NCBI GenBank assembly: GCA_026390585.1
Contig: JAPLFP010000308.1
Coordinates: 1 to 34,346 of the forward strand
Length of the DNA: 34,346 bases
Direction of reading: 5' to 3'
DNA from: Ignavibacteriales bacterium
GTDB taxonomy: Bacteria > Bacteroidota > Ignavibacteria > UBA10030
Position 1 is the first letter of the stretch. Each line of letters begins with the position of its first letter. This document shows positions 1 through 34,346 of the stretch, piece by piece. The notes below the pieces were generated by a model. It had not been told where the DNA came from, ran no database searches, and saw only the letters and a program-made list of their open reading frames with translations. Both the position numbers and the translations under genes were made by a program.

Positions 1-1167
1 AGACTTGGCATCGGACGCATTAACCGGGGAACCATCAAGATTGGGTCTCCGATGAAAATCGTTCACCGGGATACTTCCGTGGAAGACGCCCGGGTGACAA
101 GAATCTATGTCTTCGAAGGCCTGAAGCGCGTCGAGGTAAACGAAGCAAGTGCCGGCGACATCGTAGCGCTGGCGGGCATGGAGGATGTCGACATCGGTGA
201 GACGATCGCCGATGCGAGCGACCCGGCCCCGCTCCCGTTCGTGTCGATTGAAGAGCCAACGCTCTCAATGAATTTTGTGGTCAACAATTCGCCCTTCGCA
301 GGGCTCGAAGGAAAGTATGTCACTACCCGTCATCTCGGAGAACGGCTGGCGAAGGAGATTCGCTCGAACGTGAGTCTGAGGGTCGAGCTGACTGATTCGC
401 CTGACATTTTCAAAGTGTCCGGCCGCGGTGAACTTCACCTGGGCATTCTCATCGAAACCATGCGGCGGGAGGGCTACGAGTTCCAGGTCTCGAGGCCCGA
501 AGTCATTTACAAGTCGATTGCAGATGTCACATGCGAACCGATGGAACATGTGGTCATCGACGTGCCGGATGAGTTTGTCGGAACGGTGATCGAGAACATG
601 GGACAGAGGAAAGGGGAGATGAAGAACATGATTCAGGTGCAGGGGAGCACCCGCCTTGAATTCATCGTTCCCGCGCGGGGGTTGCTTGGATTCCGTTCTG
701 AATTTATGACTCAGACCAAGGGCACGGGCATCCTGCATCACAATTTCCACAGTTACGAACCCTATAAGGGTGATCTCTCACATCGGAACCGTGGGTCGTT
801 GATCGCGCTCGAAGACGGTACTTCAGTCGCGTACGGCATGTACAAAGTGCAGGAACGCTCGACGTTCTTCATCGAACCGGGCATTAAAGTCTATCGAGGC
901 ATGGTCGTCGGTGAGAACGCGCGCGAGCACGACATGGTCATCAATGTCTGCAAGACAAAGCACCTGACCAATATGCGGGCCTCCGGCTCCGACGAGGCGA
1001 TTCGCCTTGAACCGCCGCACATTCTGACGCTTGAGCAAGCAATAGAATGGATCGGAGAAGATGAGTACGTCGAAGTGACGCCGCATTCCATTCGGCTTCG
1101 CAAGAAATACCTCGATCACAACGAGCGGAACCGGATGTCGAAGAAGAAAGCTGAAGTTGTAGAATAG
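1..1167 (+). CDS. typA: Ribosome-associated GTPase TypA/BipA, C-terminal part (5' end outside the window)
   Basis: The reading frame is open from base 1 (RLGIGRINRGTIKIGS precedes the first ATG at 52), so the gene enters from outside and the ATG at 52 is not its start. The 388 visible residues cover the translation-factor domain II end, domains III and V and the TypA-specific C-terminal domain. SGRGELHLGILIETMRREG, PARGLLGFRSEFMTQTKGTG and NVCKTKHLTNMRASGSDEA are family hallmarks. TypA is an EF-G-like GTPase that binds the 70S ribosome and helps 50S assembly and stress or cold adaptation. The G domain (about the first 200 residues of roughly 605) lies outside. It ends with a lysine-rich tail (RMSKKKAEVVE). 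An aminotransferase gene follows after 54 bases on the same strand. Confidence 0.96.
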   Translation, partial: RLGIGRINRGTIKIGSPMKIVHRDTSVEDARVTRIYVFEGLKRVEVNEASAGDIVALAGMEDVDIGETIADASDPAPLPFVSIEEPTLSMNFVVNNSPFAGLEGKYVTTRHLGERLAKEIRSNVSLRVELTDSPDIFKVSGRGELHLGILIETMRREGYEFQVSRPEVIYKSIADVTCEPMEHVVIDVPDEFVGTVIENMGQRKGEMKNMIQVQGSTRLEFIVPARGLLGFRSEFMTQTKGTGILHHNFHSYEPYKGDLSHRNRGSLIALEDGTSVAYGMYKVQERSTFFIEPGIKVYRGMVVGENAREHDMVINVCKTKHLTNMRASGSDEAIRLEPPHILTLEQAIEWIGEDEYVEVTPHSIRLRKKYLDHNERNRMSKKKAEVVE

Positions 1168-1221
1168 CAGCAGAGTTGTCATCGCCCTGCCGCTGTCGTC
1201 CTGTACAATTCCGCACAACGC

Positions 1222-2388
1222 ATGTTCTCAACACGCACAGATTGGGATCTTCGACCCTCTCCGTTGTTCACCCTCCTGCAGCAAAAGCGTGCCAGTGGGG
1301 AGGAACTCCTTGATCTCACCGAATCCAACCCAACGAAGTGCGGCTTCATCCATCATTCATCGAAGCTCGTCGGTCCCGAATCACTTCAGCGTTCGATGCT
1401 CTACGAGCCGGATCCCAAAGGTCTTCTCTCAGCCCGTCAGGCGATCTCCGACTGGTACAAACGCCAGAACATCTCCGTAACCCCTGACCGAATCATCCTG
1501 GCCTCGAGCACAAGCGAAGCATACTCGTTTCTGTTCAGACTTCTCTGCAATGTCGGTGATGTGGTTGCCGTTCCAAAACCGAGCTACCCTCTGTTTGAAT
1601 ACCTCGCCCGTCTGAATGATGTTCTGTGCCAGGATTATCGTCTGGCCTACGACGGCGAATGGCACGTCGACCTTTCCTCGGTTGATGAGGCTCTTTCTTC
1701 GAATGCTGAAGCTCTCATTCTTGTTCACCCCAACAACCCGACCGGCTCATTCGTGAAGAAGGAAGAACGGGATCGAATCGTGTCCGAAGCTCGGGCCCGA
1801 AAAATACCGATCATTGTGGACGAGGTCTTCAGTGCGTTTTCGTTCGCCAACGATGAACGATGCGCAGTCAGCTTCGCAGGGACAGAGTCAACGCTGACGT
1901 TCACGCTCAATGGGATGTCGAAACTCCTCGGACTTCCTCAGATGAAATTGGCCTGGATTGTCGTCTCGGGTCCGGATGAAGAGTGTGCGAAGGCGGTGCA
2001 GCGTCTCGAGGTCATCGCAGATACCTATCTCTCCGTTGGCACTGCGGTTCAGCAGGCGCTTCCGCAACTCCTGAACAATCCTGAAGCAATGACGCAGAAA
2101 ATTCTCACTCGCACGAGAAGCAACTATGAGTCTTTGCGAACTGCGTGCGCGGCCGGATCGCCTGCTACGCTTCTTCACTGTGAAGGGGCGTGGAATGCAA
2201 TTCTGTGCCTACCGGCGAAAAGATCGGATGAAGAATGGGCTCTCGAGTTGCTCCAGAGCTTAGGAGTTCTCACGCATCCCGGCCATCTGTTCGACATCGA
2301 GGCCAAATCGTGTATTGTCGTCAGCTTGCTGCCGGAGCACAAGGTGTTTTCTGAGGGGATCCGGAGGATTCTCGCCGCCGTCGAGTGA
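1222..2388 (+). CDS. Pyridoxal-phosphate aminotransferase, class I/II
   Basis: This 388-residue protein has the fold type I aminotransferase layout. HPNNPTG at residues 169-175 carries the conserved Asn172. DEVFSAFSF near 200 carries the Asp that pairs with the pyridine nitrogen. NGMSKLLGLPQMK carries the likely Schiff-base lysine, Lys234. These enzymes move amino groups between amino acids and 2-oxo acids in the cytosol. The N-terminal sequence (DLTESNPTKCG) resembles the aspartate/tyrosine/aromatic aminotransferase group, but the substrate cannot be set from sequence alone. The ATG at 1222 gives the full N-terminal helix; no clear Shine-Dalgarno precedes it. It follows typA by 54 bases and may share its transcript. 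A repeat-rich spacer begins 12 bases after its stop. Confidence 0.9.
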   Translation: MFSTRTDWDLRPSPLFTLLQQKRASGEELLDLTESNPTKCGFIHHSSKLVGPESLQRSMLYEPDPKGLLSARQAISDWYKRQNISVTPDRIILASSTSEAYSFLFRLLCNVGDVVAVPKPSYPLFEYLARLNDVLCQDYRLAYDGEWHVDLSSVDEALSSNAEALILVHPNNPTGSFVKKEERDRIVSEARARKIPIIVDEVFSAFSFANDERCAVSFAGTESTLTFTLNGMSKLLGLPQMKLAWIVVSGPDEECAKAVQRLEVIADTYLSVGTAVQQALPQLLNNPEAMTQKILTRTRSNYESLRTACAAGSPATLLHCEGAWNAILCLPAKRSDEEWALELLQSLGVLTHPGHLFDIEAKSCIVVSLLPEHKVFSEGIRRILAAVE

Positions 2389-2400
2389 CGGGTGACGAGA

Positions 2401-2929
2401 AGCCATCTCAAAAATGTCACGTCACAAAGTGACGCCTTCGAGGTAAAGGCGTAAATCGCGCCTGTAACGAGATTCAACCCAGTCCTTGCGAGGAGTCCCG
2501 TTGCTTTCTGACGGGACGACGAAGTTCCGCTCTATGAATCCCGCTCGTAGGCGGAATCCAGAAGCGGGGCAATCTGAACTGCGCTCGACAGATTGCTTCG
2601 CAGAGAACGCTCGCAATGACATCAAGCTTGGAGTCATTGCGAGGAGCGAAGCGACGAAGCAATGAAAAACAAACCCTGTCATTCCCGCGAAAGCGGGAAT
2701 CCAGGACTGAGCTTCACACACGCACCGAGCCGATGCCGTTCACGTTCTGGATCCCCGCTTTCTCGCTCAACAACAGCGGGACGCACAAAACGCGAAAGCA
2801 AGCGGGGATGACAGTAGAAATCACTTCGCAAAAAGCGTTCGCAATGACTCGTTGTTTTTGTTTTTTGCGAGGAGGGTCACTTTGCGTGAGAATATTTCCT
2901 ATCCCTAGAGTGTTGTTGAGATAGGTTCT
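2401..2929. repeat. Composite spacer element, copy 1 (L...R orientation)
   Basis: The whole gap between the aminotransferase and aceK is one repeat unit with no convincing gene. The left end is AGCCATCTCAAAAATGTCAC (2401-2420). The right end, read on the minus strand, is AGAACCTATCTCAACAA (2913-2929). The same two end types recur at 18773-19033 and 22273-22485. Inside are shorter repeats: a 'tcattgcgaggagcgaagcg' unit and its inverse (about 2485-2515 and 2610-2665), and inverted 'gcgggaatcca/tggattcccgc'-type arms (2530-2570, 2680-2700, 2745-2815). ORFs across it (for example 2616-2924) are only translations of repeats. It ends 16 bases before the aceK start, so it may also act as its leader. 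Confidence 0.7.
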
Positions 2930-2945
2930 CGACAGAGTGAGCTAG

Positions 2946-4742
2946 ATGCAATTCTTTGTTTCGATCGCGAAGGATACCGTGACTGACGCCGATCCCAAAA
3001 GAAAGGTCGCAGTTCTGATTACCCGCGTGTTCAACTCCTACCTGTCAGAATTCCTCATCATCACGAGGCGGGCGAAGACGACGTTTGAGCAGAGAGACTG
3101 GCGGGGAGGAAAGAGAGACGCGACCGAACGGCTCAGTGTGTATGAAAAAGTCCTGTCTCAAATTGCTGTTCAAATCGAAGGCATCCTTGGTCGTGATGCG
3201 ACCGATCGCCAAACGTGGATAGCCATCAAACGTATCTTCGCCCCACTCATTGCCGGCATCCAGAATGAGGATATCGCCGAGACCTTCTTCAATTCTGTAA
3301 CAAGAACGCTTCTGAAGACCGTCGGCATCGACAGAGAGGTGGAGTTCTTTCACCTCGAGACGAGGCCTCCGGTAGCAGGACCCGGTCCTCCCCTGTACAG
3401 GAAGTTCGAAGATCATCGTCCAACGGTGGAACTCATCCGGGCGATCGTCGCTGACCATCAGCTCAATGCGCGGTACGAAGACCTCGACCGTGATATTGAA
3501 TTGGCGGCAAATGAAGTGGACCTGATGACGTGGCCTTTCGTCCGGAGCGGCAATCGCTATTCGGTGGAGATTCTCACCCCATGTTTCTACAGGAATAAAG
3601 TTGCATACATCGTGGGGAGAATACTTCTGGGCTCGCGTATTGTGCCTATGATCATCCCTTGCTGCAATGATGATTCCGGAATCCATGTTGATTCTGTGCT
3701 GCTGGACGAAGCTGACGCAAACAACGTGTTCGGCTTCGCGTATTCCTATTTTCATGTTGAGGTACAGGTACCGAGTGACCTTGTTGCCTTCCTGCGCACC
3801 ATCATGCCGCATAAGCCGGTTGCAGATCTCTACAACGCTCTTGGTTTCAATAGACACGGCAAGACGGAATTCTACAGGGATCTGCACAGGTTCGTTCACG
3901 TCTCAAAGAAACAGTTCGTCACGGCTCCCGGCAGAGAGGGAGCTGTGATGACGGTCTTCACGCTCCCGAACTACAACTACGTCTTCAAAGTCATCAAGGA
4001 CCAGCCCTGCTTCCTCCGGTCTGCCTCGATCACTGATAAAACAATCGACAAGACAGAAGTGAAACAGAGATACAAATTTGTCACGCATCGGGACAGAGTG
4101 GGAAGACTTGTTGATACGCAGGAATTCGAGAACGTCAGGTTCAAAGCGAAGCGATATTCCGAGCAGGTTTTGCATGAATTCGAGGTCGCCGCCAGAAACT
4201 CGGTCTCACGCCAGGGTGAGTATGTTGTTATCAGTCACCTCTACCTGCAGCGAAAAGTGACGCCGTTGCCAATCTATTTTCAGGAAGAGAATGACTCTGC
4301 GGCCATCCGTCAGGTGGTTATTGACTTCGGTTACTTCATTAAAGATCTTGCCGCGACCGGACTCTTCCCGGCGGACCTCTTTAATACCTGGAACTATGGA
4401 GTCACGGAAGGGAACAGGGTCGTACTGTACGACTATGACGATGTCATCCCGCTGGAAAACGCGACATTCAGACGCAAACCAGGCGCGATGGATGAATACG
4501 AGGAAATGAACCCTGAGGAGGATTGGATCATCGCTGAGTCGACTGATTTCTTCGTCGACGAAATCGACTCCTTCGTCGGCATTCCTTATGCGCTTCGGGG
4601 CATCTTCAATTCGGAACACAAAGATCTTTTTACGATGGGGTTTTGGGAAAACATCAAAGCGCGGGTCGCTGAGGGGGAGATCATCGACATCATCGCATAT
4701 GGCAGGGACAAACGATTTCGACGGATAACGCGGGAAGCATAG
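2946..4742 (+). CDS. aceK: Isocitrate dehydrogenase kinase/phosphatase
   Basis: At 598 residues this is close to the usual AceK length (about 580). The family carries out both phosphorylation and dephosphorylation of isocitrate dehydrogenase, moving carbon between the TCA cycle and the glyoxylate bypass. Visible landmarks are FEQRDW and EDIAETFFNSV in the regulatory half, and APGREGAVMTVFTLP followed by FKVIKD (residues 347-352, with the ATP-binding lysine) in the kinase half. Further on are RDRVGRLVDTQEFEN, a catalytic loop LFPADLFNTWNYGV, and YDYDD near residues 495-499 (the Mg-binding Asp). The loop is one residue longer than I recall from the E. coli enzyme, but its Asp and Asn are kept. 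The ATG at 2946 lies just after a repeat element; the ribosome site is weak. No isocitrate lyase, malate synthase or isocitrate dehydrogenase gene lies in the window. Confidence 0.93.
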   Translation: MQFFVSIAKDTVTDADPKRKVAVLITRVFNSYLSEFLIITRRAKTTFEQRDWRGGKRDATERLSVYEKVLSQIAVQIEGILGRDATDRQTWIAIKRIFAPLIAGIQNEDIAETFFNSVTRTLLKTVGIDREVEFFHLETRPPVAGPGPPLYRKFEDHRPTVELIRAIVADHQLNARYEDLDRDIELAANEVDLMTWPFVRSGNRYSVEILTPCFYRNKVAYIVGRILLGSRIVPMIIPCCNDDSGIHVDSVLLDEADANNVFGFAYSYFHVEVQVPSDLVAFLRTIMPHKPVADLYNALGFNRHGKTEFYRDLHRFVHVSKKQFVTAPGREGAVMTVFTLPNYNYVFKVIKDQPCFLRSASITDKTIDKTEVKQRYKFVTHRDRVGRLVDTQEFENVRFKAKRYSEQVLHEFEVAARNSVSRQGEYVVISHLYLQRKVTPLPIYFQEENDSAAIRQVVIDFGYFIKDLAATGLFPADLFNTWNYGVTEGNRVVLYDYDDVIPLENATFRRKPGAMDEYEEMNPEEDWIIAESTDFFVDEIDSFVGIPYALRGIFNSEHKDLFTMGFWENIKARVAEGEIIDIIAYGRDKRFRRITREA

Positions 4743-4788
4743 AATCCCTTCCGACGACGCAGAAAGCGGTTCAAAGATCCAACTCGTC

Positions 4789-4827
4789 ACAAAGGTCTTG
4801 ACAGTCTGGTAAGACCTTTCTTAGCTT
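4789..4827 (+). terminator. Hairpin after aceK, terminator-like; a TTGACA element overlaps it
   Basis: A perfect 9-bp stem, AAAGGTCTT (4791-4799) and AAGACCTTT (4811-4819), is followed by a weak T-rich run (CTTAGCTT). It sits 49 bases after the aceK stop and could end that transcript. The same DNA has TTGACA (4798-4803) with TAGCTT 18 bases later (4822-4827), a possible sigma-70 promoter for the M16 pair. The rest of 4743-5050 shows no convincing gene. An in-frame extension of the next gene back to 4826 exists but lacks a start signal and would hide the signal peptide. Confidence 0.4.
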
Positions 4828-5050
4828 GTGCTCATCTCTCGCAGGGCACAACCGTCTTCACAGGGCTCCGGACTTTGGAAAAAGAGCCGGAAACCGAGAA
4901 CTCTTCGAGCACCCTGAGCGTTCATTGAAGAAAGGTCGGGGGTGCTCTGCAACTCGATCCAGCTGCAACATAGATGCTCTGGTCTTCGTATTGAGGGAAG
5001 CGCATTTCTCTCTTTTCATCACAATTCCATCTCATCAATCAGAGGTACCC

Positions 5051-6421
5051 ATGGTCACACATCGATGGTCACGCGTTGCAGGCACGCTTGCGTGCCTCGC
5101 GCTTCTTCTCCAGATCGGTCTGGCAGACAACGAGGGCTACAACGTCCCGGTTGAATACCAGAAGCTGAGCAATGGACTGAAAGTCATTCTTTCCCCCGAT
5201 CATACTGCACCCACCGTGGTTGTGGCAGTCTACTACAATATCGGTTTCCGTATCGAACCGAAAAACCGCACAGGGTTTGCTCACCTGTTTGAGCACATGA
5301 TGTTTCAGGGGTCGGAGAATCTGGGAAAGATGGAATTCATCCGGCTCGTTCAACGCAACGGCGGTGTTCTGAACGGGTCAACCCGTTTCGATTTCACAAA
5401 CTACTTTGAAGTCGTTCCTGCTCACAAACTGGAAACAGCGCTGTGGGCTGAAGCGGACCGCATGAAGGGTTTGAACATCACGCAGGAGAATCTGACCAAT
5501 CAGCAAGGAGTGGTAAAGAACGAAGTACGGGTCAACGTTCTCAACCAGCCTTATGGCGGATTTCCGTGGCTCGACATGCCACAATACGCCAATGTCAACT
5601 GGAACAACGCGCACAATTTCTACGGTGACATGAAGGACCTGGACTCGGCAACACTGACCGACGTTCAGCAGTTCTTTAAAACGTTCTACGCTCCCAATAA
5701 CGCGGCCATCGCCGTCGTGGGAGATTTCGATCCCAAAGAAGCGCTGGCGTTGATCAAGAAGTACTTCGGCGGCATACCGTTGACACCGCAGCCGCCAAAA
5801 CCCGACCTGACAGAACCCCGTCAGGAACAGGAAAAGCGATTCACAAAGCAAGACACGCTTGCGAACCGTCCGGCAATCGCCATCGCATACCACATGCCGG
5901 AGAGAAACACACCCGAGTTCTACGCAATGGGATTGTTGGATCAAATCCTTTTGCAGGGGGACGACAGCAAGTTGATCCAAAAACTTGTCAAGGCCAAAGG
6001 GTATGCTGGCGGAGTCGAGGGAGGAATCAATCTCCTGGGGAACATGCACAACTACAACGGCCCGATGCTCTGGATGGCCAGCCTCATTCACGACAAGTCG
6101 GTAAGCGCCGATGACATTCTGAAAGCGTGGGATGAAGTCATGGACGACGTTACTTCAAAGCCGATCGATCGCGCAACGGTCGAACGCGCGTTGGTAAAAC
6201 TCCGATCGAATTTCTACGACAATGTGGGAGGGTTTTTCGGATTTGGCAGGGCGGATCTCCTCGCTTCCTTTGCGCTGTTTGACGATAATCCGGCACGCAT
6301 CAACACACTGGAAGATCAGTTCAAGAAAGTGACCCCCGAGTTGATGCAGAAGACCGCGCGCGAATATCTGCGCTCGACCAACCGGACCATTCTGATCATC
6401 GAACCGAAATCAGGCTCATAA
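5051..6421 (+). CDS. Zinc metallopeptidase, M16 (pitrilysin) family, active subunit
   Basis: Starting at the ATG at 5051, preceded by AGAGG at 5041-5045, the protein has 456 residues and begins with a signal peptide (VAGTLACLALLLQIGLA). This puts it in the periplasm or outer envelope. The inverted zinc motif HxxEH is at residues 78-82 (HLFEH), and the third ligand is Glu158 in NEVRVN, exactly 76 residues after His82, as the family requires. The length is one M16 clam-shell half (two M16 domains), so it should work as a dimer. The next gene, 11 bases on, encodes a related subunit without the zinc site, the usual active/inactive pair of bacterial M16B peptidases that degrade unfolded peptides. 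The frame is open back to 4826, but that part has no family similarity. Confidence 0.92.
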   Translation: MVTHRWSRVAGTLACLALLLQIGLADNEGYNVPVEYQKLSNGLKVILSPDHTAPTVVVAVYYNIGFRIEPKNRTGFAHLFEHMMFQGSENLGKMEFIRLVQRNGGVLNGSTRFDFTNYFEVVPAHKLETALWAEADRMKGLNITQENLTNQQGVVKNEVRVNVLNQPYGGFPWLDMPQYANVNWNNAHNFYGDMKDLDSATLTDVQQFFKTFYAPNNAAIAVVGDFDPKEALALIKKYFGGIPLTPQPPKPDLTEPRQEQEKRFTKQDTLANRPAIAIAYHMPERNTPEFYAMGLLDQILLQGDDSKLIQKLVKAKGYAGGVEGGINLLGNMHNYNGPMLWMASLIHDKSVSADDILKAWDEVMDDVTSKPIDRATVERALVKLRSNFYDNVGGFFGFGRADLLASFALFDDNPARINTLEDQFKKVTPELMQKTAREYLRSTNRTILIIEPKSGS

Positions 6422-6432
6422 GGAGAGAAGCC

Positions 6433-7824
6433 ATGAAACGAATTGTCTTGAGTATTCTGATAACAGTTCTCGTGCTGAGCATTCCTGCCGCAGCACAGAA
6501 GCAGCTCCCGCCAGAAGGGGGCAAACCGAAAGACTTCTCGCTGCCAACGAAGCAGCAATTCAAGTTGTCGAATGGAATGGAAATCACCTTGGTTCCCTTC
6601 GGCATAATTCCGAAAGTCTCCGTCAGGATTGTCGTCCGGGCCGGCAACATCAACGAGAAAGAAAATGAGGTTTGGCTGATGGACATTCTCGGCGAGCTCA
6701 TGAAAGAGGGGACCAAGACCCGTTCCGCCGAGCAGGTTGCCCAAGAAGCTGCCGCCATGGGAGGCGATGTGAATATTGGTGTTGGGCCCGACCTGACGAC
6801 GATTTCAGGGGATGTACTCTCTGAGTTTGGTCCGAAACTGATCCGGCTTCTGGGTGATGTCATCAGGAACCCGCTCCTGCCGGAGTCGGAGCTTGCTCGT
6901 CTGAAAAAGGATCGGGTGCGCGATTTGAGCGTTCAAAAATCTCAACCGGGAAGCCTTGCGATGGAAGAATTCCGCAAAACAATGTATCCCAACCATCCGT
7001 ACGGCAGAGTGTTCCCGACTCAGGAGATGATCGAGAAGTACACCATCGACGATGTCCGATCGCTCTATAAAAACAACTTCGGTGCTCAACGGACCACTCT
7101 CTTCGTCGCCGGACGGTTTGATGCAAAGGCGATCGAAGGAGCGGTACGGGAAGCGTTCGACGGTTGGGAAAAAGGTCCGGCAATCTTCGTGAATGTCCCC
7201 AAGCCCGTGACGCAAAAATCATTTGGTTTGGTGGAGCGTCCCGGCGCTCCGCAATCGACCATTTATGTGGGCATTCCCGTCATCAATCCGTTTGACAAAG
7301 ACTACGTAAAAATGGCGGTCACCAATTCCCTTCTCGGCGGGTCCTTCGCATCGCGTATCACCGCAAACATCCGTGAGAAAAAAGGATACACGTATTCACC
7401 GTACAGTCAGGTCTCCTCCCGATATCGGGACGCGTACTGGGTGGAGATTGCTGACGTCGGCACCGATGTGACAGGAGCAGCTCTCAAGGAGATCTTGGGT
7501 GAAGTAAAGCGACTCGCGACCGAGCCCCCTCCGGAAGAAGAACTGAAGGGAATCCAAAACTACATCGCCGGGACGTTTGTTCTGCAGAACTCCACACCAC
7601 AGGGAATCATCGGTCAGCTGAGCAATCTGAAACTGCACGGCTTGCCGGATTCCTATTTGGCAAACTACGTGAAGAATGTCTACGCTGTGACGCCGCAGGA
7701 TGTTCAACAGATCACGAGCAAATACATCCGCGCCGATGATATGACATTAGTTGTGGTTGGCGACAAGAAGAAGGTAGAAGAGCAGATCAAAGATTACGCG
7801 ACCCCGAGTCCTGAGAAGAAGTAG
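6433..7824 (+). CDS. M16 family peptidase-like protein, non-catalytic partner subunit
   Basis: The 463-residue protein has a signal peptide (IVLSILITVLVLSIPAAAQ) and two M16 domains. Where the partner has HLFEH, this one reads WLMDILGELM (residues 81-90), so the metal ligands are gone. It keeps the Arg/Tyr pair of the substrate-binding half, Arg314 and Tyr319 in REKKGYTYSP. This division of labour, with one subunit holding zinc and the other supplying the R/Y site, is well known for heterodimeric M16B enzymes and mitochondrial processing peptidase. A strong ribosome site (AAGGAGAGAAGCC) precedes the ATG. The 11-base spacing to the catalytic gene supports co-translation and a complex. A clear terminator follows at 7861. 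Confidence 0.9.
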   Translation: MKRIVLSILITVLVLSIPAAAQKQLPPEGGKPKDFSLPTKQQFKLSNGMEITLVPFGIIPKVSVRIVVRAGNINEKENEVWLMDILGELMKEGTKTRSAEQVAQEAAAMGGDVNIGVGPDLTTISGDVLSEFGPKLIRLLGDVIRNPLLPESELARLKKDRVRDLSVQKSQPGSLAMEEFRKTMYPNHPYGRVFPTQEMIEKYTIDDVRSLYKNNFGAQRTTLFVAGRFDAKAIEGAVREAFDGWEKGPAIFVNVPKPVTQKSFGLVERPGAPQSTIYVGIPVINPFDKDYVKMAVTNSLLGGSFASRITANIREKKGYTYSPYSQVSSRYRDAYWVEIADVGTDVTGAALKEILGEVKRLATEPPPEEELKGIQNYIAGTFVLQNSTPQGIIGQLSNLKLHGLPDSYLANYVKNVYAVTPQDVQQITSKYIRADDMTLVVVGDKKKVEEQIKDYATPSPEKK

Positions 7825-7859
7825 AAGAGGCACTCGGCCGTTTCAAAGCACTTGAGCGG

Positions 7860-7896
7860 ACAGCCCGTCAGATCACTTGACGGGCTGTTTCTTTTT
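7860..7896 (+). terminator. Rho-independent terminator after the M16 pair
   Basis: An 11-bp perfect stem (ACAGCCCGTCA, 7860-7870, with TGACGGGCTGT, 7878-7888) and a 7-base loop are followed by TTTCTTTTT. It terminates the + strand M16 operon and overlaps the last codons of the convergent minus-strand gene, whose stop codon is at 7873-7875. Confidence 0.85.
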
Positions 7897-8715
7897 GGTC
7901 ACACTTCTTTTCCGCGGGGGAGCCGCCTTGATTTCATCGAGTTTCTCATGCAGCTGCTGCAACATCAGTTCGGATTTCAGGTTGACCTCATAGTCCTGTT
8001 CCGCTCGTAAGCGATCCTTGATTTGCGCCCTGTTCTGACTCATCATGATCAGAGGTGCCTGAAGAGATGCAACCAAAGCAAGAATAAAATTGAGGAAGAC
8101 AAATGGGTATGGGTCGAAAGGCCTGAACAACAATTCAACGATGTTCAAGAGGCACCATGCACCAATACCCACAAGAAAGTAGATGACAAACTTCCAGCTT
8201 CCGACAAAATCCGCCACCCTGTCGGCAAGTCTGTCTCCAACACTCATCTGTTCGTCCATTTCCTCGTTGATATTCTTGGAAGCCATGGATGTCACGAGCT
8301 CATTGGTCGCCTGGAGACGCTTGCCGATCTCACTGATCATTGAGATGGCAACGATGGGGCGTGTCGACAAGAAATTGATGAACTCCTCCCGCCACATCTC
8401 AAGGAGTCGGCAGTCTTCAATTGCTCTTGCCGTGGCTGTTCTCGGCAGGCCGCTGATGAGGGCAAGTTCCCCGAAAAAGCCGCCCCTATTGATGGTTGAG
8501 ACACGAATGTCTTCCTGATCCTCTCCGGAAAGGACACAGATCTCTACTGCTCCGTCTTCAACAATGAACATGGAAGACCCGACATCCCCTTTGCGAAACA
8601 GAACCTCTGACTTCCGGATCGTACGCTCGTGCCAGAGCAGTGTAAGAAGGTTGAGATCCTCCGCGGAGAGGTTTTCGAACATCGGTATGTTGGTGAGAAA
8701 TTCTCGGGTAGTCAT
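7873..8715 (-). CDS. Cyclic nucleotide-binding domain / DUF1003 membrane protein
   Basis: The 280-residue protein starts with a cNMP-binding domain (about residues 10-130) containing FRKGDVGSSMFIVEDGAVEI, then GGFFGELALISGLPRTATARA, the phosphate-binding cassette. A DUF1003 region follows (about 150-260): GDRLADRVADFVGSWKF, two membrane helices (VIYFLVGIGAWCLLNIV and FVFLNFILALVASLQAPLIMM) and MSQNRAQIKDR. The C-terminus is highly basic (KRSVTKKK). The sensory domain presumably faces the cytosol and may respond to a cyclic nucleotide; the DUF1003 function is unknown. AGGAGG lies 12 bases before the ATG, longer than usual. The gene is alone on the minus strand, convergent with the M16 pair and divergent from the tRNA. 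Confidence 0.88.
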   Translation of the reverse strand: MTTREFLTNIPMFENLSAEDLNLLTLLWHERTIRKSEVLFRKGDVGSSMFIVEDGAVEICVLSGEDQEDIRVSTINRGGFFGELALISGLPRTATARAIEDCRLLEMWREEFINFLSTRPIVAISMISEIGKRLQATNELVTSMASKNINEEMDEQMSVGDRLADRVADFVGSWKFVIYFLVGIGAWCLLNIVELLFRPFDPYPFVFLNFILALVASLQAPLIMMSQNRAQIKDRLRAEQDYEVNLKSELMLQQLHEKLDEIKAAPPRKRSVTKKKQPVK

Positions 8716-8783
8716 AAAGGTTCAACGCCTCCTGCACAATGATAAGAAATCAGCGAGGAAGAAGAAAGTATCGATATTCAATA

Positions 8784-8812
8784 TTGAAATGGTGAGAATG
8801 ATGTCGTATCTT
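8784..8812 (+). promoter_or_regulatory. Sigma-70-type promoter for tRNA-Val
   Basis: TTGAAA (8784-8789), a 17-base spacer, then TATCTT (8807-8812) end 21 bases before the first base of the mature tRNA. This spacing predicts a start near 8819 and a short leader. Confidence 0.5.
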
Positions 8813-8833
8813 ACGTCAAGTGATGTGAGCGTT

Positions 8834-8908
8834 GGACGCTTAGCTCAGCTGGTTCAGAGCGCCGCCCTTACAAGGCGGAGGTCGCTGGTTCGATCCCAGC
8901 AGCGTCCA
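8834..8908 (+). tRNA. tRNA-Val (anticodon UAC)
   Basis: A complete cloverleaf of 75 bases can be drawn. The acceptor GGACGCT (8834-8840) pairs with AGCGTCC (8901-8907), with discriminator A at 8908. The D arm is GCTC...GAGC. The anticodon stem CCGCC/GGCGG encloses the loop CTTACAA, so the anticodon is TAC. The T arm is GCTGG/CCAGC with loop TTCGATC. The 3' CCA is not encoded (ACAAAG follows). A 26-base copy of its 3' end recurs at 9002-9027. Confidence 0.95.
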
Positions 8909-9027
8909 CAAAGCTTCTGCGAAGATTTGCTCCACCAGTTTCACGAGATCATAGCCGCCGGCTGAGCGTTTTGTGCGAAGTCCCGACGTTTTGTGTCGGG
9001 ATTCGATCCCAGCAGCGTCCACAAAGC
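8889..9027. repeat. Direct repeat of the tRNA-Val 3' end flanking an 87-bp insert
   Basis: The 26 bases 8889-8914 (T-loop to just past the acceptor end, TTCGATCCCAGCAGCGTCCA and CAAAGC) are exactly repeated at 9002-9027. The 87 bases between carry a hairpin (TCCCGAC/GTCGGGA, 8981-9001) and a 9-bp direct repeat CGTTTTGTG (8967 and 8987). The distal copy, not the tRNA itself, lies just before the terminator at 9048. This looks like an attL/attR pair or excision scar left by an element that used tRNA-Val as its site. A local duplication would give the same picture. No integrase gene is present. Confidence 0.6.
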
Positions 9028-9047
9028 AATTCTCCAATCCCGGAAAC

Positions 9048-9079
9048 AAAAAACCCCAGCAGTTCTGCCGGGGTTTTTT
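9048..9079 (+). terminator. Rho-independent terminator of the tRNA-Val unit (bidirectional)
   Basis: AAAAAACCCC-A-GCAG-TT-CTGC-C-GGGGTTTTTT forms a stem with a single A/C mismatch and has an A run before and a T run after. It can act on both strands, so it may stop tRNA transcription from the left and the minus-strand secreted-protein gene from the right. Confidence 0.85.
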
Positions 9080-9099
9080 GTTTTGTGATGGTGTGTGGC

Positions 9100-9265
9100 T
9101 TCAGATCCCTCGAATCGACAAATCCTTCGACTCGCGGAGTTTACCCCGCTGAAAGCGGGGCTCGCTCAGGACGTCGATCCTCGGGATGACAACTGAGAAA
9201 CGTCACGATTATTCAGATCCTTCGTCCCAGACAACGGGACTCAGGATGACGACTGAGAAGCGTCG
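9100..9265. repeat. Dispersed repeat patch with tandem units
   Basis: This stretch holds no gene. It has a hairpin (CCCCGCTGAAAGCGGGG, 9146-9162). Two near-identical units, GGATGACAACTGAGAAACGTC (from 9184) and its variant with G changes (from 9244), each follow a 'cagatcc(c/t)tcg' segment. The layout fits short dispersed repeats between convergent transcription units. It stops exactly at the end of the secreted-protein gene. Confidence 0.45.
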
Positions 9266-10165
9266 TCACTTTAGGAGCATCAGTTTCTTTGACTGTTCGA
9301 ATACTTGTCCCTTTTCCGATGTCACGGACAACCGGTACAAGTACATTCCGCTCGGCAATCCTGCAGCGTTCCAGTTCACGCTGAAGGTGCCCGGATCCTT
9401 CTGCTCATTCACGAGCGACGCCACCTCGACTCCGAGGATGCTATAGACTTTCAGCGTGGCAAATCCTTGTTGAGCAAGAGAGAAGCTAATCTTCGTTGAT
9501 GGATTGAACGGATTGGGATAATTTTGTTCCAACGCGAAAGAGTTTGGCACCGAGTTCCCAGTATTCTCCACAGCGCTGAGAGGGGCAGTTCCGCTGAATG
9601 CCAGGTCGTCGACCAGGAAATACGAGCCGGCGTGGGGAGGCGAGCTTGTCCCACTGGAGCCGCCGATCGTAATCATGATCATTCCGGTATCCGCGGCGGT
9701 GGTAGACACATAGATGAGTGGCGCCGAGAACTGTTTCCAGGAAGATGAACTCCCCAAACTTGCGCCGCCGGCTGCTACTGGAGCCGTCAGCTGACCCTTG
9801 TAGAGCACCACAGTAACATAAGCGGAATCGGTTGTTCCGGCGGCCGGGAAGAACTGATAGTAACCCGTCAGAACTGCTGAGCGCTGCGACCAGGGAAATC
9901 CAGGTATGGTCGTAAGGGTCGGAGGTATTGGATTCGTCGCAAACGCCACAACCGTCCCTTTTGCAGAGGAGCTGCCCGAGTGTGCCGTGGTCGACTGTGT
10001 CACGGTCGTGTAAAAGCCTGGAATGTTACCCGTCGCCCAGCCCGTCGGGGAGTTGAGGACGGGGATCCAGGTTTCGAATCCCGCATTCGGTATCTGAGCA
10101 AAAGCGGTGAGCGCGCCACAGAACAACAATGCAGTAGCACTAAGTAGTATCAAGGATCTCTTCAT
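9266..10165 (-). CDS. Secreted protein with type IX secretion sorting domain
   Basis: From the ATG at 10165 (GGAGG 6 bases upstream) the protein has 299 residues, with a signal peptide LILLSATALLFCGALTAFAQ. The frame extends 4 codons further to 10177, but that ATG overlaps the ribosome site. The middle (about residues 25-205) is Ser/Thr/Gly-rich, probably beta-sandwich, opening with PNAGFETW and containing LVDDLAFSG, which resembles carbohydrate-binding-like modules of secreted FCB proteins. The last 80 or so residues are a type A T9SS C-terminal domain: NYPNPFNPSTKISFSL, SILGVEVASLV, GLPSGMYLYRLS, ending KKLMLLK. The protein should therefore be exported across the outer membrane by the Por system and may be cell-surface anchored. 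Substrate or partner is unknown. It stands alone, divergent from the signalling genes at 10408. Confidence 0.9.
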   Translation of the reverse strand: MKRSLILLSATALLFCGALTAFAQIPNAGFETWIPVLNSPTGWATGNIPGFYTTVTQSTTAHSGSSSAKGTVVAFATNPIPPTLTTIPGFPWSQRSAVLTGYYQFFPAAGTTDSAYVTVVLYKGQLTAPVAAGGASLGSSSSWKQFSAPLIYVSTTAADTGMIMITIGGSSGTSSPPHAGSYFLVDDLAFSGTAPLSAVENTGNSVPNSFALEQNYPNPFNPSTKISFSLAQQGFATLKVYSILGVEVASLVNEQKDPGTFSVNWNAAGLPSGMYLYRLSVTSEKGQVFEQSKKLMLLK

Positions 10166-10372
10166 TGAGACCTCCATTGATTGAATATGTGGGGATGGGA
10201 TTGGATTCGTCGGAAGGCTGTCGGTCTTGATGTTTCTTCGTTAGTTTCAAGACTGCCACTACCTTCAAGGGTAACGAAAAACATTCGCACTTGCAACTGG
10301 AGGATCATCATCGTGGGCCTGCTACGTCGAGGATGGCCTCAGCGCTTCGCGTCACCACCCGCTTCACCCGCC

Positions 10373-10400
10373 TTGCACTTACGGGTATAAGCTGTTATAC
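10373..10400 (+). promoter_or_regulatory. Possible sigma-70 promoter of the receiver/propeller-kinase pair
   Basis: TTGCAC (10373-10378), 16 bases, TTATAC (10395-10400). The ATG of the receiver gene is at 10408, only 7 bases after the -10 element, so the transcript would be leaderless or nearly so. No ribosome site is seen before this ATG, which fits. The match is by eye only. Confidence 0.3.
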
Positions 10401-10407
10401 TTGCCAG

Positions 10408-10779
10408 ATGAAATCCATTGTCGTCATCGAAGACAACAAGGATAACCGCCTTCTCGTCCGTTCACTCCTCAGTGAGTTCTATCATATTACTGAATACGAG
10501 ACAGGATTTGAAGCCTTCCGCGGGTTCCGGGACAATGTGCCGGACCTCATTCTGCTCGACATCTCTCTCCCTGGCATGGATGGTGTCGAAGTCCTCGCTC
10601 AATTAAGAAACGATGAAAAGCTCAAGAAGATCCCCGTCATTGCCCTCACCGCCCACGCCGTCAGCGGAGATCGCGAACAGTATCTCGCCTCTGGTTTCAA
10701 CGACTACATTGCCAAGCCGATCGTTGATGAAGATGCATTTGTTCAGGCAATCGAGCGATGGTTGACCCACGCCGCATAA
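10408..10779 (+). CDS. Single-domain response regulator (CheY-like receiver)
   Basis: This 123-residue protein is a receiver domain only. The acidic pair is Glu8-Asp9 (VVIEDNKDNR), the phosphorylated residue is probably Asp51 (LILLDISLPGMDG), the switch threonine is in IPVIALTAHA, and the lysine is in YIAKPI. The frame is open back to 10291, but that part is unrelated to the fold, so the ATG at 10408 is chosen. It has no output domain and should act as a diffusible phosphoryl carrier or by binding a partner. Its 3' end overlaps the next gene, the large sensor kinase, by 22 bases. This strongly suggests coupled translation and that the kinase is its phosphodonor. Confidence 0.9.
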   Translation: MKSIVVIEDNKDNRLLVRSLLSEFYHITEYETGFEAFRGFRDNVPDLILLDISLPGMDGVEVLAQLRNDEKLKKIPVIALTAHAVSGDREQYLASGFNDYIAKPIVDEDAFVQAIERWLTHAA

Positions 10780-13700
10780 AACCGTCCTTCCCCGGACGGC
10801 ATGACTTCCGAGCGCTCCCGCTGTTGGCAGGCCCGACCTTTGTTGGAATTGTCGTATTGCTGTTCTTGTTCCTCCTTCCCGCGCAGTCACTTCAAGCGCA
10901 GACCGAGCGCCCCGTTGCCCTGGATCCCCATAAGGCACTCTCACAATACACGCATCAGGTTTGGGAAACTGGCAAAACCCCCTTGGAGGGAGCAATCCGT
11001 GTGATTCTTCAGTCGAGAGATGGCTATATCTGGATTGGCACGCAGGAAGGGTTGTACAATTTCGACGGCGAACGTTTCACTATCTATAACTCTAGCAATA
11101 CCGCGGAGATGAAAAGCAGCAGCGTCTATGCTTTGGTGGAGGATCAGGAAGGGACGTTGTGGATTGCGACACGGGATGGGCTCCTGGCATACAGAGAAAA
11201 CAGCTTCAAACGATATAGCGTCAAAGACGGCCTCACCTCAAACTCTCTCCTCTCACTCTGTGTCGACCGACAGGGAGTTCTCTGGATCGGCTCCATGGGA
11301 GGCGGTGCGGTGCAGTACTTCGATGGGTACTTCAAACCGTATGCATTTGAAGGTGATTTGAGATTCGGAACGATCTGGAGCCTCTGCTGTGCCAGAGACA
11401 GCAGCATGTGGATCGGAACCTCCAGCGCCGGTGTCGCTCGCATCAAGAACGGCCGGGAAAGCCGCTACACGATGCGAGGAGGAATGCTCACGGATGTCAT
11501 TCGGAGCATCAGCGAGGCGCGAGACGGAAGCATCTGGGTTGGATCGCACCTCGGTGTGAACCGTATCAAGGAGGGCAAAATATCGACGCTCTCATCGAAA
11601 GACGGTCTCACCAGCGAAGTTGTCATGCAATTGTTTGTGGACAGTCAGGGAAGTCTTTGGATTGGCACCGGTGGCGGTGGCCTGAACCGATTTGCACAAG
11701 GGAAGATCAGTTCGTTGACCTCGAAGAGCGGATTGACAAACGACAATGTTCTTTCCTTTCTCGAAGATCGTGAAGGGAATCTCTGGGTCGGCACCGCCGA
11801 TGGACTCAATCAGTACAAAGACGAAGCGTTCACAACGTTCACCTTAGAGGAAGGCCTTTCCAATGATGTTGTCTGGTGCTCACTGGAAGACTCAAAGGGA
11901 GTGATGTGGCTTGGAACGAACAGCGGACTCAACCGCGTTCAACGGTCCGGGATTCAATCCTACACTATGAAGAACGGTCTCTCGAATAATACAGTGAGGG
12001 CCCTCTGCGAAGATTCGAAAGGAACGCTCTGGATCGGGACGTACGGCGGGGGCCTCTGCGAAATGAGAAATGGACGCATCGTCCGCTCGAGTCTGAACAG
12101 GCCTCAACTTGCATTCGTCTACAGCATCTTTGAGGATCTCCTCCACGTTCTGTGGATTGGAACGAGCGACGGACTTTTTTCGGTTGTCGATGGCCGGTTG
12201 AAACGGTACTCGAGTTCCGATGGGTTGACCGGAAATTTTGTCCGGTTTGTGGGCAACGAACAAGCGGGAGGACTCTGGATCGGAACCACCGAGGGACTCT
12301 CTTTCTTCTCATCGAACCGTTTCACGAACTACACGGCGCGTGACGGTCTCTCCAGTAATGCCATGATGTGTTTCTATCAAGACCGGGATGAAGTGCTTTG
12401 GTTCGGAACAGTTGATGGTGGATTGATTCGTTCAAAGGGGGCGATGTTCACTTCTTTCACCATGCGCGATGGTTTGCCGGAAAACAATGTGTACCAGATC
12501 CTGGAGGATGACCTGGGCAATCTCTGGCTCGGCGGTGATCGCGGGATTTGCCGGATTAACAAGAAGGAGCTTAACGATTACGCAGCAGGGAAGATTGGTT
12601 ACTTCTCGACCATGACTTTCGGAAAGAAAGACGGGCTCAAAGCGCGGGAATGCAATGGCGGCTCACAGCCTTCATCCTGGAAGTCAAAAGACGGGCGGCT
12701 CTGGTTTTCCATGGTCAAAGGAGTTGCGGTTATTGATCCACGAAACCTCAAAATCAATACGGTTCCCCCGTCGGTGGTTGTTCAGCATCTTCTTGCCGAC
12801 AATCGCGAAATCCGCTTCTCCAAGGGAGGTGTTCTGGATGCCGGGGTTACCAGGATTGAGTTCCGCTATGCCGCGCTCAGTTTCGTTTCCCCGCAGGATG
12901 TGACATTCAAATACATGCTGGAGGGATACGACAAGGATTGGGTCAACACCGGCAACGCCCGCGCTGTAACGTACACGAACATTCCGCCTGGCCGCTACAC
13001 CTTTAGGGTCATTGCTGCCAACGAGGATGGTACCTGGAACTTCAATGGCGCATTTGTATCGTTCACCCTTCGGCCGTATATCTATCAAACGACCGTTTTC
13101 ACCGTTTGCCTCGCGCTCGTTGTTCTTGGGGCGGCTGCGGGCGCCTATTCTCTGCGAACGAGACGACTGGTTCGCCGAACGCACGAACTCGAGTCGACTG
13201 TCGCACGGCGCACAGACGAAATCGTCAACCAGAAGGATGCTCTCCAACGCGCAAACAAGGAACTGAGCGAGCTTCTGAAGGAACTGGAAGAAAAATCTGG
13301 GCAGCTCGAAGTGGCAAAGATCCGTGCCGAAGAAGCCAACCAGACGAAAAGCGCGTTCCTCGCGAACGTCAGCCATGAACTACGAACACCGCTGAATTCG
13401 GTGATTGGATTCACCAACATCATGCTCAAGAACAAAGCGAAGAACCTGAAAGAACAGGATCTGACATATCTGGACAGGATCCTGGAAAATGGCAAGCACC
13501 TGCTTGAGCTGATTGAGGACGTCCTTGATCTGTCGAGGATTGAAGCGGGGAGAATGGACCTCCGCCGATCGCCAGTCTCGCTCGAGATTCTGATCCACGA
13601 AACGATTGCACAAATTGAAGGGAAGCTCATCGGCAAGGAGATGACCATCGTCGCCGAGTTTCCGAGTCCGATGAAGCCGATTGAAACAGACCCCGGTAAG

Positions 13701-14972
13701 TTCAAACAGATCTTGATCAATCTCCTGGGAAACGCCATCAAGTTCACCGAACACGGCTCAATCAGGGTGCGGGTGGCCGTCGATCAACCGACACGCCGCC
13801 CTGTCCGAGTCGACGTCGTTGATACCGGCATTGGGATTTCCCGTGATCAGCAGCAGGTGATTTTTGAGCCGTTCACTCAGGGGGACGACAAAAAGACACG
13901 GAAGTACGGAGGGACTGGACTTGGACTCGCGATTTCCCGAACTTTGTGTGAGCTTCTGGGGTACACGATGGAAGTCCAGAGCGAAGTCGGGGTCGGTTCG
14001 ACGTTCAGCATTCTTCTTGGTCTACAGTCGCGCAGGTCAGTGTATGCAGATCAGGAAATACTCCGAAAGGATCAATTGATGGGAAAAACACGAGAGACGC
14101 AGTCGAGGGATCCGCAAAACGTCGAAAAGGAAACCAAGGAAAAGATCCTTGTGGGACTGCAGCCGTTCTCCCACGGCGAGTGGGCCCATATGAATATCAA
14201 TCGTGTCGCGCTCTTCGGCCGGAACCTCAATGAATCATTGTCGCCTCGCCAGTATGATCGCTTCAGGGCCGCGCTCACAGAATATCTTGTGAAGGTGCAA
14301 CCCTCCATCACAAGAATCGCTCAACTGTTCCAGATTATTCATGTCGACCCCAATCTTGTCCAGACCCTGATGTTTCACACCGGTGAGCTTGGTACCGTCG
14401 CCGGTGCCCTAAGTCTCAACGCGCGAATTTCTGAAGAGGAGTCGCGCCGGTACGAAGCGGAGATCCCAAAACATGTCGATCAACTCCTGCACGCTTTTCG
14501 AGTCCTACGCGAGATGATGCTCCGGGAATTCCAGTGCAACCCCGGTGAGCTTCTTCAGGCGATCTTCGAAGAAAGGATCGCTTCCTCGAAGTCTGTGAAA
14601 TTGACATATCCAAAACCGCTGTCGGTGAAGTATCCGCGCACCATCGGAACGAATGAGGATTTTGCCCGAATCATCGGATTGTTGATTGAGACTCCCTTGA
14701 TTGGCCGGGAGTCCACTTCCGACATACGGGAATTATACTTTCTGGTTCGGACCGCTGGTGACCGATGGATGATGGAAATGCGTGATGGCACCGTAACCTT
14801 GGACTCCAGCGTCTGGGCAACCGTTTTTGAGCCGGCGTCCAGCGGAGAACCAAACAGGGGTCTTTCCCAAATTCCCCCAATTCTGGCCAAATACGGAGGG
14901 GATATCTGCATCAAAGAGACTGTTCGAGAAGGAGGCACAACCGTACTTCTGCGCCTCAAAGTGGCCAGTTGA
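10758..14972 (+). CDS. Beta-propeller sensor histidine kinase with an extra C-terminal module
   Basis: This 1404-residue membrane sensor begins with a hydrophobic export segment (IVVLLFLFLLPAQSLQAQ). Fourteen LW(I/V/L)GT-type repeats follow between about residues 89 and 655, which fits two seven-bladed propellers. Next come a Y_Y_Y domain (about 670-770) and a membrane helix (about 773-800). A cytosolic coiled coil, HisKA (SHELRTP, His873) and HATPase (N box LLGNAIKF, DTGIGIS, GGTGLGLAISR; about 975-1092) complete the kinase. This is the sensor plan of the hybrid two-component systems that sense outside ligands, often glycans, in Bacteroidota. Unlike classical HTCS it carries no receiver or AraC domain; the receiver is the overlapping upstream gene. 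Residues about 1100-1404 form another module, helical then a GHKL-like end (ILAKYGGDICIKE then GGTTVLLRL), without clear ATP-binding boxes. Confidence 0.9.
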   Translation: MVDPRRIKPSFPGRHDFRALPLLAGPTFVGIVVLLFLFLLPAQSLQAQTERPVALDPHKALSQYTHQVWETGKTPLEGAIRVILQSRDGYIWIGTQEGLYNFDGERFTIYNSSNTAEMKSSSVYALVEDQEGTLWIATRDGLLAYRENSFKRYSVKDGLTSNSLLSLCVDRQGVLWIGSMGGGAVQYFDGYFKPYAFEGDLRFGTIWSLCCARDSSMWIGTSSAGVARIKNGRESRYTMRGGMLTDVIRSISEARDGSIWVGSHLGVNRIKEGKISTLSSKDGLTSEVVMQLFVDSQGSLWIGTGGGGLNRFAQGKISSLTSKSGLTNDNVLSFLEDREGNLWVGTADGLNQYKDEAFTTFTLEEGLSNDVVWCSLEDSKGVMWLGTNSGLNRVQRSGIQSYTMKNGLSNNTVRALCEDSKGTLWIGTYGGGLCEMRNGRIVRSSLNRPQLAFVYSIFEDLLHVLWIGTSDGLFSVVDGRLKRYSSSDGLTGNFVRFVGNEQAGGLWIGTTEGLSFFSSNRFTNYTARDGLSSNAMMCFYQDRDEVLWFGTVDGGLIRSKGAMFTSFTMRDGLPENNVYQILEDDLGNLWLGGDRGICRINKKELNDYAAGKIGYFSTMTFGKKDGLKARECNGGSQPSSWKSKDGRLWFSMVKGVAVIDPRNLKINTVPPSVVVQHLLADNREIRFSKGGVLDAGVTRIEFRYAALSFVSPQDVTFKYMLEGYDKDWVNTGNARAVTYTNIPPGRYTFRVIAANEDGTWNFNGAFVSFTLRPYIYQTTVFTVCLALVVLGAAAGAYSLRTRRLVRRTHELESTVARRTDEIVNQKDALQRANKELSELLKELEEKSGQLEVAKIRAEEANQTKSAFLANVSHELRTPLNSVIGFTNIMLKNKAKNLKEQDLTYLDRILENGKHLLELIEDVLDLSRIEAGRMDLRRSPVSLEILIHETIAQIEGKLIGKEMTIVAEFPSPMKPIETDPGKFKQILINLLGNAIKFTEHGSIRVRVAVDQPTRRPVRVDVVDTGIGISRDQQQVIFEPFTQGDDKKTRKYGGTGLGLAISRTLCELLGYTMEVQSEVGVGSTFSILLGLQSRRSVYADQEILRKDQLMGKTRETQSRDPQNVEKETKEKILVGLQPFSHGEWAHMNINRVALFGRNLNESLSPRQYDRFRAALTEYLVKVQPSITRIAQLFQIIHVDPNLVQTLMFHTGELGTVAGALSLNARISEEESRRYEAEIPKHVDQLLHAFRVLREMMLREFQCNPGELLQAIFEERIASSKSVKLTYPKPLSVKYPRTIGTNEDFARIIGLLIETPLIGRESTSDIRELYFLVRTAGDRWMMEMRDGTVTLDSSVWATVFEPASSGEPNRGLSQIPPILAKYGGDICIKETVREGGTTVLLRLKVAS

Positions 14973-14993
14973 TGTTGTCCAAGGAGTCAGTCC

Positions 14994-15096
14994 CTGGGGT
15001 GTCAGGCACCATTTCTCCGAAGGAGCCCTTCGGGGCTGACACCATCTCGGCTGGTCTGGAGCAAATAACGTGTCAGGGTATGGACCCTGACACCCT
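14994..15096. repeat. REP-like hairpin doublet, copy 1
   Basis: It begins CTGGGGTGTCAGG. The first hairpin (GTGTCAG/CTGACAC) has smaller hairpins inserted in its loop (CTCCGAAGGAG and CCCTTCGGGG). The second hairpin is GTGTCAGGGT-ATGG-ACCCTGACAC, then CCT. The same doublet is at 23364-23445. It begins 21 bases after the kinase stop codon and could also end transcription or protect the mRNA end. The rest of 14973-15224 shows only a short AACGC-TTC-GCGTT hairpin (15199-15211) just before the next gene. Confidence 0.7.
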
Positions 15097-15224
15097 AGGA
15101 ACCCCTGAGGCGCGTTCTTGTGACATTCTCTCGTGCCGTGGTGTTCTTTCATCTTTCGGAAGTAATTGCTTAATTTGTAGAGTTCAGATCGTTCCCTAAC
15201 GCTTCGCGTTCCCAACAGGTACCC

Positions 15225-16616
15225 ATGGAGACTCTCCGCACGGTTCTGGTGTTAGATGATAATCGGGTCTTCCTCGAAGATTTCGAATCACTGATGGAGG
15301 GCACGTTCAAGATCATCACGACACAGTCGGAAGCCGATGCGTTTGAAACGCTGAGCCGGATGAAAATCGACGCGATGCTTCTTGACCTGATGCTCAGCGA
15401 AGGACAAAGCGGGCTCGATGTCCTGAAACGCGTCAAGGAGTCGATGCCGGATTTCCCCGTTATCATGCTGACAGCACACGCGTCGGTCGAGAGTGCCGTA
15501 GAAGCAATGCGTCTGGGTGCTTACAGTTACATCTCCAAGTCCCCGAAGATTGAGGAGCTCAGGGCCATCGTTGAGAAAGCGCTGGCGGAACGTGAACTCA
15601 AAAGAGACTACGAGTTGTTGCGCGAAGAGGTCCAACGCGTCTCCGGAAGCATTGTTGGCACCAGTCCGACAATGCAGCGAGTGTTCGAATCGATTCAGCG
15701 CGTGGCGATGACGGATGTGACGGTGTTGATCACCGGCGAGTCGGGGACAGGCAAGGAGTTGGTGGCTCGCGAAATACACGCTGCCAGCAAAAGAAGTCAA
15801 CGCGTGTTCGTCACAGTCAATTGTGCGTCGCTCGTACGTGAACTGATTGAGAGCGAACTGTTCGGTCACCAGAAGGGATCGTTCACGGGAGCAACAGCGA
15901 CCAAGCTTGGCAAGTTTGAGCTGGCAGACGGCGGTACGATCTTCCTGGATGAGATTGCGGAGCTCGATGTTCATCTCCAGGTGAAACTTCTGCGTGCGCT
16001 CCAGGAAAAGGAGATCGACCGCATCGGAGGTACGAGCCCGATTCCTGTTGACGTGCGGGTCCTTGCTGCCACCAATCGTGATTTGAATTTGATGACAGAA
16101 CGGGGAGAGTTCAGGACTGATCTCTTCTATCGTTTAAACGTGTATCCGATTCACCTGCCTCCGTTGCGCGAACATCGGGAGGATATTCCGTTGCTCGTCG
16201 AGCACTCCCTGAAGCGGTTCGGAAGGTCTTTGAACAAGACTTCGATTCGGGTCAATCCTCTGGCACTGGATCAAATGATGCAATATAGCTGGCCGGGGAA
16301 TGTCCGTGAGCTGGAAAACGTCCTTCAGCGCGCAATTCTGATTTCGCCCAGTGCGTCCATCGAACCGGACCATCTTCCGAGAGAAATTGCAGATACCAGC
16401 GTTCCGATCGTGGATGGCCAGACGCTTCCAGACATTGAGCGGGAGGCTCGTGATGCGGCAGCAAGGGTAGCCATTTATAGAGCGCTGGAGCGGGCGGATT
16501 GGAACATCAAAGAGGGGGCAAAGCTCCTGGGTGTGCCCGATAAGACGCTCTATGACAAGTGCTCTCGTCTTGGGATCAAGTTGAGGGGGATGCAGAGTTC
16601 AAAGCCAACCGACTAA
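15225..16616 (+). CDS. Sigma-54-dependent response regulator (NtrC/PilR family)
   Basis: The 463-residue protein has the full three-part layout. The receiver (about 5-120) has Asp54 in LLDLMLSEGQSG. The AAA+ sigma-54 interaction domain (about 142-370) has Walker A GESGTGKE from residue 171, GSFTGA at 218-223 (the sigma-54 contact loop, usually GAFTGA), Walker B GGTIFLDEI and the arginine-finger region FRTDLFYRLNV. A Fis-type helix-turn-helix ends the protein (NIKEGAKLLGVPDKTLYDKCSRLG). It should bind enhancer DNA and open sigma-54 promoters by ATP hydrolysis. The Lys switch site reads SKSP rather than KP. The ATG at 15225 fits the fold. It lies just upstream of a pilus-like locus, and a near -24/-12 element precedes the first gene of that locus, so it is the likely local regulator. 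Confidence 0.95.
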   Translation: METLRTVLVLDDNRVFLEDFESLMEGTFKIITTQSEADAFETLSRMKIDAMLLDLMLSEGQSGLDVLKRVKESMPDFPVIMLTAHASVESAVEAMRLGAYSYISKSPKIEELRAIVEKALAERELKRDYELLREEVQRVSGSIVGTSPTMQRVFESIQRVAMTDVTVLITGESGTGKELVAREIHAASKRSQRVFVTVNCASLVRELIESELFGHQKGSFTGATATKLGKFELADGGTIFLDEIAELDVHLQVKLLRALQEKEIDRIGGTSPIPVDVRVLAATNRDLNLMTERGEFRTDLFYRLNVYPIHLPPLREHREDIPLLVEHSLKRFGRSLNKTSIRVNPLALDQMMQYSWPGNVRELENVLQRAILISPSASIEPDHLPREIADTSVPIVDGQTLPDIEREARDAAARVAIYRALERADWNIKEGAKLLGVPDKTLYDKCSRLGIKLRGMQSSKPTD

Positions 16617-16644
16617 GTTCTTATATTTGGCAAGGTTCAAGTCG

Positions 16645-16663
16645 AAAGAGGATGTCTCTTTTT
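16645..16663 (+). terminator. Weak hairpin after the sigma-54 regulator
   Basis: AAAGAG (16645-16650) and CTCTTT (16656-16661) form a 6-bp stem followed by TT. It is short and could be chance. Confidence 0.25.
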
Positions 16664-16738
16664 AGTACGTTTCCTTCTATCTGCACACGACACGGCCAGC
16701 AAAAGCAACAAAGTCCCCTGTTTTCTTGACGAATCAGA

Positions 16739-16873
16739 TTCCGGTATTTTCGGAAGGATTAAACCCGCATTTCTGGATTAGCCGGAAAACAGATATCCAA
16801 TAATGAGCAGTTGGTCGAAAACACCATATAATCCGTATTTCTGGAACTTCTGAGATCGTGGTACTGTTTTTGA
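16739..16873 (+). promoter_or_regulatory. Candidate enhancer motifs and -24/-12 (sigma-54) promoter
   Basis: The 327-base gap 16617-16943 has no gene but holds an ordered set of motifs. There is an inverted repeat TTCCG...CGGAA (16739-16755). Two direct copies of CCG(C/T)ATTTCTGGA lie at 16765-16777 and 16833-16845, exactly 68 bp apart. Then TGGTAC (16859-16864) has GG at 16860-16861, a 10-base gap, and GA at 16872-16873. The last set matches the sigma-54 form TGGCAC-N5-TTGC except for GA in place of GC at -12. The start codon is 71 bases further. The sigma-54 activator gene is just upstream. The assignment is inference. Confidence 0.35.
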
Positions 16874-16943
16874 GTGAGTATCAAGAGTTGAAAATTCCTA
16901 TTGATTCAAGTCTCCCAGTTTAGTAGATTCCCAAAGACCCCAA

Positions 16944-17498
16944 ATGACAATCTTTCTAGATCTTGCTGGTTCTCTCGTTGTAAGAGCTTCCATGGTGACC
17001 GTAATGCTAGGTTTGACGGTGACCATGAATAATGCTCTGTACGAGACCACCCAGCGGACAAATGCAACGGCCACTGTTGCAGCGGTCGGAGAGATTATGT
17101 ACACGGATCTTAACGAGGCCGTGGGTACGGGGTTCTCGACTTCAAACCCCTACCTAATGGTGTTCCAAGCGGACACGAGCGATCAATCAACGCCGTGGAC
17201 AATTACATACGACGCTATGGAAACATACACTCGGACCCAGTGGGATCCCGTAGCTCATCAAAACGTTGATGTGGTGCTTCATCGGCTGTACCGCCAAAGC
17301 GGATCTCAGCGTGTATTGATCTCTGACAATCTTCAAAATGTGCAGTTCAGGTATTTCGATTCAGACGGCCAATCGCCGTCTTCGCCAGGTAACGTCAATT
17401 CGGTTCGAGTAACGCTCGTCGCAAAGATTGAGGGCGTCGAAAGTGGAGTAACAACAACCACCATTGATTTTAGGACATTTCCACCAAGTCTTAATTAA
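16944..17498 (+). CDS. Pilin-like membrane-anchored protein 1 (non-canonical N-terminus)
   Basis: The 184-residue protein has one N-terminal hydrophobic segment (roughly residues 10-28, MVTVMLGLTVTM) and a following helix-forming stretch. A beta-rich C-terminal half contains LISDNLQNVQFRYFDSDG, which recalls the PilW/GspJ class of minor pilins. There is no GFTLxE prepilin peptidase site, so cleavage and methylation as in type IV pilins are not expected. The N-terminal 60 residues line up in layout with the proteins at 17521 and 23547. An internal Met (residue 17) could be the true start and would leave an even shorter leader. It is the first gene after the sigma-54 regulator and lies in the same block as the PilC-like and PilB-like genes. 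The role in a pilus or pseudopilus is inferred. Confidence 0.7.
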   Translation: MTIFLDLAGSLVVRASMVTVMLGLTVTMNNALYETTQRTNATATVAAVGEIMYTDLNEAVGTGFSTSNPYLMVFQADTSDQSTPWTITYDAMETYTRTQWDPVAHQNVDVVLHRLYRQSGSQRVLISDNLQNVQFRYFDSDGQSPSSPGNVNSVRVTLVAKIEGVESGVTTTTIDFRTFPPSLN

Positions 17499-17520
17499 CA
17501 GTTAGTCGAAAGGCACAACC

Positions 17521-17934
17521 ATGGGGAGCTCAAAAACTCTACTTGTCAGCGCAACAATGCTGATCGTGGGGGTCTACGCGATCTCCCTGAAGAGCGTTCA
17601 GACCACCGCAATGCAGACCGCGCAGTCCCAGGTAAGTCGAATGCAAAGCGAACGGTTGGTTGATGCCGCGATGAGCGTTGCGCTCGATGATGTACAGAAA
17701 TATGGTCCTCAAAACAAAACGATAACAGGGAAGAAAGCCCTTGGTGGAACGATAGACTATACCATCACCAAAAAATCGAGTTCCCTCGCTCAGATTGACA
17801 TTGACGTATATATCGGGGGGGGGAAAACGAGACATGTGGTAGCACAGGTCGAGCAGGCAAAGAAGAAGAGCGGATATCGCAAGGTCCATCGCGGTGACTG
17901 GCGCGTTGCAAGCGTTTTTGTGAAAAAGGGCTAG
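17521..17934 (+). CDS. Pilin-like membrane-anchored protein 2
   Basis: The 137-residue protein begins MGSSKTLLVSATMLIVGVYA, a single membrane helix right at the N-terminus. An amphipathic helical stretch (about 25-58) and a small domain with GGTIDYTITKK and IDIDVYIGGGKTRHVVAQV, probably beta strands, follow. The tail is basic (KKKSGYRKVHRGDWR). No prepilin peptidase motif is visible. The layout (N-terminal anchor, alpha1-like helix, small globular head) matches the pilin/pseudopilin plan and its neighbours at 16944 and 23547. It starts 22 bases after the preceding stop and is certainly in the same operon. I recall similar MGSS-type hypothetical proteins near MNLGQT-type proteins in related genomes, but could not check. 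Confidence 0.65.
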   Translation: MGSSKTLLVSATMLIVGVYAISLKSVQTTAMQTAQSQVSRMQSERLVDAAMSVALDDVQKYGPQNKTITGKKALGGTIDYTITKKSSSLAQIDIDVYIGGGKTRHVVAQVEQAKKKSGYRKVHRGDWRVASVFVKKG

Positions 17935-17966
17935 CGTAGCAGCAACCTCTTAGCGACTCGACCTCT

Positions 17967-18284
17967 ATGTCTTCGAACGAATATCGGGTTTGTCCCAAGT
18001 GTGGTAATTTCTCGCTGGCGCAGGAACGCCAGCATTTTTGTATATGGTGCGGAACCAAACTGGTTGGGGAGTGCCAGCAATGCGCCAAGCCGATCCTCTA
18101 TCCGCACGGTCGGTTCTGTTATCATTGTGGTAGCCGGTATGGGTTCGCGAAAGTACATAACGGATTAGAGCAACGCCTGGTGAATACGTCCGAGTCAGCG
18201 GTGAAGGTTTGGGTGAGTGAGGAGGGGCGTACGCTTAAGTCTCAGTTTGTGCACGACGACCCGCTTGGCAAACGCAAGGTATAG
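17967..18284 (+). CDS. Double zinc-ribbon protein 1
   Basis: The 105-residue protein has four CxxC knuckles: C9/C12 (CPKCG), C25/C28 (CIWCG), C36/C39 (CQQC) and C51/C54 (CYHCG). They form two treble-clef zinc ribbons. A 45-residue tail without cysteines (SAVKVWVSEEGRTLKSQ) follows. Double zinc ribbons commonly mediate protein or nucleic acid contacts; nothing here fixes the partner. The gene follows pilin-like protein 2 by 32 bases and a shorter paralogue lies at 18552, so it seems to belong to the pilus-like locus. The ribosome site before the ATG is weak. Confidence 0.75.
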   Translation: MSSNEYRVCPKCGNFSLAQERQHFCIWCGTKLVGECQQCAKPILYPHGRFCYHCGSRYGFAKVHNGLEQRLVNTSESAVKVWVSEEGRTLKSQFVHDDPLGKRKV

Positions 18285-18410
18285 CGCACCGAAGAGCAGC
18301 GACCCCCCATCAACTGTTAACCCTCGAAAGAACTCCTTTTTCACCTTCCTCCGACTGATTCCAATCTTCGTATTTCACAGGCATTCTCGCGTGTTCTAGC
18401 TAGAGAGTCG

Positions 18411-18535
18411 GTTGAAAAGTGTGGCCACGAAGCCGCGAAGACACAAAGGGTTTGAGATATCGTTTCCTTTTCTCTTATTACTCTTCGTGTCTCGGTGCCT
18501 TTGTGGCTAATAGTAGGTTTTCATCCAAGCTTCTA
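18411..18535. repeat. Inverted-repeat spacer element between the zinc-ribbon genes (diverged)
   Basis: The 267-base gap 18285-18551 contains a hairpin-like unit with inner arms 'gtggccacgaag...cacaaag' (18421-18449) and 'cctttgtggc' (18499-18508). The outer ends are AGAGTCGGTTGAAAA on the left and, read on the minus strand, AGAAGCTTGGATGAAAACC on the right. The ends resemble, loosely, those of the L/R elements at 2401, 18773 and 22273. A related inner pattern is at 24150-24222. The first part of the gap (18285-18410) shows nothing recognisable. Confidence 0.45.
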
Positions 18536-18551
18536 GTAGACGTCCAAAAGG

Positions 18552-18773
18552 ATGCTCGTGGCCAGTGAAACTCAAAGCGTCAACCGCTATCGTCTTTGCC
18601 CAAAATGTGGTAACTTCTCGCATGTGCTGGAGGAGCAGTTCTACTGCATTCTCTGTGGAACAAAGCTCATCGAGCAATGCACTCAATGCGGAACATCGAT
18701 CCTGCATCCGCAGGGAAAGTACTGTCATCACTGCGGGAGCGCGTACCGTGATCCGCTCGTTGGCAATGAGTAG
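18552..18773 (+). CDS. Double zinc-ribbon protein 2 (paralogue)
   Basis: The 73-residue protein repeats the pattern of the gene at 17967: C16/C19 (CPKCGNF), C32/C35 (CILCGTKL), C43/C46 (CTQCG) and C58/C61 (CHHCGS). It lacks the long tail. Shared words (CPKCGNFS, CGTKL, the GK/GR-x-C-x-HCGS end) show a tandem duplication that has since diverged, with a repeat element now between the copies. The ATG at 18552 gives a 15-residue leader before the first cysteine; a shorter start cannot be excluded. The stop codon's last base coincides with the left end of the next repeat element. Confidence 0.7.
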   Translation: MLVASETQSVNRYRLCPKCGNFSHVLEEQFYCILCGTKLIEQCTQCGTSILHPQGKYCHHCGSAYRDPLVGNE

Positions 18774-19033
18774 AACGTATCTCAAAAACACTCTGTGAGA
18801 GAAAATAGTCTCACGCAAAGTCCCGCTGCTCGCAATGAACCAAAGCAACGAGTCATTGCGAGCGTTCTTTGCGAAGCAATCTATCCATCGACAGATTGCT
18901 TCGTCGTCCCGTCAGAAAGCAGCGGGACTCCTCGCAATGACTTGGTTGTATGTCGTTGCACTGCGGCTTGGCGCCTTTGCCTGCCTCGTGAAACTCCCTG
19001 AGGCAGGCGGGCGTGAGGTTTTTTGAGATGGCT
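18773..19033. repeat. Composite spacer element, copy 3 (R...L orientation)
   Basis: The left end is AGAACGTATCTCAAAAACAC (18773-18792), which is the R end type. The right end, read on the minus strand, is AGCCATCTCAAAAAA (19019-19033), which is the L end type. The element is therefore inverted relative to 2401-2929 and 22273-22485. Inside are the 'cattgcgag' units facing each other (18853-18861 and 18934-18942), and paired 'gacagattgcttcgtcgtcc' and 'cgaagcaat' arms. It fills the gap between zinc-ribbon gene 2 and the PilC-like gene almost exactly. Confidence 0.7.
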
Positions 19034-19059
19034 TGTAGTCTTGAGTTCAGGAAGACTTG

Positions 19060-20460
19060 ATGCCTCAATTGACCGCAACGGAATATCGAATCCAGGCAAT
19101 AGATCAAAACAACCGCCCGGCGCAGCGATACATCACGGCGGTCTCGATCTTTGCTGCGCGCGAACGGGCACGCTCACTGGCAAAGACACAGGGATGGAAG
19201 AAGACATCGGTCGACAAGAAGAAATCCTACTCCTACCGTGTGCTGAGAGGGTCGACGCAGATCGATGGTGTCCAGAGCGCCTATTCAAAAGCCGAAGTCA
19301 CTGCTGCGCTTGAGAAGCTCGGTTTCAAGGTAAAGAACGTCCGGCGATTCTACGATATTCGCTTCGCTGCATCTTCCGAGGAAGTAGTAACGTTCATCGG
19401 AACAAGTGCCAAACTGCTCGAACAAAAACTCCCCTACAACGAAATTCTCCAGATCATGTCGGGCCACGTCCGGGACAAGAACCTCCGGAGTGCGCTCAAG
19501 GCCATTATCCGCGACCTCAAGGAAGGTGTCGACTCGCGCGACGCATTTCTGCGGCAAGGGAAGGTCATCGGACACGACACTGCTCTGATGCTGGGCATCG
19601 CTTCGAAGAGCGGGGACATGAAAGCGATTTTCGAGAGCGTAGCCCGATTTGTAGAACGACAGGCCGATTTCCGCAAGGGTTTGATGAGTTCGATGATTCT
19701 CCCCGCCGTTACCTCACTCGCCCTGGTTGGTGCGCTGGTCTTTTACATCATGTACCTTCTTCCCAAGATGGTCGAAATGCTGAAGCCGATGATGGGAGCA
19801 ACGCCCCCGCTGACAGCATTCACCATGCAGGTGAGCGACATTCTGAAAGACAATCTGGTGCTGATTTTGGTCGCGTTTGGCGCGGCGCTGGGCAGTTTCT
19901 ATGCGTACATCCTGTCGACAAACGGCCGTGTCTGGTTCGACAAATGGGTGGTCAGGCTTCCGTACATTGGGAGAATTCTGAAGAACACGAGTTCAGAGCT
20001 GTTTTGCCGCGTCCTTGGAATCCTCTATACCTCCGGCGAAAACATTGATGCCATTCAGCACGCTGCTGAATCGAGTCGCAATCGCTTCCTGGAAAAACAG
20101 ATCAGAACGATCGCGATCCCGACCATGTTAAAATATGGGACCGAATTCTGGAAATCGATGGAGATGGTTGGGTTCTTCCCCGACATGATCATCTCCCGGT
20201 TCCGCACCGCAGGTGAGACAGGAAGCGTCAAAGTGACCGCAGTACAGCTGGCAGATTACTATGAAATGGAAAATCGTTACGCGATGAAGAACCTTGTCAA
20301 TATCATCGAGGTTGCTGTGTCGATGGTGATCATGGTTTCGATGGTGTTCCTGACACTGCTCTCTTCCGAGACGGCAACGATCAAGATCGAACCAAGGCAC
20401 GATCAACAACCGAAAATGACGGCGCAACCCGACACGATCATCGATCTTCGAGATAAATAA
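19060..20460 (+). CDS. Type II secretion/type IV pilus inner-membrane platform protein, PilC/GspF-like
   Basis: From the ATG at 19060, with AGGAAG just upstream, the protein has 466 residues. Two T2SSF domains lie at about 115-235 (SSEEVVTFIGTSAKLLEQKLP and MLGIASKSGDM) and about 320-440 (SSELFCRVLGILYTSGENI then FRTAGETGSV), each ending in membrane helices. The three helices are SLALVGALVFYIMYLLP, LVLILVAFGAALGSFYAYIL and VAVSMVIMVSMVFLTLL. The protein is the inner-membrane hub that the PilB ATPase turns to build a pilus or pseudopilus. The N-terminus carries two tandem copies of the small beta-alpha 'EYRIQAIDQ...AARERA' and 'YSYRVLRGS...SKAEVTAAL' module, where PilC proteins usually have one. 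The PilB-like gene follows after 9 bases. Confidence 0.9.
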   Translation: MPQLTATEYRIQAIDQNNRPAQRYITAVSIFAARERARSLAKTQGWKKTSVDKKKSYSYRVLRGSTQIDGVQSAYSKAEVTAALEKLGFKVKNVRRFYDIRFAASSEEVVTFIGTSAKLLEQKLPYNEILQIMSGHVRDKNLRSALKAIIRDLKEGVDSRDAFLRQGKVIGHDTALMLGIASKSGDMKAIFESVARFVERQADFRKGLMSSMILPAVTSLALVGALVFYIMYLLPKMVEMLKPMMGATPPLTAFTMQVSDILKDNLVLILVAFGAALGSFYAYILSTNGRVWFDKWVVRLPYIGRILKNTSSELFCRVLGILYTSGENIDAIQHAAESSRNRFLEKQIRTIAIPTMLKYGTEFWKSMEMVGFFPDMIISRFRTAGETGSVKVTAVQLADYYEMENRYAMKNLVNIIEVAVSMVIMVSMVFLTLLSSETATIKIEPRHDQQPKMTAQPDTIIDLRDK

Positions 20461-20469
20461 GAACAGCCC

Positions 20470-22269
20470 GTGCCGACAACAACACCGATACAGAAAACGA
20501 AGCGAGAATTCGGCGATCTGCTCGTGGAGAAGGATATCATTTCTCCCGACCAGCTGCTTGGCGCGCTCGAGATTATCAGCCGTGAGCCGCACGACAAGCG
20601 CAGGAAACTCCCCCAAGTCTTGGTGGACGATCTTCGCGCTGATCGCGACAAGATCTACGATGAGATTGCCGACTATTATGCTTTCCGGAAGCTGCCCATT
20701 AAAGAGGAGGACCTGGACGACGAAGCGCGCGCGTTTGTCCGGAAACATCTGCACGGAATGCAGCCGACAGTCAGAGCCATGGCGCTCGAATATCGCGTTC
20801 TTCCCTTCATGATGGATCCAGAACGTCCGGAGCGCCTGTTGGTGGTCACGCCCGACCCCACACGCAAAGAAGTTTACGCAATCGCGCGATCACTGCCGTT
20901 CCAGAAATTTGAAATCTGCTACGTAAAACTGAAACAGTGGGAAGATCTCTGGCAGCGTGTCAACGTCACCCGCTCGGGGTACGCAGACTTCGAGTCTGAT
21001 ATTCATGACACCACGCAGGAGATTCAGGAAGACTCGGAGATGTACGAGCAGGAGCTCGAGGAGGAAATCAACCGAAGCGGATTGGTTGACCTCATCGAGA
21101 ACGTGTTCATCGATGCTGTCCGTGTCGGGGCAAGCGATATTCACGTCATTCCGCGCGGTGAAAAGAGGACGGAATTCCATTTTCGGATCGATGGCAAGCT
21201 GACCCTTTGGTATGCGAACACTGACTCACGAGCAGAGGCTGTCGCCGCAGTAGTGAAAGACCGTGCAATGAACCTCGATCGCTTCGAGCGCACGACAGCG
21301 CAGGACGGCTTTGCCCAGTTCACGATCGACAGGAAAACCATTCGGTTCCGTGTTTCGGTCATTCCAACGGTTGGCAAGGAACTGAAAAGCAAATACGAGT
21401 CCATCGTCATTCGTGTCCTGCAAGAGCCCACGTTTAGCACCCGGCTGGAAGATATTGGCTTCGATCCATACTCCCTGAGCGAGTTTCGAAAGGCAATTAC
21501 GAAACCGTACGGGATGATCATCGTCACCGGCCCTACAGGAAGCGGGAAAAGCACAACCCTGTTTTCAGCCCTTCGCACGATCATTGATTCAACAGTCAAT
21601 GTGCTCACCGTCGAAGACCCGGTGGAGTTTTTTATCGAAGGAGCTCGTCAGGTAAAGCTCAATCCCAAGCTTGATTTCGACGGCGCTCTTCGGGCAATCT
21701 TGCGTCACGATCCTGACATCGTGATGGTAGGTGAAATTCGCGATCGGCAGACCGCGGAAATTGCCATCAAGCTGGCAAACACCGGTCACTTGACGTTGTC
21801 AACCCTTCACACGAACGATGCAGCCAGTGCCGTTTCCCGCTTGTACAAGATGGGTGTCGAGCCGTTCTTGATTGCGTATTCGATCAATATTATCATGGCG
21901 CAACGGCTGGTCCGAAAACTCTGTGATCGTTGCAAGTCGCCCGTCGAGCAGCCCGAGGTCGAGGCGCTCCTGAAACTCGGCATGAAGAAAGAAGATATCG
22001 CGACCGCAAAGATGTGCCGGCCCGTGGGTTGTATCAGTTGCATCAAGGGATTCAAAGGCCGGACCGCAATCTACGAAGCGCTTCCGTTTACGAAGACCAT
22101 CCGTAAGATGATTCTGCAAGCAGGCGAAGTCATCGATGACGAAGCCCTACGGCAAGAAGCAATTCGCCGTGGTATGCAGACTCTGAGAATGTCCGGACTT
22201 CAATTGGTGAAGAATGGAATCACGACGCTTGAAGAGATTGCCAGTGTGACGTTGGAAGATGAGGATTAG
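20470..22269 (+). CDS. Type IV pilus/T2SS assembly ATPase, PilB/GspE-like
   Basis: The 599-residue protein begins at a GTG 9 bases after the PilC-like gene; no better start is available. An N-terminal MshEN-like region (about 10-150: FGDLLVEKDIISPDQL) precedes the ATPase. Walker A is GPTGSGKST from residue 354. The Asp box (TVEDPVEF), Walker B (DPDIVMVGEIRD) and His box (LSTLHTNDAASAV) are all intact. The zinc-binding cysteines are LCDRCK and CRPVGCISC (about 484-522). TAIYEAL and the C-terminal helical region complete the fold. This is an assembly motor, not a PilT retraction motor, which would lack the MshEN and cysteine parts. It pairs with the PilC-like protein. No PilT, PilD, PilMNOP or secretin gene lies in the window. 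Confidence 0.94.
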   Translation: MPTTTPIQKTKREFGDLLVEKDIISPDQLLGALEIISREPHDKRRKLPQVLVDDLRADRDKIYDEIADYYAFRKLPIKEEDLDDEARAFVRKHLHGMQPTVRAMALEYRVLPFMMDPERPERLLVVTPDPTRKEVYAIARSLPFQKFEICYVKLKQWEDLWQRVNVTRSGYADFESDIHDTTQEIQEDSEMYEQELEEEINRSGLVDLIENVFIDAVRVGASDIHVIPRGEKRTEFHFRIDGKLTLWYANTDSRAEAVAAVVKDRAMNLDRFERTTAQDGFAQFTIDRKTIRFRVSVIPTVGKELKSKYESIVIRVLQEPTFSTRLEDIGFDPYSLSEFRKAITKPYGMIIVTGPTGSGKSTTLFSALRTIIDSTVNVLTVEDPVEFFIEGARQVKLNPKLDFDGALRAILRHDPDIVMVGEIRDRQTAEIAIKLANTGHLTLSTLHTNDAASAVSRLYKMGVEPFLIAYSINIIMAQRLVRKLCDRCKSPVEQPEVEALLKLGMKKEDIATAKMCRPVGCISCIKGFKGRTAIYEALPFTKTIRKMILQAGEVIDDEALRQEAIRRGMQTLRMSGLQLVKNGITTLEEIASVTLEDED

Positions 22270-22272
22270 AGT

Positions 22273-22485
22273 AGAGCCATCTTGAAAATGTCACGCAAAG
22301 TCCCGCTTCTGGATTCCGCTCATGAGCGGGATTCAGAGAGCGGAAGCGCAAAGACGCAGAGAATGGAGAGAAGAGAGTATTAAGTACCAGGTACCAAGTG
22401 GAAAAAAACATATACATGACTTCGCGGCTTTGCGTCTTTGCGAGAGATTCTTCTTACTTGCTGTTGGGTTTTTGACATAGGTTCT
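22273..22485. repeat. Composite spacer element, copy 2 (L...R orientation)
   Basis: The left end is AGAGCCATCTTGAAAATG (22273-22290), L type. The right end on the minus strand is AGAACCTATGTCAAAAACCC (22466-22485), R type. It starts 4 bases after the PilB stop. Inside are a 'ggattccgctcatgagcgggattc' palindrome (22311-22334) and paired 'gcgcaaagacgcag' (22346) and 'ctttgcgtctttgcg' (22428) arms. Its outer ends, not its inner parts, match the other copies. Confidence 0.7.
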
Positions 22486-22509
22486 AGTGAATATTCACAG
22501 GAGATCAGC

Positions 22510-23301
22510 ATGAATGCTTCAGCTCAGATCATGGAAGCGCGCACGGTGCTCATGGTCGACGATGACGATGCGTTCCGCATCGCAATGAAACAGGTCCTTT
22601 CCGCCGGCGGGAAATACAAAGTGCGCTCGGCCGACTCAGGTGAAGCTGCCGTTGAATTGCTTCAGCAGGAACGGTTTGACCTGATCGTGCTCGACTATCG
22701 GATGCCCGGAATCTCCGGCCTGAACGTCCTTCAATGGATGCACGAACAGAAGCTCGACACCCCGGTGATCATGATGACGGCTGCAGGCTCCGAGAGTGTC
22801 GCCGTAGAAGCGATGAAACTTGGCGCATACGATTATGTTCGTAAGGAACAGATCGACATCGATCACATCAGCATCCTCATCGATGGCGTGATTGAGCGGT
22901 ATCTGTTCCGAAAAGAAAAGGAGCGCCGGGAAACGATCGAGCGTGAACGCGAAAAAAGCCTCGTGGCCATTGAAACATTTCACAGTACACTGGCATCCAT
23001 TGCTCAGATCGTCAACAATTCGTTGTCGATGGTTTCGCTGAACATCCAGGAACATGAAGCGAAGCTGAAGCCCTTTGTTACTGAGGAGGGTCAGCGGAGG
23101 GTCGCACAGGTGTTCGCAGGCCTGAAGCAGGAGTACAGCGTCATTTCGTCGGCGGTCAAATCGATGCTTGACATGGCAAATGTTCTCCATGGAAACTTCA
23201 CGGACGCGAACTATACCGAAAAGCTCCAGGAGATGATGAACGGAAACCTCAAGATGGTTCAGCAACGCGGGATATCCAATCCCTCCACGAAGAAACCTTA
23301 A
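22510..23301 (+). CDS. Response regulator with a helical C-terminal tail
   Basis: From the ATG at 22510 (AGGAGA upstream) the protein has 263 residues. The receiver covers about 11-130: the acidic cluster VDDDD, Asp62 in LIVLDYRMPG, the switch Thr in VIMMTAAGS, and Lys in YVRKEQ (a Pro is usual after this Lys). Residues 140-250 are a charged linker (EKERRETIEREREK) and long helices (FHSTLASIAQIVNNSLSMVSLN, then QEYSVISSAVKSMLDMANV). These resemble the dimerisation bundle of a histidine kinase, but no HATPase follows. It may be a phosphotransfer or dimerising output. The frame is open back to 22438 inside the repeat; this is not accepted. It sits between the PilB-like and third pilin-like genes, so it may steer the pilus-like machine. 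Confidence 0.85.
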   Translation: MNASAQIMEARTVLMVDDDDAFRIAMKQVLSAGGKYKVRSADSGEAAVELLQQERFDLIVLDYRMPGISGLNVLQWMHEQKLDTPVIMMTAAGSESVAVEAMKLGAYDYVRKEQIDIDHISILIDGVIERYLFRKEKERRETIEREREKSLVAIETFHSTLASIAQIVNNSLSMVSLNIQEHEAKLKPFVTEEGQRRVAQVFAGLKQEYSVISSAVKSMLDMANVLHGNFTDANYTEKLQEMMNGNLKMVQQRGISNPSTKKP

Positions 23302-23363
23302 ATGGCAATTGAGGAACAGCTAACGAACAGAGTCTATGCACTAGAACGAAACACATCTTGTTT

Positions 23364-23445
23364 CTGGGGTGTCAGGAACCATTTCCTGACACCACCTTGG
23401 CTCATTTGAAGAGAAGAGGTGTCAGGGTGTGGACCCTGACACCCT
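23364..23445. repeat. REP-like hairpin doublet, copy 2
   Basis: It starts CTGGGGTGTCAGG, as copy 1 at 14994 does. Hairpin 1 is GGTGTCAGG-AACCATTT-CCTGACACC and hairpin 2 is GTGTCAGGGT-GTGG-ACCCTGACAC. The linker (about 24 bases) shares GGCT with copy 1. This copy has the clean form of hairpin 1, without the inserted small hairpins. Paired inverted units of this type are typical of REP sequences spread by REP-associated (TnpA-REP) transposases; none is encoded here. Confidence 0.7.
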
Positions 23446-23490
23446 GAGTTATTTTGATAGTAGTTGCGAAACGACAAGCGAACGGAGTTT

Positions 23491-23550
23491 ATGCGTAACA
23501 ACACAACACATCTTGCGCTGTCAATGGTCACAGGAGGGGAAATCCTATGA
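23491..23550 (+). CDS. Possible 19-residue leader ORF coupled to pilin-like gene 3
   Basis: ATG at 23491, with CGGAG upstream, opens a 19-codon frame (MRNNTTHLALSMVTGGEIL). Its TGA (23548-23550) overlaps the ATG of the next gene in an ATGA. The ribosome site of the next gene (AGGAGGGG) lies inside it. It could be a coupling leader or the remnant of a lost upstream gene. It is too short to prove by sequence. Confidence 0.3.
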   Translation: MRNNTTHLALSMVTGGEIL

Positions 23551-24128
23551 ACCTGGGACAAACGATGATCACGATGGGAATGTTCGTGTTGCTGGTCATG
23601 TCGGTGATCAGCGCGAATCGCATGCTCGTGCAGAATGCGGAGAACAGCCTGCAAACAGAAGCTCTGGCGGAATCTGCAACTATTGCGAATGACATCTTCT
23701 CGGAGGCACAGAGCAAATTGTTTGATCATAATGTGGATACAACCAGAACAAATCAAGTTCCAGGTGATTTCAGTTCACCGACTGACACGACCCATTCGGA
23801 ATGGGGGCCATCGAGTGCAGAAAGGTCGGCGGTTGGCCCGATGCCGGACAGCAGTTACGTCGGACACTATCGGTCGATCAATGCCTTTGACGATGTCGAT
23901 GACTATAACGGTTACACCCGAATTGTCGGCGCGGACACTACAAGTGGCGTCAGAATCGGTGGTTATTTGGTGACTGTGCGAGTTTTTTATGTCGATCTAA
24001 GCAATCCTGATGTTGCAGTAGACTGCCAGACCAATTTTAAGAAGATAGAAGTGGATGTCCAGCACCACCCATATTTGGATTTCTTGCCAGACGAGAAGCT
24101 CACTTACTCGTCATTGATGTCATACTAG
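23547..24128 (+). CDS. Pilin-like membrane-anchored protein 3 (MNLGQT type)
   Basis: The 193-residue protein begins MNLGQTMITMGMFVLLVMSV, a membrane helix at the very N-terminus. An amphipathic helix (ANRMLVQNAENSLQTEALAE then SATIANDIFSEAQSK, about 23-58) and a domain of about 130 residues follow. That domain is rich in Asp, Tyr, Ser and Thr (RSINAFDDVDDYNGYTRIV and YLVTVRVFYVDLSNPD). AGGAGGGG, 8 bases upstream, supports the start. As in the proteins at 16944 and 17521 there is no prepilin peptidase site. From memory, proteins opening MN(L/T)GQT are frequent in Ignavibacteria-like genomes as hypotheticals; I could not check. Its distance from the other two suggests that repeat elements have expanded the operon. 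Confidence 0.7.
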   Translation: MNLGQTMITMGMFVLLVMSVISANRMLVQNAENSLQTEALAESATIANDIFSEAQSKLFDHNVDTTRTNQVPGDFSSPTDTTHSEWGPSSAERSAVGPMPDSSYVGHYRSINAFDDVDDYNGYTRIVGADTTSGVRIGGYLVTVRVFYVDLSNPDVAVDCQTNFKKIEVDVQHHPYLDFLPDEKLTYSSLMSY

Positions 24129-24142
24129 AGACGTGGTCTAAG

Positions 24143-24345
24143 AGCCGTGCCACAAAAACACGAGGACACAAACCACCATAAGAAACAGAGGAATTGAAAT
24201 CTTTGCCTCGGTGCCTTTGTGGTCCCGCTCCTGTCCCGCTCTTGGATCCCGCACAATAGCAGGATCCAAGAGCGGGAGATTCCGCTTATTGGCGGGATTC
24301 GAAGAGGGGAACAAGAGTAAGGTTTTCAACTGCATCTCTAGGTCT
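24143..24345. repeat. Spacer repeat region with a strong 15-bp hairpin
   Basis: The gap 24129-24757 (629 bases) holds no convincing gene. Near its start are AGAGCCGTGCCACAAAAACAC (24143-24163) and 'gtgcctttgtggtcccgctc' (24211), like the unit at 18411. A perfect 15-bp stem, CCCGCTCTTGGATCC (24235-24249) with GGATCCAAGAGCGGG (24262-24276), has a 12-base loop. The far end, 'aaggttttcaactgc', resembles inverted ends seen at 18411. From 24346 to 24757 I see only a poly-A tract (24469-24476) and low-quality short ORFs, one of which (24455-24673) lacks family features. Confidence 0.5.
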
Positions 24346-24757
24346 GGCACAAGAAGAGGATTTTGCATTCAAGAGTTTCTGAAGATTTGAGAAAGCGATG
24401 CGACGTGAAGTCGCGCTTTCCTGAGAATGTAGCAGCATTCCAGCCGCTGCGTAGATGGCACCCGGCAAAAAAAAAGGCGATTCAAGGACGGGCATGTTCA
24501 ACTCTTGGAATCGGCTGAATCGGGCCTGCGCAGACCTCCCACTCCTTCCCAACCGTAACAGCATAGCTTGCCTTTGTTTAGCCGGCGGCTCGTGCTTTCT
24601 TTTGAATCAATTTTTGTGCACTTTCAGGCCAAAGTGTCTTCGAGAGAGCAATCTGAAGGCAGCGCCTCAATGAGCGGGGACCGAATTGGTCTGCAGCGAG
24701 AAGTATGTCATGAGACAGAGAATGTACTCAGCGGAATAGAGTGAGCGTTTCATTACC

Positions 24758-27178
24758 GTGTCAGCCAAGACTCTAAATACTGTGCAGGATCTCGCCAAGC
24801 TCAATGCGGCCAAAGAAGCTGCACGCCAATGCTTATTGGCCGCCGACAAGTTTTTGAAAGAGTCGCACTTCGAACTTGCCAGGCAGCAGTTGGAGAAAGC
24901 GCGGGAGCTCGATCCTTCCAACGCGTATATCTACGCGTTTCAGGATCGCATAGCGTATTTTGAGGAAAAGAAGAAGAAGGACGTTGCAAGCGGGGTGGCA
25001 CCCGCTCTGACGACACCGACACAGTATACCATTCCAAAACCGGTTATCAAGGCGGTTCCGAAGACGCCTTCCTCTGCCGTGGAGCACAAAGCAGAAGAGA
25101 TAGCGAGCACTCCTTCGCCTGCACCAGCTCTGGCGCCAGAAGAGCAGAAGAAAGAAGGAATCGCGGGTGCTCCTGCGCCGCCGGTTGATGTTCCCGCGAA
25201 GGACGAAAGGAAAGAACTACTAGCCGCACCTGACCGTGTCGAAGAATCGAAACCTGTGACGGTTGCCGAAGAGACCGAAGAGCAAATGCAGTTTCGGCTA
25301 GAGGAAGATCTTCGCAAGAAATTGGAAGAAGAGGCCCAGACCGCGCACGAGCAGGCGCGCAAAGTCGAGGAGCGTAAGCGCCAGGAAGCGGGGCGTAAGC
25401 TCGACGAACTTCGGAAAAAAGAGTCTACCGAACGAGCAGCCGGGGAAGAACAGAAAAAGCGAGAGCTCGAAGCGAGGGCGGCTGCGGAGGAACAACGGGG
25501 GCGTGAGCTTGAGGCGCGTGTTGCTGCAGAAGAGCAACGGCGGAAGGAGCTGGAGGCACGTATTGCTGCCGAGGTAGAGCGTCGGCGGGAAGATGAAGCG
25601 CGTGTGGGAGAAGAGCTTCGGCGCCGCGAGCTTGAAGCAAGAGCTCACGCAGAGGAGCGACGACGCAAAGAGCTTGAAGGGCGGGTCGCAGAAGAAGAGC
25701 GGAAACGGAAGGAACTCGAAGACCGCATTGCGATTGAAGAGGGTCGCCGCAGGGAGACGGAGGTCCGGGCTGCCGAGGAACAACGTCGACGCGAGCTGGA
25801 AGCGCGTGCAGCTGCCGAAGAGCAGAAACGGAAGGAGCTGGAAGCTCGAATTGCTGCCGAAGAGCAGCGGCGAAAGGAATTGGAAGCCCGTATCGCTGCT
25901 GAAGAGCAGCGGATGAGGGAAGAGCTGGCGCGGAAAGAAGAAGAGCGGAGACGAAGGGAATCTGAATCGAAGGCACTGGCCGAAGAGCAGATTCGAAAAG
26001 GTCTCGAGGCGCGGGTTGCGGAAGAAGAAAGACGTCGCAAGGACCTGGAGAAGCGGGCAGCGACGGAAGAACTGAGAATGAAGGAGATCGAGGCGAAGAT
26101 CTCTGAAGGGGAGAGGCGGAGAAAAGAGCTGGAAGAGTTGGCTGCAGCCGAGGAGCGGCGGCGGAAAGAATTTGAGGAGCTTGCGGCTGCCGAGGAGCGT
26201 CTGCGGAAGCAGATAGAAGAAAAGATGGTTGAAGAGTTGCACCGCAAGGAGATGGAAACGCGCGCGGCGGATGAGCAACGAAAAATTGAGGAGATACGCA
26301 GGCAGGAGGAAGTCCGAGCAGTTGATGAGTTGCGGCGGAAGGAAATGGAGGCTCGCGCTGCTGAAGAGCAACGAAAACTGGAAGACATGCGGCGTCAGGT
26401 CGAGGAATTGACTCAAGCCCTCGAAGTGGAGAAGAAAGCCCGCGAGGAGATTACGCGGCTGAACCTTCAGAACTCCGTCAAACAGCTTCGCTCGGCACTC
26501 GAAGCTGCCTGGGTGAACGGTGCTCCCGTGGATGCTGCTGCAAACGCCCTCCACGGACTGGCCATTTCACTCGAGATCCCTCCGGACGTCGAGCTGTCGA
26601 TCATCCGGGAAGTCAAGTTGGACATGTACAGCAAGGCGGTCAAAGAAGTCATCGCCAAGCGCAAACTTCTCCGGAGTTCGTCGTCGACCCTCGAATGGCT
26701 GAGAAAAGTGTATCAGGTCAGTGTCGCCGAGTACCTGGAGAATGAATCGAAATTCCTGCTCGATTTAGTGGCGGATCAGTACAAGGGAACGGTCCTTCTG
26801 GTGTCGAAGATGCTTGGTACGAAAGAGGACATCACTCCGCGGCTGAAATCTTCGGGATTTGCAGTCGTGCAAGCAGCAACCCCCGAGAATGCCCTGGAGA
26901 AAATCGAGAAGGTCAATCCGAACATCGTTCTCTGTGATACAGATTTTCCGGACGGGCTCAGCGGCATCAAGTTTTTGCATGTAATTCGCGCCAATTCCAA
27001 ATTCAATTACATTCCATTTGTTCTGGTTGGCGAAGTCGCGGAGATTGCGCAATTGAAGTCATCCGAACTGAAGCCGAACGAGGGTGTGATCAAACGCCCG
27101 ATCGATTACGAAGAACTCACGACACTGATGAACGAAAAACTTACGACGTTCAGGGAATATATTTCGTCACTGAAGTAG
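24758..27178 (+). CDS. Coiled-coil scaffold protein with a degenerate receiver domain
   Basis: The 806-residue protein opens at GTG 24758 with a TPR-like pair of helices (AARQCLLAADKFLKESHFEL, then ARQQLEKARELDPSNAYIYA). A Pro/Ala-rich linker (about 85-170) follows. A very long charged coiled coil (about 180-570) is built of 14-residue units such as LEARIAAEEQRRKE, repeated more than twenty times. A helical segment (about 575-665) leads to a receiver-like domain (about 676-806). That domain keeps an Asp in the beta3 position (IVLCDTDFPDG) and a Lys in beta5 (VIKRPID), but the acidic pair is replaced by LLVSKML and the Thr/Ser switch by FVLVGE. It is therefore probably not phosphorylated in the normal way. 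A cytosolic scaffold or polar organiser role is inferred from the architecture. A single receiver gene follows 57 bases on. Confidence 0.8.
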   Translation: MSAKTLNTVQDLAKLNAAKEAARQCLLAADKFLKESHFELARQQLEKARELDPSNAYIYAFQDRIAYFEEKKKKDVASGVAPALTTPTQYTIPKPVIKAVPKTPSSAVEHKAEEIASTPSPAPALAPEEQKKEGIAGAPAPPVDVPAKDERKELLAAPDRVEESKPVTVAEETEEQMQFRLEEDLRKKLEEEAQTAHEQARKVEERKRQEAGRKLDELRKKESTERAAGEEQKKRELEARAAAEEQRGRELEARVAAEEQRRKELEARIAAEVERRREDEARVGEELRRRELEARAHAEERRRKELEGRVAEEERKRKELEDRIAIEEGRRRETEVRAAEEQRRRELEARAAAEEQKRKELEARIAAEEQRRKELEARIAAEEQRMREELARKEEERRRRESESKALAEEQIRKGLEARVAEEERRRKDLEKRAATEELRMKEIEAKISEGERRRKELEELAAAEERRRKEFEELAAAEERLRKQIEEKMVEELHRKEMETRAADEQRKIEEIRRQEEVRAVDELRRKEMEARAAEEQRKLEDMRRQVEELTQALEVEKKAREEITRLNLQNSVKQLRSALEAAWVNGAPVDAAANALHGLAISLEIPPDVELSIIREVKLDMYSKAVKEVIAKRKLLRSSSSTLEWLRKVYQVSVAEYLENESKFLLDLVADQYKGTVLLVSKMLGTKEDITPRLKSSGFAVVQAATPENALEKIEKVNPNIVLCDTDFPDGLSGIKFLHVIRANSKFNYIPFVLVGEVAEIAQLKSSELKPNEGVIKRPIDYEELTTLMNEKLTTFREYISSLK

Positions 27179-27235
27179 AAAACTGTCGCACGTGAATTTC
27201 ATGGTGAAGAACAGTTGAATCATGGGAGAGCATGT

Positions 27236-27607
27236 ATGAGCAAAATGGTCTTACTCGTTGAAGATGATGAAGACAACAGGGATCTGGTCAGTTTCGTCAT
27301 TGCCCGGAGCCGGTTGGACGTTGAACTGGAACTTGCCGAGAACGGACAGGAGGCGATTGACAAGGCGTTCGCAAAACCTCCCCAGCTGATCCTCATGGAT
27401 ATGCAAATGCCGGTGATGGACGGCTGGCATGCTGTCCCGATCCTGAAGGCGGACGACCGGACGAAGAAGATTCCGATCATTGCCTTCACTGCTCAGGCAA
27501 AGCCTGAGGATAAGCTTCGCGCCCGCGAGATCGGCTGCGACGAGCATTACTCGAAACCTATGGACCCAGAGGAGCTTCTTGCTCTCATCCGGAAATATCT
27601 GCTGTAA
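27236..27607 (+). CDS. Single-domain response regulator (CheY-like receiver)
   Basis: The 123-residue protein consists only of a receiver: acidic residues in LLVEDDEDNRDL, phospho-acceptor Asp55 in LILMDMQMPVMDGW, switch Thr in IPIIAFTAQA, and Lys in HYSKPMD. The ATG at 27236 has GGGAGAG 5 bases upstream; the frame runs back to a TTG at 27215, which is less likely. Such stand-alone receivers pass phosphoryl groups or bind targets directly. It lies between the coiled-coil protein with a degenerate receiver and a large hybrid kinase, so these three may act in one relay. Confidence 0.9.
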   Translation: MSKMVLLVEDDEDNRDLVSFVIARSRLDVELELAENGQEAIDKAFAKPPQLILMDMQMPVMDGWHAVPILKADDRTKKIPIIAFTAQAKPEDKLRAREIGCDEHYSKPMDPEELLALIRKYLL

Positions 27608-27678
27608 CAGGTGCGGTATGGTGGCCGGAAATCTCCGGAGGTCAATCTCAATCTGTCATTTGATTTCGTGAAAACGCT

Positions 27679-30591
27679 ATGCTAAAGTCAAAACTCTTCT
27701 GGAAAGTGCTGGCCAACTTCGGACTGCTCTTGCTTATTCTGACGGCAATGACGGTCGTGACTCTCGGCCTCCTGTCCCAGATCCAAAAAAACTTCACGAT
27801 TGCAAACGCTGACACTGCCGCTATCGCGACGCTGGAAGAGTTGAGCGCTTCGGTGAACAATATTCCCATGGCATCGTATCGATACGCTCTCGCCGGCGGG
27901 CGCCAGGACAAAGAAAGCTACATAGAAGGATGGGGGCAAATCCGGGGCCAATTCAAGCACTTTCAAGAGATGTTCCCTGACAGCGCCTCCAAAGGTGATA
28001 TGGATTTGGTAAAAGACAATTTTGAACAGTGGAAACTCACCGTCGGCGACAGACTGATCGCTCTGGGAGACGAGAGGGCATCGAGAAAACAGGTCAGAGA
28101 TTTCGAAAGCCGGATGCAGGAACTTCTCAGTGTCGAGTCCACCAATCGGTATCTGGATGCATCACGCTCGCTTGTGCGCACTGTCCTGGGGGCTCGGGTT
28201 CCGAAACAGAACATCGCCATCGATGCCGCCAACAGCGACAGCATCAGACTGAGCACCTTCATTGTCCTCATCAACGTTCTGCTTGCGATTTTTGCTATCG
28301 CATTGGGCTTTGTGCTCACCCGGTCGATTACGAAGCCGATCGGCCTCCTGATTGGCGGAACGCAGAGCATTATGGCGGGTAAGTATGAAACCATTGCACT
28401 GCATCGGACGGATGAACTCGGTGCTCTTGCGTCCGACTTCAACAAGATGTCTTTGATGCTGGGGAACAACTACATCCGCCTCAATGCCTACTCGGAACTG
28501 GTGACGACCCTCAATTCTTCAGCCTCGATGGGAGACGTTCAGCGGAGAGCCCTCGAGATTCTGTGCAAGCATACGCGGGCGTCTCTGGGTGCGCTCTACC
28601 TCGTGGTTCGCGGTCAACGGGCGTTGGAACTCGTGAGCGGATATGCCCTTAGGAAAGACAGGGCCTTGGAGAAACGCCTGGCCTTCGGCGAAGGAATCCC
28701 CGGTGAATGTGCGGCGCAAGGAAAAGAGATTGAGATCACGGACATCCCCGGCGGCTCAGGATTCATTGTGGACACAGGGTTTGTGGAATTGGTACCCAGT
28801 TATGTCCTCGCCGTTCCGGTCTTTTTCAGAGAGGAAATTCTTGGGGTTCTCGTGCTCGGCGCGATGAAGAGATTCGGCGATCTCGAGAAAGAAATCGTGA
28901 ACAACTCGGTTCCGCAACTTGGCGTGGCACTCACGAACGCGTTGAACTTTGAAGAAACCCGGAGCCTCTCGGTCGAAATCACGAAACGTAACGAGGAACT
29001 CAGCGCGAAGAACAAGGAAATTGAGAAGGCGTACAAGGTGAAATCGGAGTTCCTTTCAAGCATGTCGCATGAGCTCCGCACTCCTCTGAATTCGATCATT
29101 GGTTTTAGTTCGGTGCTTCTCGGTCCCAGCGGTGACCCGCTCACGCCGGATCAACGCATGGCACTCGAAAAAGTCCTGAAAAACGGTAAGCATCTGCTGC
29201 AGCTGATCAACGATATTCTCGACATTTCGAAGCTTGAGTCGGGCAGGATGATGCTGAGCGTCGAAACGGAAGACGTCTCGACGATTCTCTCGAACTGTGT
29301 TCTCATCGTTGAACCCCTCATTCAATCCAAGCGGCTCAACCTGACGCAGGACATACAGGAGAATTTGCCTCCGCTGACAACAGACATTGTGAAAGTGCGC
29401 CAGATTCTGGTGAACCTTCTCAGCAATGCAGGGAAGTTCACAGAAAAAGGGGGAATCGCAATCACCGTCCGGCAATCAGACGCGGGAATTGTTTCATTCT
29501 CCGTGAAGGATACCGGCATCGGAATCGAGAGCAAGAACTTCGACAGAGTGTTCGAAGAGTTCCAGCAGGTTGACAGCAGCAGCACCCGCAAATATAAAGG
29601 GACCGGGTTGGGGCTTCCCATTGCCCGACGTCTCGCACGCATGCTTGGAGGCGATCTCGCGGTCGAGAGCGAGCTTGGCAAAGGCTCCACATTCACGCTG
29701 ACGGTTCCCTCGAAACTTCCGACTCGGTTGACGGAAATGCAAGCTTCGACTCAGATGCCTGTGCCGATGCCGCAGGTGGTACGATCTGAACCGTCACGTC
29801 CTCAACTCCCGATTCCAGCTTCGATCCCACAACCGCTGCGGACCGGGCAACAAGTTCAGATCCTCAGCATCGATGACGATCCGGATGTCATCGAGATTCT
29901 TCGCAAGTATCTTGTTCCTGAAGGATATTCACTCATCGGCGCTCTTTCTGGAGATGAGGGTTTGGAACTGGCCTTGAGAACGAAACCGGATCTTATCACA
30001 CTTGACATCATGATGCCGAAGAAGGACGGATGGCAGGTGCTGCGGGAACTCAAAGCGAATCCGGAAACCAGAGAAATCCCCGTGATCATTCACTCCATCA
30101 TCGACAACAGACCGCTTGCGCTGTCGCTCGGTGCCGTCGATGTCATGATGAAACCCACAGATCCAAAGAGGCTCCTCACCCTCGTCAAGAAACACTACAA
30201 GTCGGGCGACCAATTCATCCTCGTGGTCGACGACAATCTGGATTTTGCGCTGGCGTGCAAGGATTTGCTCAAGCGGGATGGCCTCAATGTGAAAATCGCT
30301 ACACGCGGCGAAGAAGCGGTAAAAATTCTTGAAGAATCGATTCCATCACTGATCCTGTTGGATCTTGTGATGCCGGGTATGGACGGATTCAGTGTTATCC
30401 ATGCTCTCCAGAGCAAGGAACAATGGACAAATATCCCTGTTGTGGTATTGACGGGGAAATCGTTGTCGGAGGAAGATCACAAATCGCTGGATCCTTTCAT
30501 CGCTGACTATCTGATGAAGGATTCGTTCACGACGGCGGCAATTTCCGGTGCCATTAAAAAGATCCTCAATGTAGCCCCAATATCGACGTAG
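27679..30591 (+). CDS. Membrane hybrid histidine kinase (HAMP-GAF-HisKA-HATPase-REC-REC)
   Basis: The 970-residue protein has a first membrane helix at about 10-34, a helical periplasmic sensor of about 155 residues, and a second helix (about 191-213, FIVLINVLLAIFAIALGFVL). A HAMP domain (SITKPIGLLIGG) and a GAF domain (about 275-430) follow. HisKA has MSHELRTPLNS with His464. HATPase has LLSNAGKFTEKG, DTGIGIES and GTGLGLPIARRLA. A Pro-rich linker (about 685-725) leads to two receivers. The first has Asp776 (LITLDIMMPKKDG) and Lys in MMKPTD. The second has Asp895 (LILLDLVMPGMDG) and Lys in YLMKDS. It should autophosphorylate and pass the phosphate to its own and to separate receivers. The periplasmic part resembles four-helix sensors of the CHASE3/chemoreceptor type. 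The next kinase gene begins 14 bases after its stop. Confidence 0.94.
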   Translation: MLKSKLFWKVLANFGLLLLILTAMTVVTLGLLSQIQKNFTIANADTAAIATLEELSASVNNIPMASYRYALAGGRQDKESYIEGWGQIRGQFKHFQEMFPDSASKGDMDLVKDNFEQWKLTVGDRLIALGDERASRKQVRDFESRMQELLSVESTNRYLDASRSLVRTVLGARVPKQNIAIDAANSDSIRLSTFIVLINVLLAIFAIALGFVLTRSITKPIGLLIGGTQSIMAGKYETIALHRTDELGALASDFNKMSLMLGNNYIRLNAYSELVTTLNSSASMGDVQRRALEILCKHTRASLGALYLVVRGQRALELVSGYALRKDRALEKRLAFGEGIPGECAAQGKEIEITDIPGGSGFIVDTGFVELVPSYVLAVPVFFREEILGVLVLGAMKRFGDLEKEIVNNSVPQLGVALTNALNFEETRSLSVEITKRNEELSAKNKEIEKAYKVKSEFLSSMSHELRTPLNSIIGFSSVLLGPSGDPLTPDQRMALEKVLKNGKHLLQLINDILDISKLESGRMMLSVETEDVSTILSNCVLIVEPLIQSKRLNLTQDIQENLPPLTTDIVKVRQILVNLLSNAGKFTEKGGIAITVRQSDAGIVSFSVKDTGIGIESKNFDRVFEEFQQVDSSSTRKYKGTGLGLPIARRLARMLGGDLAVESELGKGSTFTLTVPSKLPTRLTEMQASTQMPVPMPQVVRSEPSRPQLPIPASIPQPLRTGQQVQILSIDDDPDVIEILRKYLVPEGYSLIGALSGDEGLELALRTKPDLITLDIMMPKKDGWQVLRELKANPETREIPVIIHSIIDNRPLALSLGAVDVMMKPTDPKRLLTLVKKHYKSGDQFILVVDDNLDFALACKDLLKRDGLNVKIATRGEEAVKILEESIPSLILLDLVMPGMDGFSVIHALQSKEQWTNIPVVVLTGKSLSEEDHKSLDPFIADYLMKDSFTTAAISGAIKKILNVAPIST

Positions 30592-30605
30592 ACGAAGAGG
30601 TGCTC

Positions 30606-31736
30606 ATGCAAGAGAACGAACCAGTCATCCTTGTTGTTGACGATACAGAAGACAATCTCGACCTTTTGGAGTTCGCCCTGAAGCGAAAGCCTGTTCGGAT
30701 GATCCGCGCCACGAGCGGCAAGGAGTGTCTTGCCATTGCCGATGAGAAAAAGCCTGATATCATTTTGCTCGACATCCAGATGCCGGAGATGGACGGTTTT
30801 GAGACGATCAAACGACTCCGTGCGAATCCTGGAACTGCGAAGATCCCGGTGATCTTTCTCACCGCGCAGCGAAAGGACGCCGATAGTATCGCCACAGGCC
30901 TGGCGTTGGGGGCTGAGCAGTACCTCACGAAGCCCATTGATACGGACGAACTTCTCGTTCGCACCAAGATGCTGATCGAGCTCAAGCGTGCACAGGCTGA
31001 GCTTGAGCGAACAAAGTCCGATTTCATGGCAATGTTGGTTCACGACCTTCGCAGTCCGTTGATCGGCATCAAAAGTGTCATAGAACTTCTGCAGGATTCT
31101 GGAAAAGGAAGTCCGCTCAACGACGACCATTTTGAGTTACTGAATTCAGCCCATGCATCTTCAAAGAAGCTGTTGGAATTGATCAGCGATTTTCTTGATC
31201 TGTCGAAGTATGAAGCAGGGACGACCTCCTTCGACAGAAGGAAAGTCCCGGTGGGAAACTTTATTGGACCGGTGCTGAGGCAGATGGACATTCAGTTCAA
31301 GCAGAGAAATGTAAAGCTCGCGAAGAATGTGCCTGACAATCTGCCAGATGTCTTTGTCGATGCTTCGAAGACCGAACAGGTCGTTATGAACTTGTTGAGC
31401 AACGCTTTGAAGTTTACGAAGGGGGGCGGAGTCATCACGATCGATGCCGGCCCATACAGTGAAGAAATGGCGACGGCGGAAGGGACGAAAACGAAACGAT
31501 ATGTGCGCGTCAACATTACAGACAATGGCGTCGGGATTGCATCCGAAGAGTTGACGCTGCTGTTCGAACGGTACCGACAGACATCGTCATCAAAGATTGT
31601 GAAGCAAAAAGGAACGGGACTCGGTCTGGTCATCTGCAAGCTGATTGTGGAAGCTCAGGGCGGCCGTGTCTCCGTAGAAAGTGAACCAGGCAAACATACG
31701 ACGTTCAGCTTCACGCTGCCGGTCGCAGAATCTTAA
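30606..31736 (+). CDS. Cytosolic receiver-histidine kinase fusion (REC-HisKA-HATPase)
   Basis: From the ATG at 30606 (AGAGG upstream) the protein has 376 residues; a GTG at 30600 would add two. The receiver (about 6-125) has VVDDTEDN, Asp56 in IILLDIQMPEMDGF, Thr in IPVIFLTAQ and Lys in YLTKPID. HisKA (about 135-205) has MLVHDLRSPLIG with His146. HATPase (about 250-374) has LLSNALKFTKGG, ITDNGVGIAS and GTGLGLVICKLI. It has no membrane helix, so it takes its signal through the receiver, most likely from the hybrid kinase 14 bases upstream. This layout is common for kinases working second in a relay. The next receiver gene starts 25 bases downstream. Confidence 0.93.
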   Translation: MQENEPVILVVDDTEDNLDLLEFALKRKPVRMIRATSGKECLAIADEKKPDIILLDIQMPEMDGFETIKRLRANPGTAKIPVIFLTAQRKDADSIATGLALGAEQYLTKPIDTDELLVRTKMLIELKRAQAELERTKSDFMAMLVHDLRSPLIGIKSVIELLQDSGKGSPLNDDHFELLNSAHASSKKLLELISDFLDLSKYEAGTTSFDRRKVPVGNFIGPVLRQMDIQFKQRNVKLAKNVPDNLPDVFVDASKTEQVVMNLLSNALKFTKGGGVITIDAGPYSEEMATAEGTKTKRYVRVNITDNGVGIASEELTLLFERYRQTSSSKIVKQKGTGLGLVICKLIVEAQGGRVSVESEPGKHTTFSFTLPVAES

Positions 31737-31761
31737 CACCTATCCATTTCCTGAGGATCAT

Positions 31762-32436
31762 ATGAACGAACGCATACTTGTGGTGGACGACGAGGAAAGT
31801 CTTCGTCTCTCACTGAAGTTCAAACTGAAGTCGGCGGGTTTTGATGTCGACGTGGCCGCAGACGGAGAGGAAGCTCTCGAGAAACTCAAAGCCAGGCCGG
31901 CGGATGCCGTCTTGCTCGATATCAATATGCCACGAATGAGTGGCATCGAGGCCCTGACGATCATTCGGCAGAAATACCCTCAGACCGAGACCATCATGCT
32001 GACAGGCTTCGCGGACTTCAGCACGGCAATCGAATGTCTGAAGATTGGAGCGAAGGACTATCTGGTCAAGCCCGTCGACACGACGGAACTCGTGACCCGT
32101 CTCCGTTCCCTTGTGAGATCCAGATCATCGGAGCGCGCACTTCAAGAGGTTCATCAGGAATACACGGGACTCATCAGTGAAGACCTGATTGAACCGCTGA
32201 GGAAGATCCAGACAATCCTCGACCAGGCATCCAAACTGGCTGTCGACGCGGACAAAGACCGGAAAAAACTCATCAGCAATGCCCGCGAACTCACAGACAA
32301 GATGGAGGCGAAACTCAAGCTCCTCGTCGAATTCTCTAAGAGAGCTGCAACAATCGGCACGCCGGGCGGAGCAGAGCTGAGCCCAACGCAGTTGGCCGAA
32401 CAGTTGAAGGGAATTCGCAAAGGAACCACGAAATGA
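31762..32436 (+). CDS. Response regulator with a helical C-terminal tail
   Basis: The 224-residue protein starts at the ATG at 31762 with GAGG upstream. The receiver (about 4-120) has VVDDEESLR, Asp53 in VLLDINMPRMSG, Thr in TIMLTGFAD and Lys in YLVKPVD. After LRSLVRSRSSERA comes a tail of about 100 residues of helix-forming, charged sequence (LIEPLRKIQTILDQASKLAV, then LTDKMEAKLKLLVEFSKRA) without a DNA-binding motif. The frame is open upstream into the previous gene, but the start is clear. The overall plan (receiver plus helical bundle) matches the protein at 22510. The last three genes in this block are separated by 14-43 bases and should be one operon. Confidence 0.88.
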   Translation: MNERILVVDDEESLRLSLKFKLKSAGFDVDVAADGEEALEKLKARPADAVLLDINMPRMSGIEALTIIRQKYPQTETIMLTGFADFSTAIECLKIGAKDYLVKPVDTTELVTRLRSLVRSRSSERALQEVHQEYTGLISEDLIEPLRKIQTILDQASKLAVDADKDRKKLISNARELTDKMEAKLKLLVEFSKRAATIGTPGGAELSPTQLAEQLKGIRKGTTK

Positions 32437-32479
32437 CGGTGTTCTTGTTCGCGCCGGCTGTTCGTGAAATGGTCCTCGT

Positions 32480-33253
32480 ATGCCACTGAAAAAAGAACCG
32501 ACCGAAATACGATACTTGTACAAGTTCAAGTTCGATGACGGGACCGAAAAGAACTTTGAAGTTGTATTGAACAGCACCACGCTCGAGTTGATTCGGGATG
32601 ATCCGAAATCGAAGCCCGAGTGGACTAGGCTGAAATTCGCGCAGTGCGAAAACTGCCCGCTTCCCGATACCATCGAATACTGCCCCGTCGCAATAAGTCT
32701 CGCGAAACTCGTCGAATCCTTCCACGACGCAGCATCTTACGAGTCCGCAGCTGTGACCGTAGAGACTGCCCAGCGCACGTACTTCAAGCAGACAACATTG
32801 CAGAAGGGCCTCAGTGCCATTATCGGCATCTACATGTCGACGAGTGACTGCCCGGTGATGGACAGGCTTCGGCCCATGACGCGCTTCCATCTCCCGTTCG
32901 CAAACTCCATCGAGACCTTTTTCCGATCTGTTTCCTCCTACCTTACCGCACAGTTTCTGTTGATGCGGCAGGGTCATCGGCCGGATTGGGAATTGAAGAA
33001 CCTCCAGGGCATCTATAAGGAGGTCAATCTGGTGAACAAGGGAATGACGACCCGTTTGCTGAAAGCGACAGAAAAGGATGCAAACGTGAACGCCGTGGTT
33101 ATTCTGCACTCGTTTGGGGACGGCATCAACTACTTCATTGACAGCGGCCTGGCGGAACTTGAACCCATGTTCGAGGTGTTTCTGAAAGATCCCACCGCTC
33201 AGGAGAATGTGGCCGATGTGCACGACCCGATGCGCTCTCACCTTTCTCGATAA
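32480..33253 (+). CDS. Conserved protein of unknown function with a CxxCP...YCP motif
   Basis: The 257-residue protein opens with YLYKFKFDDGTEKNFEVVLN, probably beta strands. A cysteine cluster, QCENCPLPDTIEYCP (about residues 55-69), and a mostly helical remainder follow. The later part contains TSDCPVMDRLRPMTRFHLPF, TAQFLLMRQGHRPDWEL and NAVVILHSFGDGINYFID. The cysteines and several histidines suggest a metal or cofactor site. From memory it resembles the DUF6901 family; I cannot verify this. It lies 43 bases after the receiver gene in the signalling operon. Its product may be the output or sensor of that relay, but nothing in the sequence proves it. Confidence 0.7.
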   Translation: MPLKKEPTEIRYLYKFKFDDGTEKNFEVVLNSTTLELIRDDPKSKPEWTRLKFAQCENCPLPDTIEYCPVAISLAKLVESFHDAASYESAAVTVETAQRTYFKQTTLQKGLSAIIGIYMSTSDCPVMDRLRPMTRFHLPFANSIETFFRSVSSYLTAQFLLMRQGHRPDWELKNLQGIYKEVNLVNKGMTTRLLKATEKDANVNAVVILHSFGDGINYFIDSGLAELEPMFEVFLKDPTAQENVADVHDPMRSHLSR

Positions 33254-33424
33254 CCTTTCAAAGAAACCCTGCTTGGAGTGCATCAGATTCAAGATTTCCC
33301 GCATTCATCAAGGGAGCTGTCAACAGATGGCGGATGAGAAGCGTGGTCAGGGTGTCGTTTACGATCAGAAGAACGTGCCGCACTGACGCGGTCGTCAACA
33401 ATCAGAACAGTGGAGAGGAGACCC

Positions 33425-33919
33425 ATGAAGCTCTGGAAGAAGATCGTACTGGCATTGGCGATAGTCTTTCTCATTCTTCAGCTTATCCGCCCGGAGAAGA
33501 ACATCGGAAATTCTTCAGCTCACAATATTACGCAGCATTTCAATGTTCCGCCCGGTGTACAGATGATCCTGCAACGATCCTGTTACGACTGCCATAGCAA
33601 TACTACGATCTATCCGTGGTACGCCGAGGTTCAGCCTGCAGGCTGGTTCTTAGCCAAGCATATCCGCGATGGAAAACGGGGATTGAATTTTGACGAGTAC
33701 ACGTCGTATCGGTTGATGAAACAGTACAGGCGCTTCAAGGACATCATCGATCAGGTCGGAAGCGATGAAATGCCTCTTCCGTCGTACCTCATCATTCACA
33801 GAGACTCCAAGCTCAACTCAACGCAGAAGAACGAGTTGATACAGTGGTGTACTGCAATGCAGGATTCGATGAAAGCGAATTATCCTGCCGACAGCCTGCA
33901 ACGCAGACCACAACGTTGA
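33425..33919 (+). CDS. Membrane-anchored haem-binding domain protein (CxxCH)
   Basis: The 164-residue protein has an N-terminal membrane anchor (IVLALAIVFLILQLI). One c-type haem motif, CYDCH, has Cys53, Cys56 and His57. The context RSCYDCHSNTTIYPWYAEVQP, with AGWFLAKHI and the later DEMPLPSYLIIH, is typical of the Haem_bd (DUF-type) family common in Bacteroidota. It should face the periplasm with one covalent haem; the Met in DEMPLPSY may be an axial ligand. GGAGAGGAGA lies just upstream of the ATG at 33425. The 171-base gap before it shows no other gene, so it probably has its own promoter. Its redox role is not known. Confidence 0.88.
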   Translation: MKLWKKIVLALAIVFLILQLIRPEKNIGNSSAHNITQHFNVPPGVQMILQRSCYDCHSNTTIYPWYAEVQPAGWFLAKHIRDGKRGLNFDEYTSYRLMKQYRRFKDIIDQVGSDEMPLPSYLIIHRDSKLNSTQKNELIQWCTAMQDSMKANYPADSLQRRPQR

Positions 33920-33947
33920 AACCACGGCGAATAGATCCCTTGTTCTG

Positions 33948-33982
33948 GTGCCCGATCCAGTAAGGTTGGGCACTTCTGTTTT
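33948..33982 (+). terminator. Rho-independent terminator after the haem protein gene
   Basis: GTGCCCGATC pairs with GGTTGGGCAC (10 bp including two G-U pairs, 33948-33973), then TTCTGTTTT follows. It begins 29 bases after the stop codon. Confidence 0.6.
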
Positions 33983-34130
33983 GCCCCTCTCAACAACCTG
34001 AAACTCAGCGACCATAGGTCGCTCATTGTCCCGTGAGCAATCATTCATTATATTAAGAGTGGATTGGCCTTTGAGACTCAAGAAATCAGGTGATGACGGA
34101 ATTCGAACATGAGAGGATCATAAGAACGAA

Positions 34131-34346
34131 ATGACGCGAACATACGATGGAGCATCTTCGGTAGAGACTGCCGAACTCAAAAGGAGTGGATGGGAGTTTC
34201 GGTATGCCCCGACAGAGAAAATCCGAATCATCGAAGTTGACAACTTCCCGCTGTTAGGCAAATTGACTGCGTTTCGGTTCATTGAATGGGTTCAAAAGAA
34301 TCCGGGCGGGGTCGTTTCTCTTCCTACCGGGAAGACGCCCGAGCAT
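34131..34346 (+). CDS. Glucosamine-6-phosphate isomerase/deaminase-like protein, N-terminal part
   Basis: The frame from the ATG at 34131 stays open to the window end (72 codons). Its end, RFIEWVQKNPGGVVSLPTGK then TPEH, carries the phosphate-binding LPTGKTP loop of the NagB/6-phosphogluconolactonase fold. The family converts glucosamine-6-phosphate to fructose-6-phosphate and ammonia, or acts on related sugar phosphates. The N-terminal 25 residues are variable. The ribosome site is unclear (GAGAGG lies about 15 bases upstream), so the start may be revised. The C-terminal three quarters, with the catalytic residues, are outside. Confidence 0.7.
   Translation, partial: MTRTYDGASSVETAELKRSGWEFRYAPTEKIRIIEVDNFPLLGKLTAFRFIEWVQKNPGGVVSLPTGKTPEH

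Follow-up and report, generated by a model that had tools for sequence, protein, structure and literature searches.

Why should three gene gaps in a single 34,346-nucleotide stretch of Ignavibacteriales DNA (hereafter the window) hold spacers that agree at their ends and disagree in between? The first of these, E1 (2399-2928, plus strand, 530 bp, L end first), lies between an aminotransferase gene and aceK. The second, E2 (18773-19035, minus strand, 263 bp), begins with its R end, and the third, E3 (22274-22484, plus strand, 211 bp, L end first), separates a type II/IV secretion ATPase gene from a response-regulator gene. All limits are given without the flanking dinucleotide. A first-pass annotation had described three elements with common ends, each having one L and one R; this description holds for E1, E2, and E3, with limits that had been misplaced by at most 2 bases. 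Each L end resembles GAAGCCATCTCAAAAA, each R end resembles GAACCTATCTCAAAAA, and the two face inward. E1 is bounded by GAAGCCATCTCAAAAA (2399-2414, plus strand) and GAACCTATCTCAACAA (2913-2928, minus strand), and E2 by GAACGTATCTCAAAAA as its R end (18773-18788, plus strand) and CAAGCCATCTCAAAAA as its L end (19020-19035, minus strand). The R end of E3 is GAACCTATGTCAAAAA (22469-22484, minus strand). The L end of E3, GAGCCATCTTGAAAA (22274-22288, plus strand), is a weaker copy than first described and one base shorter. Once aligned, L and R prove to be two versions of one 16-bp repeat. The interiors are indeed unlike in length and in content.

All three elements sit between same-strand genes, and the closeness to stop and start codons remarked on at the outset is real. 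Measured by eye, E1 lies 10 bp past a stop codon and 17 bp upstream of the aceK ATG, E3 lies 4 bp past a stop codon and 25 bp upstream of an ATG, and E2 begins within a TAG stop and finishes 21-24 bp upstream of a start codon. The elements also fold better than shuffled sequence (z of -6.9, -6.1, and -3.3 for the three elements), as expected of palindromic content. Position and folding together would suit functional gene spacers, that is, terminators or signals for RNA processing that selection has retained after mobility was long lost. Terminator-like and promoter-like sites, however, occur at chance or slightly above, which lends little support to a regulatory role. An Rfam scan of the window gave a tRNA as its sole match.

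Other features of the window deserve brief description. A tRNA-Val gene (8834-8909) has its 3' end repeated 113 bp downstream, with 26 nt exact (8884-8914 and 8998-9027); the repeat may be the trace of an integration or of a duplicated attachment-like site. Another palindromic repeat, GTGTCAGGG...CCCTGACACC, occupies two gene gaps (14990-15102 and 23360-23445), and 25438-26400 is taken up by an extended array of 42-nt coding repeats whose content is charged and coiled-coil-like.

The genome to which the window belongs (G000; 4.72 Mb in 379 contigs, completeness 95) contains many more such ends. Within the window, AGAACCTATCTCAAAA has 5 matches with up to three mismatches, against 0.22 expected by shuffling. 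Across the whole genome, GCCATCTCAAAAA with at most one mismatch occurs 44 times (3 for the reversed pattern), GAACCTATCTCAAAAA with at most two occurs 49 times (2 reversed), and TAGAASSYATCTCAAAAA with at most three occurs 108 times (26 reversed). The ends are thus far more numerous than these controls. A genome-wide search for inward-facing L/R pairs, suggested with the original description, likewise found them: among 60 places matching TAGAASSYATCTCAAAAA with up to two mismatches, neighboring ends no more than 700 bp apart form 14 pairs, and all 14 point inward. Assigning strands at random gives a mean of 3.5 inward pairs and a maximum of 10 in 20,000 draws, and random positions give a mean of 0.5 close pairs. 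The paired elements of G000 number 27 and measure 111-534 bp including the TA; their interiors are repeats, with one GIY-YIG frame in contig C88. Like MITEs, they are short (about 50-1000 bp), have terminal inverted repeats, and lack a transposase gene.

The dinucleotide TA stands immediately outside 12 of 14 perfect ends. With one mismatch it does so at 16 of 27 ends and with two at 10 of 21, its frequency in the same DNA being 2.7%; these ends were picked regardless of their flanks, from loci matching GCCATCTCAAAAA and GAACCTATCTCAAAAA. A C precedes the flanking TA in 21 of 38 cases, and with the element's first base the site often reads CTAG. Both sides are TA-flanked in 12 of the 27 paired elements, one side in 11 (hence 23 with at least one), and neither in 4, counts that may be slightly low as the limits of C190:1702 and C335:8734 are a base or so off. 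E2 is flanked by TA at 18771-18772 and 19036-19037 and E3 at 22272-22273 and 22485-22486. The target-site duplication typical of MITEs is therefore present in the family, and the proposed check for it succeeds at E2, at E3, and at empty sites with a single TA (see below). It fails at E1, where a duplication is not demonstrable because the flanks are GA and TC, with no TA at either side. A 4-bp duplication of CTAG in place of TA was also considered; the constant outer G and C of the element keep it from being fully distinguished from a duplication of TA.

Duplication of TA is a trait of IS630/Tc1-type elements, and IS630 favors CTAG. The flanks would accordingly fit MITEs of that type moved by a DDE_3 transposase, genes for which occur in 5 of 17 related genomes examined. 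Nevertheless, none of the six DDE_3 loci in the 17 genomes has these ends, which IS5-type copies do have, and an IS630/Tc1 origin is very improbable. The DDE_Tnp_1 loci of 17 related genomes were also tried as partners, and none has these ends as its own. An IS1182-family transposase is an equally remote candidate for the mover. IS1182 copies in the same genomes also start with G after TA, often within CTAG, and two IS1182-like copies, one in G000 (C165) and one in G015 (C128), have CTAG at their ends. The ends themselves differ (GAGATTCGGACG and GCGATCCGGGCG), and the MITE ends belong to none of 22 loci matching the IS1182 model in 23 genomes; the single match is a separate MITE beside the C165 copy.

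Related genomes differ in which of these sites are filled. The closest sister found for the window region, G003, has about 85% nucleotide identity, and four G000 elements are without counterpart in it: C335:11480, C8:14649, C172:16230, and C257:7315. Each junction in G003 retains a single TA (CTAG, CTAA, GTAG, and CTAC, respectively). Rather than whole genomes, this comparison used 1,188,515 bases of G003 and, on the G000 side, 770,365 bases together with short loci; 32 G000 entries had usable flanks (some being one element in two loci), and 15 of them had any flank match. Several other compared sites are occupied in both genomes, disrupted, or too diverged, and the G003 elements checked against the G000 pieces gave no clean empty site. 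As for the window, the E1 gap holds no element in G001, G004, and G005, the only genomes comparable there; G003 has no aceK match and hence falls outside this comparison. The E2 site of G003 is occupied by a composite of about 330 bp that is unrelated to E2 and built of dispersed repeats (L183, about 15450-15785), and G002 and G005 have neither E2 nor the composite. E3 is present in G003 and absent in G001, G002, G005, and G015. Comparison of orthologous gaps thus finds presence varying between sisters in the E3 gap as well as at four further sites, which tells against spacers maintained for a function and leaves that explanation with scant probability.

Insertion sequences (ISs) with the same ends exist in related genomes. 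In G082, of the same order, locus L405 is an 861-bp IS with perfect ends, and in G136, of the same class, L404 is an IS of 846 bp in which each end has a single mismatch. Both were recovered by a protein search with an IS5-type transposase (E values of 1e-52 and 1.6e-60), and both have two frames that, by eye, overlap at a run of A6 or A5 followed by G. A search for exact TAGAAGCYATCTCAAAAA in 84,980 species genomes also reached transposase-bearing copies: among the 80 of 119 matches listed, three loci combine IS5-type transposase frames with inward ends spaced 838-898 bp, and of these loci L345 is a decayed copy. L359, one of the three and the source of the protein query, and L354 (a Planctomycetota copy) score 127.7 and 149.4 bits against the IS5-family model NF033580, above its cut-off of 110, and also match DUF4096 and DDE_Tnp_1; these profile scores belong to L359 and L354, and L405 and L404 are placed in the IS5 family by the protein search alone. 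With the second frame of L359 as query, 11 of 198 related genomes gave matches. Closer to the window, G004 (same genus) has a perfect end followed by a transposase C-terminus that is cut by the contig end, and G013 (same family) shows a broken copy along with an R-type end. Overall, the partner ISs measure 838-898 bp and have ends of about 16 bp with TA outside both. Their length of about 850 bp, two overlapping frames, and 2-bp TA duplication are those of the IS427 group of the IS5 family, which they resemble, an assignment by anatomy. The full-length copy with a transposase that had been sought is accordingly found in relatives (L405 and L404), and G000 itself, assembled in 379 contigs, yielded no intact partner transposase and a remnant at C299 only.

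Because ISs with matching ends exist in related genomes, E1, E2, and E3 are in all probability MITEs, non-autonomous elements moved in trans by an IS5-family IS of IS427 type, in whose shells other hairpin repeats nest. L405, L404, and the cut copy in G004 supply the autonomous elements with which the ends are held in common. The original suggestion of a non-autonomous mobile element is thus upheld by inward pairs, by TA outside the ends, by four empty sister sites, and by the transposase-bearing copies of relatives. Three observations count against the MITE explanation: G000 has no intact partner, E1 has no TA, and the copies in the window have diverged from one another and are not identical. 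If correct, the explanation accounts for one type of gene spacer in a Bacteroidota-labeled lineage that has been little studied and gives a concrete partner transposase.

A mechanism can be proposed from these features. An IS427-type transposase, supplied in trans by a partner IS, would recognize the terminal 16 bp, bind the two ends, and join the element to the target at TA, preferably within CTAG, with duplication of the TA. Because the element begins with G, a TA-purine stop codon that serves as the target would remain a stop, as TAG. This arrangement is seen at E2, where the TAG closes a zinc-ribbon-like frame, TA being the target and G the first base of the element. Insertion in a short gene gap would leave both neighboring genes intact, and the shells would then persist and receive other dispersed hairpin repeats. 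Such nested insertions would produce interiors that are unlike in length and content.

The contents of the shells bear on this last step. A hairpin repeat nested in E1 (2525-2568, no strand assigned) is 91% complementary to 22302-22345 in E3, within a nested hairpin block of 53 nt (22294-22346, no strand assigned) whose limits are ambiguous because CGCAAAG is present at both sides. E3 of G003 is the same shell minus this block, and G003 also has a correspondingly shorter copy at C333:27581. Gain of the E3 block in G000 is likelier than loss in G003 because the short elements, such as C165, C5, C129, and C51, lack a hairpin there. Five dispersed-repeat motifs occur inside and outside shells 5 and 15, 10 and 19, 2 and 4, 6 and 8, and 1 and 7 times, respectively, and are 38-199 times denser inside, a ratio that includes the intergenic bias of the shells. 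The sample comprises 51 pieces (770,365 bases), many of them picked for holding shells, and 14 shells (2,896 bases), one of which, L193:13417, is probably a false pair. By density the repeats favor shells, yet outside copies outnumber inside copies. The first-pass idea of a shell that collects other repeats is borne out by the shorter G003 copies and by these densities, and shells in common that differ in having nested hairpins could allow relative dating of repeat waves. Two GIY-YIG nuclease frames, L422 (G000:C88:1273-1491) and L417 (G000:C105:6499-6717), each come directly after one arm (ATTGCGAG...GAAGCAATCTATCC) of a dispersed hairpin, and sequence related to the arm recurs downstream. 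The arrangement is seen in 2 of 9 GIY-YIG matches of G000, and the C88 frame itself lies within an L/R shell. Dispersed hairpins of this kind may have a long form that includes a GIY-YIG frame.

The end sequence is also found well beyond this genome. A match with at most one mismatch is present in 39 of 80 genomes (G000 and relatives), the multi-copy ones being in families f1 and f5. Record titles among the TAGAAGCYATCTCAAAAA matches listed include Bacteroidota, Deltaproteobacteria, Desulfobacterales, Acidobacteria, Gammaproteobacteria, Chloroflexi, and Planctomycetota, and inward pairs occur in at least five phyla (Bacteroidota, Desulfobacterales, Acidobacteria, Gammaproteobacteria, and Planctomycetota). 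An inward mate (up to three mismatches, within 1 kb) accompanies 56 of 93 exact ends and an outward mate none; 16 of the 37 without a mate lie less than 300 bp from the end of the examined DNA. Having distinct L and R ends is a trait of the lineage, as two L-type ends are often seen in copies from other phyla. Single linkage sorts the interiors of 84 elements, all selected as paired (27 from G000, 22 from relatives, and 35 from the TAGAAGCYATCTCAAAAA loci listed), into 34 clusters, of which 25 are single; the largest, with 27 elements, is linked by common nested repeats. A broader reading, which we hold only tentatively and rate somewhat below even, is that the end of about 16 bp works across at least five phyla as a portable transposition ticket. 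An IS427-type transposase would move any DNA lying between two such ends, each lineage would have filled the shell with its own unrelated palindromes, and independent hairpin repeats would preferentially land in shells. Should the pattern across phyla be a matter of function, movement needs no more than a very short end, and non-autonomous elements could therefore arise repeatedly around any content. One end in several phyla around unrelated content may be new; neither this end sequence nor a single MITE end common to several phyla turned up in the literature searched, which does not prove absence from print.

Several known systems invite comparison. Correia, RUP, ERIC, and similar repeats are likewise small, intergenic, and TA-flanked, and have ends and partners other than those of the window's elements. 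Listed members of the IS427 group are 832-865 bp long with ends of 13-21 bp, mostly 2-bp repeats, and two frames with a frameshift motif (PMC3281130, PMC4133298); ISPsp10 duplicates TA (PMC4133298). The partner ISs are like the Paracoccus members (PMC3281130) and ISPsp10 (PMC4133298) in size, end size, TA, and two frames, a likeness of anatomy, and the window's elements differ in lacking a transposase. MITEPye1 of Paracoccus yeei is described as short and intergenic, with IS-derived ends and a long stem-loop, as in the window, but its ends are of the IS1182 family and it has 1-3 copies per chromosome (PMC11578231). MITEs with IS5-family ends and unlike interiors are already known from Porphyromonas gingivalis, where the ends of BrickBuilt and other MITEs match IS5-family ISs and presence or absence varies among strains (PMC4596501). 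These elements are like those of the window in belonging to Bacteroidota and in their IS5-family ends, unlike interiors, and internal repeats; in contrast, they have GAGACCTTTGCA-type ends, 4-base duplications at the sites described, and internal tandem repeats in place of nested hairpins (PMC4596501).

Follow-up and report, generated by a model that had tools for sequence, protein, structure and literature searches.

The window, a 34,346-nucleotide stretch from the genome of an uncultured Ignavibacteriales bacterium (contig JAPLFP010000308.1), very probably carries a pilus locus that belongs to a type IV filament superfamily branch in which the pilins would have lost their leader peptide. Cleavage of the leader by a dedicated peptidase is regarded as central to type IV filaments, and genome searches for such systems rely on it (PMC4471445, PMC6668835). 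Three small proteins of the window (A1, A2, and A3) start with the membrane helix itself, without a class III leader, and their genes flank intact genes for PilC (19057) and PilB (20470). Genome-wide search found no A24 prepilin peptidase (PilD) and no class III pilin in the same genome, with no N_methyl match even at an E-value of 1. The initial annotation had proposed a distinct type IV filament branch with subunits not processed by prepilin peptidase, which is supported by the absence of both PilD and class III pilins and by the linkage of the small proteins to pilC/pilB in most relatives; compared with its term "uncleaved", "leaderless" is more exact. For the clade as a whole, a large branch around the Ignavibacteria, it seems reasonably likely that retractable type IV pili are built from leaderless pilins without prepilin peptidase, and that a Gln-rich GQQQ N-terminus, freed by methionine aminopeptidase, replaces the Phe1-Glu5 chemistry of known bacterial type IVa pili.

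Gene Content of the Window Locus

Table 1. Genes of the pilus locus and conserved neighbours in the window.
Feature	Coordinates	Strand	Evidence
NtrC-type sigma-54 regulator, upstream of pilin genes, conserved neighbour	15225..16616	+	
A1, leaderless minor pilin, GspJ/PilW-like	16944..17498	+	Profile match and conserved linkage
A2, leaderless minor pilin, GspK/PilX/ComGG-like	17521..17934	+	Sub-cut-off Pfam ComGG match
Double zinc-ribbon protein 1, possible partner	17967..18284	+	PF12773 DZR, E = 4.8e-8
Double zinc-ribbon protein 2, possible partner	18552..18773	+	PF12773 DZR, E = 2.1e-8
PilC/GspF-like inner-membrane platform protein	19057..20460	+	PF00482, two stretches, E = 2.5e-26
PilB/GspE-like assembly ATPase	20470..22269	+	PF00437, E = 2.5e-105
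Response regulator (receiver and helical tail), possible pilus regulator	22438..23301	+	PF00072, E = 5.8e-30
A3, leaderless minor pilin, GspI/PilV-like (MNLGQT type)	23547..24128	+	AlphaFold2 fold and structural matches
Long coiled-coil protein, C-terminal receiver-like domain, conserved neighbour	24758..27178	+	Weak PF00072

The coordinates initially given for the three pilin-like open reading frames and the PilC-like and PilB-like genes were all right (Table 1). The platform protein matches the GspF model TIGR02120 (E = 5.7e-40), and the ATPase matches the type_IV_pilB model TIGR02538 (E = 6.7e-138, below the equivalog cut-off) with its Walker A (GPTGSGKS), Walker B, and both CxxC motifs intact; together they supply the assembly ATPase and platform of a type IVa pilus. 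All 78 PilC proteins of the window kind are placed apart from T2SS-type GspF in the tree, with a support of 0.96. Homologous ATPase, platform, and pilin subunits make the system a member of the type IV filament superfamily in the broad sense.

Linkage of the small proteins to pilC/pilB, tested in relatives, held in most of them: a leaderless pilin lies within 10 kb of pilC in 17 of the 21 same-type loci, and A1 is linked to pilC/pilB in 16/21. Zinc-ribbon and receiver proteins also recur next to window-type pilC; zinc-ribbon protein 1 is conserved immediately upstream of it, zinc-ribbon protein 2 recurs ahead of it in three loci, and the response regulator adjoins pilB with 56-91% identity. 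The coiled-coil protein, in which PF00072 covers residues 693-789 (E = 1.1e-6, under the cut-off), is retained beside the locus (53-83% identity), and an NtrC-type regulator homologue is located upstream in six loci. The surroundings of the pilus genes in the window are rich in kinases and response regulators.

The window locus might instead be a side-tracked paralogue that serves signalling only, consisting of ATPase, platform, zinc ribbons, and two-component proteins. Its embedding amid kinases and response regulators and the lack of its own major pilin fit such a role, as does a PilB paralogue on another contig of the same genome (C123), which is accompanied by zinc-ribbon, receiver, and NtrC genes without PilC. 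However, the PilB motifs are intact, PilC is complete, and pilin genes are retained beside PilB/PilC in most relatives, so a paralogue restricted to signalling is unlikely and a pilus locus is the preferred reading.

Leaderless Minor Pilins

The GFTLxE site is absent from A1, A2, and A3, as had been claimed, and their start codons leave no room for a leader. Each start is the first possible ATG/GTG/TTG past an in-frame stop 5-16 codons upstream, so that no leader could be added by ordinary initiation. Lys or Arg is missing ahead of the helix in 39/39 A3, 35/37 A1, and 14/16 A2 proteins, and likewise in 118/120 major pilins. Dozens of genomes retain this layout at about 15-70% identity, far above chance. 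The three proteins are pilin-like, as first described, but they are not copies of one thing, being GspJ-like (A1), GspK-like (A2), and GspI-like (A3) minor pilins.

The A1 profile matches the Thermus type IV-like pilin TTHA1219 (5g23, E = 0.006), where the Glu of LLELLLAS is aligned with A1 Asp6. This residue, position 5 once Met is removed, occupies the site of the canonical Glu5 and is invariant among 30 diverse homologues; the acidic residue is retained in A1 only, as Asp. A2 matches Pfam ComGG with an E-value of 1.4e-4 (22.7 bits, slightly below the 25-bit cut-off), and its homologues in relatives start with MGS/MGN and adjoin A1. The AlphaFold2 model of A3 (pLDDT 81.5) consists of a long helix (3-55) and four strands. 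Among its structural matches, the best six comprise five chains of T2SS pseudopilins (GspI/EpsI/XcpV type) and one competence pilin from Thermus, with Z from 7.5 to 4.8; the top Z is in the range reachable by chance, though all top rows are pilins. The A3 profile yielded no more than a chance match against PDB sequences, and A3 homologues occur in both pilus loci described below.

Second Pilus Locus and the Major Pilin

Secretin, PilT, and major pilin genes were not found adjacent to the window locus. The genome holds two type IV pilus loci, one of them in the window; PilM-N, PilO-, PilT-, and PilQ-like genes are present outside the window, on contig C301. Its PilT scores 320.9 bits with TIGR01420, above the cut-off of 319.1, the PilM-N fusion matches PilN (E = 3e-9), the secretin matches PF00263 (E = 2.8e-18) with PilQ as the best named family, and PilO was assigned solely from position and topology. 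The retraction ATPase PilT, the alignment complex PilM/N/O, and the secretin PilQ of a type IVa pilus are thus found on C301. The contrary outcome named in the initial annotation was a canonical cluster elsewhere with PilD and true pilins, and small proteins not linked to pilC/pilB; the genome has neither PilD nor a class III pilin, and in most relatives the linkage is kept.

The major pilin, found outside the window, belongs to an unannotated family starting with MGQQQLLL, for which no Pfam or NCBIfam model exists, and several copies are scattered in the genome. In related genomes, its genes adjoin pilC-pilB-pilT-pilMN-pilO-secretin operons, and the order across contigs is major pilin, pilC, pilB, A3, A1, pilT, pilM, and secretin. 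MGQQ starts 110/120 sequences, in 112/120 no earlier start lies between an in-frame stop and the Met that precedes GQ, and a Shine-Dalgarno-like site is usually located just upstream; the same N-terminus was seen in 15/16 distant phylum genomes tested. The AlphaFold model of the major pilin (pLDDT 89.7) has a pilin fold, so that the pilin-fold subunit of a type IVa pilus is predicted to be present, and every one of the 14 best structural matches of the major pilin (from relatives) is a type IV pilin, with Z from 10.0 to 6.4. For both the major pilin and the A3 model, Foldseek against PDB gave no significant match, and the structural matches come from VIA-align, used as a second look with its cautions. 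No acidic residue is present at canonical position 5 of the major pilin. Gln5 was considered as a stand-in for Glu5 and rejected, because the structural register does not support it, being shifted by three residues so that residue 4 of the model lies over residue 1 of a mature pilin.

The small proteins may form a periplasmic pseudopilus, a piston for secretion or DNA uptake, and not a surface pilus. The resemblance of A1, A2, and A3 to GspJ, GspK/ComGG, and GspI points that way, together with a window locus that has no PilT or secretin of its own. Yet true pili have minor pilins (PilV/W/X) of the same appearance, the major subunit is T4a-pilin-like and present in several copies, and the sister operon has PilT above the cut-off. 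A pseudopilus is a conceivable but doubtful explanation, and the PilT gene of the sister operon speaks for a pilus.

Distribution of Prepilin Peptidase

No A24 peptidase scored above the cut-off in 31 of the 32 family genomes. In a sample of 395 genomes of the phylum, the MGQQQ pilin was found in 130, and 128 of these have a PilC domain. A24 was absent from 113 of the 128, including 12 single-contig genomes (draft genomes may miss genes), whereas it was present in 36 of the 53 PilC-domain genomes without the MGQQQ pilin (Fisher p = 1.3e-13, a guide only, as the genomes are related). All 15 MGQQQ-pilin genomes that do carry A24 have 4 or 6 T2SSF hits, i.e., extra GspF domains. In the four genomes whose A24 loci were inspected, one of them a family genome, a T2SS-like cluster adjoins A24, and these clusters carry GFSLTELMVVLVIIG-type pseudopilins, which are ordinary leadered ones (GFSLTE).

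The pilins might be processed after all, by a distant or unrecognised peptidase whose cut falls within the helix or behind the conserved Gly (MG/QQQ). In the major pilin and in most A3 proteins, Gln follows a Gly that resembles the Gly-1 ahead of a class III cleavage site, and A24 enzymes diverge and may be missed. However, an uncharged two-residue leader would be far outside the 6-26 residues stated in PMC4471445, and this Gly is missing from A1 homologues. The search for A24 was positive in 12/14 control genomes, as well as in those phylum members that have T2SS-like loci, and single-contig genomes also lack A24. Processing of this kind is highly improbable, and leaderless pilins are the preferred interpretation. 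A partial A24-like match on contig C57 of the window's own genome, scoring 15 bits over positions 3-65 of 104, was rejected as a peptidase; it sits in a 436-residue protein without a Pfam family.

Proposed Assembly and Its Implications

From the gene content, we infer assembly from leaderless subunits that would be trimmed at most by methionine aminopeptidase. The subunits, starting with Met and one or few residues and passing straight into the hydrophobic helix, would be inserted with the N-terminus inside. If the second residue is small, and in nearly all major pilins it is Gly, methionine aminopeptidase would take off the initial Met and produce a free N-terminus comparable to the one that results from cleavage by PilD. 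The pilin would then be assembled by PilB and PilC, and PilT would retract the filament. The window locus may add a second PilB/PilC and GspI-, GspJ-, and GspK-like minor pilins under two-component control, and probably borrows the secretin and major pilin from the second locus and the scattered major pilin copies. With no A24 in most genomes and the leaders gone, there is presumably no N-methylation.

If true, leader cleavage and N-methylation are dispensable. Their loss across many families of one phylum, with motors, secretin, and pilin fold retained, would be a natural experiment, and leaderless pili would make it testable why prepilins are cleaved, what role Glu5 and N-methyl play, and how pilins enter the membrane.

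Comparison with Known Systems

The type IVa pilus has the same motor set, platform, PilM-N, PilO-like protein, and secretin in one operon, a major pilin with the T4 pilin fold, and minor pilins ordered V-W-X. Unlike it, the present system has no class III leader, no prepilin peptidase in most genomes, and a major pilin without Glu5. The T2SS pseudopilus (GspG/H/I/J/K) is similar in that A3, A1, and A2 resemble GspI, GspJ, and GspK, and differs in that PilT is present in the sister operon. GspF/GspE/GspG with leaders and a GspO peptidase, as in T2SS, were not found: the PilC clade excludes the T2SS-like GspF of the same phylum, and leader and peptidase are absent, whereas the T2SS-like loci of this phylum keep leaders and A24.

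The MSH pili locus also has no peptidase gene, but its genome supplies one from another system (PMC6668835); here, most genomes have no peptidase at all and the pilins have no leader left. Our survey of the open literature found no description of leaderless pilins or of pili made without a peptidase. In Melioribacter roseus, pilT, pilQ, pilB, and pilC were reported to be present and pilA and pilD missing, and the set was taken as probably incomplete (PMC3534657). Ignavibacteria pil loci look incomplete to annotators because the major pilin has no family model; in contrast to the reported M. roseus set, the relatives analysed here contain the unannotated leaderless pilin family.

A leaderless major pilin

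Searching relatives for small N-terminal-helix proteins near pilC yielded a family beginning MGQQQLLLIILGVIIVGIAIAVG (the MGQQQ pilin), which adjoins pilC in both types of pilus locus and lies <420 bases from it in 28 of the 39 cases measured on named contigs. The family has no model in Pfam or NCBIfam. Its AlphaFold model (pLDDT 89.7) consists of a helix (residues 2-55) and a four-stranded sheet, and every one of its best 14 structural matches is a type IV pilin (full-length FimA and PAK pilin are among them), which identifies the modelled protein as a predicted pilin. The own genome has 10 matches, at least seven of which are MGQQQ- or MGQTQ-type pilins, short and complete. Two longer proteins on contig C134, with several hydrophobic segments, have C-terminal parts matching the major pilin model, i.e. 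a pilin-like head fused to further membrane segments.

In 112 of 120 major pilins, no alternative start lies between the preceding stop and the Met of MGQ, AGGAG-like sites lie just 5' of most of these Met codons, and almost no charged residues precede the helix. The MGQQQ start is unchanged in distant families of the phylum.

Minor pilins of the window

The three pilin-like genes (A1, A2, A3), pilC and pilB proved to be intact and located where the initial annotation had placed them. A1, A2 and A3 each begin at the first ATG, GTG or TTG downstream of an in-frame stop, so that a hidden leader is impossible with ordinary starts. Judged by sequence, A1 is GspJ/PilW-like; its Asp6 is invariant (30 homologues), and its profile matches the Thermus type IV-like pilin TTHA1219 (E 0.006), with Asp6 aligned over the Glu of LLELLLAS. 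Once Met is removed, Asp6 would be residue 5, the place of the canonical Glu5. A2, which has a sub-threshold match to ComGG, is GspK/PilX-like, and A3 is GspI/PilV-like, the best structural matches of its model being T2SS pseudopilins of the GspI type. Minor pilin operons usually have the order V-W-X, the same as that of A3-A1-A2 in relatives, where they follow pilB (locus L056).

Coordinates of the features in the window and on other contigs of the same genome
Contig	Position	Feature
C307 (window)	2441-2903, 18797-18982, 22302-22345	inverted repeats
C307	2946-4742	AceK-like isocitrate dehydrogenase kinase/phosphatase
C307	16944	A1
C307	17521	A2
C307	19057	pilC
C307	20470	pilB
C307	23547	A3
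C307	24758-27178	coiled-coil protein
C123	L007:1215-4851	PilB/GspE-like ATPase
C134	L246:4202-5014, 7541-8308	two proteins (255-270 residues) with pilin-like heads
C136	L008:234-1514	PilB-like ATPase

Distribution of the prepilin peptidase

Neither a prepilin peptidase (A24) nor a class III pilin was found in the own genome, a 4.7 Mb draft that is 95% complete. A24 over the cut-off was likewise not found in 31 of 32 family genomes; the sole genome with one, G003, carries a T2SS-like cluster and GFSLTELMVV pseudopilins on the same contig. Among 395 genomes of the phylum, the MGQQQ pilin is present in 130, a PilC domain in 181 and A24 in 51. Pilin and A24 occur together in 15, all with extra T2SSF domains, and the A24 loci fetched from three of them (G281, G049, G379) have T2SS-like neighbours, as in G003. 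Sequence missing from drafts does not account for the lack of A24, because 12 single-contig genomes (G152, G160, G216, G263, G320, G328, G034, G060, G103, G140, G207, G219) have the pilin and no A24. A PilC domain with neither was found in 17 genomes.

Families f21, f22 and f30 of the phylum sample include genomes that have GspF/PilC domains and lack both the MGQQQ pilin and a clear A24; in some of these (G198, G202, G036), frames of ~160 residues give short, divergent matches to A24. A lone class III GspG-like pseudopilin (KGFSLTELMVVLVIIG) is encoded at locus L248 of family genome G009, in which A24 was not found.

According to a review, type IV filaments share a class III leader of 6-26 residues and the peptidase for it, Nanoarchaeota being the only group for which the review notes no detectable peptidase (PMC4471445). 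MSH loci have no peptidase gene, the peptidase being present in their genomes (PMC6668835). The genome paper of Melioribacter roseus noted pilT, pilQ, pilB and pilC and not pilA or pilD (PMC3534657), which is how a leaderless system would look to an annotator. No description of leaderless pilins was found in open papers, the search covering neither subscription papers nor preprints.

Two pilus loci and one PilC clade

The remainder of the pilus is on contig C301, which encodes PilB (truncated at the contig end), PilT, PilM-N, a PilO-like protein, a PilQ-like secretin and a large repeat-rich lipoprotein-like protein. Since this operon is complete in relatives, with its own PilC (~41% identical to that of the window), pilus loci of two kinds occur in the family: type A, that of the window, which is associated with two-component genes, and type B, which encodes the full machine. 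Every one of the 78 PilC proteins of this kind falls in a single clade, separate from five T2SS-type GspF of the same phylum (support 0.96), which points to one origin. Submitter labels of the named contigs are Ignavibacteria/Ignavibacteriae, Bacteroidetes, Kryptonia (Chrysopegis kryptomonas, Kryptonium thompsonii), one Chlorobiaceae, one Calditrichaeota and, for one short contig, Deltaproteobacteria.

Two further ATPases were observed in the own genome. The one on C123 has an MshEN domain, adjoins NtrC-type regulator, receiver and zinc-ribbon genes without a PilC, and is possibly a stand-alone signalling ATPase sharing the zinc-ribbon/receiver set of the window; the other, at the end of C136, lies beside housekeeping genes with no pilin or PilC in view.

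Proposed assembly and other features of the window

We propose that the pilins, having no leader, insert in the membrane with the N-terminus on the inside, and that methionine aminopeptidase removes Met if residue 2 is small, which would give a free N-terminus without PilD. Of the 120 major pilins, 116 have Gly at position 2; in A1 this position is mostly occupied by Gly, Thr, Ser, Ala or Val. The filament would then be built by PilB and PilC from either locus, passing through the envelope complex encoded on C301, and would be retracted by PilT. The window locus likely contributes a second motor, which would be under signal control and have a tip set of its own, and the zinc-ribbon and receiver proteins, conserved neighbours, might perhaps regulate PilB, although this is a guess.

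The coiled-coil protein of the window contains many imperfect repeats of 39-42 bases (EEQRRKELEARI-like) and ends in a degenerate receiver domain. The AceK-like protein has complete regulatory and kinase domains. The inverted repeats (44-84 bases, 81-91% complementary) pair distant places, resembling dispersed palindromic elements.
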